64,000 nucleotides of DNA from Paracoccus binzhouensis. Lineage in GTDB: Bacteria; Pseudomonadota; Alphaproteobacteria; Rhodobacterales; Rhodobacteraceae. The notes beneath the pieces were generated by a model that was not told the origin of the DNA, searched no databases, and saw nothing but the letters and a program-made list of their open reading frames with translations. Both the position numbers and the translations under genes were made by a program. This document shows, one piece after another, positions 1 to 64,000 of this stretch (its first letter is position 1; each line of letters opens with the position of its first letter). The DNA is taken from positions 1 through 64,000 of the forward strand of contig NZ_JAEHFP010000008.1 of assembly GCF_016446475.1 (NCBI RefSeq), written 5' to 3'.

Positions 1-495
1 CGCGCGCGCCATGCCGCTGGCGGCGCGATCGGCCGCGGCCAGCCGGTCCAGGTCGGCGGGGGTGCCGGTGGCGACCGGCAGGCCCGGCGCGGCGTCCAGG
101 GCGATGCCCTGATGCTGGGCGATGCGGCCGGTGGCGCGAAAGCCCAGCCTTTCGTAAAGCGGCAGCCCCGCCGCCGTGGCGACCAGGCGCATCTCGCGCT
201 CTCCGGCCAGGGCGATCACCGCCTGCATCAGCGCCCGGCCCAGGCCGCGGCCGCGCATCGAGGCATCCACGATGATCATGTTCAGCGTCGCCACCGCGCC
301 GAAGGCCGAGCACAGCGCCGTGCCGACGACCCGATCCCCGTCCAGCGCCACGACGCCCCGCGAGACGGACAGGTTCAGCGCCCAGTCCTCGGGCCGGTGC
401 GGCCAGCCGGCCTGCCGGGACAGCGCCAGGGCCTGCGGCAGATGCGCGGCGGTGAAGCCGGCCAGCGCGGGGGGGATGGTGGTGGCGGTGCTCAT
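1..495 (-). CDS. GNAT family N-acetyltransferase, C-terminus cut by window edge
   Basis: Begins with ATG at 495 and runs off the left edge, leaving about 165 codons. The acetyl-CoA binding signature RGRGLG is seen after a beta-strand reading TLNMIIVD, followed by LPLYERLGFRATG, the usual GNAT beta6-alpha4 segment. A second domain starts after the HQGIA motif. Order and local sequence (WPHRPEDW, HQGIA) match the complete GNAT protein at 4215-5144, so the two are paralogs bracketing the same cluster. The acetylated substrate cannot be told; a small amine or amino acid is plausible given the ArgE-like deacylase next door. Confidence 0.85.
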   Translation of the reverse strand, partial: MSTATTIPPALAGFTAAHLPQALALSRQAGWPHRPEDWALNLSVSRGVVALDGDRVVGTALCSAFGAVATLNMIIVDASMRGRGLGRALMQAVIALAGEREMRLVATAAGLPLYERLGFRATGRIAQHQGIALDAAPGLPVATGTPADLDRLAAADRAASGMARA

Positions 496-610
496 GCGGT
501 CATCCTTGTTCGCGCCCATCCTGCCACGCGCCGAAAGGCAGGATCACCGATCTGGCGCGGCCGGACGGCATGTCCTGCGGATCGCATCCGCGCCGCCGCA
601 GAAAATGCCG

Positions 611-1723
611 TCAGGGACATAGCGCCTGCCCCAGCCGGCGGATCATGGCGCAGGCAGCCTGCAATTCGCCCCGTTCCAGGTATTCCTCGGGGCGGTGGGC
701 GCGGGCGATGTCGCCGGGGCCGCAGATGATGGCGGGAATGCCGGCCTGCTGGAAAAGCCCGGCCTCGGTGCCGTAGCTGACGGCGCCCAGCGGCGCCGTG
801 CCCGTCAGCCCGGCCACCAGCCGCGCCAGCGGATGCTCGCCCTCGAGCGCCAGCGCCGGATAGGAGGACAGCCAGTCCACCGCCAGCCCCGCCGCCTCGG
901 CCGCCGCGACCACCGGCTCCAGGATCGCCCCGGGATCGGCGCCGTGGATCGCCCGGGCCTCGATCTGCGCCTCGGCCCGGTCGGGGATGATGTTGACTGC
1001 CTGCCCGCCGGCCACGGTGCCGATCTGCAGGCTGGACCAGGGCGGTGCGAAACGCGCGTCCTGCGGCCCCGACCGCAGCGCCTCGGCCTGTAGGGCGGCT
1101 GCGTTCAGCGCCGGCAGCAGCGCATGGATCGCGTTCGCCCCCAGGTCGGGGCGCGCGCTGTGGCCCGCCACGCCCGAGGCCAGCAGCCGCAGCGCCGCCT
1201 TGCCCTTGTGGGCCAGCACCGGCGCCATGCCCGAGGGCTCGCCGATGATCGCCCCCAGCGGCGGCGCGCACAGATCCGGCAGCGCCGCCAGCAGATGCGG
1301 CACGCCGCGGCAGCCCGCCTCCTCGTCATAGGACAGCGCGATGTGGATGGGCACCGACAGCGGCATCGCCGCCAGTTCCGGCGCCACGGCCAGCGCCGCG
1401 GCGACGAAGCCCTTCATGTCGCAGGCGCCGCGCCCGACCAGCCGCTCGCCTTCGCGCCGCAGCGCGAAGGGATCGGCCCGCCAGCCCGGCTCGGCCGCCG
1501 GCACCACGTCCAGGTGGCCCGACAGCACATAGCCCGGGCGCGCCGCCTCGCCGATGGTGGCGAAAAGGTTCCAGTGGTCGCCCTCGGGCCCGGGGATCAG
1601 CGCAGAGGCGATGCCGTGCCCGTGCAGCCAGCCCCGCACGAAGCCGATGACGTCGCCGTTCGGGCCGCCCACGACGCTGGGAAACCCGACCAGCCGCTCC
1701 AGAAGATCAATCGGCGAAGACAT
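611..1723 (-). CDS. ArgE/DapE-family M20 deacylase (acetylornithine deacetylase-like)
   Basis: A 370-residue cytoplasmic zinc amidohydrolase of the M20A family, which removes an acyl group from an N-acylated amino acid. Metal-site motifs are visible: SGHLDVVP (His and Asp ligands, near residue 70), GRGACDMKGF (bridging Asp), SYDEEAGCRG (catalytic Glu plus Glu ligand) and a C-terminal YGTEAGLF/AHRPEEY pair. Length fits ArgE. The start overlaps the end of the upstream cupin gene by 17 bp, so the two are probably co-translated. Since it sits with a catabolic divergon and not with arginine genes, the real substrate may be another N-acyl amino acid. Confidence 0.88.
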   Translation of the reverse strand: MSSPIDLLERLVGFPSVVGGPNGDVIGFVRGWLHGHGIASALIPGPEGDHWNLFATIGEAARPGYVLSGHLDVVPAAEPGWRADPFALRREGERLVGRGACDMKGFVAAALAVAPELAAMPLSVPIHIALSYDEEAGCRGVPHLLAALPDLCAPPLGAIIGEPSGMAPVLAHKGKAALRLLASGVAGHSARPDLGANAIHALLPALNAAALQAEALRSGPQDARFAPPWSSLQIGTVAGGQAVNIIPDRAEAQIEARAIHGADPGAILEPVVAAAEAAGLAVDWLSSYPALALEGEHPLARLVAGLTGTAPLGAVSYGTEAGLFQQAGIPAIICGPGDIARAHRPEEYLERGELQAACAMIRRLGQALCP

Positions 1724-2069
1724 AGATCTTGCGCACCGTCTCGACGGTCTTCCAGATGCCCCTGAAGCCCGGCTTCATCAGGAAGCTGTCGCCGGCGACG
1801 AAGCGGCGCGTCTCGCCGCCCTCCTCGGTCAGCTCGACCACCCCGGACAGGATATGGCAGAATTCCAGCGCCTCGCCCTTGGCCGAGCGCGTGGTGCCGG
1901 GGGTGGCTTCCCAGATGCCGGTGCGGATCCTCGTCCAGTTGCCCAGCGGCACCTCGTCCAGCGCCCAGGTCCGGAAGGCGGGGGCGCCCTCGACCAGCTT
2001 CTCGGGGGCGGCACCGTCCTCGCGCGGGGGGAAGGCGGGGGCGGTGTCGATGGGGGTCAGCAATGCCAT
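1707..2069 (-). CDS. Small cupin-domain protein
   Basis: Encodes 120 residues that form one cupin barrel (EutQ-like/DUF861 type): TRSAKGEALEFCHILSG is followed by VELTEEGGETRRFVAGDSFLMKPGFRGIWKTVE, the paired cupin motifs. The start at 2069 is chosen for its Shine-Dalgarno (AAAGGAGATCCC just upstream); a longer in-frame extension has no such site. Proteins of this type often accompany FAD amine/amino-acid oxidases and ABC systems in alphaproteobacteria, where their reaction is mostly unknown. It heads the minus-strand arm of a divergon, facing the HAD gene at 2266. Confidence 0.85.
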   Translation of the reverse strand: MALLTPIDTAPAFPPREDGAAPEKLVEGAPAFRTWALDEVPLGNWTRIRTGIWEATPGTTRSAKGEALEFCHILSGVVELTEEGGETRRFVAGDSFLMKPGFRGIWKTVETVRKIYVFAD

Positions 2070-2265
2070 GGGATCTCCTTTCCTTGCTCGCCGCCAGCTT
2101 CGCCCGATCCGCGCGGGGCAAGGCACCGTTGTCACGGCGGGGGCGGCATCGCCTGCCGTCCGCCGCGGGAAATTCGCAATGTCCTGCCGTCCACGGCGGC
2201 TCTGCCGCATGCGCTGTGGCGGGAGCGGGCCGAAGATGGCCCGGACGGACCAACAGGAGGCCAGC
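2070..2265. promoter_or_regulatory. Divergent promoter region between cupin/argE-like and HAD/FAD arms
   Basis: This 196-bp gap separates two divergent start codons and must carry both promoters. A 10-bp direct repeat CCTGCCGTCC occurs at 2152-2161 and 2183-2192, 31 bp apart (about three helical turns), and could bind a shared regulator. No convincing -35/-10 pair was identified. Confidence 0.4.
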
Positions 2266-2928
2266 ATGGCGCATCGCCCCAAATTCATCACCTTCGACTG
2301 CCACGGCACGATGATCCTCTTCGACATGGCCGGCGCCGCCCGCGACCATTACGGCGCGCAGCTGGGCGGGCGGATCGACGGCTTCATCGCCGATTTCGCC
2401 GCCTATCGCCTGGACGAGGTGCTGGGCGCCTGGAAACCCTATGCCGAGGTGGTCCACAACGCGCTGGAGCGGACCTGCAGGCGCAACGGCATCGCCTTCG
2501 ATCCGGCCGTGGCCGCGGCCATCTACGACCGCGTGCCAGGCTGGGGGCCGCATCCCGACGTGCCGGCCGGGCTGCAGCGCATCGCCGGCCATATCCCGCT
2601 GGTGGCGCTGACCAATTCCATGAACGCGCAGATCCCGCACAACATCGCCCGGCTGGGCGCGCCCATCGACCATGTCTTCACCGCCGAAAGCGCCGGCGCC
2701 TACAAGCCGCAGATGCGCGCCTTCGAATACATGTTCGACCAGCTGGGCTGCGGCCCCGAGGACGTGCTGCATGTCTCCTCGAGCTTCCGCTACGACCTGA
2801 TGACCGCGCATGACCTGGGGATTCGCAACAAGGTCTGGGTGAACCGCGGCCACGAGCCGGCCAATCCCTATTACGGCTATACCGAGGTCAAGGACATCTC
2901 GGGCCTGGCCGAGGTGCTGGGGCTGTGA
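2266..2928 (+). CDS. Haloacid dehalogenase type II (HAD superfamily hydrolase)
   Basis: A 220-residue HAD-fold hydrolase. Motif I is FDCHGTMI: the nucleophile Asp is present, but the second Asp typical of phosphatases is replaced by His-Gly, as in L-2-haloacid dehalogenase-like proteins. Motif II is VALTNSMN, motif III the Lys in SAGAYKPQMRAF, and motif IV is HVSSSFRYDLMTAHDLG, with Ser/Asp in place of the acidic pair. The start ATG follows an AGGAGG ribosome-binding site. The stop overlaps the GTG start of the FAD oxidoreductase, so the pair is translationally coupled. A true dehalogenation role is not assured; many relatives act in amine/amino-acid catabolic clusters. Confidence 0.85.
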   Translation: MAHRPKFITFDCHGTMILFDMAGAARDHYGAQLGGRIDGFIADFAAYRLDEVLGAWKPYAEVVHNALERTCRRNGIAFDPAVAAAIYDRVPGWGPHPDVPAGLQRIAGHIPLVALTNSMNAQIPHNIARLGAPIDHVFTAESAGAYKPQMRAFEYMFDQLGCGPEDVLHVSSSFRYDLMTAHDLGIRNKVWVNRGHEPANPYYGYTEVKDISGLAEVLGL

Positions 2929-4208
2929 CCAAATACGCATCCTATTGGCTGGACGGCGTGGCGCCCTTTGCCCACGGACAGCAGGGCCCGGTCGAGGGGC
3001 GCTTCGACGTGGCGGTGATCGGCGGCGGCTTCACCGGACTGAACGCCGCCCGCAGCCTGGCCAGTGCCGGGGCCAGGGTGGCGCTGCTCGAGGCCGGGAC
3101 GGTCGGCTCGGGCGCCTCGGGCCGCAACGGCGGGCATCTGAACAATGGCATCGCCCATGGCTATGCCGAGGCCAAGGCGCATCTGGGCACGCACCGTGCC
3201 CATGCGCTCTATCGCGCCTATGACCGTTCGATCGACATGATCGAGCAGATCGTGGCCGAGGAAGGCATCGCCTGCGACTTCCGCCGCTCGGGCAAGCTGA
3301 AGCTGGCCTCCAAGCCCAGCCATGTCGCGGGCTTGCGCGCGAATTTCGACCTGATCCATGCCGAGGTCGATCCCGACACCCGCTGGCTGGACCGGCAGGA
3401 CCTGGCGGCCGAGATCGGCTCGGACGGCTTCCACGGCGCGATGCTCTACGAGAAATCGGCGATGATGCACATGGGGCGCTATGCCCAGGGGCTGGCCGCG
3501 GCGGCGCATCGCCACGGCGCGGCGATCTGGGAAGCGGCGCCGGTCACCGCGCGCAGCAAGCTGACCGGCGGCTGGCTGCTGCAGACCCCGCGCGGGGCGC
3601 TGGCGGCCGGGCGGGTCATCGCCGCGACCGGCGCCTATGGCAGCACGCCGCCGCTGCGGCATTTCCGGCGCCGCATCGTCCCGGTCGGCTCCTTCATCAT
3701 CGCCACCCGCCCGCTGACCGAAGCGGAAATCGCCGCCACCCTGCCCGGCGACCGCACCTGCGTCACCTCGCTGAACATCGGCAACTATTTCCGGCTGTCG
3801 CCCGACCGGCGGCTGATCTTCGGCGGCCGGGCGCGGTTCTCGGCCCGCTCGGATCAGGGCTCGGACGCGAAATCGGGGGCGATCCTGCGCCGTTCGATGG
3901 CGGCGATCTTTCCGCATCTGGCGGATGTGCGGATCGACTATTGCTGGGGCGGGCTGGTGGACATGACCAGGGACCGCTTCCCCCGCGCCGGCGAGGCGGA
4001 CGGCATGATCTATGGCATGGGCTATTCCGGCCATGGCGCGCAGATGTCCACGCTGATCGGCCAGGCGCTGGCCGACATGGCCATGGGGCGGCCCGACAGC
4101 AACCCGCTGGCCGGCATGGACTGGCCCGCGATCCCCGCGCATGCCGGCAAACCCTGGTTCCTGCCGCTGGTCGGGCTGTGGTTCGGGCTGAAGGACCGGC
4201 TGTCCTGA
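2925..4208 (+). CDS. DAO-family FAD-dependent oxidoreductase (PuuB/amine-oxidase-like)
   Basis: A 427-residue flavoprotein starting with GTG inside the stop codon of the HAD gene. An N-terminal Rossmann dinucleotide motif (DVAVIGGGFTGLNAA, near residues 28-42) is followed by GSGASGRNGGHL, the signature of the DAO/glycine-oxidase family that includes gamma-glutamylputrescine oxidase. The FAD-proximal C-terminal motif is MIYGMGYSGHGAQMSTLIGQ. It probably oxidises an amine or amino acid to an imine with H2O2 or quinone reduction. The neighbouring ArgE-like deacylase suggests a gamma-glutamyl- or N-acyl-amine route, but the substrate is inferred only from company kept. Confidence 0.85.
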   Translation: MTKYASYWLDGVAPFAHGQQGPVEGRFDVAVIGGGFTGLNAARSLASAGARVALLEAGTVGSGASGRNGGHLNNGIAHGYAEAKAHLGTHRAHALYRAYDRSIDMIEQIVAEEGIACDFRRSGKLKLASKPSHVAGLRANFDLIHAEVDPDTRWLDRQDLAAEIGSDGFHGAMLYEKSAMMHMGRYAQGLAAAAHRHGAAIWEAAPVTARSKLTGGWLLQTPRGALAAGRVIAATGAYGSTPPLRHFRRRIVPVGSFIIATRPLTEAEIAATLPGDRTCVTSLNIGNYFRLSPDRRLIFGGRARFSARSDQGSDAKSGAILRRSMAAIFPHLADVRIDYCWGGLVDMTRDRFPRAGEADGMIYGMGYSGHGAQMSTLIGQALADMAMGRPDSNPLAGMDWPAIPAHAGKPWFLPLVGLWFGLKDRLS

Positions 4209-4214
4209 AGCCCC

Positions 4215-5144
4215 CTAGCCCAGCGAATGCGCGGCCAGGCCGTAGATCACCGGCCCTTGCGCCGCCCGGCGCTGCCGCCCGAGGCGCATTTCGGTGACGG
4301 TGTCGAAGGGTGCCAGCCCGGCCTCGGCCAGGAAGGCCAGGAAGGCCGGGCTGCCCGCCGGCGTGTCGAGCCGGGTGAAGGTTCCGGCATTGGCCGCGAT
4401 CAGCGGCGCCGCCAGGGCCATGGCCATGCCGTCGTCCTCCGCCACCACCGGACCGATCACCACCCCCTTGCCGAAATCGCGCTGCAGGGCAAAGCCGCGC
4501 AGCGCGCCGTCGTGCAGCGCCACCATGCCGGTCGAAAGCGGCAGCAGCGCATCCAGGATCCGCGCCCGCGCCGCACCATAGGCCGCCGCATCCAGCGCCC
4601 GCAGCGCCGGCTCGTCCCCGGGCTGCAGGGCGCGGATCCGCAGGCCCGGCACAGGCGCGGCCGCGACCGGGCGGGCGATGCCCTGCTGCTGGTGGATGGT
4701 GGCGACCGGCAGGAACCCCGCCGCCGCGTAAAGCCGATAGCCCGAGCGCGTGGCGCTGAGCCGCAGGTCGCGGCCGGCGCAATCGGCCAGCACCCGCTGC
4801 AGCAGCCATTTCCCGGCCCCGCGCGCCTGCAGCCGCGGCGCCGTCACCATCATCCCCAGCATGGCGAAATCCTCGCCGACCGGGAAATACATGGCCGAGC
4901 CGACCGGGCGGCCGATCTGGTCGGTGGCCAGATAGCCCCGGCCCAGCGACAGGAACAGGTCGAGGTCGCGCGGCCGATGCGGCCACAGCACCCCCACCGT
5001 CAGCTCGTGCAGCAATTGCCGCTGCGCCAGGCCCAGCGGCTCGGCGCTGGTCTCGTAGGCGTCGATCCGCAGATGCGGCGCAAGGCTGCGCCCGCCGGTC
5101 GCCGGGGCCCCGTCGGCCGGCGCGCTCGCCTTGTTGTCCTCCAT
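4215..5144 (-). CDS. Two-domain GNAT acetyltransferase
   Basis: A 309-residue protein convergent with the FAD oxidoreductase, six bases apart. The first GNAT domain carries LGMMVTAPRLQARGAGKWLL with the QARGAG acetyl-CoA loop. A second domain starts after HQQQGIARP and reads ARILDALLP...GPVVAEDDGMAMALAAPL, like the YitH/HolE two-domain proteins. The start at 5144 (MEDNK) follows GGGGAGGCGAC. The frame stays open upstream to an ATG at 5402, but those codons look like the beginning of a different protein (see 5250-5402). It is a paralog of the partial GNAT at 1-495. Confidence 0.8.
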   Translation of the reverse strand: MEDNKASAPADGAPATGGRSLAPHLRIDAYETSAEPLGLAQRQLLHELTVGVLWPHRPRDLDLFLSLGRGYLATDQIGRPVGSAMYFPVGEDFAMLGMMVTAPRLQARGAGKWLLQRVLADCAGRDLRLSATRSGYRLYAAAGFLPVATIHQQQGIARPVAAAPVPGLRIRALQPGDEPALRALDAAAYGAARARILDALLPLSTGMVALHDGALRGFALQRDFGKGVVIGPVVAEDDGMAMALAAPLIAANAGTFTRLDTPAGSPAFLAFLAEAGLAPFDTVTEMRLGRQRRAAQGPVIYGLAAHSLG

Positions 5145-5249
5145 GTCGCCTCCCCGCTCCGCCCGCCGTTCCCGGGCAGTATGCCCCGGGGCCGCCGCGA
5201 TTTGATGCCGTATCGGGCCGGGATGGACGAATATCGTGCCGCGAAACGG

Positions 5250-5402
5250 CCCCATCCGGCGCGGTTCGGCCTGGGCCGGCACCGCCTCGGGGTCCCGGGC
5301 CAGGTCCAGCCGGTTCAGGGCATAGCGCGCCGCCAGATCCTGCATGACGCGGGGGCGCAGGGGATGGACGACCAGAAGGTCGGGCTTGCTCGCAGGCTTC
5401 AT
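5250..5402 (-). pseudogene. Remnant of a D-2-hydroxyacid dehydrogenase N-terminus, in frame with the GNAT gene
   Basis: The first ~50 codons from ATG 5402 read PDLLVVHPLRPRVMQDLAA and then a RYALNRLDLARDPEA segment, the typical opening (beta1-alpha1-beta2) of GhrB-like 2-hydroxyacid dehydrogenases. After that the text turns into low-complexity sequence, and no NAD-binding or catalytic domain follows. The frame then runs straight into the GNAT gene. I read this as the 5' stump of a deleted dehydrogenase gene that was once divergent from quiC1. The family assignment is from memory of the N-terminal pattern and needs a database search. Confidence 0.5.
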
Positions 5403-5432
5403 GCGTCCTCCAGCGGCGGACGCCTGCGCCAG

Positions 5433-5520
5433 ATTAACATCCGGTTAATCGCACCACCAAACCGGCATTTGCCGTTACGGGGATTCTCTGCGACCCTTGC
5501 CGCATCAGGGAAAGGGTGCG
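5433..5520 (+). promoter_or_regulatory. Operator/promoter of quiC1, same architecture as at 10182
   Basis: Contains the inverted repeat TTAAC-ATCCG-GTTAA (5434-5448), then a TTTGCCGTTACGG block, then CTGCGACC just upstream of the Shine-Dalgarno. The same three blocks with identical spacing stand before the MHS transporter gene at 10183. The palindrome lies upstream of the likely -35 (TTTGCC), which would suit an activator. No regulator gene is present in the cluster itself. Confidence 0.6.
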
Positions 5521-5522
5521 GG

Positions 5523-7403
5523 ATGAAGACCTCGATTGCCACCGTGTCGATCTCGGGCAGCTTTACCGAAAAGCTCGCCGCGATCCAGCAGGCCGGATTC
5601 GACGGGATCGAGATCTTCGAGCAGGATTTCCTCGCCTCGGACTTCACCCCGGCCGAGGTCGGCCGCATGGTCCGCGACCACGGGCTGGAGATCACCCTGT
5701 TCCAGCCCTTCCGCGATTTCGAGGGCTTGCCCGAGCCCCTGCGCTCGCGCGCCTTCGCCCGGGCGCAGCGCAAGTTCGACCTGATGGCCGAGCTGGGCAC
5801 CGACCTGGTGCTCGTCTGCTCCTCGACCCATCCCGAGGCGCTTGGCGGCATCGACCGCGCCGCGGCCGATTTCCGCGAACTGGGCGAGATCGCGGCGCAG
5901 CGCGGCATCCGCATCGGCTACGAGGCGCTGTGCTGGGGCCGGCACGTCAACGACCACCGCGACGCCTGGGAGATCGTGCGCCGCGCCGATCACCCGAATG
6001 TCGGCCTGATCCTCGACAGCTTCCACACGCTGGGCCGCAAGCTCGACCCGGACAGCATCCGCCGCATTCCCGGCGACCGCATCTTCTTCGTGCAGCTGGC
6101 CGACGCGCCGCTGATCGGGATGGACCTGCTCTATTGGTCGCGGCATTTCCGCAACATGCCGGGCGAGGGCGACCTGGACGTCACCGGCTTCACCCGCGCG
6201 GTCATGGCCACCGGCTATGACGGGCCGCTGAGCCTGGAAATCTTCAACGACCAGTTCCGCGCCGGTCTGCCGCGCCTGGTGGCCCGCGACGGCCATCGCA
6301 GCCTGGTGGCGCTCATGGACCGCGTGCGCCGGGCCGAGCCTTCGCTCTCCGTCGATCTGCCCGCCTTTCCCGCCCCCGCCCCGGTCGAGCGGGTCGAGTT
6401 CGTCGAATTCGCCACCTCGGCCCAGGATGCCGGGCCGCTGGAGGCGCTGCTGGCCGCGGCCGGCTTCGTGCAGGCCGGGCGGCACCGCAGCAAGCAGGTG
6501 ACACTGTGGCGGCAGGGCGGCGTCAACCTGCTGGTCAATGCCGAGCCCGAGGGCTTCGCCCACAGCGCCTGGGTCACGCATGGCACCGGCGTCTCCGAGG
6601 TGGCGCTGATGGTCCCCGACGCCCGCGCCGCCTACGACCGCGCCCTGGCGCTGGGGGCCGAGCCGCATGTCGCCCCCCATGCCGCGCAGGAGCTGGAGAT
6701 CCCCGGCATCCGCGGCGCCGGCAGCAACGTGATCCGACTCCTGGACCGGAAAGGCGATCTGGGCCGGATCTGGCAGGTGGATTTCGCCCTTGACGACCCC
6801 GCGCCGCCGGGCGCCGGGCTGGCCGGCATCGACCACCTGGCCCAGACCATGGCCCATGACGAGATGCTCAGCTGGTCGCTGTTCTATACCACCCTGTTCA
6901 CGGCCGAAAAGGCGCCGATGGTCGATGTGGTCGATCCCGACGGGCTGGTGCGCAGCCAGGCCATCCAGGCCGGCGGGCTGCGCATCACCCTGAACGGTGC
7001 CGAGGCGCGGCGCACCCTGGCCGGGCAGTTCCTGCAAGAGACCTTCGGCGCCTCGGTCCAGCACATCGCCTTTGCGACGGACGATATCTTCGCCACCGCC
7101 ACGGCGATGGCGGCGCGCGGCTTTCCCTTCCTGCGCATCGGCGCCAATTACTACGACGATGTCGAGGCGCGCTTCGGCCTCGACCCCGCCTTCACCGCCC
7201 GGTTGCGCGCCCATCACATCATGTATGACGAGGATGCCGGCGGGCAGTTCCTGCAGTTCTATTCGACCGCCCTGCCCGGCGGCCTGTTCCTGGAGATCGT
7301 GCAGCGCCACGGCGATTATGCCGGCTATGGCGCGCCGAACGCCCCGTTCCGCATCGCCGCGCAAAAGCGCAGCATGCGGCCCAGGGGCATGCCGAAAGCC
7401 TAG
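5523..7403 (+). CDS. quiC1: 3-Dehydroshikimate dehydratase, QuiC1 type (xylose-isomerase-like + HPPD-like fusion)
   Basis: A 626-residue two-domain enzyme converting 3-dehydroshikimate to protocatechuate in quinate/shikimate catabolism. The N-terminal half (about 1-270) is an AP-endonuclease-2/xylose-isomerase TIM barrel with metal-ligand motifs IGYEALCWGRHVN, VGLILDSFHTLG, FVQLADAP and LSLEIFND. The C-terminal half (about 290-600) is a vicinal-oxygen-chelate domain resembling 4-hydroxyphenylpyruvate dioxygenase, with IDHLAQTM, VQHIAFATDDI and GGLFLEIVQRHGDYAGYG. This fusion and length are characteristic of bacterial QuiC1. The ATG at 5523 follows a GGGTGCGG stretch. It converges on the epimerase gene with a 4-bp stop overlap. 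Confidence 0.92.
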   Translation: MKTSIATVSISGSFTEKLAAIQQAGFDGIEIFEQDFLASDFTPAEVGRMVRDHGLEITLFQPFRDFEGLPEPLRSRAFARAQRKFDLMAELGTDLVLVCSSTHPEALGGIDRAAADFRELGEIAAQRGIRIGYEALCWGRHVNDHRDAWEIVRRADHPNVGLILDSFHTLGRKLDPDSIRRIPGDRIFFVQLADAPLIGMDLLYWSRHFRNMPGEGDLDVTGFTRAVMATGYDGPLSLEIFNDQFRAGLPRLVARDGHRSLVALMDRVRRAEPSLSVDLPAFPAPAPVERVEFVEFATSAQDAGPLEALLAAAGFVQAGRHRSKQVTLWRQGGVNLLVNAEPEGFAHSAWVTHGTGVSEVALMVPDARAAYDRALALGAEPHVAPHAAQELEIPGIRGAGSNVIRLLDRKGDLGRIWQVDFALDDPAPPGAGLAGIDHLAQTMAHDEMLSWSLFYTTLFTAEKAPMVDVVDPDGLVRSQAIQAGGLRITLNGAEARRTLAGQFLQETFGASVQHIAFATDDIFATATAMAARGFPFLRIGANYYDDVEARFGLDPAFTARLRAHHIMYDEDAGGQFLQFYSTALPGGLFLEIVQRHGDYAGYGAPNAPFRIAAQKRSMRPRGMPKA

Positions 7404-8293
7404 CCGCCCAGTTCCGCCAGCGTCCGGCGGATGCCCTCCTCGATCGGCGTCACGGGATGGGCGCCCAGCCAGTCCGGCACCGGGTCCGAGGCCAGTTCCG
7501 CCGGAATGCGCAGCGGCGGGCCGTCGATGGTGATGCCGTCCCAGCCGCTCTGCCGGGCAAGCTCGGCGGTGAAGTCTGCCATCCCGCGCGTGTCGCCAGC
7601 CATGGTCAGCACCGTCGCGCCCTGCATCGGCCGCAGCATCGCCGCGGCCAGCAGCCGCGCAACGTCATCCACATGCACGAAGCCCACCCGGCCCGAGAAG
7701 CGGATCACCGCCGGCTCGCGCCGGACCGAAGCCGCAAGCGCGATGGACGGCCCGGCTGCGATGCCGCTGCTGATCCCCGGCCCGTAGACGATATAGGGCC
7801 GCAGCCCCAGGCTGGGCAGGCCGTGATCGGCGGCATGGACCCGCGCCAGCCCCTCGACCGCCAGCTTGGTCACGCCATAGACGGTCATCGGCCGCGGCAC
7901 CGTGGCGCTGTCCGGGCCGAACACCCCGGCGGTGCTGAGCCAGGCGACCGGCACCCGCAGCCGGCGCGCCAGTTCGAAGACATGCGCCGAGCCCAGCACA
8001 TTGACCCGCACCGCCCGCGCCGGATCGGCGGCGCAATCCACCGTCATCAGCCCGGCCAGATGCACGATGCCGTCGCAGCCCTCGCCCGCGCGGGCCAGTG
8101 AATCGGCATCGGTGACGTCGCCGGCCGCCGCCTCGCAGCCCACCGGCAGCGCGGTGCGGCGGATCGCGGCTTCGAGGTCGAAGAGCCGCGGGACGATGCC
8201 CTGCGCCGCCAGCGCCGCCGCCACCCGCAGGCCGATGAAGCCGGTGCCCCCGGTCAGAAGAACGCGGCGCGGCCGCCCTGTATCCTGTGTCAT
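7400..8293 (-). CDS. NAD-dependent epimerase/dehydratase (extended SDR)
   Basis: A 297-residue extended short-chain dehydrogenase. The N-terminal NAD-binding motif is VLLTGGTGFIGLRVA, and the catalytic Tyr-x3-Lys is MTVYGVTKLAVEG with an upstream SerThr pair in WLSTAGVFG. The start at 8293 follows GGAGGAAACCAGC. The reaction is unknown. Its place between quiC1 and the KstD-like flavoprotein, with which it shares a divergent promoter, suggests oxidation or epimerisation of a cyclohexane carboxylate related to quinate/shikimate, but that is inference from context. Confidence 0.8.
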   Translation of the reverse strand: MTQDTGRPRRVLLTGGTGFIGLRVAAALAAQGIVPRLFDLEAAIRRTALPVGCEAAAGDVTDADSLARAGEGCDGIVHLAGLMTVDCAADPARAVRVNVLGSAHVFELARRLRVPVAWLSTAGVFGPDSATVPRPMTVYGVTKLAVEGLARVHAADHGLPSLGLRPYIVYGPGISSGIAAGPSIALAASVRREPAVIRFSGRVGFVHVDDVARLLAAAMLRPMQGATVLTMAGDTRGMADFTAELARQSGWDGITIDGPPLRIPAELASDPVPDWLGAHPVTPIEEGIRRTLAELGG

Positions 8294-8319
8294 GCTGGTT
8301 TCCTCCTGTCCCGCATCAT

Positions 8320-8336
8320 ATTGAATGATATTCAAT
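8320..8336. promoter_or_regulatory. Inverted repeat operator ATTGAAT-GAT-ATTCAAT
   Basis: A perfect 7-bp inverted repeat with a 3-bp spacer lies in an AT-rich island between the divergent epimerase (start 8293) and flavoprotein (start 8411) genes. It is 26 bp upstream of the epimerase start. The size suits a GntR- or IclR-type dimer. It differs from the TTAAC-N5-GTTAA element of the two neighbouring shikimate promoters. Confidence 0.55.
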
Positions 8337-8410
8337 TGTAAAAGTATCTTCCAATTAATTCCTGATTATGGCAGGTTCCACGCGCATCGGGCGAGGAGGA
8401 GGGATCGCGC

Positions 8411-10096
8411 ATGACCGCCATGGCTTTCGATCAGGAGGTGGACCTGCTGGTGATCGGCGCCGGCGCCGGCGGCATGACCGCGGCGCTGAGCGGCGCGATT
8501 GCCGGCCTGTCGGTGCTGCTTTGCGAAAAGACCGGCATGGTCGGCGGCACCACCGCCACCTCGGGCGGCACCACCTGGGTGCCGGGCACCGAGCTGAGCC
8601 ACCGGGCCGGGGTGCCCGACAGCACCGAGGATGCCGCCGCCTTCCTCGACCATGTCGTCGGCGACCGTGGCGGCGAGGCGCGGCGCGCCGCCTTCCTGGC
8701 CGCGGGCGCCGAGGCCATCGCCGATCTTGAACGTAATTCAGAAGTCTGCTTCGTCGCCGCCGCCGCGCATCCCGACTATCTGGACGGTCCCGGTTCGGCC
8801 TATGGCGGCCGGGCGCTGGCGCCGGTGGAGTTCGACGGCCGGCTGCTCGGGGCCGATTTCGACCGGGTGCGGCCGCCGCGCGACGTGTTCATGGGCCTGG
8901 GCGGCATGATGGTCGGGCGCGGCGAACTGGGGGCGCTGCTGAACCCCCTCGCCAGTGCCGGCAACCTGGCGACCGCGCTGAAGATCCTGCTGCGCTACGC
9001 CCGCGACCGGCTGGGCCATCGGCGCGGCACCCGGCTGCTGATGGGCAATGCGCTGGTGGCGCGGCTGTTTTTCAGCCTGCGCCGGCGCGCGGTGCCGATC
9101 TGGTTCGACAGCCCGCTGGTGGACCTCATCCGCGACGGGCGGGCGGTGATCGGCGCGGTGATCGAGACCCCGCAGGGCCGGCGCCGCATCCGAGCGCGGC
9201 GCGGCCTGGTGCTGGCGACCGGCGGCATCGGCTGGAACCGCGCCCTGCGCGCCCGGCTGTTCCCGCCGCAGATCGCCGACCTTTCGCAGGCGCCCGAGGG
9301 CAATACGGGCGACGGCATCGCCCTGGCGGTCGAGCGCGCCGGCGCGGCGCTGGACGACGGCTGCGACAGCGCCGGGCTGTGGATGCCCTGCTCGCTGCTC
9401 GGCCGCCCGGACGGCTCGCAGGCAATCTGGCCGCATATCATCCTCGACCGCGCCAAGCCGGGGCTGATCGCCGTCGGCCGCGACGGCCGCCGCTTCGTGA
9501 ACGAGGCCGGCAGCTATCACGATTTCTGCATGGGCATGATCCGCGCCGGCCTGTCCGAGGCCTGGCTGGTGGCCGATTCCGCCTTCATCCGCCGCTACGG
9601 GCTGGGGCTGGTGCTGCCGGGCGGGCGCGGACTGCGCCGCCTGCTGCGCCAGGGTTATCTGAAACGCGCCGACAGCCTTCCTGCGCTGGCCGCGGCCATC
9701 GGCGTCGATCCGCAGGGGCTGGCCGAAAGCGTCGCGGCCAACAACCGCTTCGCGGAAACCGGCTCTGACGCCGATTTCGGCCGCGGCTCGACGGTGGTGA
9801 ACCGCTTCAACGGCGATCCCGGGGTCCAGCCCAACCCCTGCCTGGGCCCGATCCGGCAGGCGCCCTTCCATGCGCTGCGGGTGGTGCCGGTCGATCTGGC
9901 CGGCAGCGGCGGGCTCGACTGCAATGCCGAGGGGCAGGTGCTGGACGGCGAGGGCCGGCCGATCCCGGGGCTTTACGCCTGCGGCAACGACGCCGCCTCG
10001 ATCTTCCGGGGCACCTATCCCGGGCCCGGCACCACCATCGGCCCGGCCATGGTCTTCGGCTGGACAATCGCCCGGCAGCTGGCGGCGGCCGGCTGA
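8411..10096 (+). CDS. FAD-binding fumarate-reductase/3-ketosteroid-dehydrogenase-like flavoprotein
   Basis: A 561-residue flavoprotein. It opens with LLVIGAGAGGMTAAL (FAD Rossmann motif, near residue 15), then GGTTATSGGTTWVPG. The family's C-terminal FAD motif is GLYACGNDAASIFRG followed by YPGPGTTIGPAMVFGW. This is the pattern of 3-ketosteroid delta1-dehydrogenases and related ring dehydrogenases. No steroid genes lie nearby. In this context it may desaturate a cyclohexane/cyclohexene carboxylate feeding the dehydroshikimate route; that role is inferred. It has its own AT-rich promoter region shared with the divergent epimerase. Confidence 0.8.
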   Translation: MTAMAFDQEVDLLVIGAGAGGMTAALSGAIAGLSVLLCEKTGMVGGTTATSGGTTWVPGTELSHRAGVPDSTEDAAAFLDHVVGDRGGEARRAAFLAAGAEAIADLERNSEVCFVAAAAHPDYLDGPGSAYGGRALAPVEFDGRLLGADFDRVRPPRDVFMGLGGMMVGRGELGALLNPLASAGNLATALKILLRYARDRLGHRRGTRLLMGNALVARLFFSLRRRAVPIWFDSPLVDLIRDGRAVIGAVIETPQGRRRIRARRGLVLATGGIGWNRALRARLFPPQIADLSQAPEGNTGDGIALAVERAGAALDDGCDSAGLWMPCSLLGRPDGSQAIWPHIILDRAKPGLIAVGRDGRRFVNEAGSYHDFCMGMIRAGLSEAWLVADSAFIRRYGLGLVLPGGRGLRRLLRQGYLKRADSLPALAAAIGVDPQGLAESVAANNRFAETGSDADFGRGSTVVNRFNGDPGVQPNPCLGPIRQAPFHALRVVPVDLAGSGGLDCNAEGQVLDGEGRPIPGLYACGNDAASIFRGTYPGPGTTIGPAMVFGWTIARQLAAAG

Positions 10097-10181
10097 ACCG
10101 CCCGGGCACCGCCACAGGGACGCGAAATCAAGCCTTTGTCCGGATTCCGCGCCCCGCCCCACCCCATTCCGCCCGGCGCAT

Positions 10182-10260
10182 ATTAACATCAGGTTAACCC
10201 AACGCGAAAAACGGTCTTTGACGTTATGGCCGGCTTTTGCGACCTTTTGCCACAGACCGC
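10182..10260 (+). promoter_or_regulatory. Operator/promoter of the MHS transporter, matching the quiC1 element
   Basis: TTAAC-ATCAG-GTTAA (10183-10197) is followed by TTTGACGTTATGG and TTTGCGACC. It aligns without gaps to 5434-5496 upstream of quiC1. TTGACG can serve as a -35 box. The remainder of the 206-bp gap (10097-10302) holds only the Shine-Dalgarno GGGAGGACACCC before ATG 10303. Confidence 0.6.
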
Positions 10261-10302
10261 GCATCCGAGGAACCTGCGCGATCCGCTTCAGGGAGGACAC
10301 CC

Positions 10303-11691
10303 ATGACCGCTTCACCGGCCATCGCGCCCAAGGGCAGGCATCAATCCGGCAAGGCTGCGGCCAGCGGCTGGATCGGCTCTGCGCTGGAATATTACGACTT
10401 CTTCATCTATGCCACCGCCGCCTCGCTGGTGTTTCCGCAGATCTTCTTTCCGTCGGAAAACCCGCGCGTCGCCATCGTCGCCTCGCTGGCGACCTATGGC
10501 GTGGGCTATGTCGCCCGGCCGATCGGCGCCTTCGTGCTGGGCCATTGGGGCGACACCCATGGCCGCAAGAACGTGCTGATCCTGTGCATGTTCCTGATGG
10601 GCATCTCGACCCTGCTGGTCGGGCTTCTGCCGACCTATCAGCAGGTCGGCATGCTGGCCCCGATCCTGCTGGTGATCCTGCGGCTGATCCAGGGCTTTGC
10701 CGTGGCGGGCGAGATCTCGGGCGCCAGCTCGATGATCATGGAACACGCGCCCTTCGGCCGGCGCGGCTTCTTCGCCAGCTTCACCCTGCAAGGCGTGCAG
10801 GCCGGCCAGATCCTGGCCGCCGCCGTCTTCCTGCCGCTGGCGCATTTCATGCCGGACGCGGCCTTCAACAGCTGGGGCTGGCGCATCCCGTTCCTGCTGA
10901 GCTTCGTCGTCATCATCGCCGGCTGGATCATCCGCCGCGAGGTCGAGGAAACCCCCGCCTTCCGCCAGGAGGAGGCCAGCCACGCCACCCCGCGCTCGCC
11001 CGTGGTCGAGGCGATCCGCACCACCTGGCCGGACATGATCCGGGTCATCTGCATGTCGCTGATGAACACCATCCCGGTCGTCGCCACCGTCTTCGGCGCC
11101 GCCTATGCCGTGCAGGCCGCCTATGGCATCGGCTTCCACAAGGACGTCTATCTGTGGATCCCGGTGATGGGCAACATCATCGCCTGCCTGGTGATCCCGC
11201 TGGTCGGCAACCTGTCCGACCGCATCGGCCGCCGCCCGCCGATCATCGTCGGCGCGCTGGGATCGGGCCTTCTGGCCTTCGGCTATCTCTACGCCATCTC
11301 GATCCATTCGGTGCCGCTGGCGATCCTGATGTCGCTGCTGATGTGGGGCGTGGTCTATCAGGGCTACAACGCGGTGTTCCCCAGCTTCTACCCCGAGCTG
11401 TTCCCGACCCGCACCCGCGTCTCCTCGATGGCGATCTCGCAGAACATTGGCACCACGATCACCGCGCTCCTGCCGGCGCTCTTTGCCACCGTCGCGCCTC
11501 CGGGCTCGACCAATGTGCCGATGCTGGTGGGCTCGATCGCCTTCGCCATCTGCTGCATCGCCGCCGCCGCGGCCTGGTCGGCGCGCGAGACCTACCGGAT
11601 CCGCATCGAGGATCTGGGAAAGCCGGATGCCACGCCGGTGCCCAGGGCGGAATACGACCACCTGCGGGCCGAGGCCGTGGCCAGCCGCTGA
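10303..11691 (+). CDS. MHS-family MFS transporter, ShiA-like (shikimate/quinate importer)
   Basis: A 462-residue, 12-helix major facilitator of the metabolite:H+ symporter family. The signature ASGWIGSALEYYDFFIYATAA opens helix 1, and the loop 2-3 motif is GHWGDTHGRKNVL, repeated as GNLSDRIGRRPP in the second half. ShiA, the shikimate permease, and KgtP/ProP belong to this family. The operator shared with quiC1 and the AroE-like gene downstream make shikimate or quinate the best substrate guess. The start follows GGGAGGACACCC. Confidence 0.85.
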   Translation: MTASPAIAPKGRHQSGKAAASGWIGSALEYYDFFIYATAASLVFPQIFFPSENPRVAIVASLATYGVGYVARPIGAFVLGHWGDTHGRKNVLILCMFLMGISTLLVGLLPTYQQVGMLAPILLVILRLIQGFAVAGEISGASSMIMEHAPFGRRGFFASFTLQGVQAGQILAAAVFLPLAHFMPDAAFNSWGWRIPFLLSFVVIIAGWIIRREVEETPAFRQEEASHATPRSPVVEAIRTTWPDMIRVICMSLMNTIPVVATVFGAAYAVQAAYGIGFHKDVYLWIPVMGNIIACLVIPLVGNLSDRIGRRPPIIVGALGSGLLAFGYLYAISIHSVPLAILMSLLMWGVVYQGYNAVFPSFYPELFPTRTRVSSMAISQNIGTTITALLPALFATVAPPGSTNVPMLVGSIAFAICCIAAAAAWSARETYRIRIEDLGKPDATPVPRAEYDHLRAEAVASR

Positions 11692-11700
11692 CCCCCGCCC

Positions 11701-11726
11701 GAAGGCCCCGGTCCCCCGGGGCCTTC
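11701..11726 (+). terminator. GC-rich hairpin after the transporter gene
   Basis: A 10-bp perfect stem (GAAGGCCCCG / CGGGGCCTTC) with a 6-nt loop starts nine bases after the stop codon. It is followed only by GTTCC and no T-run, so it may attenuate rather than terminate transcription into the downstream AroE-like gene. Confidence 0.55.
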
Positions 11727-11770
11727 GTTCCTGAAAGGCCATCAAGAAAGGCCCCAAAGAAAGGCAAGGC

Positions 11771-12607
11771 ATGATGATCCGCGGAACCACCCGACTGATC
11801 GCGCATCTGGGCTATCCGACCACGACCTTCAAGTCGCCGATGATCTACAACCCCTGGTTCCAGCGCCGCGGCATCGACGCGGTGGTGGTGCCGATGGGCT
11901 GCAAGCCCGAGGATTATCCCGCCTTCCTGCGCCTGCTGTTCCGGCTGTCGAACATCCACGGCGCGCTGATCACCATGCCGCACAAGGTCAGCACGCTGGC
12001 GCTGGCCGACCGCGTCTCGGTGACCGCCCGCATTGCCGGGGCGGCGAACGGGCTGCGGCTGGCCGCGGACGGCGCGCTCGAGGCCGACATGTTCGACGGC
12101 GAGGGCTTCGTGCGCGGCGTGCTGGCCAAGGGCCAGGAGTTGCAGGGCCGCGCGGCGCTGGTGGTGGGCTGCGGCGGCGTCGGCTCGGCCATCGCCGCCT
12201 CGCTGGCGAAAGCCGGCGTGGCGCGGCTGGCGCTTTACGACCCTGCAGAGGCCAATGCCCAGGCGCTGGCCGGCCGCATCGCCGCCGCCTATCCCGGCAT
12301 CGCACTTCAGACCGGCTCGAACGACCCGGCGGGCTTCGACCTGGTGGTGAACGCCTCGCCGCTCGGCATGAACCAGGGCGACCCGCTGCCCATCGACCCC
12401 GAACGCATCGACCCCGCCACCTTCGTCGGCGAGGTGGTGCTGAAAGCCGAGATCACGCCCTTCCTTGCCGCCGCCCGCGCCCGCGGCTGCCGCTACCAGG
12501 TCGGCACCGACATGCTGTTCGAGCAGATCCCGGCCTATCTGGAGTTCTTCGGCTTCCCCAAGCCCAGCGTCGCCGAGCTGCGCGAAACCGCCGCCATCAG
12601 CTATTGA
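11771..12607 (+). CDS. Shikimate dehydrogenase-like protein (AroE/QuiB family)
   Basis: A 278-residue NAD(P)-dependent oxidoreductase that probably interconverts shikimate or quinate and the 3-dehydro acid. The substrate-binding half has ALITMPHKVSTL with the catalytic Lys, and MFDGEGFVRGV with the substrate-contacting Asp. The nucleotide half has ALVVGCGGVGSAIAASL and the conserved LVVNASPLGM. The phosphate-binding region lacks an obvious NRT motif (DPAEANA instead), pointing to NAD preference and a catabolic role. It lies directly behind the ShiA-like transporter, with quiC1 in the same cluster to use the product. Confidence 0.85.
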   Translation: MMIRGTTRLIAHLGYPTTTFKSPMIYNPWFQRRGIDAVVVPMGCKPEDYPAFLRLLFRLSNIHGALITMPHKVSTLALADRVSVTARIAGAANGLRLAADGALEADMFDGEGFVRGVLAKGQELQGRAALVVGCGGVGSAIAASLAKAGVARLALYDPAEANAQALAGRIAAAYPGIALQTGSNDPAGFDLVVNASPLGMNQGDPLPIDPERIDPATFVGEVVLKAEITPFLAAARARGCRYQVGTDMLFEQIPAYLEFFGFPKPSVAELRETAAISY

Positions 12608-12697
12608 CCCCCGCCCGCGCCGGGGCGCGCAACCGCCGCATTGCGCTGCCCGGCCAGGCAGGCCACCCTTGCCGCAGCGCAACCAGCGGAGGGCGGC

Positions 12698-15406
12698 ATG
12701 ACGCCAGAGCGGATCGAGGCGCGGGCGCCCTGGCATGCCCGCACGGCCGAGGAAACCTGCACGGCGCTGGCGACCGGCCCGGACGGGCTGAGCCATGCCG
12801 AGGCCGACCGCCGCCTTGGCCGCCACGGCCCGAACGCCCTGCCCGCCGCCGCCCGCACCCATCCGGCGCTGCGCTTCCTGGCGCAGTTCAGGAATGCGCT
12901 GATCGGCTTCCTGCTCTCGGCGGCGCTGGCGGCCATGATGCTGGGCCATGTCGTCGACGGCGCGGTAATCGTCGGCGTGGTGCTGATCAACGCCATCGTC
13001 GGCTTCATCCAGGAGGGCAAGGCCGAACGCGCCCTCGACGCGATCCGCGACATGATCGCCCCGCAGGCCACCGTCCTGCGCGCGGGCGAGCGGCGCCGCC
13101 TCGACAGCCGCCGGATCGTGCCCGGCGACCTGGTGCTGGTCGAGGCCGGCGACAAGGTGCCCGCCGACCTGCGGCTGCTGCGCGCCCGCGGCCTCAGCGC
13201 CGACGAGGCGATCCTGACCGGCGAATCGGTCCCGGCGGACAAGGCCGAGCCCCCGGTCGCGCCCGATGCCGCGCTTGGCGACCGCGCCCCGATCCTCTAT
13301 TCCGGCACGCTGGTCACCACCGGCCAGGGCATCGGCATCGCGGTGGCCACCGGCGCGCAGACCGAGATCGGCCGCATTTCCGGCATGATCGCCGCCGTGC
13401 AGCCCCTGACCACGCCGCTCCTGCGCCAGATCGACGCCTTCGGCACCCGCATCACCTGGTTCTCCATCGCCGGCGCGGCGCTCATCTTCGCCTTCGCCAC
13501 CCTGCTGCGCGGCCATGGCTGGCTCGAGGCGCTGATGATGGTGGTGGCGCTGGCGGTCGGCGTGGTCCCCGAGGGGCTGCCGGCCGTCATCACCATCACG
13601 CTGGCCATCGGTGTCCGCCGCATGGCCGCCCGCAACGCCGTGGTCCGCCGCCTGCCGGCGGTCGAGACGCTGGGCGCCACCTCGGTGATCTGCTCGGACA
13701 AGACCGGCACGCTGACCCGCAACGAGATGACCGTGCGCCACCTGGTCACCGCCGCCGGCACCACCGCGGTCTCGGGCCCCGGCTACGCGCCCCAGGGCCG
13801 GCTCTCGGCCCCGGATGGCGCCGCGCCCGCCCCCGACCCCGCCCGCGAGGCGCTGGTCCGCGCCGGCCTGCTCTGCAACGATGCCCGGCTGGTGGAAAGC
13901 GGCGGGCAATGGACGGTGCTGGGCGACCCGATGGAGGGCGCGCTGCTTGCCGCCGCCGCCCGGGCCGGCCTGCACCCGGAAACCGAGCGCGGGCGCTGGA
14001 CCCGCCTGGACGAGATCCCCTTCGACGCCCAGCACCGCTTCATGGCGACGCTGCACGAGGATCCGCAGGGCGGCCGGCGCATCTTCGTCAAGGGCGCGCC
14101 CGAGCGGCTGCTGGCCATGTGCGCGACCCAGGCAGGGGGCCAGGCGGCGGGCGGAACCACCCTGCCCCTCGAGCCCGGTCCCTGGCAGGCCCGCATCGAG
14201 GCCTGCGCCGCGGATGGCGAGCGCGTGCTGGGCTTCGCCACCCGCGCCGCCGACCCCGAAACCGCGAGGCTGGACTTCCCGGCCGTCGAATCCGGCCTGA
14301 CCTTCCTCGGCCTCGCCGGCTTCATCGACCCGCCGCGGGACGAGGCCGTGGCCGCGGTGGCCGATTGCCGCGCGGCCGGCATCGCCATCAAGATGATCAC
14401 CGGCGACCACCAGGGCACCGCGGCGGCCATCGCCCGCCAGCTCGCTATCGCCGATGACCCGAAGGTGATCGAGGGCGCCGCGCTGGACGGCATGCCCGAC
14501 GAGACCCTGCGCCGGGTGGTCGAGGAGGTCAGCGTCTTCGCCCGCGCCACGCCCGAGCACAAGCTGCGCATCGTCGGTGCGCTGCAGGCCAACGGCCATA
14601 TCGTCGCCATGACCGGCGACGGGGTGAACGACGCGCCGGCGGTCAGGCAGGCCGACATCGGCATCGCCATGGGCCGCAAGGGCACCGAGGCCGCCAAGGA
14701 GGCGGCGCAGATGGTGCTGCTCGACGACAATTTCGCCTCGATCGTCGCCGCCGTGCACGAGGGGCGCACCGTCTACGACAACATCCGCAAGGTGATCGGC
14801 TGGACGCTGCCCACCAATGGCGGCGAGGTGCTCTGCGTGATCCTGGCGATCCTGCTGGGCGTCACCCTGCCGATGACGCCGGTGCAGATCCTGTGGATCA
14901 ACATGATCCTGACCGTCACCCTGGGGCTGGTGCTGGCCTTCGAGCCGCCCGAGCCCGAGGTCATGCGCCGCCCGCCCCGGCCGCGCGACGCAGCCATCCT
15001 GTCGCGCTTCCTGCTCTGGCGCATCGGCTTCGTCTCGCTGCTGTTCACGCTCGGCGCCTTCGGAATATTCGAATATGCGCGAATACGCGGATATGACTTG
15101 CCGGCGGCCCGCACCATGGTGGTCAACGCGCTGGTGGCAATGGAGATCTTCTACCTGTTCAACGTGCGCTACCTGCACCGGACGTCCTTCAGCCTGGTCG
15201 GCGCCATGGGCACGCCGGCGGTCCTGGCCGCGGTCTCGGTCGTGGTGCTGGCGCAGCTGCTGTTCACCTACGCGCCCTTCATGCACAGACTGTTCGACAG
15301 CGCCCCGGTCGCCCTGCTCGACGGGCTGCTGATCGTGCTGGTCGGCGCGGCAACCATGGCGGTGCTGGAGATCGAGAAGGCCCTGACCCGCCGCCTGTCG
15401 CTCTGA
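12698..15406 (+). CDS. P2-type cation-transporting ATPase (Ca2+-ATPase-like)
   Basis: A 902-residue integral membrane pump. Domains run in order: N-terminal cation ATPase domain; actuator with ILTGESVPADK; membrane helix 4 with VPEGLPAVITI; phosphorylation site SDKTGTLTRNEM (aspartate near residue 334); nucleotide domain with RIFVKGAPERLL; hinge MTGDGVNDAPAVRQADIGIAMG; and C-terminal helices ending near residue 895. The PEGL helix-4 motif places it in the P2A/P2-like class (Ca2+, Mn2+ or Na+/K+) rather than the heavy-metal P1B class, which would have CPC or CPx. No regulator is adjacent. The start follows GGAGGGCGGC. Confidence 0.9.
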   Translation: MTPERIEARAPWHARTAEETCTALATGPDGLSHAEADRRLGRHGPNALPAAARTHPALRFLAQFRNALIGFLLSAALAAMMLGHVVDGAVIVGVVLINAIVGFIQEGKAERALDAIRDMIAPQATVLRAGERRRLDSRRIVPGDLVLVEAGDKVPADLRLLRARGLSADEAILTGESVPADKAEPPVAPDAALGDRAPILYSGTLVTTGQGIGIAVATGAQTEIGRISGMIAAVQPLTTPLLRQIDAFGTRITWFSIAGAALIFAFATLLRGHGWLEALMMVVALAVGVVPEGLPAVITITLAIGVRRMAARNAVVRRLPAVETLGATSVICSDKTGTLTRNEMTVRHLVTAAGTTAVSGPGYAPQGRLSAPDGAAPAPDPAREALVRAGLLCNDARLVESGGQWTVLGDPMEGALLAAAARAGLHPETERGRWTRLDEIPFDAQHRFMATLHEDPQGGRRIFVKGAPERLLAMCATQAGGQAAGGTTLPLEPGPWQARIEACAADGERVLGFATRAADPETARLDFPAVESGLTFLGLAGFIDPPRDEAVAAVADCRAAGIAIKMITGDHQGTAAAIARQLAIADDPKVIEGAALDGMPDETLRRVVEEVSVFARATPEHKLRIVGALQANGHIVAMTGDGVNDAPAVRQADIGIAMGRKGTEAAKEAAQMVLLDDNFASIVAAVHEGRTVYDNIRKVIGWTLPTNGGEVLCVILAILLGVTLPMTPVQILWINMILTVTLGLVLAFEPPEPEVMRRPPRPRDAAILSRFLLWRIGFVSLLFTLGAFGIFEYARIRGYDLPAARTMVVNALVAMEIFYLFNVRYLHRTSFSLVGAMGTPAVLAAVSVVVLAQLLFTYAPFMHRLFDSAPVALLDGLLIVLVGAATMAVLEIEKALTRRLSL

Positions 15407-15411
15407 CGTCC

Positions 15412-15498
15412 CCGAGGCTCCGAGGCTCCGAGGCTCCGAGGCTCCGAGGCTCCGAGGCTCCGAGGCTCCGAGGCTCCGAGGCTCCGAGGCTCCGAGGC
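15412..15498. repeat. 8-bp tandem repeat, about 11 copies of CCGAGGCT
   Basis: Starting five bases after the ATPase stop codon, the octamer CCGAGGCT is repeated head to tail for 87 bp without visible mismatch. The period is not a multiple of three and the array is intergenic. Such arrays change length by slippage, so copy number probably varies among isolates. Confidence 0.95.
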
Positions 15499-16301
15499 AG
15501 CTGCGCCGGATCAAGGCAACCCCAGAAACCGGACCCGGCCGGAGTACCCGGCCCCGCCGCTTACCGGCGCCCCGTCCCCATGCGCGCCCCTCGGGCCGCA
15601 CCACCTCCGCCTCGGCACCCGGCCCTCCGACCCGCGCGCCTTCACCGCGGCGCAAATCCGCCGCGCCGCCCCGTCCGCACGGCCCGGCCCAAGGCGCGCA
15701 ACCTCTGCACCGTCTCTGCGCCATCACCCCAGGGAGCCGCCCCGTTCAGCCAAAGCCCTGCCCTCTCCGTTGCCCTGATACCCACGCGACCGCGCCGTCC
15801 CGTCCCGAGGCGCACATTGCCCGCGTGCGCTCAGGCAACCGGCTCATTCCCCCCGGCGCAGGGCCTGCCTTCCCGGTTGCCCGATGCCCGGACACGCCAT
15901 CCGCACCGCGAGACGCGCCCCCACCGGACCCGGCTTTCCGTTTCCCAAATACCCACGCCACCGCGCCATCCGCACCGCCCGGTCCCGAAATGCGCCGCGG
16001 CGACATCCCTGCCCAGGGGGAACCCCCACCGTAACCGGCACGCTCCCATCCCTTGCCCGAATACCCATCCGATCCCACCGCAACCCAACACCCGAACCCC
16101 GTCGGGCGGCGGTTTCCGCCCTGCCGGGAAGCGGCAAGGAATCCCGCCCCAACCGAGCCATATCCGCAGAATCTGATGGATTTGCGGATCACCTGGGTTC
16201 CGCTTTTCCGCCGCATCCGGGACCGCGCCGGTCCGCAAGCGGGCATGGCCCAACATGCCACGTCCCGGCGCGGCGATCAAGCCGGGCCGGGACGCGCGCG
16301 G
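15499..16301. repeat. Non-coding stretch with degenerate ~50-bp repeats beside parB
   Basis: About 800 bp without a credible gene; open frames exist in several phases but are proline/arginine-rich by composition. Four imperfect copies of a motif close to TTGCCCGAATACCCA occur at 15770, 15877 (degenerate), 15941 and 16053. The first three carry related flanks (ACGCCACCGCGCCATCCGCACC). The repeats sit directly downstream of the par operon and could be a centromere-like or incompatibility region; that is inference. Confidence 0.5.
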
Positions 16302-16318
16302 GGTTTCGCGGCGAAACC
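16302..16318. promoter_or_regulatory. Perfect palindrome GGTTTCGC-G-GCGAAACC next to the parB stop
   Basis: Eight-base arms with a single central base end one base before the parB stop codon. The core TTCGCSGCGAA recurs upstream of parA at 18920-18930, and the half-site GGCGAAAC at 18871-18878. This suggests a parS or Par-operator site; a terminator hairpin is the alternative, but no T-run follows. Confidence 0.5.
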
Positions 16319-16319
16319 G

Positions 16320-17429
16320 TCACTTTTCCAGCAGGGCGCGGATCTCCAGCATCAGGCTCTCCATCAGCGCGTCGTCCAGCAGGCTGCCCTCCAGCCGCAG
16401 GATGTGGCCCTTGCCGTCCCTGGCCCGGCGGATCAGGATGCCGCTGGTGGTGCGGATGGTCATGTCGTCGATCCAGCCATAGCCCTCCGGCCTGGAGCGC
16501 GGCCGCCCTCCCCGGCTCGGCTCGCGCGGCGCGCTCTCCAGCGCCTGCAGCAGCGGCTCGATCAGGGCCCATTCCTCCTCGGCATCGGCGGGAACCCGCA
16601 CCGACAGCGCCTGGCGCAGCCGCGCCTCGGCGCCGTTGCGCAGCGCCGCCGACAGCCGCAGCCCGCGCCTTTCGGTCAGCGCCTCGGGAAAGCGCAGCAT
16701 GTCGCCCAGTTCCTCGAAGATCAGCGCAAAGGACCGCACCTTGGAGCGCTTGGCCTTCGACCCGGTGGCGAACAGCTTGTTCACCGCGTCCTCGGTATTG
16801 GCGAAGGCGCCCTGGTTGGCGGCGATCACGGCGATGCGGCCGCGCTCGAAATGGCTCAGCTCCTCGCGGACCTCGTTCTCCTCGACCATGGCCACGAAGG
16901 CCTCGTCGGCCTGGGTGCGCGGCCGGATCAGGGCGCGGATGCGGCTGTGCTTCTCGGCCTGGGTCAGCTCGTACAGCGCCCGCACCGCCTGCAGGCGACG
17001 ATAGCCCGAGAGCAGGCCGTAGCGCGGCCCCTGCCCCTCCGGCGCCTCCATCTCAAAGACCTCGATCGGCAGCCGCAGTCCATGCGCGGCGATCGACAGC
17101 CGCAGCTCCTGCATGTCCTCCTCGCTCATCACCATACGGTCGCGGATCATCGCGGCCTCGTCGATCTGCCCGATGGGCAGTTCGACGATCAGCAGCCCCT
17201 GCTTCTGCGCCGCATGCAGCCGGGCGGCGTCGGCCTCGGCCCGGGCACGGGCGGCGCGGCTCTCGGTGCTTTCGGCGCTGGTCAGGGCGGCGCTGTCGGC
17301 GGCGACCTGGGCAATGGGCGCGATGCCGCGGCCCAGGGCCGGACGCTCGAAGGTTTCGCTGCGAAACTGTTCCTCGATCCGGTCCAGATCGGCGCTGCTC
17401 GGGGTCTCCAGCCTTCTGCGCTTAGCCAT
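16320..17429 (-). CDS. parB: ParB-family plasmid partition protein
   Basis: A 369-residue DNA-binding partition protein. The ParB N-terminal nuclease-like domain appears as LPIGQIDEAAMIRDR, ELRLSIAAHGLRLPIEVFE, then GLLSGYRRLQAVRALYELTQ (the box II region) and VEENEVREELSHFERGR. A helix-turn-helix region follows around residues 200-260 (FATGSKAKRSKVRSFALIFEELG). The C-terminus holds an unusual basic patch (PSRGGRPRSRPEGYGW). The start overlaps the end of parA by 8 bp (ATGGCTAA), so the two are a coupled parAB operon. It should bind parS sites and form the segregation complex of this replicon. Confidence 0.92.
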   Translation of the reverse strand: MAKRRRLETPSSADLDRIEEQFRSETFERPALGRGIAPIAQVAADSAALTSAESTESRAARARAEADAARLHAAQKQGLLIVELPIGQIDEAAMIRDRMVMSEEDMQELRLSIAAHGLRLPIEVFEMEAPEGQGPRYGLLSGYRRLQAVRALYELTQAEKHSRIRALIRPRTQADEAFVAMVEENEVREELSHFERGRIAVIAANQGAFANTEDAVNKLFATGSKAKRSKVRSFALIFEELGDMLRFPEALTERRGLRLSAALRNGAEARLRQALSVRVPADAEEEWALIEPLLQALESAPREPSRGGRPRSRPEGYGWIDDMTIRTTSGILIRRARDGKGHILRLEGSLLDDALMESLMLEIRALLEK

Positions 17430-18831
17430 GCGCCTGCTCCTTCACCTGCGCGGCCCGTTCGGCCTGTTCCATCTGCAGATCGCGCCACCAGGTGCCCAAG
17501 ATCAGCTCCTTGACCTCGGCCCAGGTGCGGTCGAAGGTCTCGCGGCCGCGCACATAGGTCTCGCGGTTGAACTCGCGGTAATCGGCCTCGTAGATGCCGT
17601 TCACCTGCTCGCCGGCCTGGCCGACCATGGCGGTCAGCTCCTGGCGGTAGGTGGTCATGAAATCGCCGAAATAGGCCTGGATGACATTGGCAAGGTCGGT
17701 CTGCTGGCCGGCATCGAAGCGGGTGATGATCGCCCGCACCGCATCCCATTCGAAGCGCATCTCGGGCAGGCCGTCGCGGCGGCGGGCGGCGTTCTCGCCT
17801 TCCTCGACGCTGGCGAAGGTCGAATAGAGCATGTCGAAGAAGCGCCCGGTCGAATCGAATTCCAGGAACGAGGCGCCCAGCGGCACCAGCAGGATGTCGG
17901 CCGCCGCCAGGGCGTTGATGGTCAGGTAGCCAAGTGCCGGCGGGGTATCCAGGATGATGATGTCGTAGCTGTCGACGATGCGGTCGTTGACCAGCGCATT
18001 GCCGAGCGCGTCCCAGAGCGGCCAGCCGCGCAGGCCCATGCGCCAGACCGGCACCTGGAACTCGGCCCAGTAGAGGTTCAGCTGCGCGCCGAGCAGGTCG
18101 ATGTTCGGCCAATGCGTCTTCTGGATCAGGTCCTGGGCGGTGATCTTCAGCGCCTCGGTCAGGGTCTCGTCGAAGGGCAGGGGGGCTTGGCCCGCCGCCG
18201 CGCGCACCCGGTTCTCGTCCTGGAGCGCCAGGGCATAGTCCTTGGCCAGCAGCGGGAAGGCCGTGGACCATTCGTCGGCCACCTTGCCACCCATGATCGA
18301 GGTCATGCTGCCCTGGCTGTCTAGGTCGATGACCAGCACCTTGTAGCCGTCCAGCGCCGCCGACATGGCCAGATGCGCGGCGGTCGAGGTCTTGCCGACC
18401 CCGCCCTTGAAATTCGCCACGGCGATGGTCTTGGCCGGCAGGCCCTGAGGCCGCCAGGGCCGGTATTCCCGGCCGGCCGCGCCCTCGGTCGCGAAATGGT
18501 CGCGCAGGCGCAGCACGTCGTCGAGGCTGAACCATTTCGAATTGCCCTCGCCCTGGCCCTGGGGCAGGTCGGGGTTCTTCAGCAGCACGCGGCGGAAATG
18601 CGCGGGCGCCACCGGGATCAGGTAGCGGCAGACCTCCCAGGTCGAGAAGCGGCGCAGCCGCTTCCTGCCGTCCGGGGCATAGCCGCGTTCGGCCAGGTCC
18701 TGGCGGCCCTTGGCGGCGAAGGCGGCGGCTTTCGCGAATCGGGCGGTGTCGATAGGCTCGGACAGGCGCTCGGCGGCCCGGGCCGGGTTGATGTTGAAAT
18801 AGGGCGGAAGGGGGTCCTTGCCTGAGGACAT
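17422..18831 (-). CDS. parA: ParA-family partition ATPase, type Ia
   Basis: A 469-residue ATPase. An N-terminal extension of about 140 residues carries a winged-helix/MerR-like segment (FSTWEVCRYLIPVAPAHFRR), the mark of type Ia ParA proteins that repress their own promoter. Then come the deviant Walker A KGGVGKTSTAAHLA, VIDLDSQGS and the Walker B region IIILDTPPALGYLTINAL. The start at 18831 (MSSGK) has AGAGGTAGCGAC upstream. It lies divergent from rep across the origin, a common plasmid arrangement. Codon 1 could alternatively lie further upstream, but that stretch overlaps the putative operators. Confidence 0.92.
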   Translation of the reverse strand: MSSGKDPLPPYFNINPARAAERLSEPIDTARFAKAAAFAAKGRQDLAERGYAPDGRKRLRRFSTWEVCRYLIPVAPAHFRRVLLKNPDLPQGQGEGNSKWFSLDDVLRLRDHFATEGAAGREYRPWRPQGLPAKTIAVANFKGGVGKTSTAAHLAMSAALDGYKVLVIDLDSQGSMTSIMGGKVADEWSTAFPLLAKDYALALQDENRVRAAAGQAPLPFDETLTEALKITAQDLIQKTHWPNIDLLGAQLNLYWAEFQVPVWRMGLRGWPLWDALGNALVNDRIVDSYDIIILDTPPALGYLTINALAAADILLVPLGASFLEFDSTGRFFDMLYSTFASVEEGENAARRRDGLPEMRFEWDAVRAIITRFDAGQQTDLANVIQAYFGDFMTTYRQELTAMVGQAGEQVNGIYEADYREFNRETYVRGRETFDRTWAEVKELILGTWWRDLQMEQAERAAQVKEQAHG

Positions 18832-18865
18832 GTCGCTACCTCTGCGATGTGCTGCTTCGATGGAT

Positions 18866-18935
18866 GTTTTGGCGAAACTATTACACATCGCCGGGGGCAA
18901 GTGAATCACCCACCGGGGGTTCGCCGCGAAAATCC
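18866..18935. promoter_or_regulatory. Candidate par operators upstream of parA
   Basis: Two relatives of the palindrome at 16302 lie 35-100 bp upstream of the parA start: GTTTTGGCGAAAC (18866-18878) and GGTTCGCCGCGAAAATCC (18918-18935). Both contain a GCGAAA half-site, and the second has a perfect TTCGC-C-GCGAA core. They fit autoregulatory sites for type Ia ParA/ParB. Confidence 0.45.
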
Positions 18936-19349
18936 TGAAAAATCAGCAGAAAGCAGCAGCAGAAAGTTTGTGATTCCTTTCAGGTCTTTAGAATCTTTGC
19001 GTGATGAAAATCATCATATTTCAATTGGATAAAGGAAATCCGGGACCCGTTTACGGGTCCAAGGGCACCCGTCTGCGGGACGAAGGGCACCCGATTCCGG
19101 GATCGCGGGCACCGATTCGCGGGAACAGGGGTTTCCGGCTGCGGTATGGGCCCGGATATGCGGTTTTCGGCCCGGTTTCGCCCGGATATGCCATCTGCGC
19201 CTCCTGTAAACGGGTGCCTTTTCGGGCAGCGCGGCGCAAAGGAACCCGTCTACGGGACCGGGCGGCGGCGGCGATGGGGACCCGGATAGCTGTTGTCGGA
19301 AGGTACCTTATCCGTCATAATCTGCGGCAATGATAAGAAGGGCAGGGCG
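18936..19349. other. Putative origin of replication (AT-rich stretch plus iterons)
   Basis: Between divergent parA and rep lies an unusually AT-rich segment (about 18931-19035), a natural DNA-unwinding element in this GC-rich sequence. It is followed by the iteron array (separate entry). Two CCCGGATATG boxes 40 bp apart (19151, 19191) add further repeated structure. The rep start with its Shine-Dalgarno AAGGGCAGGGCG closes the region. The arrangement matches iteron-controlled Rep_3 plasmid origins. I saw no clear consensus DnaA box. Confidence 0.75.
19042..19259. repeat. Iterons, consensus about GGGCACCCGTYTRCGGGA
   Basis: Four direct copies at 19042, 19063, 19085 and 19107 are spaced about 22 bp, two helical turns. 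A fifth copy is inverted at 19203-19218, and a sixth is direct at 19241-19259. The core is (G)GGCACCCG-N4-CGGGA with small variations (GGGACCCG at the first, GGAACCCG at the sixth). Evenly phased copies ahead of a Rep_3 gene are the binding sites expected for the initiator. Confidence 0.8.
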
Positions 19350-20534
19350 ATGGATGACATTCCTCGGGACCAGCTTTCGGGCGCGCTGCGCCGGGGGGCG
19401 GTCAAGAAACACGTGGCGGCGATCCATGTCTCGGGCAAGCTGACGCTGTTGCAGCGCAAGCTGTCGAACGTGCTGCTGCTCAACGCCTATGACACGCTGA
19501 CCAGCCGCACGCGCCACCAGATCGACGCGCGGACGCTGTGCCTGATGATCGGCTATAACAGCAACGACATGGACACGCTGAAGCAGTCGCTGCGCGGGCT
19601 GGCCGAGACGGTCGCCGAATGGGACATGCTGGACGAGAAGGGCCAGCAGGAATGGGGCGTGTCGAGCCTGCTGAGCTATGCCAAGCTGAAGGGCGGGATC
19701 TGCGAATACGCCTATTCCCCGGCCCTGGCGGAAAAGCTGCACGATCCCAAGGTCTTTGCGCTGATCAACCTGAACATCCAGCGCCGCTTTACCAGCGGCC
19801 ATGCGCTGGCGCTTTACGAGAACTGCTACCGCTTCGTCAGGACCGGCTCGACCGGCTGGTGGCCGCTGGACCTGTTCCGGCGGCTGATGGGGGTGGACGG
19901 CAGCGCCTATTACGAGACCTTCAAGCACCTGAACGCCAAGGTCATCAAGCCGGCGGTGGACGAGGTGAACCGCACCAGCAACATCCTGCTGACCCCCGAG
20001 ACCCGCAAGCAGGGCAGGGTGGTGACCGACATCCGCTTCCGCATCAAGGAGAACCCGCAGCTGGCGATCCTGGACATGGACGATGGCGAGGGGATGCGGC
20101 ACGGCGCGGTCTATGCCCGGCTGCGCGACCTGGGCGTCAGCGACCGGCTGGCGCGGCAATGGCTTTCGGCGCATGGCGAGGAGCAGGTTCTGGAGAAGCT
20201 CGACTATGTCGAGACCCGCAAGAACGTCAAAAGCAAGCTGGGTTATCTGACCGCGGCGCTGGAGGGCAATTTCGGCCCGACACCCGAGCGGGCAGGGGAG
20301 GGGGGCGGCCCGAACCCGCGGGCCGAGCGGCTGCGCCGCATCCTCGATGCCGTCAAGGCGCGCACGCCCACCCAGCGCGATGCCGACAAGCGGCTGTTCC
20401 TGGCGCAGCTTTCCGATGCGCGCATGCGCGAGGATTTCGAGAAGCACGGCTGGATGTCGCCGCTGAACAGCACCCGCATCGCCGCCTTCTGGGAGGAGAT
20501 GTCGCCCGGCCTGCTGGAGGGGCTGGAGGAATAG
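19350..20534 (+). CDS. Rep_3/RepB-family replication initiator protein
   Basis: A 394-residue initiator with two winged-helix domains. The first spans roughly residues 20-150 (VSGKLTLLQRKLSNVLLLNA, IGYNSNDMDTLKQSLRGLAE) and the second roughly 150-260 (LNIQRRFTSGHALALYENCYRF, then NAKVIKPAVDEVNRTSNI), the standard RepA/RepB/RepE layout. It should bind the iterons immediately upstream. The C-terminal 130 residues are charged and less typical. The start at 19350 is taken for its ribosome-binding site; a TTG 57 bp upstream is in frame but unlikely. This gene makes the window a plasmid or chromid rather than main chromosome. Confidence 0.9.
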   Translation: MDDIPRDQLSGALRRGAVKKHVAAIHVSGKLTLLQRKLSNVLLLNAYDTLTSRTRHQIDARTLCLMIGYNSNDMDTLKQSLRGLAETVAEWDMLDEKGQQEWGVSSLLSYAKLKGGICEYAYSPALAEKLHDPKVFALINLNIQRRFTSGHALALYENCYRFVRTGSTGWWPLDLFRRLMGVDGSAYYETFKHLNAKVIKPAVDEVNRTSNILLTPETRKQGRVVTDIRFRIKENPQLAILDMDDGEGMRHGAVYARLRDLGVSDRLARQWLSAHGEEQVLEKLDYVETRKNVKSKLGYLTAALEGNFGPTPERAGEGGGPNPRAERLRRILDAVKARTPTQRDADKRLFLAQLSDARMREDFEKHGWMSPLNSTRIAAFWEEMSPGLLEGLEE

Positions 20535-20587
20535 CCCCTGGCGCCCCCGCTACCGGGCCGATCGCGATGCTGCAAACGCAGCATTTA

Positions 20588-20607
20588 TCATACCGATTAT
20601 GGTATGA
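20588..20607. promoter_or_regulatory. Operator TCATACC-N6-GGTATGA before the arabinonate operon
   Basis: A 7-bp perfect inverted repeat, extendable to ~10 bp per arm with slips, lies in an AT-rich patch 53 bp after rep and about 235 bp before the first sugar gene. It is the only obvious dyad in the 20535-20843 gap and is a reasonable sugar-responsive operator. No regulator gene is encoded beside the operon. Confidence 0.5.
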
Positions 20608-20721
20608 ATAATGGCGTCAATGTAATTTTATCATCATGTCCCTGGCTTGCTATCGTGCCGGCACGGCCCATGCCGGCAAGGCGCGGGTGACGGGCGGCCA
20701 TGCCGCCGGGGGGAGGAAGAC

Positions 20722-20862
20722 ATGACATTCGCAGCCACCGCCGCATCGGCGATCGTCTGTCCCTGTTCCGCCGGCCCCTGTCCCGTCGGCTGGGCCGGGC
20801 GGCCGCCGCCGCATCGTCCATGCCATGAACCGAAGGGTGTTCCATGTTCCTGTCGCAACTGA
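20722..20862 (+). CDS. Possible 46-residue cysteine-rich leader ORF
   Basis: An ATG at 20722 follows a near-perfect Shine-Dalgarno (GGGGGGAGGAAGAC) and opens a 46-codon frame ending inside the start of araD1 (19-bp overlap). The product has seven cysteines (CPCSAGPC, PCHEP, VPCSC) and many prolines. No family was recognised. The strong ribosome site argues that it is translated, possibly coupling translation to araD1. The composition could equally be chance in GC-rich DNA. Confidence 0.35.
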   Translation: MTFAATAASAIVCPCSAGPCPVGWAGRPPPHRPCHEPKGVPCSCRN

Positions 20863-21830
20863 GACTGACCGATGGCAGCCGCGCCGTGGCGCTGCGCGAC
20901 GGCGGCGGCGCCCATCTGGTGCCGGGGGCGGAAAGCAGCCGCGACCTGGCGCTGGCCGCCATTGCCGCCGGGCATGGGCTGGCCGAGGAGGCGCGGCGGC
21001 GCGGGCAGGGCGCGGCGGTCGATCTGGTCCAGGCCCTGGACGAGGGGCGGATGCTGCTGCCGGTCGATCATCCCGACCCGGCGCATCTGCACCTGACCGG
21101 GACGGGGCTGACGCATCTGGGCTCGGCCGCGACGCGGGATGCGATGCATGGCGACCCGGATGCGGGCGAGCTGACCGACAGCATGAAGATGTTCCGCATG
21201 GGGCTGGAGGGAGGCAAGCCGCGCCGGGGCGAGATCGGCGTGCAGCCGGAATGGTTCTACAAGGGCAACGGCCATGCCGCGGTGGCGCCGGGGGCGGCGC
21301 TGGCCTCGCCCGGCTTCGCGCTGGATGCCGGCGAGGAGCCCGAGATCGCCGGGCTTTATGTCATCGGCCCGGACGGGCGGCCGTTCCGCATGGGCTTCGC
21401 GCTGGGCAACGAGTTCTCGGACCATGTGACCGAGCGGGGCAACTACCTGTGGCTGGCGCATTCCAAGCTGCGCCCGGCCAGCTTCGGCCCCGAGATGCTG
21501 CTGGGCGCGTTGCCGCAGCATGTCGAGGGCACCAGCCGCATCCTGCGCGACGGCGCGGTGATCTGGGAGAAACCCTTCCTCTCGGGCGAGGCGAACATGA
21601 GCCACAGCATCGCCAACCTGGAATATCACCATTTCAAATACGGGCTGTTCCGCCAGCCGGGCGACGTGCATGTGCATTTCTTCGGCACGGCGACGCTGTC
21701 CTTTGCCGATGGCATCCATACCCGGCCGGGCGACTGCTTCGAGATCGAGGCGGCGGCGCTGGGCCTGCCGCTGCGCAATCCGCTGGAAGGTGCCGCCGGT
21801 GCCGGTTCCGCCATGGTCGAGGTGCTGTGA
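20844..21830 (+). CDS. araD1: AraD1-family fumarylacetoacetase-fold protein (sugar-acid catabolism)
   Basis: A 328-residue protein with the FAH-superfamily fold in its second half: QPEWFYKGNGHA, GLYVIGPDGRPFRMGFALGNEFSDH, YLWLAHSKLRPASFGPE, then SGEANMSHSIANLEYHHF. AraD1 proteins recur in non-phosphorylative L-arabinose/galactarate-type operons, where they are thought to act on 2-keto-3-deoxy sugar acids. Here it would replace the DapA-like 2-keto-3-deoxyarabinonate dehydratase, which is absent from the operon. It is coupled by an ATGA overlap to the dehydratase gene. Confidence 0.8.
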   Translation: MFLSQLRLTDGSRAVALRDGGGAHLVPGAESSRDLALAAIAAGHGLAEEARRRGQGAAVDLVQALDEGRMLLPVDHPDPAHLHLTGTGLTHLGSAATRDAMHGDPDAGELTDSMKMFRMGLEGGKPRRGEIGVQPEWFYKGNGHAAVAPGAALASPGFALDAGEEPEIAGLYVIGPDGRPFRMGFALGNEFSDHVTERGNYLWLAHSKLRPASFGPEMLLGALPQHVEGTSRILRDGAVIWEKPFLSGEANMSHSIANLEYHHFKYGLFRQPGDVHVHFFGTATLSFADGIHTRPGDCFEIEAAALGLPLRNPLEGAAGAGSAMVEVL

Positions 21831-23578
21831 TGGGCAAGACCTTCACCCCCGCCCCCTGGCCGCGCCCGCTGCGCTCGCAGCACTGGTATGGCGGCACCTC
21901 GCGCGACACGATCTATCACCGCGGCTGGATGAAGAATCAGGGCTATCCGCACGACCTGTTCGACGGCCGCCCGGTGATCGGCATCCTGAATACCTGGTCC
22001 GACCTGACGCCCTGCAACGGCCATCTGCGCGAACTGGCCGAGAAGGTGAAGGCCGGGGTCTGGGAGGCCGGCGGCTTTCCGGTCGAGGTGCCGGTGTTCT
22101 CGGCGTCCGAGAACACCTTCCGCCCGACGGCGATGATGTTTCGCAACCTCGCGGCGCTGGCCATCGAGGAAACCATCCGCGGCCAGCCGATGGACGGCGC
22201 GGTGCTGCTGGTCGGCTGCGACAAGACCACGCCCAGCCTGCTGATGGCGGCGGCCTCGACCGACATTCCGTCCATCGTCGTCACCGGCGGCCCGATGCTG
22301 AACGGCTATTTCCGCGGCGAGCGCGTCGGCTCGGGCACGCATCTGTGGAAATTCAGCGAAGCCGTGAAGGCCGGCGAGATGACGCAGGAGGAGTTCCTGG
22401 AGGCCGAGGCGAGCATGTCCCGCTCATCCGGCACCTGCAACACCATGGGCACGGCCTCGACCATGGCCTCGATGGCCGAGGCGCTGGGGATGGCGCTGTC
22501 GGGCAATGCCGCGATTCCGGCGGTGGATTCGCGCCGCCGCGTCATGGCGCAGCTGTCGGGCCGGCGCATCGTGCAGATGGTCAAGGACGACCTGAAACCC
22601 AGCGACATCCTGACCAAGGCGGCGTTCGAGAACGCGATCCGCACCAATGGCGCCATCGGCGGCTCGACCAACGCGGTGGTGCACCTGCTGGCGCTGGCCG
22701 GCCGGGTCGGGGTCGATGTGACGCTGGACGACTGGGACCGCTGCGGCCGTGACGTCAAGACCATCGTGAACCTGATGCCCTCGGGGAAATACCTGATGGA
22801 GGAGTTCTTCTATGCCGGCGGGTTGCCGGTGGTCATCAAGCGGCTGGGCGAGGCCGGGCAGCTGCACAAGGACGCGCTGACCGTCAGCGGCGCCACGATC
22901 TGGGACGAGGTCAAGGACGTGGTGAACTGGAACGAGGACGTGATCCTGCCCGCCGACCGGCCCCTGACCGACCAGGGCGGCATCGCGGTGCTGCGCGGCA
23001 ACCTGGCGCCGAATGGCGCGGTGCTGAAGCCCTCGGCCGCCAGCCCGCATCTGATGGTGCATCGCGGCCGGGCGGTCGTCTTCGAGGATATCGACGACTA
23101 CAAGGCCAGGATCGAGGACGAGGCGCTGGACATCGACGAGACCTGCGTCATGGTGCTGAAGAACTGCGGCCCCAAGGGCTATCCCGGCATGGCCGAGGTC
23201 GGCAACATGGGCCTGCCGCCCAAGGTGCTGAGGAAGGGCATCACCGACATGGTGCGGATTTCCGACGCGCGCATGTCGGGCACGGCTTACGGCACCGTGG
23301 TCCTGCATACCTCGCCCGAGGCGGCGGCGGGCGGGCCGCTGGCCGTGGTGCGCGACGGTGACATGATCGAACTGGACGTGCCGAACCGCCGGCTGCACCT
23401 GGACATTTCCGATGCGGAACTGGCGGCGCGGCTGGCGGCATGGCAGCCGCTGCCCGACCAGCCGGCGAGCGGTTACGCCTGGCTGCATCAGGCGCATGTC
23501 ATGGGCGCGGATACCGGCGCGGACCTGGATTTCCTGCGCGGCTGCCGCGGCAACCCGGTCGGAAAGGACAGCCACTGA
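21830..23578 (+). CDS. IlvD/Edd-family L-arabinonate (sugar-acid) dehydratase
   Basis: A 582-residue Fe-S dehydratase giving 2-keto-3-deoxy sugar acids. Cluster cysteines stand in DLTPCNGHL, LLVGCDKTTPS and SGTCNTMGTAST. The family's C-terminal GPKGYPGMAEVG and SDARMSGTAYG are intact. Length and the DLTPCNGHL opening fit the pentonate/hexonate dehydratase branch rather than the amino-acid IlvD. Both flanking genes overlap it by single ATGA junctions. The substrate, L-arabinonate or D-galactonate/D-fuconate, is inferred from the operon. Confidence 0.9.
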   Translation: MGKTFTPAPWPRPLRSQHWYGGTSRDTIYHRGWMKNQGYPHDLFDGRPVIGILNTWSDLTPCNGHLRELAEKVKAGVWEAGGFPVEVPVFSASENTFRPTAMMFRNLAALAIEETIRGQPMDGAVLLVGCDKTTPSLLMAAASTDIPSIVVTGGPMLNGYFRGERVGSGTHLWKFSEAVKAGEMTQEEFLEAEASMSRSSGTCNTMGTASTMASMAEALGMALSGNAAIPAVDSRRRVMAQLSGRRIVQMVKDDLKPSDILTKAAFENAIRTNGAIGGSTNAVVHLLALAGRVGVDVTLDDWDRCGRDVKTIVNLMPSGKYLMEEFFYAGGLPVVIKRLGEAGQLHKDALTVSGATIWDEVKDVVNWNEDVILPADRPLTDQGGIAVLRGNLAPNGAVLKPSAASPHLMVHRGRAVVFEDIDDYKARIEDEALDIDETCVMVLKNCGPKGYPGMAEVGNMGLPPKVLRKGITDMVRISDARMSGTAYGTVVLHTSPEAAAGGPLAVVRDGDMIELDVPNRRLHLDISDAELAARLAAWQPLPDQPASGYAWLHQAHVMGADTGADLDFLRGCRGNPVGKDSH

Positions 23579-24489
23579 TGAAACTCGCGCTCGTCGGCAT
23601 TGGCAAGATCGCGCTGGACCAGCACGTTCCGGCGCTGGCCTCCAGCCCGGACTGGGAACTGGCCGCGACGGTCAGCCGCCATGGCCGCGCCCCGGGCATC
23701 GAGGCTTTCCCGCGCATCGAGGACATGCTCGACGCCCGCCCCGACATCGGCGCGGTCAGCCTGTGCCTGCCGCCCGTGCCCCGTTTCGAGGCGGCGCAGG
23801 CGGTGCTGCGCGCGGGGCGTCACCTGATGCTGGAAAAGCCGCCCGGCGCGACCTTGGCCGAGGTGCATATCCTGCGCGACCTGGCGCAGGCGCAGGGGGT
23901 GACGCTTTATGCCACCTGGCATTCGCGCATGGCCCATGCCGTTGCCGGTGCCAAGGCCTGGCTGGCGGATCGCGTGATCCACGAGGGCCGCATCACCTGG
24001 CGCGAGGACGTGCGCAAGTGGCATCCCGGCCAGGACTGGATCTTCGAGGCCGGCGGCATGGGCGTCTTCGACCCCGGCATCAACGCGCTGTCGATCCTGA
24101 CCGAGATCCTGCCGATGCCGGTGCATCTGCGCGCCGCCGAGCTGGATTTCCCGGAAAACCGCCAGGCCCCCATCGCCGCGCGGCTGGCGCTGTCGGGCAA
24201 CATCACCGCCGATTTCGACTTTCGCCAGCAGGGCCCGCAGACCTGGGACATGGAATTCGCGACCGACGCCGGCCGCCTCGCGTTGCGGCTGGGCGGCAAT
24301 GTGCTGGAGATCGACGGAGTCGAGGCCGGCGGGCAGGCCAGCATCATGGGCGAATATCCGGCGCTTTACGCGCGCATGGCGGAACTGGTGCGCAGGGGCG
24401 CCTCCGAGGTGGACCTGTCGCCGATGGTGCTGGTGGCGGACGCCTTTACCCTCGGCAGCCGCAACACCGTGGACGTATTCGAATTCTGA
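23578..24489 (+). CDS. Gfo/Idh/MocA sugar 1-dehydrogenase (L-arabinose/D-galactose type)
   Basis: A 303-residue NAD(P)-dependent dehydrogenase. The N-terminal Rossmann motif is LALVGIGKIALDQHVPAL, and the conserved catalytic Lys stands in LMLEKPPG (near residue 88). The middle has GGMGVFDPGINALSIL with the family His/Asp replaced by Asp-Pro-Gly-Ile-Asn, as in D-galactose and L-arabinose 1-dehydrogenases. It oxidises the aldose to an aldonolactone, the first step of the pathway. No lactonase gene is present in the operon, so opening is spontaneous or encoded elsewhere. Confidence 0.85.
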   Translation: MKLALVGIGKIALDQHVPALASSPDWELAATVSRHGRAPGIEAFPRIEDMLDARPDIGAVSLCLPPVPRFEAAQAVLRAGRHLMLEKPPGATLAEVHILRDLAQAQGVTLYATWHSRMAHAVAGAKAWLADRVIHEGRITWREDVRKWHPGQDWIFEAGGMGVFDPGINALSILTEILPMPVHLRAAELDFPENRQAPIAARLALSGNITADFDFRQQGPQTWDMEFATDAGRLALRLGGNVLEIDGVEAGGQASIMGEYPALYARMAELVRRGASEVDLSPMVLVADAFTLGSRNTVDVFEF

Positions 24490-24499
24490 AGGAAGACCG

Positions 24500-26005
24500 A
24501 TGGACTGGACACCGCAAGGCAAGCATCTGATCGCGGGCGAATGGCTCGGGGGCGAGGCGACATTCCGCTCGGCCCCCGTGCATGGCCCGGCGCATGGTTT
24601 CGCCAGCGGCACGGTCGATCTGGTGGACCGCGCCTGCGCCGCGGCCGAGGAGGCGTTCTGGACCTATGGCTGGACCGCGCGCGCCGAACGCGCGGCTTTC
24701 CTCGACGCCATCGCTGACGAGATCGAGGCGCGGGCCGAGGCGATCACCGCCATCGGCACGCAGGAAACCGGCCTGCCCGAGGCCCGGCTGCAAGGCGAGC
24801 GTGGCCGCACCGTGGGCCAGTTGCGGCTGTTCGCGGATCATATCCGCAAGGGCGATTACCTGGATCGCCGCCACGACAAGGCGCTGCCGGACCGCCAACC
24901 GCCGCGTCCCGACCTGCGGCTGATCCAGCGCCCCATCGGGCCGGTGGCGGTCTTCGGCGCCTCGAACTTTCCGCTGGCGTTTTCGACGGCGGGCGGCGAC
25001 ACCGCCTCGGCCCTGGCGGCGGGCTGCCCGGTGGTGGTCAAGGGCCACCCCGCCCATCCCGGCACCGGCGAGATCGTGGCCGAGGCCATCCATGCCGCCA
25101 TCCGCGCCACCGGCATGCCCCCCGGCAGTTTCAGCTTCATCCACGGCGACCGGCATGAGGTCGGCGCGGCGCTGGTGCAACACCCGCTGATCCGGGCGGT
25201 CGGCTTTACCGGCAGCCTGCGCGGCGGCCGGGCGCTTTACGACCTTTGCGCTGCGCGGCCCGAGCCGATCCCCTTCTTCGGCGAACTGGGCAGCATCAAC
25301 CCCTGTTTCGTGCTGCCCCATGCGCTGGCGGCGCGCGGCCAGCAGATCGCGCGCGACTGGACCGCCAGCCTGACCATGGGCGCCGGGCAGTTCTGCACCA
25401 ATCCGGGCCTGCTGGTGCTGCGCGCCGAGGATGCCGAAACCTTCACCGCCGCCGCCACCGACGCGCTGATGGACGCCCCGGAACAGGTCATGCTGACCGA
25501 GGGCATCGCCGCCGCCTATCGCGAAGGCGCGGCCCGCATCGCCGCCCATGCCGCGCCGGTGCTGGCCTGCGACAGCCGCGGCCGCAATGCGCGGCCCGGC
25601 ATCTACCGGACCAGCGCGCGGGACTTCCTGCACAGCCATGCCCTGGGGGAAGAGGTGTTCGGCCCGCTTGGCCTTGTCGTCACCACCAGTTCGGAGGACG
25701 AGATGCTGGGCCTTGCCCGCGCGCTGGACGGCCAGCTGACCGCCACCTTGCAGATGGAGGCCGGCGACACCGCGCTGGCCCGCCGGCTGATGCCGGTCCT
25801 GGAACGCAAGGCCGGCCGGGTGCTGGCGAACGGCTGGCCCACCGGGGTCGAGGTCGCCGACGCCATGGTGCATGGCGGCCCCTACCCGGCATCGACGAAT
25901 TTCGGCGCCACCAGCGTCGGCACCCTGGCGATCCGCCGCTTCCTGCGGCCGGTCTGTTTCCAGAACCTGCCCGACGCGCTGCTGCCGGAGGACTTGCGGG
26001 GCTGA
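24500..26005 (+). CDS. NADP-dependent aldehyde dehydrogenase (2-oxoglutarate semialdehyde type)
   Basis: A 501-residue ALDH-superfamily enzyme. NADP-binding VFGASNFPLAFSTAGGDTA and KGHPAHP, catalytic Glu in FFGELGSINP, and catalytic Cys in MGAGQFCTNPG are all visible. GHPAHP and the FPLAFS motif mark the branch that oxidises 2,5-dioxopentanoate to 2-oxoglutarate. It completes the oxidative pentose route from sugar to 2-oxoglutarate. It starts ten bases after the dehydrogenase stop with GAAGGAAGACCG as ribosome site. Confidence 0.9.
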   Translation: MDWTPQGKHLIAGEWLGGEATFRSAPVHGPAHGFASGTVDLVDRACAAAEEAFWTYGWTARAERAAFLDAIADEIEARAEAITAIGTQETGLPEARLQGERGRTVGQLRLFADHIRKGDYLDRRHDKALPDRQPPRPDLRLIQRPIGPVAVFGASNFPLAFSTAGGDTASALAAGCPVVVKGHPAHPGTGEIVAEAIHAAIRATGMPPGSFSFIHGDRHEVGAALVQHPLIRAVGFTGSLRGGRALYDLCAARPEPIPFFGELGSINPCFVLPHALAARGQQIARDWTASLTMGAGQFCTNPGLLVLRAEDAETFTAAATDALMDAPEQVMLTEGIAAAYREGAARIAAHAAPVLACDSRGRNARPGIYRTSARDFLHSHALGEEVFGPLGLVVTTSSEDEMLGLARALDGQLTATLQMEAGDTALARRLMPVLERKAGRVLANGWPTGVEVADAMVHGGPYPASTNFGATSVGTLAIRRFLRPVCFQNLPDALLPEDLRG

Positions 26006-26046
26006 GAGGACAGCCCCGTAGAAAACGGTCATTGAGGGAGGAAACC

Positions 26047-27003
26047 ATGACCAGATTCCTGATGAGCACTGCCGCCGCGCTGGCGATCTCGGCCACGGCC
26101 GCACTGGCCGAGGGCGAAACCGTCGGCTTTTCCCAGATCGGCTCGGAATCCGGCTGGCGCGCGGCCGAGACCACGCTGACCAAGACCCAGGCCGAGGAAC
26201 GCGGCCTGAAGCTGCAATTCTCGGACGCGCAGCAGAAGCAGGAAAACCAGATCGCCGCGATCCGCTCCTTCATTGCGCAGGGCGTGGACGCGATCCTGCT
26301 GGCCCCGGTCGTCGCCACCGGCTGGGATTCGGTGCTGCAAGAGGCCAAGGAGGCCGAGATTCCGGTCGTGCTGCTGGACCGGCAGGTGGACAGCTCGGAC
26401 GATCTCTACCTGACCGCCGTCGGCTCGAACCTGGTGCATGAGGGCGAGGTCGCCGGCAAATGGCTGGTCGATACCGTCGGCGACAAGGAATGCCGTGTGG
26501 TCGAATTGCAGGGCACCACCGGATCCAGCCCCGCCATCGACCGCAAGAAGGGCTTCGAGAACGCGCTGGCCGGGCACGACAACCTGAAGATCGTGCGCAG
26601 CCAGACCGGCGATTTCACCCGCGCCCAGGGCAAGGAGGTGATGGAAAGCTTCCTGCAGGCCGAGAACGGCGGCAAGGACATCTGCGCGCTCTATGCCCAT
26701 AACGACGACATGGCGGTCGGCGCGATCCAGGCCATCAAGGAGGCCGGGCTGAAGCCGGGCTCCGACATCCTGGTCGTGTCCATCGACGGCGTGCCGGACC
26801 TGTTCCAGGCCATGGCCAATGGCGAGGCCAATGCCACCGTCGAGCTGACGCCGAACATGGCCGGCCCCGCCTTCGACGCGCTGGAAGCCTATTGGAAGGA
26901 CGGCACCCAACCGCCGAAATTCATCCAGACCGAGTCGAAGCTTTACACCCAGGCCGACGATCCGGCCGGCGAATACGAGCGCCGCAAGGGCTTGGGCTAC
27001 TGA
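26047..27003 (+). CDS. ytfQ: YtfQ-type periplasmic sugar-binding protein
   Basis: A 318-residue binding protein with a Sec signal peptide (MTRFLMSTAAALAISATAALA, cleavage near residue 21). It is a two-lobe type 1 periplasmic fold: ETVGFSQIGSESGWRAAE, GVDAILLAPVVATGWDSVL, VVLLDRQVD, ELQGTTGSSPAIDRKKGF, YAHNDDMAVGAIQAIKEAG, VSIDGVPDLFQAMANGE. These match galactofuranose/arabinose-binding YtfQ. An especially strong GGGAGGAAACC ribosome site fits the high expression of a binding protein. It opens the ABC part of the operon. Confidence 0.9.
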   Translation: MTRFLMSTAAALAISATAALAEGETVGFSQIGSESGWRAAETTLTKTQAEERGLKLQFSDAQQKQENQIAAIRSFIAQGVDAILLAPVVATGWDSVLQEAKEAEIPVVLLDRQVDSSDDLYLTAVGSNLVHEGEVAGKWLVDTVGDKECRVVELQGTTGSSPAIDRKKGFENALAGHDNLKIVRSQTGDFTRAQGKEVMESFLQAENGGKDICALYAHNDDMAVGAIQAIKEAGLKPGSDILVVSIDGVPDLFQAMANGEANATVELTPNMAGPAFDALEAYWKDGTQPPKFIQTESKLYTQADDPAGEYERRKGLGY

Positions 27004-27060
27004 CGAAAAAGCGGCCGGGCCGTCCATGCGGCGGCCCGCGCCGAGCCGAGGAGGGGCGCG

Positions 27061-28553
<1,493 letters not shown>

Positions 28554-28557
<4 letters not shown>

Positions 28558-29573
28558 CCCTGCTGAAACGCATTGCCCCGCAACTGGTCGCGCTGGCGCT
28601 GCTGGTGGCGCTGGTGACGGTGTTCTATCCGGATTTCCTGAAGATCGGCATCAGCGGCGACCGGCTGGTCGGGCCGATGATCGACGTCTTGAAGCGTGGC
28701 GCGCCGGTGGCGCTGCTGGCCACGGGCATGACGCTGGTCATCGCCACGCGCGGCATCGACCTGTCGGTCGGCACCACCATGGCGATCTGCGGCGCGGTCG
28801 CTGCCTCGGCCGTGGCCGGCGGCTGGGGGCTGGGTCCGGCGCTGCTGCTGGCGCTGGCCGCCGGTGCGCTCGCGGGGCTGTGGAACGGGCTGCTGGTCGC
28901 CGTGGTCGGCATCCAGCCCTTCGTCGCCACGCTGATCCTGATGACCATGGGGCGCGGCATCGCCCAGCTGATCACCGAGGGCCGCATCCTGACCTTCACC
29001 GACGCGGGCTTCGCCTTCTTCGGCTCGGGCAGTTTGCTGGGCCTGCCGGTGCCGGCCTGGCTGTGGCTGGCCTGCGGCCTGGGCATGGCGGCGCTGATGC
29101 GGCGCACCGCGCTTGGCCTGCTGGTCGAATCCATCGGCATCAACCGCCGCGCCAGCGCCCTGGCCGGGGTGAACGCCACGGTGCTGCTGATCGCGGTCTA
29201 TGTCGTCTCGGGGCTTTGCGCGGCGTTGGCCGGGATCGTCGTCACCGCCGACATCCGCGGGGCGGACGCCAACAATGCCGGGCTGTGGCTGGAGCTGGAC
29301 GCCATCCTGGCCGTGGTGATCGGCGGCAATTCCCTGCTGGGCGGGCGGTTCTCCATCATCGCCTCGCTGATCGGGGCGCTGATCATCCAGACCATCGACA
29401 CCGGCATCCTGCTGGCCGGGTTCCCGTCCGAATACAACCTGGTCATCAAGGCCGTGCTGGTGCTGGTGATCCTGGTGCTGCAATCGCCGCGCATCGCCGG
29501 GGAATGGCGGCTGTGGCGCGACAGCCACCGCGCCAGCCGCGAGGCCGCGCTGCAACGAGGAGCCGCGAAATGA
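28554..29573 (+). CDS. ytfT: Sugar ABC transporter permease (YtfT type)
   Basis: A 339-residue inner-membrane permease of the BPD_transp_2/RbsC family, with 8-10 helices. TLVIATRGIDLSVGTTMAICG is the family's hallmark helix, and NRRASALAGVN is the cytoplasmic ATPase-coupling loop. A short charged tail (SHRASREAALQRGAAK) ends the protein. It pairs with the next gene as a heterodimer, as in the galactofuranose importer YtfQRT-YjfF. Confidence 0.9.
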
Positions 29574-30541
29574 ACACCCGCGCCCTGCCGCTTTACGCGA
29601 CCGTCGTGATCTTCCTGCTGGCCTATCTGCTGTGCTGGCTGCAATTCCCGAACATCCTGTCCACGCGGGTGATCGGCAACCTGCTGACCGACAACGCCTA
29701 TCTGGGCATCGTCGCGGTCGGCATGACGCTGGTGATCCTGTCGGGCGGCATCGACCTGTCGGTGGGCAGCGTCATCGCCTTTTCCGGCGTCTTCATCGCC
29801 GTGATCCTGCGCGAGACGCCGCTGCACCCGCTGGTCGTCTTCGCCCTGCTGCTGGCGCTGACCACGGCCTTCGGCGCGGCCATGGGCTTCCTGATCGACC
29901 GCCTGGCCATGCCCGCCTTCATCGTCACGCTGGCCGGCATGTTCCTGGCGCGCGGCGCGGCCTATATGCTGTCCATCGACTCGGTGCCGATCGCGCATCC
30001 CTTCTACAAGACCCTGCAATCAGCCTATTGGCTGATGCCGGGCAAGGGCCGGCTGACGCTGATCGCCGTCGTCATGCTGCTGACCGTGCTGGCGGGCATG
30101 GTCGTCGCCCACAAGACCCGCTTCGGCGCCTCCGTCTATGCGCTTGGCGGCGGCGAGGCGACGGCGCGGCTGATGGGCGTCCGGCAGGGCCGCACCACGA
30201 TGCTGGTCTATGCCTTTTCCGGGCTGATGGCGGGTCTCTCGGGCATCGTGTTTTCCATCTACACCGGCTCGGGCTATTCGCTGGCGACGGTGGGGACGGA
30301 GCTGACCGCCATCGCGGCGGTGGTGATCGGCGGCACATTGCTGACCGGGGGCGCGGGCTACATGTTCGGCACGCTGGTCGGCGTGCTGACCATGGGGCTG
30401 ATCCAGACCTACATCGTCTTCGACGGCACGCTGTCGAGCTGGTGGACCAAGATCGTCATCGGCGTGCTGCTGCTGGTGTTCATCCTGCTGCAGAAGGGGC
30501 TGCTGAGCCTGTCGCAGTCGCGGCTGGCCGCGGGGGGCTGA
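29570..30541 (+). CDS. yjfF: Sugar ABC transporter permease (YjfF type)
   Basis: A 323-residue RbsC-family permease. TLVILSGGIDLSVGSVIAFSG and GGGEATARLMGVRQGRTTML give the helix and coupling-loop motifs of YjfF. It starts within the stop of the preceding permease (ATGA). It is the last gene of the operon; a strong hairpin begins one base after its stop codon. Confidence 0.9.
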   Translation: MNTRALPLYATVVIFLLAYLLCWLQFPNILSTRVIGNLLTDNAYLGIVAVGMTLVILSGGIDLSVGSVIAFSGVFIAVILRETPLHPLVVFALLLALTTAFGAAMGFLIDRLAMPAFIVTLAGMFLARGAAYMLSIDSVPIAHPFYKTLQSAYWLMPGKGRLTLIAVVMLLTVLAGMVVAHKTRFGASVYALGGGEATARLMGVRQGRTTMLVYAFSGLMAGLSGIVFSIYTGSGYSLATVGTELTAIAAVVIGGTLLTGGAGYMFGTLVGVLTMGLIQTYIVFDGTLSSWWTKIVIGVLLLVFILLQKGLLSLSQSRLAAGG

Positions 30542-30542
30542 G

Positions 30543-30598
30543 GGCGCGGCGCGCAAGGGCGCGCGGTTTTCCGGGCCATGGCCCTTGCGCGCCGCGCC
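30543..30598. terminator. 18-bp perfect inverted repeat ending the sugar operon
   Basis: GGCGCGGCGCGCAAGGGC (30543-30560) is answered by its exact complement at 30581-30598 across a 20-nt loop. The stem starts just after the yjfF stop. No T-run follows, so Rho-independent release is uncertain, but the stem is long enough to block readthrough or protect the 3' end of the upstream transcript. Confidence 0.75.
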
Positions 30599-30649
30599 GG
30601 TTGCGGACATCAAGCGGGCCAGAGCAACCGGAAGCCGAAACCGCCCGCC

Positions 30650-31390
30650 ATGCACGCGACCGCCGACCCGCGCCCTGCCGTCCAGCTGGAGGATCTCGGC
30701 TACGAGGTGGCGGGGCGGGTCATCCTGTCAGGGCTGACGCTGCGCAGCTCGGCGCGGCGCATCGGCGTGGTGGGGCGCAACGGCTCGGGCAAGAGCACGC
30801 TGGCGCGGCTGCTGGCCGGGCTGCTGGTGCCAAGCCGTGGCACGCTGCGGGTCGAGGGGATCGAGGTCCATGCCGACCGCAAGGCGGCGCTGGCCACCGT
30901 CGGCATCCTGTTCCAGAACCCCGAGCACCAGATCATCTTCCCCCGCGTGCAGGAGGAGATCGCCTTCGGCCTGCGCCAGCAGGGCCGGTCGAAATCCGAG
31001 GCCGCGGCCGAGGCGCTGCGCGTGCTGGCGCTGTTCGACAAGGCAGGCTGGAAGGATGCGCCGATCCAGTCGCTGTCGCAGGGCCAGAAGCATCTGGTCT
31101 GCATGATGGCGGTGCTGGCGATGCGCCCGCGGCTGCTGATCCTGGACGAGCCCTTCGCCGGCCTCGACATCCCGACGAAGATGCAGCTTGGCCGCTACCT
31201 GGACCGCTGCGCCACCCGGCTGCTGCATATTTCGCATGATCCGGCCGACCTGCGCGGCTATGATGAGGTGCATTGGCTGGACCGCGGGCGGCTGGTCGCC
31301 TCGGGGGCGGCCGATCTGGTCCTGCCGCGCTTTACCGCGGACATGATCCGTCAGGGTGGTCTGGATGATCTCTCTCAGCTCTCCGATTAG
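30650..31390 (+). CDS. bioM: BioM, ATPase of the ECF biotin importer
   Basis: A 246-residue ABC ATPase. Walker A is VVGRNGSGKSTLARLLAG, the Q-loop sits in ILFQNPEHQIIFPRV (typical of ECF A-components), the signature is SLSQGQKHLVCMMA and Walker B is LLILDEPFAGLD. The start at 30650 is preferred because upstream codons overlap the terminator stem; the ribosome site there is weak. The end overlaps bioN by 26 bp. With bioN and bioY it forms the biotin energy-coupling-factor transporter. Confidence 0.9.
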   Translation: MHATADPRPAVQLEDLGYEVAGRVILSGLTLRSSARRIGVVGRNGSGKSTLARLLAGLLVPSRGTLRVEGIEVHADRKAALATVGILFQNPEHQIIFPRVQEEIAFGLRQQGRSKSEAAAEALRVLALFDKAGWKDAPIQSLSQGQKHLVCMMAVLAMRPRLLILDEPFAGLDIPTKMQLGRYLDRCATRLLHISHDPADLRGYDEVHWLDRGRLVASGAADLVLPRFTADMIRQGGLDDLSQLSD

Positions 31391-31964
31391 GACGCGCGCG
31401 CATCGCTGGCCGGCGGGGGCCAAGCTGGCGGCGCTGTGCCTGGCCTCGACGGCGCTGTTCGCGGTGGATGCGCTGTGGTTCCAGCTTGCCGCGCTGGGCC
31501 TGGCGCTGGCGCTATATGCGCTGCCGGGGCTGGTCTTCCTGCGCTCGGGCCTGGGAGCGCTGCGCATCGTGCTGCCCTTCGTGGGATTGGTGCTGGTCTG
31601 GCATGCGCTGTCGGGCAGCCCGGCCGAAGGCGTGTTTCTGGCGCTGCGCATGGCGACGGCGGTGGCGCTGGCCAATCTGGTGACCATGACCACCTCGCTC
31701 GAGGATCTGACGGATGTGCTGCGCGCGCTGGGCCGGCCGCTGCAACGGCTGGGGCTGCCCATGCACCTGCTGGAGACGGCGATTCCGCTGGTCATCCGCT
31801 TCACGCCGGTGCTGATCCAGAAGGCGGGCGCGCTGGTCGAGGCGTGGCGGGCGCGCTCGGCCCGCCGGCCGGGGCCGCAGCTGGTGCTGCCGCTGGCGCT
31901 GCTGGCGCTGGACGATGCCGATCATGTCGCCGAGGCGCTGCGGGCGCGCGGCGGACCGCTGTGA
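31365..31964 (+). CDS. bioN: BioN, transmembrane T-component of the ECF biotin importer
   Basis: A 199-residue membrane protein with about five helices. The coupling region VEAWRARSARRPG corresponds to the Ala-Arg-Gly/Ala-Arg-Ser motifs that contact the ATPases, with a second motif in EALRARGG at the C-terminus. The gene overlaps bioM by 26 bp. A GTG nine bases upstream is an alternative start. Confidence 0.88.
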   Translation: MISLSSPIRTRAHRWPAGAKLAALCLASTALFAVDALWFQLAALGLALALYALPGLVFLRSGLGALRIVLPFVGLVLVWHALSGSPAEGVFLALRMATAVALANLVTMTTSLEDLTDVLRALGRPLQRLGLPMHLLETAIPLVIRFTPVLIQKAGALVEAWRARSARRPGPQLVLPLALLALDDADHVAEALRARGGPL

Positions 31965-31991
31965 GAGAGCTTCGATAGAAAGGTTCGGGGA

Positions 31992-32552
31992 ATGGAAAGA
32001 AACCTTGCCCATGTGGCGATGTTCGCGGCGCTGATCGCGGCGCTGGGGCTGGTGCCGGCGATCACGCTGGGCTTCGGCGTGCCGATTTCGGCCCAGACGC
32101 TGGGGGTGATGCTGGCGGGCGCGGTGCTGGGCTGGAAGCGCGGCGTCGCCGCCTGCCTGCTGTTCATCCTGCTGGTGGCGCTGGGCCTGCCCTTGCTGGC
32201 CGGCGGGCGCGGCGGGCTGGGCGTGTTCATGGCGCCGACCACCGGCTTCCTGCTGGGCTGGATCCCCGCCGCCGCCGTGACCGGCCTGTTCGTCGAGAAA
32301 TCCGGCATCCGCCATGCGGGCCTTGCCGCCGGCCTGGGCGCGGTGCTGGGGGGCGTGCTGGTGCTTTACGTTTTCGGCATCGCCGGGATGGCCATCGCGC
32401 TGAAGAAATCGCTGGCCGAGGCGACGCTGCTGTCGGCGGCCTTCATCCCCGGCGACCTGCTGAAGGCGGTGGTGACCGGCCTGCTGGTGCAGGTTCTGGC
32501 GCAGGTGCGGCCGCAAAGCATCGCCTGGCAGCGCCGCGACGGCGCCTCCTGA
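31992..32552 (+). CDS. bioY: BioY, biotin-binding S-component
   Basis: A 186-residue, six-helix membrane protein. GFGVPISAQTLGVMLAGAVLG, LPLLAGGRGGLGVFMAPTTGF and AFIPGDLLKAVVTGLL are the diagnostic BioY helices that bind biotin. It is the high-affinity substrate unit working with bioMN directly upstream. It ends close to a bidirectional hairpin facing aqpZ. Confidence 0.93.
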   Translation: MERNLAHVAMFAALIAALGLVPAITLGFGVPISAQTLGVMLAGAVLGWKRGVAACLLFILLVALGLPLLAGGRGGLGVFMAPTTGFLLGWIPAAAVTGLFVEKSGIRHAGLAAGLGAVLGGVLVLYVFGIAGMAIALKKSLAEATLLSAAFIPGDLLKAVVTGLLVQVLAQVRPQSIAWQRRDGAS

Positions 32553-32572
32553 CGCGGATTGGGGCGGGGTAT

Positions 32573-32599
32573 CCGGGCGGCCGGAATCATGCCGCCCGG
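32573..32599. terminator. Bidirectional hairpin between bioY and aqpZ
   Basis: A 9-bp perfect stem (CCGGGCGGC / GCCGCCCGG) with a 9-nt loop lies between the convergent stop codons of bioY and aqpZ. It would serve both transcripts. Confidence 0.6.
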
Positions 32600-32621
32600 G
32601 CCGGTTTCGGGGAAGCGCGGC

Positions 32622-33308
32622 TCAGTCCGTCTCGCCCACCGCCTTCCAGACCAGCGCGCCCAGCACCGCGCCGACCAGCGGCGCCACCCAGAACAGCCAG
32701 AGCTGCCCCAGCGCCCAGCCATCGGCGAACAGCGCCTGGCTGGTCGAGCGCGCCGGGTTGACCGAGGTATTCGTCACCGGGATCGAGATCAGGTGGATCA
32801 GCGTCAGGGTCAGGCCGATGGCCAGCGGCGCGAAGCCGGCCGGCGCCCGGCCATGCGTGGTGCCCAGGATCACGAACAGGAAGATCGCGGTCAGGATGAT
32901 CTCGATCACCAGGGCCGAGGTCAGGGAATAGCCGCCGGGCGAATGTTCGCCATAGCCGTTGGCCGCGAAGCCGCCCGGCGCGAAGCCGGCCTGGCCGGAG
33001 GCGATCAGGTAGAGCGCCGCGGCGGCCAGCACGGCGCCGACCAGTTGCGCGGCGATATAGGGCAGCAGCCGCGCCGCCGGGAAGCGGCCGGCCACGGTCA
33101 GCCCGACCGAGACGGCGGGATTGAAATGCCCGCCCGAGATGCCGCCCACGGCATAGGCCATGGTCACCACCGTCAGGCCGAAGGCCAGCGCCACGCCGGC
33201 GAAGCCGATGCCCAGGTCGGGAAAGGCGGCGGCCAGGATGGCGCTGCCGCAGCCTCCGAAGACCAGCCAGAATGTGCCAACCGTCTCGGCGGCCAGTTGC
33301 TTATGCAT
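32622..33308 (-). CDS. aqpZ: Aquaporin Z
   Basis: A 228-residue, six-helix water channel of the MIP family. Both pore half-helices are intact: [12 protein letters not shown] and [12 protein letters not shown]. The opening [23 protein letters not shown] and the Cys/Arg residues around the second NPA fit AqpZ rather than the glycerol channel GlpF. The start at 33308 (MHKQ) uses GGAGTTCC as ribosome site. It is followed on the same strand by a compatible-solute operon, suggesting an osmotic-stress setting. Confidence 0.93.
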
Positions 33309-33503
33309 GATCAGGAACTCCATTCTTGAAATCGCGGCCGGCGGCCTCGCCAAGCGGTGCCGGAGCCAGGACGAAGTGCAGCGCAAGTCCCGAATTTTGG
33401 CAAGAAAATTCGGCTGGCCCCCGCATCGGCGCCGCATCGCCCGCCGCGACGTCGCCAGGCCCGGCCGCCGGAGTTCCCGCGGCGGCCGGGCAGGCGGCTG
33501 CCG

Positions 33504-34790
33504 CTAGGGCTGGAAATCGGCCTGATAGGCGTCGTAGCGGCCGCGGAACTGCTCGAAGACGGCGATGGTGCGGCGGGCGATGCCGGTCCAGCCGAAGACC
33601 CGGCGGGCGAAGCGGGCGCCCTCGACCGCCAGCACCTCGCGCAGCCAGGGATACTGCAGCGCCATGTTGATCATGGCGGCGAATTCCTCGGGCCGCTTGG
33701 GATCGGCCACCAGCGCGTGGCGGCCGAATTCCACCTGCTCGTGCAGCCCGCCATGGATGGTCATCACCGTGGGGGTGCCGCAGGCCATGGCCTCGACCGC
33801 GGTCATGCCGAAGGGCTCGTAGCGCGAGGGCAGGGCGAAAACCCCGGGCGCGCGGTAATGGTCCACCAGCTCCTCGTCGGGGACATAGCCGCGCCAGTCG
33901 ATGGCATCGGCCACGCCGGCCCGGGCGGCCACCGCCTTCCAGTCGTCGATCAGCGCCAGGTCGGCCTCGGAATTGCCGCCCGCGGCCAGGACCAGCCGTG
34001 CCTGGGGCTGCAGCACCTTCAGCGCCGGCAGCGCCTGGATGATCAGGTCATAGCCCTTGTTCTCGGCGGCGCGGCCGACGACATAGACATCGTTCGGCCC
34101 GATGTTCAGCCGCGCCCGCGCCGCCGCCACCTTGTCGGGCGGGGCCGGGGTGAAGCGGTTCTCGTCGATGCCGGGCGGGATCATGGTGATATGCTCGCGC
34201 GGCAGCGCATATTCGGCCGAGATCAGCTCGACCTGCTGCTCCGATGTGGCGATGATATGGTCGCAATTGCGATAGAGCACGAATTCCTTCTGGATGCGCT
34301 CGTCGAAACGGTAGCCGGCCATCTCCTCGGCGGTGGCGCCGCGCATGTCGTGCTTCTTCCACCAGCCCAGCGAATGCGGGGTGTGGATATGCGGGATCTG
34401 CAATTCCTCGGCGATCTTCTGGCCGCAGACCCCGGCATCCCAGTAATGGCTGTTGACCACGTCGTAGCGCAGCTCGCGGCGGCGGATGGCGGCCAGGGCG
34501 TTGGTGATGAAATCGCCATACCAGTCGTGCATGTCCTCCTTGCGGATGAAGTCCGGGCCGCCGAAGGGGATGCGCCAGATGCGCAGGTTGTCGTTGACGA
34601 TGTCCTCGGCAGGCTGATCCTCGAAGCGGCGGGTCATCACGTCGACCCGGTAGCCCAGGCGGGCGAAACGCTTGGCGAGTTCCAGCACGAAGACCACCTG
34701 GCCGCCGGTATCGGGCTTGCCCAGTTCGGGCGAGCCCGCGACATAGCCATGCAATGAAATCATCAGCAGCGAACCCACGGATTGGGCCAT
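33504..34790 (-). CDS. Sucrose-/mannosylfructose-phosphate synthase-like GT4 glycosyltransferase
   Basis: A 428-residue cytoplasmic glycosyltransferase. N-terminal LHGYVAGSPELGKPDTGGQVVFVLELA and MTRRFEDQP, then HTPHSLGWWKK, are the acceptor-side motifs of sucrose-phosphate synthases. C-terminal GRAAENKGYDLIIQALP and SRYEPFGMTAVEAMACGTP are the GT4 donor site with the E-x7-E pair. The protein resembles mannosylfructose-phosphate synthase (MfpsA) of Agrobacterium more than cyanobacterial SPS; it has no fused phosphatase domain. It would make a non-reducing disaccharide phosphate as compatible solute. The donor (UDP-glucose or GDP-mannose) cannot be read from sequence. Confidence 0.8.
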   Translation of the reverse strand: MAQSVGSLLMISLHGYVAGSPELGKPDTGGQVVFVLELAKRFARLGYRVDVMTRRFEDQPAEDIVNDNLRIWRIPFGGPDFIRKEDMHDWYGDFITNALAAIRRRELRYDVVNSHYWDAGVCGQKIAEELQIPHIHTPHSLGWWKKHDMRGATAEEMAGYRFDERIQKEFVLYRNCDHIIATSEQQVELISAEYALPREHITMIPPGIDENRFTPAPPDKVAAARARLNIGPNDVYVVGRAAENKGYDLIIQALPALKVLQPQARLVLAAGGNSEADLALIDDWKAVAARAGVADAIDWRGYVPDEELVDHYRAPGVFALPSRYEPFGMTAVEAMACGTPTVMTIHGGLHEQVEFGRHALVADPKRPEEFAAMINMALQYPWLREVLAVEGARFARRVFGWTGIARRTIAVFEQFRGRYDAYQADFQP

Positions 34791-34836
34791 GCTCTCGTCT
34801 CCTCTCTTGTTGCGGCCTTCCTGGTGCGGCCCGGGG

Positions 34837-35574
34837 TCAGCCGGGCAGGATGCCCAGGGCGACAAGCCCCTCGAGGACGCCCGCCGCATGGGGCGCCCGG
34901 GCGCGATAGCTCTTGCCCCGGGGCATGGCCTCGATCAGTTCCCGCCGGGCGTTGCCGACGGCAATGGCGCGAAACCCAACGTCGAACAGCGCCAGATCGT
35001 TTCCCGAATCGCCGGCCACCACCATGCGCTCGGCCGGAATGCCCAGCCTTTCGGCAAGAAACCGCGCCGCCGTGTCCTTTCCGGCGCCGGGGGCGAGCAG
35101 GTCGAGATCGCCTTGCCCGGAAAACACCGCCCGCACCGGCAGGCCGGCCTCGGCCAGCGCCAGCAGCACCCGGTCGCGCGCCGCGGCATCGGGCACCGCG
35201 AAGCTGAGCTTGCCGGGCGTCAGGAACTCGGCCGGGTGCGGGGCGAAGCCCATGCCGGCGACCAGGGCGAAGACCGCCTGCGCCGGCCAGTCCCGGAAAC
35301 GGTCCGACCAGTCCGAAAGCCAGGCGCCGGCGACGCGGATCTCGGTGCCCATGCCGGTGATGATGGCGTCGGGGACGAAATCCGCGGGAAACTCTTGCGT
35401 CAGGGTGGCATCGACGCTGGCCGCCGGCCGCGACGAGTTCAGCGCCAGCCGCAGCCGCCCGGGGTGGCGCCGGATCGCCGCCCAGAGCCGTTCCAGCGCC
35501 GCGCGGTCGCCGGTCAGCGTGTCGTCGACATCGCTGACCAGAAGCCAGGGCCCATGGCCGGCCGGCTGGTTCAT
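34837..35574 (-). CDS. Sucrose-/mannosylfructose-phosphate phosphatase (HAD, SPP family)
   Basis: A 245-residue HAD phosphatase. Motif I is SDVDDTLTGDRAAL with both catalytic aspartates, motif II ALNSSRP, motif III the Lys near APGAGKDTAA and motif IV VVAGDSGNDLALF. Cap-domain text TGMGTEIRVAG is shared with plant and cyanobacterial sucrose-phosphatases and with MfpsB. It should dephosphorylate the product of the synthase just downstream. Its start overlaps the stop of the glycosidase-like gene by ATGA, placing glycosidase, phosphatase and synthase in one transcript. Confidence 0.85.
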   Translation of the reverse strand: MNQPAGHGPWLLVSDVDDTLTGDRAALERLWAAIRRHPGRLRLALNSSRPAASVDATLTQEFPADFVPDAIITGMGTEIRVAGAWLSDWSDRFRDWPAQAVFALVAGMGFAPHPAEFLTPGKLSFAVPDAAARDRVLLALAEAGLPVRAVFSGQGDLDLLAPGAGKDTAARFLAERLGIPAERMVVAGDSGNDLALFDVGFRAIAVGNARRELIEAMPRGKSYRARAPHAAGVLEGLVALGILPG

Positions 35575-37115
35575 TCGCCGGCCCCGGCGGCGGCCAGCAT
35601 CTCGGGCGCCTGGGTGGTGGTATAGACCATTTCGGGTGCGTGTTCGCTGACCGGCCGGCTGAGGGTTTCCAGCGTCACCTCGCGCAGGCCCAGCTCCGCG
35701 GATTCGGTCCAGAAGCCCACGGCGCCGGACAGGAAGCTGTCATCGACCAGGCACAGCACCACATGGCCGTCGATCGACAGTTCCAGATAGGTGCCATGCG
35801 CGACCAGCTCGATGCGCCAGGGCCCGTGCGCCGCGCCGCGGAAGCGCGCCTCCTGCAGCGGCTGGTAGCGGAAGGCGTGCTCGAATTCCGGCGTGGGATT
35901 GGCGCCCCAGGCGCGCATCTGCGCGATGCCGTTCATGCAGTCCAGCGACAGGTGATAGCCGTCGCCCTCGTCGCTGGCGCGCAGGATCAGGCCGGTCTTG
36001 CCCGGTCCCTCGATGGTCAGCTCGGCCCGCAGGCGGAACTCGTCGTGCTGGCCGGGCAGCAGGAAGGCCTCGAAGCCGCTGCGGCTGCCGATGAACAGCC
36101 GCTCGCCGCGGGTCTCGGCCCGGGCGGTTGGATTGCCGCAGAGCAGCCGGCATTCGGCGGCGTTGCCGAAGGCCAGCCGGTCGGTCACCAGCGCGTCGAA
36201 GCCGTGGAAGGATTTCAGCCGCAGCCGGCCGTCGGGCAGGGCGACGATCTCCTTGGGGGGCGGCAGCAGGCGCTTGATGAATTCATGGCCGTTGATCAGC
36301 AGCTCGGTCTTGCTGAAGAAGCTGAACAGCAGCAGCCGGTCGCCGGCCCGGCAGATGCGGCCGGCATAGTTGCCATGCGGCAGCAGCACGTCGTCGCTGA
36401 AATTCTCGTAGGGCCCGTCGATCCCGTCGGCATACCAGTAATGGATCCTGGTATCCTCGCGGATCGAGCCCATCAGGTAATAGCGGCCGTGGAAGCGAAA
36501 GAGGTTCGGCACCTCGATATCGTCGTAAAGCCCGGGCCGGTGCAGCGGCGCGCCGAACTCGAAGCGGTCCGACGCGACCTCGCGCGCCAGGCCGACGCAG
36601 CCGCGACGGATCACCGGCCCGTCCTTGACCCGCGCCGCCGCCAGCAGCAGCCGGGCGCCGGTTTCCGGCTCGTGGAAGAAGAACGGGTCGCGGAAGCTGA
36701 CCCAGCAGCGCCCCTCGTCGATGCCGGATTCGTAATGCGGGCCGCCGATCTCCAGCGGGTAGGGGTCGCCGCAGCGCGTCCAGGTATACAGATCCGGGGA
36801 TCGCGCCATGCCGACCCGCTGGATGCGGCCGAACTCGGCCCGGGTCAGGCCGGTATAGAACATCCGCCACTGGTCCGGCCGCTCGGGGTCGGGGGTGACA
36901 TGCATGGTCCAGAGCATGTCGTCGTCCCATGCGCCGGGATCGCCGACGAAGAAGGCGTTCTTCACCCGCCGCCAGGACAGCCCGTCCGAACTGACCGCAT
37001 GGGCGATGAAATCGTGGTTCGGCAGGACGAGGTGGAAGAGATGATAGATGCCCTCGTGAAACACCACGTCGACGTCGCCGATATCCGAGCGCAGGAAGCC
37101 GTGCGAAGCATACAT
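35571..37115 (-). CDS. GH32/GH43-like five-bladed propeller glycosidase with C-terminal beta-sandwich
   Basis: A 514-residue protein without signal peptide. Propeller motifs include DIGDVDVVFHEGIYHLFHLV (putative nucleophile Asp), SFRDPFFFHEPE (the RDP transition-state motif) and DIEVPNLFRF (putative acid/base Glu). Residues 360-500 form a beta-sandwich like the C-terminal module of fructosidases. It is the first gene of the operon with phosphatase and synthase, so it may degrade or remodel the disaccharide these make. The exact bond is unknown. The start at 37115 (MYAS) has only a weak ribosome site. Confidence 0.75.
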   Translation of the reverse strand: MYASHGFLRSDIGDVDVVFHEGIYHLFHLVLPNHDFIAHAVSSDGLSWRRVKNAFFVGDPGAWDDDMLWTMHVTPDPERPDQWRMFYTGLTRAEFGRIQRVGMARSPDLYTWTRCGDPYPLEIGGPHYESGIDEGRCWVSFRDPFFFHEPETGARLLLAAARVKDGPVIRRGCVGLAREVASDRFEFGAPLHRPGLYDDIEVPNLFRFHGRYYLMGSIREDTRIHYWYADGIDGPYENFSDDVLLPHGNYAGRICRAGDRLLLFSFFSKTELLINGHEFIKRLLPPPKEIVALPDGRLRLKSFHGFDALVTDRLAFGNAAECRLLCGNPTARAETRGERLFIGSRSGFEAFLLPGQHDEFRLRAELTIEGPGKTGLILRASDEGDGYHLSLDCMNGIAQMRAWGANPTPEFEHAFRYQPLQEARFRGAAHGPWRIELVAHGTYLELSIDGHVVLCLVDDSFLSGAVGFWTESAELGLREVTLETLSRPVSEHAPEMVYTTTQAPEMLAAAGAGE

Positions 37116-37251
37116 GCCCCGAACTTGCCGAAGCCGGGTCCAAAGGTAAACCCGTTTTCTGGCCGGCGGCGGCGGGCCTGGCCGGTTGCATAAGCGGCAG
37201 GCCGTGCGGGCCACGCATCGGGCAGCGGGCGGGGGTTTTCGTCCCGGTGGC

Positions 37252-37279
37252 GGGTCCGGGGGTCGGGGGCCGGGGGGGG
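37252..37279 (+). other. G-quadruplex-forming motif between pcaD and the glycosidase gene
   Basis: Four runs of G (3, 5, 5 and 8) separated by 3-, 2- and 2-base loops fall on the plus strand, seven bases past the pcaD stop. Since the genes are read from the minus strand, the G-runs sit on the transcription template. The remaining 37116-37251 shows no gene. Confidence 0.6.
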
Positions 37280-37285
37280 TGGCGG

Positions 37286-38074
37286 TCAGCCCGGCCCGGC
37301 CAGGAACCCGGCCAGGGCGGCGTTGAAGGCCGGGGCCGATTCCAGGTTCACGATATGCCGGCCTGGCAGCGACAGGTGCCGGCCGTGCCGGACGCCGGCG
37401 GCGATGGCCTGCAGATCGGCGGGCGGGCAGACCGGATCCTCGGCCCCCGAGATCGCCAGCAGCGGCGCGGCGATCCCGGCCAGCCGGTCGCGCAGGTCGG
37501 CCCCGGCCAGGGCCGCGCAGCAGCCGGCATAGCCTTCGACCGAGGTGGCGGCGAAACGCGCGAGGATGGTTCCGACCAGTTGCGGCTGCGCGGCGGCGAA
37601 GCCGGGGCTGAACCAGCGTTCGGCCGTGGCCTCGACCAGGCCGGCAAGGCCGTTCGCCCGGACCTCGGCCGCGCGGGCCGCCCAGGTCTCGGGGCTGCCG
37701 ATGCGGGCGGCGGTGGCGCAAAGCACGATGCGGTCCAGCCGGTCGCCGGCGTGCAGCGCCAGCCATTGCCCGACCAGCCCGCCGATGGACAGGCCGCAGA
37801 AATGCGTGCGGGCGATCCCCAGCGCATCCAGCAGCGCCAGCGCATCCCGGCCCAGATCGGCAAGCTCATAGGGGCCCGCCGGGGTGCCGGACAGCCCATG
37901 GCCGCGCCGGTCATAGCGCAGGATGCGGAAATCCCGCGCCAGGACCGCCGCCTGTGCGTCCCACATCCGCAGGTCGGTGCCCAGCGAGTTGCAGAACATC
38001 AGCCAGGGCCGGTCCTCGATCCGGCCGTCGATGCGGTAATGCAGGCGATGCGTGGCCAGGTCGAGATGCGGCAT
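37286..38074 (-). CDS. pcaD: 3-Oxoadipate enol-lactonase
   Basis: A 262-residue alpha/beta-hydrolase that converts beta-ketoadipate enol-lactone to beta-ketoadipate. The oxyanion loop is MFCNSLGTDLRMWD, the nucleophile elbow FCGLSIGGLVGQW (catalytic Ser), the acid in ISGAEDPVCPP and the His in LPGRHIVNLESAPAFN. GTDLRMW is diagnostic of PcaD. The start at 38074 is preferred (AAGGGTTCCCGCC upstream). It is the last step encoded here; the CoA transferase (pcaIJ) and thiolase (pcaF) are not in this window. Confidence 0.92.
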   Translation of the reverse strand: MPHLDLATHRLHYRIDGRIEDRPWLMFCNSLGTDLRMWDAQAAVLARDFRILRYDRRGHGLSGTPAGPYELADLGRDALALLDALGIARTHFCGLSIGGLVGQWLALHAGDRLDRIVLCATAARIGSPETWAARAAEVRANGLAGLVEATAERWFSPGFAAAQPQLVGTILARFAATSVEGYAGCCAALAGADLRDRLAGIAAPLLAISGAEDPVCPPADLQAIAAGVRHGRHLSLPGRHIVNLESAPAFNAALAGFLAGPG

Positions 38075-38147
38075 GGCGGGAACCCTTGCTGTGATGGCAC
38101 CGGCGCCCGGGAACAAGGCCGGGCGCCGGCAGGGATGTGCGGTCAGG

Positions 38148-39476
38148 TCAGGCAGCGGCGAGGCTGGCCGTCTCGGCCCGCCGGGCGTTGCTGAGCGCAA
38201 AGACCAGCATCGCCACCGCCGAGATCGCCGCGGGAATGGCGAAGATCAGGAAATTCTGCTGCAGCGGCAGTTGCCGGGCCAGCAGCGCCCCGCCCAGGGT
38301 CGGCCCGACGATGGCGCCGACCCGGCCCACCCCCGAGGCCCAGCCGAGGCCGGTCGAGCGGATCGACAGCGTGTAAAGCTGCGCCACGCTGGCATAGAGC
38401 AGGATCTGCGTGCCGATGGTCGTGGCCCCGGCGACGAAGACCAGCGCGAACAGCAGCCCCGAGGCAGGGGTGGCGCCGATCAGGGCGATCGACAGCGCGG
38501 CGGCGGCGAAGAAGCCGATCACCACCTTCGGCAGCCCGAAGCGGTCGCCCAGCCAGCCGCCGGCGATGGCCCCGGCCATGCCGCCGAAGTTCAGCGAGAA
38601 CAGGCTGAGCAGGCTGGCGCGCTCGGCATAGCCGGCCTCTTGCAGCACCTTGGGCAGCCACGAGGACAGCAGGTAGACCAGCAGCAGGCAGCAGAAGAAG
38701 GCGATCCACAGCATCAGCGTGCGCAGCGCCTGCTGGTGGCGGAACAGTTCGGCCACCGAGGCCCGGGCGGCCTTGCTTTCGGTAAAGACCAGCGTGTCGC
38801 CGGTGGCCAGCGCCTCGGGGGCGATGCGGGCGAAGATGCGCCGCGCCTGGTCCTGCTTGCCCTGCCGGATCAGGAAGCCCAGCGATTCCGGCAGCCGCCA
38901 CAGGATCAGCGGCAAGAGCAGCAGCGGCAGCGCGGCGACGAAGAACATCGGCTGCCAGCCCAGGCTGGGGATGATCCCGATTCCCAGGCAGGCCGCGACC
39001 ATGCCGCCGACCGAATAGCCCGAGAACATCAGCGCCACCATGGTGCCGCGCAGCCGCCTGGGGGCATATTCGTTCATCAGCGCCACGGCATTGGGCATCA
39101 GCCCGCCGCAGCCCAGCCCGGCGATGAAGCGGAACACCTTGAACTGGCCGGGCGTGTCAGCGAAGCCGGTCAGCAGCGTGGCCGAGGTGAACAGCAGGAA
39201 GCTGATGCCGATGCCCTTCTTGCGGCCGATCCGGTCGGCCAGCGGTCCGAAGACCAGCGCGCCGAACATCATCCCGAACAGCGCCCAGGCCTGCAGCGCG
39301 CCGGCCTGCGGCTTGGTCAGGCCCCATTCGGCGATCAGCGTCGGCAGCACCGTGCCGGCCACGAACACGTCGTAGCCATCGACGACCAGCAGCGTGCCGC
39401 AAAGCGCGACCACCATCCATTGGAAGCGGCCGAACGGGCTTTTGTCTATCGCCTCGCTCACGTCTATGTTGCGCAT
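38148..39476 (-). CDS. benK: BenK-type aromatic acid:H+ symporter (AAHS family MFS)
   Basis: A 442-residue, 12-helix permease. The AAHS signature DGYDVFVAGTVLPTLIAEWGL with the two helix-1 aspartates, the loop GPLADRIGRKKGIG and AGLGCGGLMPNAVALMNEYAP are all conserved. Family members import benzoate (BenK), 4-hydroxybenzoate (PcaK) or vanillate. Location directly after benD argues for benzoate. The start follows AGGGAGGAAGGAA. Confidence 0.88.
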   Translation of the reverse strand: MRNIDVSEAIDKSPFGRFQWMVVALCGTLLVVDGYDVFVAGTVLPTLIAEWGLTKPQAGALQAWALFGMMFGALVFGPLADRIGRKKGIGISFLLFTSATLLTGFADTPGQFKVFRFIAGLGCGGLMPNAVALMNEYAPRRLRGTMVALMFSGYSVGGMVAACLGIGIIPSLGWQPMFFVAALPLLLLPLILWRLPESLGFLIRQGKQDQARRIFARIAPEALATGDTLVFTESKAARASVAELFRHQQALRTLMLWIAFFCCLLLVYLLSSWLPKVLQEAGYAERASLLSLFSLNFGGMAGAIAGGWLGDRFGLPKVVIGFFAAAALSIALIGATPASGLLFALVFVAGATTIGTQILLYASVAQLYTLSIRSTGLGWASGVGRVGAIVGPTLGGALLARQLPLQQNFLIFAIPAAISAVAMLVFALSNARRAETASLAAA

Positions 39477-39513
39477 TTCCTTCCTCCCTGTGTTGTGTTT
39501 GTCGAGATCGCGG

Positions 39514-40293
39514 TCAGCCGGTGTCGCCCCCGGCGACGGGCAGGACCGAGCCGGTGATGTAGGAGGCCTCGTCCGAGGCCAGGAACAGGATCGGCGCGAC
39601 CTGTTCGTCGATCGTGCCATAGCGTTTCATCAGGCTGGATTGCGTCACCTGCTCGACCACCTCGGCCATCCAGGCCCGTTCGGCGGCCGTGTCGCCCAGG
39701 GCATTGCGGGGGATGCGGCGCGGCGGCGCCTCGGTGCCGCCGGGGGCGGTGGCGGTGACGCGGATGTTCTGTCCGGCCAGCTCCATCGCCAGCGACCGGG
39801 TGATGGCGTTGACGCCGCCCTTGGCCGCCGAATAGGGCACGCGATGGATGCCGCGGGTCGCATTCGACGAGACATTGACGATGGTGCCGCCGCCGCGCGC
39901 CATGAGATGCGGCAGCACCGCCCGGCAGCAATAGAGCGTCGGCATCAGCGAGCGGCGGATCTCGGCGTCGATCTGGCCGGGCTCGAATTCGGCAAAGGGC
40001 CGCATGCGGATGGCGCCGCCGACATTGTTGATGAGGATGTCGATGCCGCCATAGACGCGCGCCGCCTCGTTCATCGCCGCCTCGGCGCCGTCCCAGGTTT
40101 CCAGGTCGGCGCAGAAGGCCCGGGCGCCGGACTCGGCCGCCACCTCTGCCACGAAATCGGTGCGGTCCACGAACAGCACCCGCCCGCCCTCGGCCGCGGC
40201 GCGGCTGGCGACGGCGCGGCCGATGCCCTGCGCCGCGCCGGTGACGACCAGAACCTTGCCGGCGAAGCGGCCGTCGAAGACCCGCCCGCTCAT
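39514..40293 (-). CDS. benD: Benzoate cis-diol dehydrogenase (SDR)
   Basis: A 259-residue classical short-chain dehydrogenase oxidising 1,6-dihydroxycyclohexa-2,4-diene-1-carboxylate to catechol with CO2 release. NAD motif TGAAQGIGRAVA, NNVGGAIRMRPF, catalytic Ser in IVNVSSNATRG and Tyr/Lys in PYSAAKGGVNAI are present. The NVGG-IRMRPF stretch is typical of BenD/XylL. The ATG overlaps the benC stop by four bases. Confidence 0.93.
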   Translation of the reverse strand: MSGRVFDGRFAGKVLVVTGAAQGIGRAVASRAAAEGGRVLFVDRTDFVAEVAAESGARAFCADLETWDGAEAAMNEAARVYGGIDILINNVGGAIRMRPFAEFEPGQIDAEIRRSLMPTLYCCRAVLPHLMARGGGTIVNVSSNATRGIHRVPYSAAKGGVNAITRSLAMELAGQNIRVTATAPGGTEAPPRRIPRNALGDTAAERAWMAEVVEQVTQSSLMKRYGTIDEQVAPILFLASDEASYITGSVLPVAGGDTG

Positions 40294-41312
40294 GCGCTGG
40301 CCTTCAGGGGCGCGTTGGGGGTGAATTTCTCGTAATGGAAGCTGGCGGGCCGGATGCCATTGTCGTCGAGGTAATGGCGCACCGCATCGACCATGGCCGG
40401 CGGGCCGCACAGATAAATGTCGACCTCGCCGGCCGCCAGCATCGCCTCGGGCATGTGCTGCGTGACCCAACCCTTGCGCGGATGCGCCGAATCCGGGTCG
40501 GCGACCACGGTGTCATAGCTGAAATTCGGCAGCCGCTCGGCATAGGCCGCCAGCTCGTCCACCAGCACCAGGTCGAGATCGCGGGTCACGCCATAGACCA
40601 GATGCACGGGCTGCTGCGCATCGGCGCGGGCCAGCACTTCGAGCATGGACAGGAAGGGCGCAAGCCCGGTGCCGCCGGCCAGGAAAAGCAGCGGACGTTC
40701 ACCGTCGCGCAGATAGAAGCTGCCCATCGGCCCGGTCAGCTCCAGCCGGTCGCCGGGGGCGGCGCGGTCCAGCCAGGTGCTCATCAGCCCGCCGGGGATC
40801 TTCTTGATCAGGAAGCCCAGGTCCGCCTCGCCCGGCGCGCTGCTGAAGGAATAGGAGCGGTTGCCCGCGCTGCCCGGCACGTCGATGTTGACATATTGCC
40901 CGGGCAGGAAGGCGGGCGGCTCGCCCTCGACCTGCATTTCCAGCACCACGGCGGCATCGGCCTGCGGCGCGATCCGGGTGACGGTGGCGGCGAATTTCTG
41001 CTGGCCGGTCTTGCAGGCGCCGGCGCTGGTCGGCACCGCCAGCACGCAATCGCTGGACGGCACCATCTGGCAGGTCAGCACCAGCCCCTCGGCGGCCTCG
41101 TCCTCGGTCAGGGCGTCCTCGATATAGTCCTCGCCCATGTCATAGGCGCCGCTTTCGGCCCGGCACTTGCAGGTGCCGCAGACGCCGTCGGAACAGTCCA
41201 TCGGCAGGTTGATCTTGTTGCGAAAGGCGGCGTCCAGCACCTTTTCGCCCGGCTTGCAGTCGATGAAGCGGGTAACGCCGTCCTCGAAATTCAATGCGAT
41301 GCGATAGCACAT
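40290..41312 (-). CDS. benC: Benzoate 1,2-dioxygenase reductase (ferredoxin + FNR-type)
   Basis: A 340-residue electron-transfer component passing electrons from NADH to BenAB. An N-terminal plant-type 2Fe-2S domain has the cysteine pattern MDCSDGVCGTCKC with the fourth Cys in LVLTCQM. An FAD domain has NRSYSFSSAPGE, and the NAD domain has LLFLAGGTGLAPFLSMLE and a C-terminal YLCGPPAMVDA. Domain order and length match BenC/XylZ. It is followed by benD with a 4-bp overlap. Confidence 0.94.
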   Translation of the reverse strand: MCYRIALNFEDGVTRFIDCKPGEKVLDAAFRNKINLPMDCSDGVCGTCKCRAESGAYDMGEDYIEDALTEDEAAEGLVLTCQMVPSSDCVLAVPTSAGACKTGQQKFAATVTRIAPQADAAVVLEMQVEGEPPAFLPGQYVNIDVPGSAGNRSYSFSSAPGEADLGFLIKKIPGGLMSTWLDRAAPGDRLELTGPMGSFYLRDGERPLLFLAGGTGLAPFLSMLEVLARADAQQPVHLVYGVTRDLDLVLVDELAAYAERLPNFSYDTVVADPDSAHPRKGWVTQHMPEAMLAAGEVDIYLCGPPAMVDAVRHYLDDNGIRPASFHYEKFTPNAPLKASA

Positions 41313-41348
41313 GCTCGCCTCCTCCTCGCGTTTGTGCTGGGTCGGCGG

Positions 41349-41858
41349 TCAGACGTGATAGACGTCGATGACCTGCCGGATGTAGTCGTTCTTGAGCACG
41401 ATCTTCTTGGCCGAGATCGCCAGCCCCCCGTCCGCCTGGCGCAGGGTGACGAAGATGGTGCCGAAAAACTGGTCGGTGACCTTGTAGCGGTGGTTCAGCG
41501 TCAGGAAGTTGTAGCGCACGTCCACTTCGTCCCCGCGCTCGGCGATGACCTCGACATTGCTGACCGTGTGGCTGGTGCGCGGCTCGGGCGTGGATGCGCC
41601 CGAACGCTCGGTCTTGATGCGGAACACCCGGTCCTCGAGCCCCTCGCGGTTCGGGTAGTAGATCAGCGAGATCTCGGATTGCGGATCCTCGGTGATCTGG
41701 TCGTTGTCGTCCCAGGCCGGCATCCAGTAGCTGGCATCGGGTGCATAGCAGGTCAGCCATTCGTCCCATTGCCGGTCGTCGAGCAGCCGGGCCTCGCGGT
41801 AGAGAAAGGCGCAGATGGCGTTGTAGTCGAGGCGGGTGGCGGTGTGATCCAGGCTCAT
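41349..41858 (-). CDS. benB: Benzoate 1,2-dioxygenase small (beta) subunit
   Basis: A 169-residue ring-hydroxylating dioxygenase beta subunit with the cystatin-like cone fold: [30 protein letters not shown] and [10 protein letters not shown] are typical of BenB/XylY. It has no cofactor and stabilises the alpha3beta3 enzyme. Its start overlaps the benA stop by ATGA. Confidence 0.94.
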
Positions 41859-43213
41859 GCCGCTTCTCCCTGCTTCTCGGTCGCGAGCGCGCTGCGCATG
41901 ACCTTGGCCCAATGCTCGTGCTGGCAGACGAACAGCCCCTCATCCTCGCTGCGCTCGCCCGAGATCAGCGGGTTCAGCCCCATGCGGCGGGCGTTCTCGT
42001 CGGGACCGTGGATCCACAGCGGCGCGCCGCGCGACATGTCGTTCCACAGCGCCACGGTGCCGGCATAGGCGGTCTGGCAGGCGCGGAATTCTTCCAGATC
42101 GTCCGAGGTGCCCATGCCCGAGACGTTGAAGAAATCCTCGTATTGCCGGATGCGGTGGGCGCGGTCCTCGGCGCTTTCCCCCTTGGGGGCGAAGCAGAAG
42201 ATGGTGACCTCGGTCCTGTCCACGGAAAGCGGGCGCACGACGCGGATCTGGGTGCTGAACTGGTCCATCAGGAACACGTTCGGATAGAGGCAAAGATTGC
42301 GGGTCTGGTTGACGATGAAGCCCGCCTTCTCCTCGCCCAGGCGGGCGACGAGGTCGTCGCGGCGGTTCCAGATCGGCCGCACCTCGGGGTTCTTCGTGTT
42401 GGTCCACAGCAGGATATGGCCGTTCTCGAAGCCATAGACGCCGGCGACCGATTTCGACCAGCTGTTGGCGTCCACCGCCTTGGTGCCGGTCTCGCTGCGC
42501 CGGTCCATGGTGGTGGCGTAGTTCCAATGCACCGAGCTGACGTGGTAGCCGTCGCAGCCGTTCTCCATCTGCAGCTTCCAGTTGCCGTCGTAGATATAGG
42601 AGGAATTGCCGCGCAGCACCTCCAGCCCCTCGGGGGCCTGGTCGACGATCTGGTCGATGATGGTGCGGGTCTCGCCCAGATATTCCTCCAGCGGGGCGAC
42701 ATCGGGGTTCAGGCTGCCGAACAGGAAGCCGCGATAGCTGTCGAAGCGCGCCACGCGGGTCAGGTCGTGCGAGCCGTCCGTGTTGAACTGCTCGGGGTAT
42801 TGCGTGGTCTTGGCGTCCTTGACCTTCAACAGCTTGCCGGTGTTGGAAAAGGTCCAGCCGTGGAAGGGACAGGTGAAGCTGCCCTTGTTGCCCTGCTTGC
42901 GGCGGCACAGCATGGCGCCCTTGTGGGCGCAGGCGTTGATGACGGCGTTCAGCGTGCCGGTCTTGTCGCGGGTGATGACGATGGGCTGGCGGCCGATGAA
43001 GGTGGTGTAATAGTCGTTCACCTCGGGGATCTGGCTTTCATGCGCCAGATAGACCCAGTTGCCCTCGAAGATGTGCTTCATTTCCAGCGCATAGAGGTCT
43101 TCGTTGGTGAAGATGTCGCGGCGGCAGCGGAACAGGCCGGCCTCGCTGTCGTCCTGCACGGCGATGTCCAGCAGGCGGTCCAGGTCCCGGGCCTTGTCGA
43201 TGATCGCGGACAT
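41855..43213 (-). CDS. benA: Benzoate 1,2-dioxygenase large (alpha) subunit
   Basis: A 452-residue Rieske non-heme iron oxygenase that dihydroxylates benzoate at C1/C2. The Rieske centre is C95-x-H97 ... C115-x2-H118 (NACAHKGA and TCPFHGW). The mononuclear iron site lies in [17 protein letters not shown] (two His and a bridging Asp upstream). The length matches BenA. The 127-bp gap back to catA contains no recognised gene; it could hold an internal promoter. The ribosome site is GGAGGAGCCATC. Confidence 0.95.
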
Positions 43214-43340
43214 GATGGCTCCTCCCTCCGGGATGGCGGCGCGCAGGCGGCTGTCCCGGTCGATGTCGGTGATGATTGAAGGGTGGGTTCAGGCTGGGTG
43301 CAGGCGCCGGCCGCTGGGGACAGGCGCCCGCCCGGGTCCG

Positions 43341-44279
43341 TCAGGCGGCGGTGCGCTTGCGGTTCTCGTTGACCTGGTTGTCGACGCCATCGACCAGCGC
43401 GGTCAGGTGGATGTCGAATTCGATCTCGGCAAAGGGGCCGTTCAGGTTGTTGGCGTGGATGCTGGCCTCGTCGTCGCGCTCGACGACTTTCGGCACCAGT
43501 CCCTCGCGGGTGGCATAGGCGAAATCGTCGTTGATCAGTGGATCGCCCTCGATGTTGATCTGGGTGGTCAGCTTGCGATGGCCGTCGGCGCTGATGAAGA
43601 AGTGGATATGCGCCGGGCGCTGGCCGTGGCGGCCAAGCGCGCTCAGCAGCCGCTCGGTCGGGCTGCCGGGCGGCACGCCATAGCCGCTGGGCAGGATGCT
43701 CTGGAACTTGTAGCGGCCGTTCTCGTCGGCGATGATGGTGCGGCGCATGTTGAAGGGCGCCTGCTTGCCGGTCGGGTCGAAATGCGAATAGAAGCCGCGG
43801 GTGTCGCAATGCCAGATCTCGACCTTGGCGCCGGGCAGCGGCTGGCCGTCGGCGCCGTGCACGACCCCGTGCATGATCAGCGTGTGGCCGTCGGCGTCGG
43901 TGCCGTCGTCCAGCCGGGCAAAGCCCACCGATTCCGGGGCGCCGGCGACATAAAGCGGCCCCTCGATGGTGCGGGGCGTCGGGTTGTCGATCCCCAGCGC
44001 CGCGTCGATGGCGTCCAGCCGCTCGTCCAGGAAATGGTCCACGCCGAGGCCGGGCGAGATCAGGCCCGCCTGTCCCGCGGCGCCGATGTCGTTCAGCCAG
44101 GCCACGCCGGTCCAGTATTCGTCGGGGGTGATGTTCAGATCGTCGATGGCCTTGAACAGGTCCGACATCAGCCGGTGCACGATCTGCTTCATGCGCGCAT
44201 CGCCGTCGTCATTGGTCAGGCCGCTCAGCACCTTCAGGAAATCCTGCACGTCGGGCCGGTCGAAAATCTTCACAGTCAT
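43341..44279 (-). CDS. catA: Catechol 1,2-dioxygenase
   Basis: A 312-residue intradiol Fe(III) dioxygenase opening catechol to cis,cis-muconate. The N-terminal helical dimer domain covers about 1-100. Iron ligands are Tyr in TIEGPLYVAGAPE, Tyr in SILPSGYGVPPGSP, and the two His of GQRPAHIHFFIS. Sequence order matches CatA rather than PcaH or chlorocatechol enzymes. It stands between catC and benA in one convergent set of catabolic genes on the minus strand. Confidence 0.95.
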   Translation of the reverse strand: MTVKIFDRPDVQDFLKVLSGLTNDDGDARMKQIVHRLMSDLFKAIDDLNITPDEYWTGVAWLNDIGAAGQAGLISPGLGVDHFLDERLDAIDAALGIDNPTPRTIEGPLYVAGAPESVGFARLDDGTDADGHTLIMHGVVHGADGQPLPGAKVEIWHCDTRGFYSHFDPTGKQAPFNMRRTIIADENGRYKFQSILPSGYGVPPGSPTERLLSALGRHGQRPAHIHFFISADGHRKLTTQINIEGDPLINDDFAYATREGLVPKVVERDDEASIHANNLNGPFAEIEFDIHLTALVDGVDNQVNENRKRTAA

Positions 44280-44350
44280 GGTCTCTCCTCCTGGATTCTC
44301 GTGGAAACTGGGACGGGCCGGCTCCTCCGCCGGCGCCGGGGAAGGGCGGT

Positions 44351-44641
44351 CTAGCGGTCATCCTCGCGGATGGAGGACGGGTGGCGCAGCAGCGGCGTCA
44401 CCGCGATCTGCATGAAGGGAAACAGCGGCAGGCCGGACAGGATCTCGTGCAGCTCGGCGTTGTCCTGCACCTCGAAGACGCTGAAATTCGCGTATTCGCC
44501 GGCCAGCCGCCAGATGTGGCGCCACTTGCCGCTGCGCTGCAATTCCTGGGAATAGGCCTTTTCGCGGGCGAGGATCTCGGCCACCTGCTCGTGCGGCAGG
44601 TCGTAGGGGATCTTCACGTCCATCCGAACATGGAACAGCAT
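44351..44641 (-). CDS. catC: Muconolactone delta-isomerase
   Basis: A 96-residue ferredoxin-like protein, the usual CatC length, forming a decamer. The opening LFHVRMDVKIPYDLP and the core REKAYSQELQRSGKWRHIWR with catalytic acid/base region, then SVFEVQDNAELHEILSGLPLFPFM, are diagnostic. It converts muconolactone into beta-ketoadipate enol-lactone, the PcaD substrate. Eleven bases separate it from catB. Confidence 0.95.
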   Translation of the reverse strand: MLFHVRMDVKIPYDLPHEQVAEILAREKAYSQELQRSGKWRHIWRLAGEYANFSVFEVQDNAELHEILSGLPLFPFMQIAVTPLLRHPSSIREDDR

Positions 44642-44652
44642 GGCGGACCTCC

Positions 44653-45825
44653 TCAGTTGGTCTTGCGACGGAAACCGTCGCGGGCAAAGAAGGCCACGCG
44701 GTCCTCGTCCAGTTCGATGCCAAGGCCGGGGCCCGAGGGCACGGTCAGTTCGAAATCGCTGTAATCCAGCGGCGCGCGCAGGATCTCCTCGGTCAGCAGC
44801 AAGGGGCCGAACAGCTCGGTGCCCCATTGCAGGTTGGCGAAGGTCGAGAAGGCATGGGCCGAGGCGACAGTGCCGACCGCGCCTTCCAGCATGGTGCCGC
44901 CGTAAAGGCCGATCCCGGCCGCATCGGCGATGGCCGCCACGCGCAGGGCGTTGAACGGGCCGCCGCATTGCTCGATCTTGACGGCAAAGACATCGGCGCC
45001 GTGGACCCGGGCCAGCTCGAAGGCCGATTCCGGGCCCGAGAGCGATTCATCGGCCATCAGCGCCGTGGGGAAGCGGCGCACCAGCCGCCCCAGAGCCGCC
45101 GCCGAAGCCACCGGCTGTTCGACCAGCTCGCAGCCGGCATCGGCCAGCGCCGCCATGCCAAGCGTGGCCTCGGTCTCGCTCCAGGCCATGTTCACATCGA
45201 CGCGCACTGCGGCACGGTCCCCCAGCGCGCGTTTGATCGCGGCAACATGGGCAACGTCCTCGCGCAGCGCGCGAGCGCCGATCTTCAGCTTGAAGATGCG
45301 GTGGCGGCGCCGGTCCAGCATCTCCTCGGCCTCGGCGATGTCGCGGGCGGTGTCGCCCGAGGCCAGCGTCCAGGCAACCGGCAGCCGGTCGCGGCGCCGC
45401 CCGCCCAGCAGCTCGCTGACCGGCAGGCCCAGCCGCTTGCCATGGGCATCCAGCAGCGCGGTCTCGACGGCGCTTTTGGCGAAGCGGTTCTCCTTGACCA
45501 GCTTGCCGATGCGCGCCATCAGCGCCTGGATGCGGGTCGCGTCCTGGCCCAGCATGGCGGCGGCGACATAGGTGTCGATGGCCAGCTTCATGCTTTCGGG
45601 GCTTTCGCCGCCATAGGCCAGCCCGCCGATGGTCGTGCCCTCGCCGATGCCGATCACGCCGTCGCTGCAGCGGATCTTCACCAGCATCAGGGTCTGGCCG
45701 TTCATCGTGGCGACCGACAGCTTGTGCGGCCGGATGGTGGGCAGATCGACCAGGATGGTCTCGACCCGGTCGATGACCGGGCTGACGGCGGTGGTCGGGG
45801 CGAGGGGTGCGAATGTCTGGTTCAT
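44653..45825 (-). CDS. catB: Muconate cycloisomerase
   Basis: A 390-residue enolase-superfamily enzyme (muconate-lactonising). The catalytic K-x-K is in IFKLKIGARALR; metal ligands are Asp in RVDVNMAW, Glu in LVEQPVAS and Asp in LMADESLSG; the second Lys is in FAVKIEQCGG. The C-terminal GGTMLEGAVGT is typical of CatB. The start at 45825 (MNQTF) is chosen by conservation; upstream codons overlap the operator. It heads the cat-ben transcript, divergent from catR. Confidence 0.94.
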   Translation of the reverse strand: MNQTFAPLAPTTAVSPVIDRVETILVDLPTIRPHKLSVATMNGQTLMLVKIRCSDGVIGIGEGTTIGGLAYGGESPESMKLAIDTYVAAAMLGQDATRIQALMARIGKLVKENRFAKSAVETALLDAHGKRLGLPVSELLGGRRRDRLPVAWTLASGDTARDIAEAEEMLDRRRHRIFKLKIGARALREDVAHVAAIKRALGDRAAVRVDVNMAWSETEATLGMAALADAGCELVEQPVASAAALGRLVRRFPTALMADESLSGPESAFELARVHGADVFAVKIEQCGGPFNALRVAAIADAAGIGLYGGTMLEGAVGTVASAHAFSTFANLQWGTELFGPLLLTEEILRAPLDYSDFELTVPSGPGLGIELDEDRVAFFARDGFRRKTN

Positions 45826-45877
45826 GCCGCCAAGATTGCGGCCCGGCGGTGCGTCCGTCCAACACCGTTTGGGTTTG

Positions 45878-45940
45878 ATACCATGCGCTGAAGGTATTAT
45901 GCTGTGAATTATCCCGCATATCAGCGGATTGATCCGCTGA
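45878..45940. promoter_or_regulatory. Operator region between catB and catR
   Basis: Holds ATACC-N10-GGTAT (45878-45897), a dyad resembling the CatR/BenM site although with a longer spacer, and a perfect hairpin-capable repeat TCAGCGGA-TTGA-TCCGCTGA (45921-45940) nearer catR. The first lies about 55 bp upstream of catB and is the likelier activator site; the second could autoregulate catR. Confidence 0.5.
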
Positions 45941-45991
45941 CGGATACCCAAATCAGGCGCAAGTTTCGCTTGCCGGACAGAAGGGGGGCGC

Positions 45992-46969
45992 ATGGATCTG
46001 CGGCAGTTGCGCTATTTCGTGGCCGTGGCGCGCGAGCGGAACTTCACCCGTGCCGCCGAGACGCTGCACATCGCCCAGCCGCCGCTGAGCCGGCAGATCC
46101 AGCTGCTGGAGGAGGAGCTGGGCGTGACGCTGATCCTGCGCAAGAGCCGCCCGGTGCAGCTGACCGATGCCGGGCGGCTGTTCTATGAACAGGCGCTGCA
46201 GGTGCTGGGCCGCGTCGACCAGATGAAGGACGCCACGCGCCGGGTGGGGCTGAACCAGAACAGCGTGTTCTCGATCGGCTTCGTGGCCTCGACGCTTTAC
46301 GGGGGGCTGCCCTCGCTGGTCCGCAAGCTGCGCCACCGCGCGCCCGAACTGGATATCCGGCTGCTGGAGATGCTGTCGGTGCAGCAGATCCCCGCCCTGA
46401 AGGAGGGGCGTATCGACGTGGGTTTCGGCCGGCTGCGGCACAGCGATCCGAACGTGGTCGGCACGCTTTTGCGCGAGGAGCGGCTGGTCGTCGCCCTGCC
46501 GCCCGGCACGCCGCTGGCCGACCAGGACGCGCCCCTGCCGCTGGCGGCGCTGGCCGGCCAGACGCTGATCCTCTATCCCAAGGAGCCGCGGCCCAGCTAT
46601 GCCGACCATGTCATGCAGCTGCTGCAGGACCAGGAAGTGCGCCCCGCCGAGGTGGTCGAGGTGCGCGAGATCCAGACCGCGCTGGGGCTGGTGGCGGCCG
46701 AGGCGGGGCTTTGCGTCATCCCCTCCTCGGCGCGGCAGATGCGCTCGGACCTGGTCTATCGGCCTGTCGAGGGCACGCGCGCAACCTCGCCGGTGATCAT
46801 GAACCACCGCGCCGGGGACAATTCGCGCATCCTGGCGCTGATCAAGGACCTGATCCGCGAGATGTATGCCGAGGCGCCGCCCTGGCTGCACAGCAACAAC
46901 ATCGCCACGCCGGACATCGCCGACATGGCCGATCCCTTCGCCGCGCCTGGCCGCGGCAGGCCCAAATAG
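45992..46969 (+). CDS. catR: LysR-type regulator of the cat/ben genes
   Basis: A 325-residue LTTR. The N-terminal winged helix is MDLRQLRYFVAVARERNFTRAAE followed by LHIAQPPLSRQIQLLEEELG. The effector domain has SIGFVASTLYGGLPSLVRKLR and LTLILYP-like PLAALAGQTLILYPKEPRP, close to CatM/BenM/CatR, which sense cis,cis-muconate. Divergent placement against catB supports that role. The C-terminus is ~15 residues longer than usual (PDIADMADPFAAPGRG). Confidence 0.9.
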   Translation: MDLRQLRYFVAVARERNFTRAAETLHIAQPPLSRQIQLLEEELGVTLILRKSRPVQLTDAGRLFYEQALQVLGRVDQMKDATRRVGLNQNSVFSIGFVASTLYGGLPSLVRKLRHRAPELDIRLLEMLSVQQIPALKEGRIDVGFGRLRHSDPNVVGTLLREERLVVALPPGTPLADQDAPLPLAALAGQTLILYPKEPRPSYADHVMQLLQDQEVRPAEVVEVREIQTALGLVAAEAGLCVIPSSARQMRSDLVYRPVEGTRATSPVIMNHRAGDNSRILALIKDLIREMYAEAPPWLHSNNIATPDIADMADPFAAPGRGRPK

Positions 46970-47057
46970 GGCGGCGCGCAGCGGGTTCCGGCGGAATCGC
47001 GCCGATGGCTTTCACCCCAAGCTTGTGCAGGCGCGGACCCCCGGGCGTAATCCCGGC

Positions 47058-47633
47058 ATGACGGAAACGCGACGGACCTCTCTGCTTCGGCGTCTGAGGC
47101 TGCGCCTCGCGGCCTCGGTCGGGGTCGCGGCCGCAGTGCTGGTCGGCCTGTGGCTGAAGGTCCAGGATGCCCGTGCGCCGCAGGAACCGCCGGCGGTGAC
47201 CCTTGGGCAGGCGGTCGATCAGGGCCGGACCGAGATCACGCCGCTGTCCCTGTCGCTGGCGCCGCCGGAACGCGCGGGCGAGCCGGGGCGGCTGCTGCTG
47301 CGCGCCCGGCTGCTGAACCTGACCGGAGAGTCCCAGTTCGCGGTCTTCGGCTTCCCGCCGCATCCGCCCGAGCTTGCCTCCGGCGGTGTGGTCTGGCCCG
47401 AGCCCGAGGTCACGCTGGACCGCGACGGCGAGCTGCTGGCGCAGCTGCATCCGCGCCTGGCCGAGCGGGTGACGCTGGCCTGGCAGCTTCCGCCGGACTG
47501 GCAGCCCGGCCCGGTCTCGCTGACCTTCCACCGGCAGATCTTCAAGCTCAGGGACAATCTCTACGGCATGTCGAACTGGCTGCTGTTCCAGCCCGCCGCC
47601 CGCATGACCATCATGCCCGAGGGCGCGCCATGA
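47058..47633 (+). CDS. Uncharacterised membrane-anchored protein, gene 1 of three
   Basis: A 191-residue protein with one N-terminal helix (about residues 18-34, ASVGVAAAVLVGLWL) after an arginine-rich cytoplasmic start, and a beta-rich presumably periplasmic domain (RLLLRARLLNLTGESQFAVFG). No enzyme motif is visible. I do not recognise the family. It is linked by an ATGA overlap to the next gene, which has the same layout. Confidence 0.75.
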   Translation: MTETRRTSLLRRLRLRLAASVGVAAAVLVGLWLKVQDARAPQEPPAVTLGQAVDQGRTEITPLSLSLAPPERAGEPGRLLLRARLLNLTGESQFAVFGFPPHPPELASGGVVWPEPEVTLDRDGELLAQLHPRLAERVTLAWQLPPDWQPGPVSLTFHRQIFKLRDNLYGMSNWLLFQPAARMTIMPEGAP

Positions 47634-48175
47634 TCTGGCCGGGTCGCATTGCCATCGTGCTGGCCGGGGCCGCGCTGCTGGGCGGAATGATGCAGACCGC
47701 CCCCGACTACAACAGTGTCGTGCAGCCCTTCCGCCACCATGTCGCGGCGGGCGGGACGGGTGAGGCGCGCAGCTTTCGCGCCCGTTTCACCGGCCTGCGC
47801 CTGGCCGACCGCATCGCCTTCCGGCATTTCAGCCGCGACCTGGTGCGCGACAGCGACGGCGTTTTCCTGGTCGCCGAGATCGAGGCCGAGGCCAGGCTGG
47901 CCTCGCAGCGCCTCGATGCGGTCTGGCAGGGGGCGAGCGGGCGGCGCTATGCGCTGTCGCGCCGCGCCGAGGGCATTCCGCGCGGGCTGGAAAGCCGCTG
48001 GTTCCAGCCCGGCCTGAGCAACCGCGCCGTCGCGGTCTTCGAGCTGCCCGAGGACGAGGTGGCGGGCGGTGCGCTGGTGCTGACGGGCGGTTTCATCGCG
48101 GTTTTCGACAGTGCCCTGTATCTGGCACCGCCGGCCCTGCCCGAGCGCCAGCCGATCATCCGGTTCGAACCATGA
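47630..48175 (+). CDS. Uncharacterised membrane-anchored protein, gene 2 of three
   Basis: A 181-residue protein with an N-terminal helix or signal anchor (IAIVLAGAALLGGMM) and a beta-sandwich-like domain: VFLVAEIEAEARLASQRLDAVW, GRRYALSRRAEGIP, WFQPGLSNRAVAVFELPED. The last pattern resembles DUF4352/telokin-like immunoprotective domains, which often read 'LQPGxxxxGVLVFEVP'; the resemblance is from memory. Overlaps both neighbours by four bases. Confidence 0.75.
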   Translation: MIWPGRIAIVLAGAALLGGMMQTAPDYNSVVQPFRHHVAAGGTGEARSFRARFTGLRLADRIAFRHFSRDLVRDSDGVFLVAEIEAEARLASQRLDAVWQGASGRRYALSRRAEGIPRGLESRWFQPGLSNRAVAVFELPEDEVAGGALVLTGGFIAVFDSALYLAPPALPERQPIIRFEP

Positions 48176-48723
48176 GACATCTGCTGTGGATCATCCTTGC
48201 CGCGGTCCTGCTGCTTGCCAACGTCGTGGTCGCGGGCTGGACCGAGATCACCGACCTGCGCCGCGCCCGCGAATGGCGGGTGGTGCAGGCCGGCGCGGCG
48301 GGGGCCGGGCTGCGCGGCGTGCATGTCCGGGTCGATCAGGTCTGGGCGGGCACCGCGCCCGACCTGTCCGAGCGGGCGCTGGTGCTGGTCCGTCTGGCGC
48401 TGCGCGGTCCCGAACCGGCGCGGCAGGGCTGGACCGGCTGCGACGTCAGCCTGCGCGATGCGGCGGATCGGGTCTGGCTGCCGCTGATCAGCGCCGATTC
48501 CGCGGGTGCCGTCCGGGTGCTTTCCCCCGACGGCGAGGACAACGGGCGCTGCAACCCCGTCCCCCATGACGCGCCGCCGGACGGGCAGGAGTTCCTGTCG
48601 GACCAGATTTTCCTGGTGCCTGCCGAATTGCTGAAGGGCGCGCGGCTGCGCGTCTCGGCCTGGGGGACGCGGCCCGAGGCGCTGGAATTCCCGGTCAAGC
48701 CGGTTCTGCGCGACCTGCACTAG
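48172..48723 (+). CDS. Uncharacterised membrane-anchored protein, gene 3 of three
   Basis: A 183-residue protein with one N-terminal helix (HLLWIILAAVLLLANVVVA) and a beta-rich domain with two cysteines (GWTGCDVSL, DNGRCNPVP) placed to form a disulfide in the periplasm. FLVPAELLKGARLRVS again resembles the 'fxVPxe' strand of the preceding protein. The 3' end overlaps the convergent membrane-protein gene by 29 bp. Confidence 0.75.
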   Translation: MRHLLWIILAAVLLLANVVVAGWTEITDLRRAREWRVVQAGAAGAGLRGVHVRVDQVWAGTAPDLSERALVLVRLALRGPEPARQGWTGCDVSLRDAADRVWLPLISADSAGAVRVLSPDGEDNGRCNPVPHDAPPDGQEFLSDQIFLVPAELLKGARLRVSAWGTRPEALEFPVKPVLRDLH

Positions 48724-50017
48724 CGGCGCGGGCCGCCTGCGCCCGCCCGGCCAGTTCCAGCCCGGCGGCGAGGATGCAGAATTGCACGACGCAGACCAGC
48801 ACCCCGCCCTGCGGCTGGCCGGGCGCGCCGAAAAGCAGGCCCAGCGGATATTGCGCCACCTCCCAGACCGACAGGTCCTGCGGCCCGATCAGCTCGGCCA
48901 GCCCGACCCAGGCCCAGCGGCCCGCCCAGTCGGCCAGCCGCCACAGCACCAGCACCGAGACGGTCAGCGCGAAGCCCGCCGACCCGGCCAGCAGCACGCC
49001 GTTCGCCACCGCATGCCAGCGCCTGACCAGCCCGGCCCAGAAATGCCCCAGGAAATCGGTCAGCGGCTTCGGCAGCCCCTGCCAGCGGTCCAGCACCTTG
49101 CCGGCCGAGCGCCGCGTCTCCTCGGACATCATGTTCAGGTCGTGGCCATAGACGATGGCGCCGAGGTTGAACCAGATCAGCGGCAGCAGCGCATACCAGA
49201 ACAGCCGGGTCAGCCAGGGCCAGGGCTGGAACACGGGCGGCCAGTCCACCGGGCGGCGCGCGGCATCGACGACCTCGGCCGCGGCCGGCGGGAACAGGTT
49301 CTGCCACAGCTCGCCGGGCGAGGGCAGCTGGGCCAGCCACGCGACGAAGCCCTCCTGCCAGCCCGAGATGACGTAAAGGCCCAGCACCGCCCAGCTCGCC
49401 TCGCAGGCGACGACCAGCAGCGGCCAGATCCCGGCCTCGCTGCGCTTGTGCATGGCCTTGGCGCCGCGCCGGATCGCCCAGATCAGCAGCACCGCCACCA
49501 CCACCCAGAGCGTGCTCTGCACCTCCAGCGCGGTGGGTGCGCGCTCGGGCGAGACCTCCGTAAAGTCGATGCGCTCCATCGAGGTGGACAGGAACGCCTT
49601 GGAATAGTCGCGCAGCGTGTTCCCGAGCAGGCCCCAGCCGGCATAATAGCCGTAGAACGGGATCAGCACCGCCAGCAGCGCCCCGGCCAGCATGCCGATG
49701 CCCGGAGCTTCGGCTGCGTCTTCCCCCGCGGTCGGCGCCTCGCGGCGGCGCCTGGCGCGAAAGCGCAGCACCGGCAGCCCGTCGCGCAGGATGACGAACA
49801 TGGCGACGAACAATACCAGCTGCAGCAGGATCACCGGCACCAGCGCGATCAGCCCGGCCAGCCGGTCGGCGAAGCCGATCTCGACCGCCAGCATCATCAG
49901 CACCCGGCCCACCAGGTCGCCGGCCAGCCAGGTGGCGGCCAGCACCGCGCCGTAGTCCCGAAACAGCCGCGCCGCCAGCAGGACATGCTGGCGCAGGATA
50001 TGCAGGTCCCCGGTCAT
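48695..50017 (-). CDS. Uncharacterised polytopic membrane protein
   Basis: A 440-residue protein with roughly eight hydrophobic segments, e.g. LIALVPVILLQLVLFVAMFV, IGMLAGALLAVLIPFYGYYA, PWPWLTRLFWYALLPLIWFN. The loops carry WQGLPKPLTDFLGHFWAGLVRRWHAV. No transporter or enzyme signature was recognised. Its start lies 41 bp after the stop of the 219-residue gene, so they form one transcript that converges on the three small envelope genes. Confidence 0.75.
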   Translation of the reverse strand: MTGDLHILRQHVLLAARLFRDYGAVLAATWLAGDLVGRVLMMLAVEIGFADRLAGLIALVPVILLQLVLFVAMFVILRDGLPVLRFRARRRREAPTAGEDAAEAPGIGMLAGALLAVLIPFYGYYAGWGLLGNTLRDYSKAFLSTSMERIDFTEVSPERAPTALEVQSTLWVVVAVLLIWAIRRGAKAMHKRSEAGIWPLLVVACEASWAVLGLYVISGWQEGFVAWLAQLPSPGELWQNLFPPAAAEVVDAARRPVDWPPVFQPWPWLTRLFWYALLPLIWFNLGAIVYGHDLNMMSEETRRSAGKVLDRWQGLPKPLTDFLGHFWAGLVRRWHAVANGVLLAGSAGFALTVSVLVLWRLADWAGRWAWVGLAELIGPQDLSVWEVAQYPLGLLFGAPGQPQGGVLVCVVQFCILAAGLELAGRAQAARAASAGRAEPA

Positions 50018-50058
50018 GGCCGCAGGATTGCAGGATCGCCCGCGCATCGCAAGCCGGG

Positions 50059-50718
50059 TCAGGGCTGGGCGTCGTCGGCGTGGCGGCCAAGGCCAAGCCC
50101 CATGCCCATGCCTGTCCCGCCGCCCATGCCGCCTCCGCCCCCACCGCCTCCGCCCTTGCCGCCGGATTCGCCGCGCCCGCCCCGGGACGAGCCGCCGGGC
50201 TGGCGCGCCGGGCCTTGCAGCGGAATGGTCACGTCGCCGGGCACCGGCGCGAGGTCCAGCGCCTTGCGGATGAAGTCGCGCAGCGATGCCACCAGTTCGG
50301 CCGTGTGGATCGGCCGGCCCGCGGCCATCTCGGTGGCGGCCTGGCTGGCCATGCGGACCTGGTCCTCGGTGCCCAGCAGGATGATGTCCGACAGCGCCGC
50401 CTCGACCGCGTCGCGGATGCGGCGGGAGCGGTCCGAGCCGGCGGCTTCCTCGGCGCCCGCCTCCTGCGCCCTTTGCCGCAGGTCGCGCAGATGCGTCGGA
50501 TCGACCAGCAATTCGCCGGTGAATGACCCGCCCAGCACCTTGTAGGCGGCGATCAGGGTGCGCAGGCGCTCGTTGATCTGGCGGTTCATCCGTTGCTGGC
50601 GCTGCTGGATGGTCAGCAGCATCAGCACCCGGATGCCCACGCCGATCAGCGTGAACAGCGCCAGGCCCAGCAGCGTCGTCAGGATCCCCTGCCACGAGCT
50701 GAAATCGAAATAGCGCAT
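50059..50718 (-). CDS. Uncharacterised single-span protein with glycine/methionine-rich tail
   Basis: A 219-residue protein. An N-terminal helix (ILTTLLGLALFTLIGVGIRVLMLLTI) is followed by a charged helical region with coiled-coil character (QQRQQRMNRQINERLRTLIAAY) and a long helical middle (RRIRDAVEAALSDIILLGTEDQVRMASQAATEMAAG). The last 45 residues are a Gly/Met low-complexity tail. First gene of the minus-strand pair. Confidence 0.75.
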   Translation of the reverse strand: MRYFDFSSWQGILTTLLGLALFTLIGVGIRVLMLLTIQQRQQRMNRQINERLRTLIAAYKVLGGSFTGELLVDPTHLRDLRQRAQEAGAEEAAGSDRSRRIRDAVEAALSDIILLGTEDQVRMASQAATEMAAGRPIHTAELVASLRDFIRKALDLAPVPGDVTIPLQGPARQPGGSSRGGRGESGGKGGGGGGGGGMGGGTGMGMGLGLGRHADDAQP

Positions 50719-50788
50719 CCTCCACCCCCGCCGTGATGGGCCTTTATCCCATCCCCCGACGGCACGGCGCCAGAGGGATTTGCGCCGG

Positions 50789-51196
50789 CTAGCCCTGCTT
50801 GCGGCGCAATTCCGCCTCGCGGGCGCGCAGCTCGGGGGTCAGCTCGGCGCCGAAATCCTCGGCTTCGAAGATCGGGCGCAGCTCCAGCTCGCCGTCGCGG
50901 AACGGGGCCTTTCTCGCCCAGTCCAGCGCTTCCTGCATCGAGGCGACCTGCCAGAGCCAGAAGCCCGCCACCAGCTCCCCGGTTGCGGCGAAGGGTCCGT
51001 CGAGAACCTGCGGCGCGTCCGCGCCGAAGCGGATGCGATGGCCGCGGGCGCTGGGATGCAGCCCCTCGCCGGCCAGCATCACGCCGGCCGTGGTCAGTTC
51101 CTCGTTGAAGCGGGTCATCTCGTCCAGTTCGGCGGTGGTCGGCATGACGCCGGCCTCGCTCTCCTCGCTGGCCTTGACCAATACCATGACGCGCAT
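50789..51196 (-). CDS. YCII-related (DGPF-domain) protein
   Basis: A 135-residue ferredoxin-like protein. MRVMVLVKASEESEAG, RFNEELTTAGVMLAGEGLHPSA, VLDGPFAATGELVAGFWLWQV (the DGPF motif) and a C-terminal ELRPIFEAEDF define the family, which often accompanies ECF sigma factors; none is present here. Function unknown, perhaps small-molecule dehalogenation or isomerisation by analogy. The start follows GAAAGGAGATCGCC. Confidence 0.88.
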   Translation of the reverse strand: MRVMVLVKASEESEAGVMPTTAELDEMTRFNEELTTAGVMLAGEGLHPSARGHRIRFGADAPQVLDGPFAATGELVAGFWLWQVASMQEALDWARKAPFRDGELELRPIFEAEDFGAELTPELRAREAELRRKQG

Positions 51197-51310
51197 GGCG
51201 ATCTCCTTTCCTCGGGTTGAGCATCGCGTCGGATGCAAGGACCAAGGAACGATCGGCGGGCATGGATTCCGACAGCCGCGCGAAGAAATTTCCGCGCGGC
51301 GGCCGGGCGG

Positions 51311-52699
51311 CTAGATGTGCAGCGCGTGACCCAGGGCGCGCAGGCAGGCCTCGTGCAGCGCTTCGCCGCGGGTCGGGTGGGCGTGGATGGTGCCGGTGAT
51401 GTCTTCGAGCCTTGCGCCCATCTCCAGCGCCAGCGCGAAGCCGCCCGCCATTTCGGCCACGCCGGCGCCGACGGCCTGGATCCCCAGCACCTCATGCGTG
51501 TCGGGCCGGGCGGTGACGCGGATGAAGCCCGCCTCGTCGCCCGCCGTCATCGCCCGGCCGTTGGCTGCGAAGGGGAACAGGCCCGTCACGACGTCCTGGC
51601 CCTGGGCCTTGGCCTCGTCGGGGGACAGGCCGACGCTGACGATCTCGGGATCGGTGAAGCAGACCGCCGGGATGGCGCGCTTGTCCCAGACCCGGGGCTG
51701 GCCCGCGACCAGTTCCGCCACCATCTCGCCCTGGGCCATGGCGCGATGGGCGAGCATCGGCTCGCCGGTCACGTCGCCGATGGCCAGCACCCCGGTCATC
51801 GAGGTGCGGCAGCGCTCGTCGATGCGGATATAGGGGCCGGCCATGTCCAGCCGCAGCCCGTCCAGCCCGGCGCCGGTGGCGCGCGGGCGGCGGCCGACCG
51901 TCACCAGCACCTTGTCGGCGGCGATGTCCTCGGCCCCGTCCACGCCGGCGACGCGCAGCGCGCCGCTGTCCGACAGCCCGCCGGCCCGTGCCCCGGTCAG
52001 CACGCGGATGCCCAGCTGGGTCAGGCGCTGCGCCACCGGCCGGGTCAGCTCGGCGTCATATTGCGGCAGGATGCGCGGCGCGGCCTCGACCACCGTGACC
52101 TGTGAGCCCAGCTTGGCGAAGGCGATGCCCAGTTCCAGCCCGATATAGCCGCCGCCGACCACGGCCAGCCGCTCGGGCACCTCGGTCAGCGCCAGCGCCC
52201 CGGTCGAGGAGATCACCTTGCCGCCGAAGGGCAGGGCCGGCACCTCGATCGGCTCCGAGCCGGTGGCGATGACCAGGACCTCGGTGCGGATCTGCACCGG
52301 GCCCTCGGGCGTCTCGACCAGCACGGTCTTGCCGTCGCGCACCGTGGCCCGGCCGGTCACCAGCCGCACCTTGGCCTTGCGCAGAAGCGTCGCCACGCCG
52401 CCGGTCAGGCGCTCGACGATGCCGTCCTTCCAGGCCATGGTGGCGGCCAGGTCCAGCGTCGCGCCGCCGGCCGAGATGCCCATGGCCGGCGTCGCGGCAA
52501 GCTGGGTCAGGCGGTGGAATTCCTCGGCCGCATGGATCAGCGCCTTGGAGGGGATGCAGCCGACGTTGAGGCAGGTGCCCCCCGGCGGCTCGGCATCGAC
52601 GATGACCGTATCGACGCCCAGCTGCCCGGCGCGGATGGCGCAGACATAGCCGCCGGGGCCGGCGCCGATGACCAGCAGCCTGCATTGGATCTCGCGCAT
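51311..52699 (-). CDS. lpdV: Dihydrolipoyl dehydrogenase (E3) of the branched-chain complex
   Basis: A 462-residue flavoprotein. FAD motif LLVIGAGPGGYVCAIRAGQLG, redox-active disulfide GGTCLNVGCIPSKAL, NAD motif LAVVGGGYIGLELGIAF, and the C-terminal HAHPTRGEALHEA with catalytic His/Glu are intact. It reoxidises lipoamide on the E2 encoded four bases upstream. The operon position makes it the dedicated E3 of the bkd complex. Confidence 0.95.
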   Translation of the reverse strand: MREIQCRLLVIGAGPGGYVCAIRAGQLGVDTVIVDAEPPGGTCLNVGCIPSKALIHAAEEFHRLTQLAATPAMGISAGGATLDLAATMAWKDGIVERLTGGVATLLRKAKVRLVTGRATVRDGKTVLVETPEGPVQIRTEVLVIATGSEPIEVPALPFGGKVISSTGALALTEVPERLAVVGGGYIGLELGIAFAKLGSQVTVVEAAPRILPQYDAELTRPVAQRLTQLGIRVLTGARAGGLSDSGALRVAGVDGAEDIAADKVLVTVGRRPRATGAGLDGLRLDMAGPYIRIDERCRTSMTGVLAIGDVTGEPMLAHRAMAQGEMVAELVAGQPRVWDKRAIPAVCFTDPEIVSVGLSPDEAKAQGQDVVTGLFPFAANGRAMTAGDEAGFIRVTARPDTHEVLGIQAVGAGVAEMAGGFALALEMGARLEDITGTIHAHPTRGEALHEACLRALGHALHI

Positions 52700-52702
52700 C
52701 GC

Positions 52703-54013
52703 TCAGCCCTCCACGAAGATCAGCGCCGGGGTCTCCAGCAGCTCTTTCAGCCGCGCCACGAAGACGGCGGCGTCCCAGCCGTCGATCACCCGGTGATCGA
52801 AGCTGCAGGACAGGTTCATCATCTTGCGCGGCTCGAAGGCCGCGCCGTTCCAGTGGGGTCGCACCGCCAGCCGGTTGACGCCGACGATGGCGACCTCGGG
52901 CACGTTCAGGATCGGGGTCGAGGCGATGGCGCCCAAGGGGCCCAGCGAGGTGATGGTGATGGTCGAGCCGCTGAGCTCGTCGCGTTTCGCCGTGCCGTCC
53001 TTGGCGGCATTGCCGATGCGGGCGATCTCGGCCGCGGTGGCGCGCAGGTCCAGCGCCTCGGCATGGCGCACGACCGGGACCATCAGGCCCGTGGGCGTCT
53101 GCGCGGCGATGCCCAGATGCACCGCGCCGAAGCGGCGGATCAGCCGCGCCTCGGCATCGTAATGCGCGTTCAGGATCGGCTGCTCATGCACGGCGCGCAC
53201 GATGGCGCGGGCGATGAAGGCCAGGGGGTTCAGCTTCGGCCCCTTGCCATGGGCGTTCATCCGGGCACGCAGCTCTTCCAGCGCCGTGGCGTCCACTTCC
53301 TCGACGATGGTGATCTGCGGGATGCTGTTCGCGGCCTCCATGCGCTCGGCGATCTTGCGGCGCAAGCCGATGACGCGGATCTCCTCGACCGTGTTGTCGG
53401 GCTGCGGGCCCGAGGGCGCGGGAATGCCGCCCGAGGCGATGAAGGCGTCCAGGTCCTCGTGCCCGATGCGGCCGGCGGGACCCGACCCGCGCACCAGCCG
53501 CAGGTCCACCCCGGCCTCGCGCGCCCGCGCCCGGACCGAGGGCGAGGCGATGGGCTTTTCCCCCTCGGGCCGCAGCGGCGCGGCCGAGGCGGCGGCGGGC
53601 CTGACCGCCGGTTTCGGGGCCGGCGCTTCGGGTTCCGGTTCGTGCCGGGGCTCGGTTTCGGCCTTCGCCTCCGCCGGTTCGGGATCGGGCGGCGCGGTCT
53701 CGGCCTGCCGCGACGATCCCGACGCTTCTGCCGGCGCCGGGGTCTCGGCATCGCTGGCGACGTTGCCCGGCCCGTCCACCTCCAGCCGCACCAGCTCGGC
53801 GCCGACGGCGATCACGTCGCCCGGCTGGCCGGCCTGCCAGACCACGGTGCCGGTGACGGGCGAGGGGATTTCCACCGTGGCCTTGTCGGTCATCACCGCG
53901 ACCATCGGGTCGTCCTCGCGCAGGACGTCGCCGGGCTTGACCAGCCATTCGGCGATCTCGGCCTCGGCAATGCCTTCGCCGATATCGGGCATGCGGATTG
54001 CGTGAATACCCAT
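52703..54013 (-). CDS. bkdB: Dihydrolipoyl acyltransferase (E2) of the branched-chain 2-oxoacid dehydrogenase
   Basis: A 436-residue E2. One lipoyl domain has its Lys in [13 protein letters not shown]; an acidic Pro/Ala/Glu-rich linker spans about 85-145; a peripheral subunit-binding domain follows ([18 protein letters not shown]); the C-terminal catalytic domain ends in [15 protein letters not shown] with the H-x3-DG active site. A single lipoyl domain and the operon with E1alpha/E1beta fit the branched-chain complex. Confidence 0.95.
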
Positions 54014-54014
54014 G

Positions 54015-55031
54015 TCAGGCCACCTCGACCAGTTGACGCAATGCCTCGGCCACCCGCGCGGGGCCGGGGAAATAGCTCCATTCATGGGTGTGCGGATAGG
54101 GCGTGTCCCAGCCCGCCACCCGCCGGATCGGCGCTTCCAGATGCCAGAAGCATTCCGCCTGCACCAGCGCCGCCAGTTCCGCACCATAGCCCGAGGTCAG
54201 CGTCGCCTCGTGCAGCACCAGGCAGCGGCCGGTCTTGCTGACCGAGGCCGCCACCGTCTCCATGTCGAGCGGCAGCAGGGTGCGCAGGTCGATCACCTCG
54301 GCATCGACGCCCGACTCGGCCGCTGCCGCCAGCGCGACATGGACCATGGTGCCATAGGTCAGGATTGTCGCGGCCTGGCCCTGGCGGCGCACCACCGCCT
54401 TGCCCAGCGGCACGGTGTAATGCCCCTCGGGCACCTCGCCCAGCTCGTGGGTCTTCCAGGCGGTGACCGGGCGGTCGTGATGGCCGTCGAAGGGGCCGTT
54501 GTAGAGCCGCTTCGGTTCCAGGAAGATCACCGGGTCGGGATCCGCGATGGCCGAGAGCAGCAGCCCCTTGGCGTCCCGCGGGTTCGAGGGCACCACGGTC
54601 TTGAGCCCCGTGACATGGGTGAACAGCGCCTCGGGCGACTGGCTGTGGGTCTGGCCGCCGAAGATGCCGCCGCCCGTCGGCATGCGCACCACCATCGGGC
54701 AGGTGAACTGCCCGGCCGAGCGGTAACGCAGCCGCGCTGCCTCGGACACGATCTGGTCATAGGCGGGATAGACGTAGTCGGCGAACTGGATCTCGACCAC
54801 CGGCTTCAGCCCATAGGCGGCCATGCCGATGCCGGCGCCGACGATGCCGGATTCGTTGATCGGCGTGTCGAAGCAGCGGGTCTTGCCGTATTTCGCCTGC
54901 AGGCCGGCGGTGCAGCGGAAGACGCCGCCGAAATAGCCCACGTCCTCGCCGAACACCACCACGCGGGGGTCGGCGCCCATGGCCACGTCCAGCGCGTCGC
55001 GGATGGCCTCGATCATCGTCATGCGTGCCAT
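54015..55031 (-). CDS. bkdA2: 2-Oxoisovalerate dehydrogenase E1 beta subunit
   Basis: A 338-residue transketolase-like protein: [59 protein letters not shown], then [21 protein letters not shown]. With the alpha subunit it forms the thiamine diphosphate site of the branched-chain complex. One base separates its stop from the bkdB start. The C-terminus ([17 protein letters not shown]) is typical of BCKDH E1 beta. Confidence 0.95.
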
Positions 55032-55032
55032 G

Positions 55033-56608
<1,576 letters not shown>

Positions 56609-57061
56609 ATGGACGAAACGGACCGCCGGATTCTGCAGGTGATCCAGAGAGGGGACGACCTGTCGATCCGCGAGATCGCCGAGCGCGTGGGGCTGAGCCA
56701 CACGCCCTGCTGGAAGCGCATGCAGGCCCTGCAGGAGGCGGGCATCCTGGCCGGCCGCCGCTACCGGCTGGACCGGCTGGCGATGGGGCTGCAGGTGCGG
56801 GCCTGGTGCATGGTGACGCTGAAGATCCACGACAAGCACACGCTGCCGGATTTCGAGGCGGCCGTGGCGCGTATCCCCGAGGTGGTCGGCTGCGCGCTGC
56901 TGACCGGGCACGAGGATTACATGCTGGAAATCGTCGCCCGCGACCTGCGCGCCTTCGAGCTGTTGTTGAAGGAGCAGCTGCTGCCGCTGCCAGGTGTCCA
57001 GCACCTGTCGACGCGAATCGGCCTGCGCGACATCCTGAGCGAGCGGCCCTTGCCGGTGTGA
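56609..57061 (+). CDS. bkdR: Lrp/AsnC-family regulator, probable BkdR
   Basis: A 150-residue feast/famine regulator. The N-terminal HTH is MDETDRRILQVIQRGDDLSIREI followed by AERVGLSHTPCWKRMQALQEAG; the C-terminal RAM domain has VRAWCMVTLKIHDKH and EVVGCALLTGHEDYML. Divergent orientation from the bkd operon matches BkdR of Pseudomonas, which activates bkd in response to branched-chain amino acids. The ribosome site is poor. Confidence 0.88.
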   Translation: MDETDRRILQVIQRGDDLSIREIAERVGLSHTPCWKRMQALQEAGILAGRRYRLDRLAMGLQVRAWCMVTLKIHDKHTLPDFEAAVARIPEVVGCALLTGHEDYMLEIVARDLRAFELLLKEQLLPLPGVQHLSTRIGLRDILSERPLPV

Positions 57062-57198
57062 CGGCGCTGGGCCGGACGGTCGGGAAAGGGCGAAGCGGGG
57101 CCGTGGTGCCGTGCGTATTTGGGGAATGAAGAAGCCCGGCGGAGGTCACGCGCCGGCGCGGGGCGGGCGCGTGACCGTTTCCGAAGCGGTGCAGGGCT

Positions 57199-58710
57199 TC
57201 AGTCGTAGAGCCCGGCGAAACGGTCGCGCAGCAGGTTCTTCTGCACCTTGCCCATGGTGTTGCGCGGCAGTTCGTCCACGAACAGCACCCGCTTGGGCTG
57301 CTTGAACTTCGCCAGCCGCCCTTCCAGCGGGGCGAGCACCTGGGATTCGGTCAGGGCGGGGCGGCCGGTGGGGACCACCACCGCCGTCACCGCCTCGCCG
57401 AAATCGCGATGCGGCAGGCCGATGACGGCGGATTCGACCACGCCGGGCAGGGCGTCGATCTCGGTCTCGATCTCCTTGGGATAGACGTTGTAGCCGCCGG
57501 TGATGATCAGGTCCTTGCCGCGGCCGACGATGTGCAGATAGCCGCGCTCGTCGAATTTCCCCAGGTCGCCGGTGATGAAGAAGCCGTTGTCGCGCAGCTC
57601 GGCGGCGGTCTTTTCCGGCATCCGCCAATAGCCCTTGAAGACGTTCGGGCCGCGCACCTCGATCATGCCGATCTCGCCCCGCGGCAGTTCGGCGCCGGTT
57701 TCGGGGTCGGTGACGATGATCTCGGTCCCGGGCAGCGGCAGGCCCACGGTGCCGGCGATGCGCTCGCCGTCATAGGGGTTCGAGGCGTTCATGTTCGTCT
57801 CGGTCATGCCGTAGCGTTCCAGGATCGCGTGGCCGGTGCGGGCCTGCCATTCGCGATGCGTCTCGGCCAGCAGCGGCGCCGAGCCCGAGACGAAGAGCCG
57901 CATGTTGGCCGTGGTCTCGGCGTTCAGCATGTCGTCCTGAAGCAGGCGGACATAGAAGGTCGGCACGCCCATCAGCACGGTGGCGCGGGCCATCGCCTCG
58001 AAGATCCGGTCGACGTCGAATTTCGGCAGGAAGATCATCGAGGCGCCCGAGAACAGCACCACGTTGGTGGCGACGAACAGGCCATGGGTGTGGAAGATCG
58101 GCAGGGCGTGGATCAGCACGTCCTGCGCGGTAAAGCGCCAGGCTTCGCGCAGCACCTGGGCATTCGAGACCAGGTTGCCATGCGTCAGCATCGCGCCCTT
58201 GGAGCGGCCCGTGGTGCCCGAGGTGTAAAGCAGCGCGGCCAGGTCGTCGCTGTCGCGGGCCACGGTGGCGAAGGTTTCGGGCGCGGCCTCGGCGGCCTCG
58301 GTCAGGCTGCCCCGGCCCTCGGCATCCAGCGTCACCATGCGGGCGCCGGCAGCCTCGGTGGGCGCGCGCAGCGCCTCTTGCCGGGCGGGATCGCAGACGA
58401 AGACCCGGGGCTCGGCATCGCCCAGGAAATAGCCGATCTCGGCGGGGGTGTAGCCGGTGTTCAGCGGCAGGAACACCGCGCCCGCCCGCAGGGTGGCGAG
58501 ATAGAGGATGATCGCCTGAACCGATTTCTCGACCTGCACCGCCACCCGGTCGCCGGGCTGGACGCCGAAGGCCGCCAGCGCATTGGCCATGCGGCCGCTG
58601 CGGGCGATGAGGTCGGCGTAGCGGATGCGCTCGCCCGCCTGGGTCTCGATGGCCAGGGCTTCGGGGTCGCGGATGCCGGCGGCGAGAAGGTCGAACAGAT
58701 TGTCACTCAT
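57199..58710 (-). CDS. matB: Malonyl-CoA synthetase
   Basis: A 503-residue acyl-adenylate ligase forming malonyl-CoA from malonate, CoA and ATP. The phosphate loop is LLYTSGTTGRSKGAML, the A5 motif ILERYGMTETNMN with SNPYDGERIAGTVG, the hinge GYLHIVGRGKDLIITGGYNVYPKEIE, and the C-terminal Lys in LPRNTMGKVQKN. The MTETNMNASNPYDG run is specific to MatB. Last gene of the mat operon. Confidence 0.94.
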   Translation of the reverse strand: MSDNLFDLLAAGIRDPEALAIETQAGERIRYADLIARSGRMANALAAFGVQPGDRVAVQVEKSVQAIILYLATLRAGAVFLPLNTGYTPAEIGYFLGDAEPRVFVCDPARQEALRAPTEAAGARMVTLDAEGRGSLTEAAEAAPETFATVARDSDDLAALLYTSGTTGRSKGAMLTHGNLVSNAQVLREAWRFTAQDVLIHALPIFHTHGLFVATNVVLFSGASMIFLPKFDVDRIFEAMARATVLMGVPTFYVRLLQDDMLNAETTANMRLFVSGSAPLLAETHREWQARTGHAILERYGMTETNMNASNPYDGERIAGTVGLPLPGTEIIVTDPETGAELPRGEIGMIEVRGPNVFKGYWRMPEKTAAELRDNGFFITGDLGKFDERGYLHIVGRGKDLIITGGYNVYPKEIETEIDALPGVVESAVIGLPHRDFGEAVTAVVVPTGRPALTESQVLAPLEGRLAKFKQPKRVLFVDELPRNTMGKVQKNLLRDRFAGLYD

Positions 58711-58726
58711 GAGTCATCCCCGTGGT

Positions 58727-60097
58727 TCATGCGTTGGAGGCCGGCAGCGCCCGCCTGACGCTGTCCGAGGCGGCGACGGCGCTGCGTTCGGCGAAGGCTT
58801 CGTGGTTCGCCTCGATCCGGCCGAGGTCGTAGAGATAGTTCACCATCAGCCCATGCGACTGCTTCAATCCGTTGGCCGAGACATCGCCCAGGAAGTTCAG
58901 CCGTTCCAGCCGGGCGCCGTTGCCCAGGTGGAAGCGCGCCACCGGATCGACGACGCGGCCCTTGCCGTCGCGGGCGCGCAGGAAATAGGCCGCGGCGGCG
59001 GCCAGAAGCGGGGCGCGCAGGCTTTCGGCCTTGGCCGCGTCCTTGTGCCAGCCGGGCTCGTCCAGCAGGGCGAAGGCCAGGCGCTGGTCGGCGTCGATCA
59101 GTTCCGACATCTCGTCCTTGCGCTGCTGGGCCAGCCAGGCGGCAAAGCCCGGCACAGGCGACAGCGTGACGAAGGTGCGGATGTTGGGCAGTTCGGCCTT
59201 GAGTTCCTCGACCACCTGCTTGATCAGGAAATTGCCGAAGGACACCCCGGCCAGCCCGCGCTGGGTGTTCGAGATGGAATAGAACACCGCGGTGCTGGCC
59301 CGCTCCGCCTCGATCGGCTGGCGGTCGAGATCGAGCAGCCCCGCGACATTGTCCGGGATCTCCTCGGTCAGCGCCACCTCGACGAAGATCAGTGGCTCGT
59401 CCACCAGTTGCGGGTGGAAGAAGCCGTAGCAGCGCCGGTCGGTCGGCTGCAGGCGGTTGCGCAGGTCGTCCCAGTTCTGGATGGCGTGCACCGCCTCGTA
59501 GCGGATGATCTTTTCCAGGATGCTGGCGGGCGTGTTCCAGTCGATATGGCGCAGCACGAGAAACCCCCTGTTGAACCAGGACGCGAAGAGATGCGCGAAA
59601 TCGCCGTCCACCCGGCGCAGCGCGGGGTTGCCCTTCAGGTGGCGCAGCAGCTCCTCGCGCATCCGCACCAGCGCCGCCGTGCCGCCGGGGGCCAGGTTCA
59701 GGCGCCGGAACAGTTCCTGCCGGCGCGGTTCGGCGGCGTCGTGCAGTGCCTCGACGGCTTCGATGTTGCCGGGGTCGCGCTGCACCGCCTCCAGCGCCGC
59801 GCCGACCGCCGCCGGGTCGGGGCCGAAACGGTCGGCGAGGTTCTGCAGGAAGGCCAGCCTCGCCCCCTCGCCGGCATCCTCGAAGGCCGCGAGCAGGCCC
59901 TGGGCCAGGGCCACGCCCGACGCCTCGCCCCGTCGCGACAGCAGCGCCTCGCCCAACTCGCACAGATCGGGCGCCTCGGGGGCAGTGCCGGCGCCCCGCC
60001 GCCCCAAAAGGCGGCGGCCGCGCTCGGTCAGCACCTCGAACAGCTCGCCCAGGAAGGCCGGGCGGGCGGGGCGCGGGGTCTCGACGGTCTTGATCAT
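58727..60097 (-). CDS. matA: Malonyl-CoA decarboxylase
   Basis: A 456-residue enzyme releasing CO2 from malonyl-CoA to give acetyl-CoA. An N-terminal helical tetramer domain spans about 60-170; the GNAT-like catalytic domain contains STAVFYSISNTQRGLAGVSFGNFL and the C-terminal SHGLMVNYLYDLGRIEANHEAF with the catalytic His/Tyr region. Sixteen bases separate it from matB. Confidence 0.94.
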   Translation of the reverse strand: MIKTVETPRPARPAFLGELFEVLTERGRRLLGRRGAGTAPEAPDLCELGEALLSRRGEASGVALAQGLLAAFEDAGEGARLAFLQNLADRFGPDPAAVGAALEAVQRDPGNIEAVEALHDAAEPRRQELFRRLNLAPGGTAALVRMREELLRHLKGNPALRRVDGDFAHLFASWFNRGFLVLRHIDWNTPASILEKIIRYEAVHAIQNWDDLRNRLQPTDRRCYGFFHPQLVDEPLIFVEVALTEEIPDNVAGLLDLDRQPIEAERASTAVFYSISNTQRGLAGVSFGNFLIKQVVEELKAELPNIRTFVTLSPVPGFAAWLAQQRKDEMSELIDADQRLAFALLDEPGWHKDAAKAESLRAPLLAAAAAYFLRARDGKGRVVDPVARFHLGNGARLERLNFLGDVSANGLKQSHGLMVNYLYDLGRIEANHEAFAERSAVAASDSVRRALPASNA

Positions 60098-60131
60098 TTC
60101 GGGCCTCCGAATAGCGGGTGGCCTGCCGGGA

Positions 60132-61514
60132 TCACCCCGGCAGCACGACGAAGATCAGCCACAGCACGACCGGGGCGACCAGCGTCACCAGCGCGCCGTA
60201 GTTCAGCAGTTTGCGGAAAAACGCCTGACGGTCCACCCCGCGGGCATTGGCCAGAACCAGTGCGCCGTTGGTCGAGAAGGGGCTGACATCGACGATGGTC
60301 GAGGCGACGGCCATGCCGGCGATGAAGCCGATGGCGCCGACGCCGGTGTCGCCCTGCAGGAACGGCACCGCCAGCGGGATCAGCGAGCCCAGCACCGCCG
60401 TGGACGAGGCGAAGGCCGAGACCACCGCGCCGATGAAGAACAGCATCAGCGCCGCCAGCAAGGGCGAGGCCATGCCCGCGACGCTATGGCCGACGAAGTC
60501 GATGGTGCCCATGTGCTTGAGCACCGCGACATAGGTGGACACGCCGGTGATCAGCACGATCTCGGGCCAGGCGACCTGCGCCATGGCGCGTTTCTGCATG
60601 GTCGGATCCCACAGCGCCAGCGCCAGGCCGATGGTCAGCGAGACGAAGCCGATGTCGAGGTTGAAGGCCAGCACCAGCACCGCCAGCAATGCCAGCCCGG
60701 CCAGGGTCGCGATCTGATAGGGGGTGCCGTCGGGCTGGTTGCCTTCCTCGACCTCGGCGACGAGGCGGTTCGATTCGCCGCCGCCTTCCTCGCCGATGCG
60801 CCGGCTCAGCGCCTCGGCCTCGCTGTCGCCGAAGATCTGCGGGCCGGTGGCGGGGCGGGCGATCTCGACATGCGGGACCGTCACCGGCTCGATCCGGTCC
60901 GAGCGCGCCTGCATCAGCCTGCGCCCGCCCAGGGCCATGAACAGCAGAAGCGCCACCGCCGCATTGACGAAGAAGCTGGCGGCGAAGGTGGTCATCGGCG
61001 ACAGCGGCAGCCCGGCCTTGGCCACCACGCCGTTGGTGATGCCGCCATAGATGCTGATCGGCGAAAAGCCCCCGGCCTGGGCGCCGTGCACCACCATCAG
61101 GCCCATCAGCAAGGGCGAGATCTGGTAGCGGAAAGCGAAGCCAAGCGCGATCGGCGCCACGATGGCGACGGCGCCGGGGCTGACCGCGCCGACGGCGGTC
61201 AGGACGGCCGAGATGCCGAACATGATCCAGGGAATCGCGCCGATGCGGCCCTTGACGGCGCGCACCGCCATGCGCACCAGCCAGTCGATGGTGCCGTTGT
61301 TCTGCGCCAGCGCGAACAGCCAAGTGATGCCGACCAGCGTCAGGAACAGGCCGCTGGGGAAACCGGCGATGATCTCCTTGGCGGCCTGGCCGGCCAGCAA
61401 TGTGCCGACCAGGAAGGCGCCGACAAAGGCCAGCACGCCCATGTTGATCGGCCAGATCGTGGCGACGACGAACATCGCCGCCAGCATATAGATTGAAAGC
61501 AGATGCGGGGTCAT
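60132..61514 (-). CDS. matC: MatC-type malonate/dicarboxylate carrier
   Basis: A 460-residue, ~12-helix transporter of the ion-transporter superfamily. The N-terminal MatC domain is recognised by LLSIYMLAAMFVVATIWPINMG and GTLLAGQAAKEIIAGFPSGLF; the second half has STAVLGSLIPLAVPFLQG and DVSPFSTNGALVLANA. It imports malonate for MatB. The start at 61514 (MTPHLL) follows GGAGAGGAGCCGCGC; a start seven codons upstream is possible but lacks the site. Confidence 0.9.
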   Translation of the reverse strand: MTPHLLSIYMLAAMFVVATIWPINMGVLAFVGAFLVGTLLAGQAAKEIIAGFPSGLFLTLVGITWLFALAQNNGTIDWLVRMAVRAVKGRIGAIPWIMFGISAVLTAVGAVSPGAVAIVAPIALGFAFRYQISPLLMGLMVVHGAQAGGFSPISIYGGITNGVVAKAGLPLSPMTTFAASFFVNAAVALLLFMALGGRRLMQARSDRIEPVTVPHVEIARPATGPQIFGDSEAEALSRRIGEEGGGESNRLVAEVEEGNQPDGTPYQIATLAGLALLAVLVLAFNLDIGFVSLTIGLALALWDPTMQKRAMAQVAWPEIVLITGVSTYVAVLKHMGTIDFVGHSVAGMASPLLAALMLFFIGAVVSAFASSTAVLGSLIPLAVPFLQGDTGVGAIGFIAGMAVASTIVDVSPFSTNGALVLANARGVDRQAFFRKLLNYGALVTLVAPVVLWLIFVVLPG

Positions 61515-61584
61515 GCGCGGCTCCTCTCCATGCAAACCTCCTTGTCGATTCCCGCGCCCTCCTCCGGCGCGCGAATCCTCACCG

Positions 61585-61625
61585 GGCTGTTATACGTTTC
61601 CGATTGGCTGTTGTATATAACAAAA
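61585..61625. promoter_or_regulatory. matC/matR intergenic operator
   Basis: GGCTGTTATAC (from 61585) and GGCTGTTGTATATAACAA (from 61606) begin with a direct repeat 21 bp apart. The second contains TGTT-GTATAT-AACA, a dyad. It lies between divergent matC and matR and resembles TTGTA/TACAA-type GntR (FadR subfamily) operators. Confidence 0.5.
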
Positions 61626-61688
61626 GGGAACATGGATAAATGCCGGCGAAGCGCCTATCTTCCGGGCAGAGAGGCGAAGGAGGCTTTC

Positions 61689-62345
61689 ATGGCGACGATT
61701 CCCACCCCGCTGCGCATCCGCAACGCGCTGGAAAACGCCATCGTCGAAGGCCGCTACCTGCCCGGCGCCCGCCTGGATCCCGAGGCGCTGGAGCGCGAGT
61801 TCGAGGTCTCGCGCACCCCGATCCGCGAGGCACTGCACCAGCTCGAGGCCTCGGGGCTGGTCCGGGTGGTGCCCAAGCGCGGCACCTTCGTCACCGAATG
61901 GAGCCCGGGCGAGCTGGCCGAGCGCTTTGAGGTCATGGCCGAGGTCGAGGCCACCTGCGGCCGCCTGGCCGCCCGCCGCATCACCGAGGCCGAGCTGGCG
62001 GCGCTGGAGGCGGTGCATGGCGAATGCCGCCGGCTGGCCGAGGCGGGCGAGGTCGAGGCCTATTACGCCCGCAACTCGGATTTCCACCATTGCATCTATC
62101 GCGCCACCCACAACGCCTTTCTGGAACAGGAGGCCTCGCGCCTGCACGCCATGCTGCAGCCCTATCGGCGCATGCAGCTGAAGGTGCGCAACCGGATGAT
62201 GCGGTCCTTTGCCGAACACGATGCGGTGGTGGCGCGCATCCGCGCCGGCGACGGCGAGGGCGCGGCCGAGGCGCTGCGCGCGCATGTCATCGTGCAGGGC
62301 GACCGCTTCCACGATCTGATCGCGGCGCTGCGCCAGGGGGCCTGA
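61689..62345 (+). CDS. matR: GntR/FadR-family regulator of malonate genes
   Basis: A 218-residue regulator. The N-terminal winged helix has ALENAIVEGRYLPGARLDPEALE and FEVSRTPIREALHQLEASGLV; the C-terminal FCD domain has the metal/ligand residues spread over FEVMAEVEATCGRLAA, NSDFHHCIYRATHN and RSFAEHDAVVARIRAGD. Divergent from matC, as MatR is in rhizobial malonate operons, where malonate relieves repression. The start at 61689 follows AAGGAGGCTTTC. Confidence 0.9.
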   Translation: MATIPTPLRIRNALENAIVEGRYLPGARLDPEALEREFEVSRTPIREALHQLEASGLVRVVPKRGTFVTEWSPGELAERFEVMAEVEATCGRLAARRITEAELAALEAVHGECRRLAEAGEVEAYYARNSDFHHCIYRATHNAFLEQEASRLHAMLQPYRRMQLKVRNRMMRSFAEHDAVVARIRAGDGEGAAEALRAHVIVQGDRFHDLIAALRQGA

Positions 62346-62389
62346 GTCGCGGGCGCCGGGGCGATTCGCGACAACGGATCGCGCCGAAT

Positions 62390-62403
62390 TTGTGCCGCGA
62401 CAA
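62390..62403 (+). promoter_or_regulatory. FNR/NnrR-type box TTGTG-CCGC-GACAA
   Basis: A 5-4-5 dyad of the CRP/FNR class lies 54 bp upstream of the membrane-protein start. If centred at -41.5 it gives a transcription start near 62438, well placed for the gene. One arm base is mismatched. The downstream genes are of the kind co-regulated with denitrification. Confidence 0.45.
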
Positions 62404-62457
62404 GGAACGGCGGCGGAAATTGCGTGAGGATGGGGCAAAGCATTCCCGAGGTGCCCC

Positions 62458-63816
62458 ATGATCGGCAAACAGCTTTCCCGCTGGACGATGGCCTGGTTCG
62501 CTGCGGCGCTGGCCTTCCTGCTGGCGGCGCTTGGCCTGGCCGTGCTGGGCGGCGCGGGGCCGGGGCTGTGGTCCTCGGGACCGGGGCTGGCGGTGCTGCA
62601 CCTGTTCGCGCTGGGCTGGCTTTGCCAGATGATGCTGGGCTCGCTGATCCAGTTCACCCCGGTCCTCGCGGCCCGGCCGCTGGCGCTGGCCCGGCTGGCG
62701 CTGCCGGCGCTGCTGGCCTGCAGCCTGGGCACGCTGATGCTGGCCGGGGGCTTCCTGGCGCTTGACGGCTGGGAGCCGGGCTTCGCCCTGCTGGCCGCCG
62801 CGCCGCTGCCGCTGGCGCTGGCCTTCGGGCTGGCCCTCGCGATGGTGGGCGCCACGCTGCTGGCGGTCCGGGGCTGGCGGCAGGATGCCGGGCGCGCGGT
62901 GCTGGCGGCGCTGCTGGCGCTGGCGGCGCTTTGGGTCAGCGGCGCCGGCATGGCGCTGGCGCTGTCCGGGTCCGATACCGGCATGGTGCTGCTGCCGGAA
63001 GGGATGCCGCTGCATGTGCTGCTGGGCGTCGGCGGCTGGCTGACGCTTTCGGCCATCGGCGTCAGCTATCAGTTGTTCCCGATGTTCCTGCTGGCGCCCG
63101 ACAGGGGCAGCCGGCTGCGCGATGCCGGTTTCGCCTGCGCGCTGCTGGCGCTGGCGTTGGTCCTTGCCGGGCTGGCGGCGCTGCTGCTGGGCGGGGGAAC
63201 CGCGCGGCTGCTGCCGCTGGCGGTGCTGGCCTCGGTGGCGGCGGTGGCGCTTTACCTGGCCGAGGCCCGGCGCATGTGGCAAGCCCGCCGCCGGCCGCAG
63301 CCCGAGCTCAACATGCAATGGAGCCGCGCCGCGCTGGGCTTCCTGGGCCTTTCGGCCCTGCTGGGCGGGCCGGCGCTGTGGCACGGTGGCGCCTGGGCCG
63401 AGGCAGCGGTCTTTGCGGCGCTGGTCGGCTGGCTCTCGACGCTGACCCTGGCGCAGATGGTCAAGATTGCCAGCTTCCTGACCTGGATCCAGGTGTTCTC
63501 GCCGCTGATCGGCCGCCGGCCGGTGCCGATGGTGCATGAGCTGACCGATGCCCGCGCCGCCGGGCGCTGGCTGGCGCTGTGGGTGGCGGCGGCGGCGGGC
63601 GGCACCGCGGCGCTGCTGGCGGGCTTTGCCCCCGGCTTCCGGCTGGCGGCGCTGGGCCTGCTGCTCGCTGCCCTGGGTCTGTGCCGCGAGGTCGTGCTGA
63701 TCCGCCGGCTGCGCCACCTGGCCGCCGACCGCCGGCCCGCCCTTCTGCCGCCGATCATCCTTCCCCCTTCACCCCGGAGACCCGACCATGACCATCCCCG
63801 AACCGCTGGAGCTTGA
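62458..63816 (+). CDS. Polytopic membrane protein, NnrS-like/heme-copper-oxidase-subunit-I-like
   Basis: A 452-residue protein with about 12 hydrophobic helices. HLFALGWLCQMMLGSLIQFTPVL and HVLLGVGGWLTLSAIGVSYQLFPMF place histidines in helices in the way of NnrS and haem-copper-oxidase-like membrane proteins. Residues 300-390 include LTLAQMVKIASFLTWIQVFSPLIG. It overlaps the following DUF2249 gene by 29 bp. Together with the FNR-like box this suggests a role in nitric-oxide or nitrogen-oxide respiration; the exact function is not known. Confidence 0.7.
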   Translation: MIGKQLSRWTMAWFAAALAFLLAALGLAVLGGAGPGLWSSGPGLAVLHLFALGWLCQMMLGSLIQFTPVLAARPLALARLALPALLACSLGTLMLAGGFLALDGWEPGFALLAAAPLPLALAFGLALAMVGATLLAVRGWRQDAGRAVLAALLALAALWVSGAGMALALSGSDTGMVLLPEGMPLHVLLGVGGWLTLSAIGVSYQLFPMFLLAPDRGSRLRDAGFACALLALALVLAGLAALLLGGGTARLLPLAVLASVAAVALYLAEARRMWQARRRPQPELNMQWSRAALGFLGLSALLGGPALWHGGAWAEAAVFAALVGWLSTLTLAQMVKIASFLTWIQVFSPLIGRRPVPMVHELTDARAAGRWLALWVAAAAGGTAALLAGFAPGFRLAALGLLLAALGLCREVVLIRRLRHLAADRRPALLPPIILPPSPRRPDHDHPRTAGA

Positions 63817-64000
63817 CGTCCGCACGCCCCTGGCCCGCGGCGAGGAGCCGTTTTCCGCCATCATGGCGGCGGTGGACAGCCTGCTGCCCGGCCAGCCGCT
63901 GCGCCTGATCACGCCGTTCCGGCCGGTGCCGCTGTTCGGGGTGATGGCGAATCGCGGCTTCGGCGCCAGCGACCGGCTGCTGCAGGGCGGCGCCTGGGAG
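63788..64000 (+). CDS. DUF2249 domain protein, truncated by window end
   Basis: 71 codons are visible from ATG 63788 (GGAGACCCGACC upstream). LELDVRTPLARGEEPFSAIMAAV and GQPLRLITPFRPVPLFGVMANRG match DUF2249, a small TusA-like fold found beside denitrification, hemerythrin and metal-sulfur genes. The 3' end lies outside the window. Confidence 0.85.
   Translation, partial: MTIPEPLELDVRTPLARGEEPFSAIMAAVDSLLPGQPLRLITPFRPVPLFGVMANRGFGASDRLLQGGAWE

What the first reader, a model, noticed from the sequence alone, without database searches (positions are those of the whole stretch)
47058..50718. Five-gene convergent envelope module of unknown function
Three small proteins of equal size (191, 181 and 183 residues), each with one N-terminal anchor and a beta-rich outer domain, are chained by ATGA overlaps. 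They converge, with a 29-bp 3' overlap, on an operon of a polytopic membrane protein and an anchored coiled-coil protein with Gly/Met tail. Repeated architecture and tight packing suggest one assembly, possibly a membrane complex whose three outer subunits arose by duplication. No enzyme motif is evident. This is my best candidate for an undescribed system.
Basis: partly seen in the sequence, partly recalled or inferred. Interest (0 to 1): 0.6.

Follow-up and report, generated by a model that had tools for sequence, protein, structure and literature searches.

The report
Four-gene convergent inner-membrane module
Four uncharacterised genes, one for a many-pass membrane protein and three for small anchored proteins of which at least one looks immunoglobulin-like, travel together tail-to-tail between soil and water bacteria, so they probably build one undescribed membrane complex; the fifth gene of the original finding is a bystander.

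Summary
"Five genes" is wrong; "one assembly" is well supported once E (50059-50718) is dropped: E is in 24 of 101 genomes searched, D in 6. D and B share the same 6 of 101. In the Rhizobiaceae draw, D is in 18 of 247 genomes, all 18 with A, B and C convergent to D. Of 23 loci from a species-wide scan (Paracoccus, Hyphomicrobiales, Alcaligenaceae), 22 show D><CBA; one Shinella plasmid has a co-directional D-A-B-C operon. Flanks differ, the D tree mixes orders, and 40 plasmid records carry D: it moves as a cassette. A and B are distant paralogues (hhalign 88%). C is predicted (pLDDT 89) to have the immunoglobulin-like fold of YxkC/YjhA/MPT63. A and B touch DUF4352 only below cut-off. D has 8 predicted helices and matches nothing. 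Best reading: an inner-membrane complex, D as core, A-C as periplasmic sensing or gating subunits. The complex is likely but untested; what it senses or moves is unknown.

The parts
47058..47633 (+). A: single-anchor outer-domain protein, 191 aa; most conserved stretch around K163, N167, L168 and W174 (F-K-L-R-D-N-L-Y-G ... W)
   Evidence: paralogue of B by hhalign; 3 of 32 members touch DUF4352 weakly
47630..48175 (+). B: single-anchor outer-domain protein, 181 aa
   Evidence: 2 of 32 members touch DUF4352 and 1 of 32 DUF1942, all weakly
48172..48723 (+). C: single-anchor immunoglobulin-like protein, 183 aa, with two cysteines (C90, C127) invariant in 31 of 31 rows
   Evidence: AlphaFold2 model pLDDT 88.7, pTM 0.78; Foldseek and VIA-align matches
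48695..50017 (-). D: polytopic inner-membrane protein, 440 aa, 8 predicted transmembrane segments, N-in/C-in; core of the module; no known family
   Evidence: model of low confidence, pLDDT 63
48695..48723 (.). 29-nt tail-to-tail overlap of the C and D reading frames
   Evidence: no terminator-like site in 46900-50850 (0.8 expected by chance, so weak evidence)
50059..50718 (-). E: anchored protein with Gly/Met tail, 219 aa; listed because the finding includes it, judged NOT part of the module

Best explanation
A, B, C and D are one self-contained, horizontally moving module that encodes an inner-membrane complex. D, with 8 predicted transmembrane helices, is the core. A, B and C are each anchored in the inner membrane by one N-terminal helix and put immunoglobulin-like (DUF4352/MPT63-type) domains into the periplasm, where I propose that they sit on the larger periplasmic loops of D (about residues 132-163, 219-271 and 359-401) and couple an envelope signal or ligand to the activity of D. 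Shown: conserved linkage and order, co-inheritance, purifying selection, topology pattern, predicted fold of C, A-B paralogy. Inferred: a physical complex (about 0.75) and the immunoglobulin-like fold of A and B. Only a proposal: D as a gated channel or transporter with A-C as sensing or gating subunits (about 0.3). The conserved tail-to-tail layout could make the D and ABC transcripts run into each other and balance the two halves; this too is a proposal (about 0.25).
For: D and B in the same 6 of 101 genomes, the window's own among them (hypergeometric 8e-10). In a Rhizobiaceae draw D in 18 of 247 and B in 20 of 247 genomes, shared in 18 (2e-25; related genomes are not independent, so these are not true probabilities), and all 18 carry A, B, C and D with D convergent. 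22 of 23 genome-contig loci have D><CBA. Of 8 rhizobial plasmid hits opened, D, A and B homologues or their fragments are found in 8 and C in 7. Shinella WSC3-e encodes D-A-B-C on one strand, D and A overlapping by 4 nt. Identity matrices of D against A, B, C correlate at r 0.88-0.95 (22 loci each) and 0.90-0.94 (16 of the 18 Rhizobiaceae loci); none of 2000 permutations reaches them. dN/dS 0.16-0.60 over four comparisons per gene. C model pLDDT 88.7: YxkC Z 10.8, YjhA 10.0, YcdA 9.4, MPT63 8.7; Foldseek E 2e-6 for YxkC. A-B hhalign 88% against a maximum of 2.1% in 60 shuffles. D loop charges alternate as for 8 helices. PMC3924330 (one passage read) suggests extracellular ligand recognition for DUF4352; PMC4520260 (one passage read) gives DUF4352 an immunoglobulin fold.
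Against: No physical interaction was or could be tested. In P. siganidrum D and ABC lie 51 kb apart. G1009 has A, B and a weak C without D. Some copies look broken: A in two frames in L014 and with a stop in L017, B in two frames in L035, B in two frames in L050 and L047 in fragments, so the function is dispensable, unless these are sequencing errors. Nothing ties D to channels or transporters; its model is poor. The DUF4352 matches of A and B stay below Pfam's cut-off and are no stronger than clearly chance matches in the same scans, such as HTH_29 in C at 0.0026; the window's own A, B and C match nothing. The fold match of C has TM-scores of only 0.35-0.55 for the five best Foldseek rows. 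C is not alignable with A or B beyond shuffle level once the anchor is cut. A conserved convergent layout is not what one expects for subunits needed in a fixed ratio.
Confidence: 0.5

Rival explanations
1. Two antagonistic halves: ABC and D act against each other (effector and restraint, or alternative states), and the tail-to-tail overlap is an excludon-like switch in which each transcript silences the other.
For: Convergent orientation occurs on both sides of the deepest branch of the D tree; of 43 distinct loci measured, 27 overlap at the 3' ends and 41 lie within 75 nt. Excludons are an established concept (PMC7154746, title and start of abstract seen in the listing).
Against: In Shinella WSC3-e the genes form one co-directional operon D-A-B-C with a 4-nt D/A overlap, which a switch would not tolerate. 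In P. siganidrum the halves are 51 kb apart. No RNA data.
Confidence: 0.15
2. An anti-phage, exclusion or competition system, as suggested by patchy distribution, plasmid carriage and broken copies.
For: 40 plasmid records carry D, 17 typed conjugative; in pAtCFBP6625b it lies beside traA, traD and traG; in Rhizobium CC-CFT758 near a toxin-antitoxin pair and a recombinase; the D tree mixes orders.
Against: No PADLOC match for any of the five proteins at E 1; among 125 flanking proteins two PADLOC models (mad3, mad8) match one protein each at 1e-10, while transport, regulation and catabolism lead the Pfam list; no relative of D in viral contigs.
Confidence: 0.12
3. An accessory exporter or importer for a compound tied to soil life, with A-C as substrate-binding partners.
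For: Flanks often hold transport and catabolic genes; three larger periplasmic loops in D.
Against: No constant neighbour points to a substrate: the commonest flanking cluster, ABC-type ATPases by eye, is in 9 of 25 stretches, the next in 4; no transporter family for D.
Confidence: 0.2
4. Linkage without function: neighbouring accessory genes that hitch-hike together.
For: Copies are sometimes broken.
Against: Same gene set and order from Alcaligenaceae to Rhizobiaceae, with D down to about 30% identity, changing flanks and dN/dS below 1 for all four genes.
Confidence: 0.03

Closest known systems
DUF4352 (PF11611) / DUF1942-MPT63 immunoglobulin-like envelope proteins (B. subtilis YxkC, YjhA, YcdA; M. 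tuberculosis MPT63)
   Same: Small exported or membrane-attached beta-sandwich; the C model aligns over 117-125 residues at 3.1-3.6 A rmsd to YxkC, YjhA, YcdA and MPT63; A and B touch DUF4352 or DUF1942 weakly.
   Different: Anchored by an N-terminal helix; come as a fixed set of three next to a polytopic protein; sequence below the family cut-off. That YxkC and YjhA bear DUF4352 and MPT63 DUF1942 is recalled.
Excludons (overlapping convergent or divergent transcription units)
   Same: Two units meet tail-to-tail, often overlapping.
   Different: No transcript evidence; one lineage has the genes in one direction, and the products look like partners rather than opponents.
Channels or pumps with single-span immunoglobulin-like auxiliary subunits (recalled: sodium-channel beta subunits)
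   Same: Design of a polytopic core plus single-helix immunoglobulin-like partners.
   Different: No homology of D to any channel was found; analogy only.

Membership tests
DUF4352 (PF11611) | Sequence score above Pfam's gathering cut-off | tested here: not met
   Window A, B, C: no match at E 1. Relatives reach 14.4-17.6 bits against 25.9; 3 of 32 A, 2 of 32 B and 0 of 31 C members match at E up to 1.
DUF4352 / MPT63-like immunoglobulin fold | Immunoglobulin-like beta-sandwich fold | tested here: met
   For C only, on a predicted model: pLDDT 88.7, Z 10.8 to YxkC and 8.7 to MPT63, Foldseek E 2e-6 with TM about 0.46. A and B were not modelled.
DUF4352-type envelope proteins | Extracytoplasmic location through signal, lipid or membrane anchor | tested here: inconclusive
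   One N-terminal hydrophobic segment in the A, B and C families, with a basic start; topology not measured.
Three-paralogue set by duplication | Detectable homology among A, B and C outside the anchor | tested here: inconclusive
   Whole proteins: A-B 88.1, A-C 34.8, B-C 9.2%, each above all 60 shuffles. Anchors cut: A-B 53.3% against a maximum of 2.6%; A-C 1.8%, score 18.2 against a shuffle maximum of 18.0; B-C 0.4%, reached by 6 of 60.
Known anti-phage defence system (PADLOC) | Match to a PADLOC protein model | tested here: not met
   No match for A-E at E 1.
Known transporter or channel family for D | Match to a curated family or solved fold | tested here: inconclusive
   No Pfam match above cut-off; NCBIfam SetB 18.7 bits against 693; no meaningful PDB sequence or Foldseek match, but the D model is poor.
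Excludon | Overlapping antisense transcripts with mutual repression | not testable with these tools
   Only the gene layout is known.

The most novel reading that the evidence does not exclude
A previously undescribed four-subunit inner-membrane machine: a new polytopic protein family gated or assembled by three immunoglobulin-like periplasmic subunits, spread as a partly plasmid-borne cassette through Alpha- and Betaproteobacteria, whose subunit balance is set by a conserved tail-to-tail overlap of the two gene sets.
Probability: 0.3. Interest if true: 0.75.

Novelty: new variant of a known kind. Interest (0 to 1): 0.5.

Why it matters
If true, it gives a new family of polytopic membrane proteins its constant partners and shows that immunoglobulin-like DUF4352-type domains, of unknown function, can act as a matched set on a membrane core. 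A conserved convergent layout for probable complex partners runs against the usual rule that subunits share an operon, and the Shinella operon version gives a natural control. The module is small, portable and present in easily handled Paracoccus and Sinorhizobium strains, so its function can be tested directly.

Tried and rejected
E as a module member: rejected. Against that, E is weakly associated with D inside the set searched (4 of 6 D genomes have E against 20 of 95 without D, p 0.03). E was seen next to D in four genomes: the window's, G058, P. sp. MKU1 (L015 and L021 are the same locus) and P. denitrificans. Two of the 24 E matches (G020, G062) are weak or partial.

hhalign of A, B, C with close relatives only gave 0.7-1.9%, with rhizobial plasmid rows added 4-14%; only the alignments of 31-32 rows gave 88% for A-B. 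The positive answer thus came at the third try with deeper alignments; shuffled and reversed controls were run on that last set only.

D model: too poor to interpret; the best Foldseek row has E 0.23. Profile searches of solved structures with A-D found nothing of note. Viral contigs: no relatives of D. A class-wide draw of 385 genomes found only the window's own (profile without rhizobial rows, at most 4 candidates scored a genome), and a phylum draw of 398 found 6 including the window's, so the module is rare. Prevalence in the betaproteobacterial family was not measured. Literature: the searches showed no description of this module in their listings; (YxkC) returned noise. Defence-island idea: two PADLOC models, one protein each, among 125 flanking proteins. 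L093 (G857) is a weak B match alone and is not counted as a member.

therefore holds 44 values from 43 distinct loci; I give the counts for 43. Left out of those values: L026 (no ABC beside D), L042 (C frame runs through, value 606), L018 and L019 (L019 is the locus of L040) and the plasmid loci. Start codons could not be set well for L029 C, L035 A and L038 B. Flank scan: 125 of 132 listed proteins, 7 dropped for size; the set includes E itself, and genes come from my own simple gene finder, which makes errors.
Full report
Observation. The five reading frames are present as described. A, B and C are 191, 181 and 183 aa, joined by two 4-nt ATGA overlaps, and C overlaps the end of D by 29 nt. 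D is best read from ATG 50017 (440 aa). E lies 41 nt upstream of D on the same strand. None of the five matches a Pfam family above its cut-off; the NCBIfam matches are far below theirs, and PADLOC gives none.

What travels together. A search of 101 genomes (relatives, the window's own included) found D in 6 and B in the same 6 (8e-10). In 22 of the 23, C, B and A follow D tail-to-tail in the window's order. The exception is P. siganidrum, where ABC lies on the same contig 51 kb away. In a draw of 247 Rhizobiaceae genomes D is in 18 and B in 20; 18 are shared (2e-25), and all 18 carry A, B, C and D with D convergent to the others. One of the 18 (G998) is the Paramesorhizobium of L023. Genomes in such sets are related, so the two values are not true probabilities. 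The two B-only genomes are G1009, with A, B and a weak C but no D, and G857, a weak match that I do not count.

Plasmids. tblastn with D finds 40 plasmid records, all covering at least 80% of D: Sinorhizobium 17, Ensifer 9, Rhizobium 6, Paracoccus 4, Shinella 3, Agrobacterium 1; 17 are typed conjugative. I opened ten of the 40. In the eight rhizobial ones D, A and B homologues or their fragments are found in 8 and C in 7: six are convergent, one (L047) is in fragments without a detected C, and one, Shinella sp. WSC3-e (L046), has D, A, B and C in one direction with D and A overlapping by 4 nt. The two Paracoccus plasmids show D with three convergent small genes by annotation. The Shinella operon is the clearest hint that all four products serve one purpose.

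E is a bystander. E is in 24 of 101 genomes (two of the matches weak), D in 6. Of the six D genomes, G006 and G035 lack E and G053 has it on another contig. In Paracoccus sp. TOH plasmid p1 the module sits beside the same branched-chain keto acid dehydrogenase and YciI genes as in the window, but only 320 nt separate YciI from D, so E is not there. E was seen next to D in four genomes. A weak association of E with D remains (p 0.03).

Mobility. Around the module the commonest other gene cluster is in 9 of 25 stretches (ABC-type ATPases by eye) and the next in 4. Transport, regulatory and catabolic families lead the list of flanking domains. A maximum-likelihood tree of 48 D proteins mixes Paracoccus and Hyphomicrobiales, with at least 3 changes forced by well-supported branches; the two betaproteobacterial rows group beside a Hyphomicrobiales clade with less than full support (83/89). 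Paramesorhizobium deserti D is 85% identical to the window's. Identity matrices of D and A, B, C agree closely (r 0.88-0.95), so the unit is inherited whole. dN/dS of 0.16-0.60 over four comparisons per gene points to purifying selection, strongest on D. Apparently broken copies exist, so the function is accessory.

Layout. Of 43 distinct loci measured, the C and D frames overlap in 27 and their ends lie within 75 nt in 41 (with L058 struck out as a second copy of L023). Exactly 29 nt is seen in 10; eight of these are in the D tree, all in the window's half, and the other two, L014 and L021, have D 93 and 91% identical to the window's. A and B overlap by 4 nt in 20 of the 23 loci listed. No intrinsic terminator-like site was found in 46900-50850, but shuffles give only 0.8 by chance, so this says little. 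Convergent loci lie on both sides of the deepest branch of the D tree, so the layout is old and mostly kept.

The proteins. D shows 8 hydrophobic segments and loop charges that alternate as for N-in/C-in, with larger outer loops at about 132-163, 219-271 and 359-401. Its model is poor (pLDDT 63) and matches no solved fold, so its fold is undetermined. C is modelled well (pLDDT 88.7, pTM 0.78) as an anchor helix and a beta-rich domain. Foldseek's best match is YxkC (E 2e-6, TM about 0.46), and VIA-align ranks YxkC Z 10.8, YjhA 10.0, YcdA 9.4 and MPT63 8.7, above unrelated rows that begin near 7. DUF4352 has an immunoglobulin fold (PMC4520260, one passage read) and has been proposed to recognise extracellular ligands (PMC3924330, one passage read). 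A and B reach DUF4352 only weakly in a few relatives, no better than chance families in the same scans. They are related to each other: hhalign 88%, maximum 2.1% in 60 column shuffles, and 53% against 2.6% with the anchors removed. C against A and B exceeds all shuffles with the anchors in (34.8 and 9.2%) but not convincingly without them (1.8 and 0.4%). So the three share a general design, two share ancestry, and the third has the superfamily's fold by prediction.

How it most likely works. Shown: linkage, co-inheritance, selection, C's predicted fold, A-B paralogy. Inferred: an inner-membrane complex with D as core and three periplasmic partners (about 0.75). Proposed: the partners sense an envelope ligand or state and gate a transport or channel activity of D (about 0.3). 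The conserved residues of A (K163, N167, L168, W174) and the two invariant cysteines of C are the first places to mutate. The convergent overlap may balance expression, but the Shinella operon shows that it is not required.

Verdict. The part with the least precedent is D; the small proteins fall near a known superfamily. I file it as a new variant of a known kind (immunoglobulin-like envelope partners on a membrane core), with D as an unplaced family.

Noticed in passing
window 40290-45825 (-) and 45992-46969 (+): By sequence appearance (recalled, not searched) an aromatic catabolic set: benzoate-type ring dioxygenase, catechol-type dioxygenase, muconolactone isomerase, muconate cycloisomerase and a divergent LysR regulator, directly before the module.
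   Followed up: no
window 50789-56280 (-): YciI-like gene and a four-gene branched-chain keto acid dehydrogenase set beside the module; the same setting occurs in Paracoccus sp. TOH plasmid p1 without E.
   Followed up: partly
L102 (P. ferrooxidans pFER4): The same module sits beside iolC/iolB instead of the keto acid dehydrogenase genes, a second setting in a near relative.
   Followed up: partly
L044 7968-10939 (Agrobacterium pAtCFBP6625b): The module lies between traA/traD/traG and DUF736/DUF1738 genes of a plasmid typed conjugative.
   Followed up: no
L075 (G1009): A, B and a weak, possibly truncated C, with no D found in the genome: a decaying or D-independent copy.
   Followed up: no
window 50059-50718 (-): E is its own gene family, in 24 of 101 genomes searched, with a Gly/Met-rich tail; role unknown.
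   Followed up: partly
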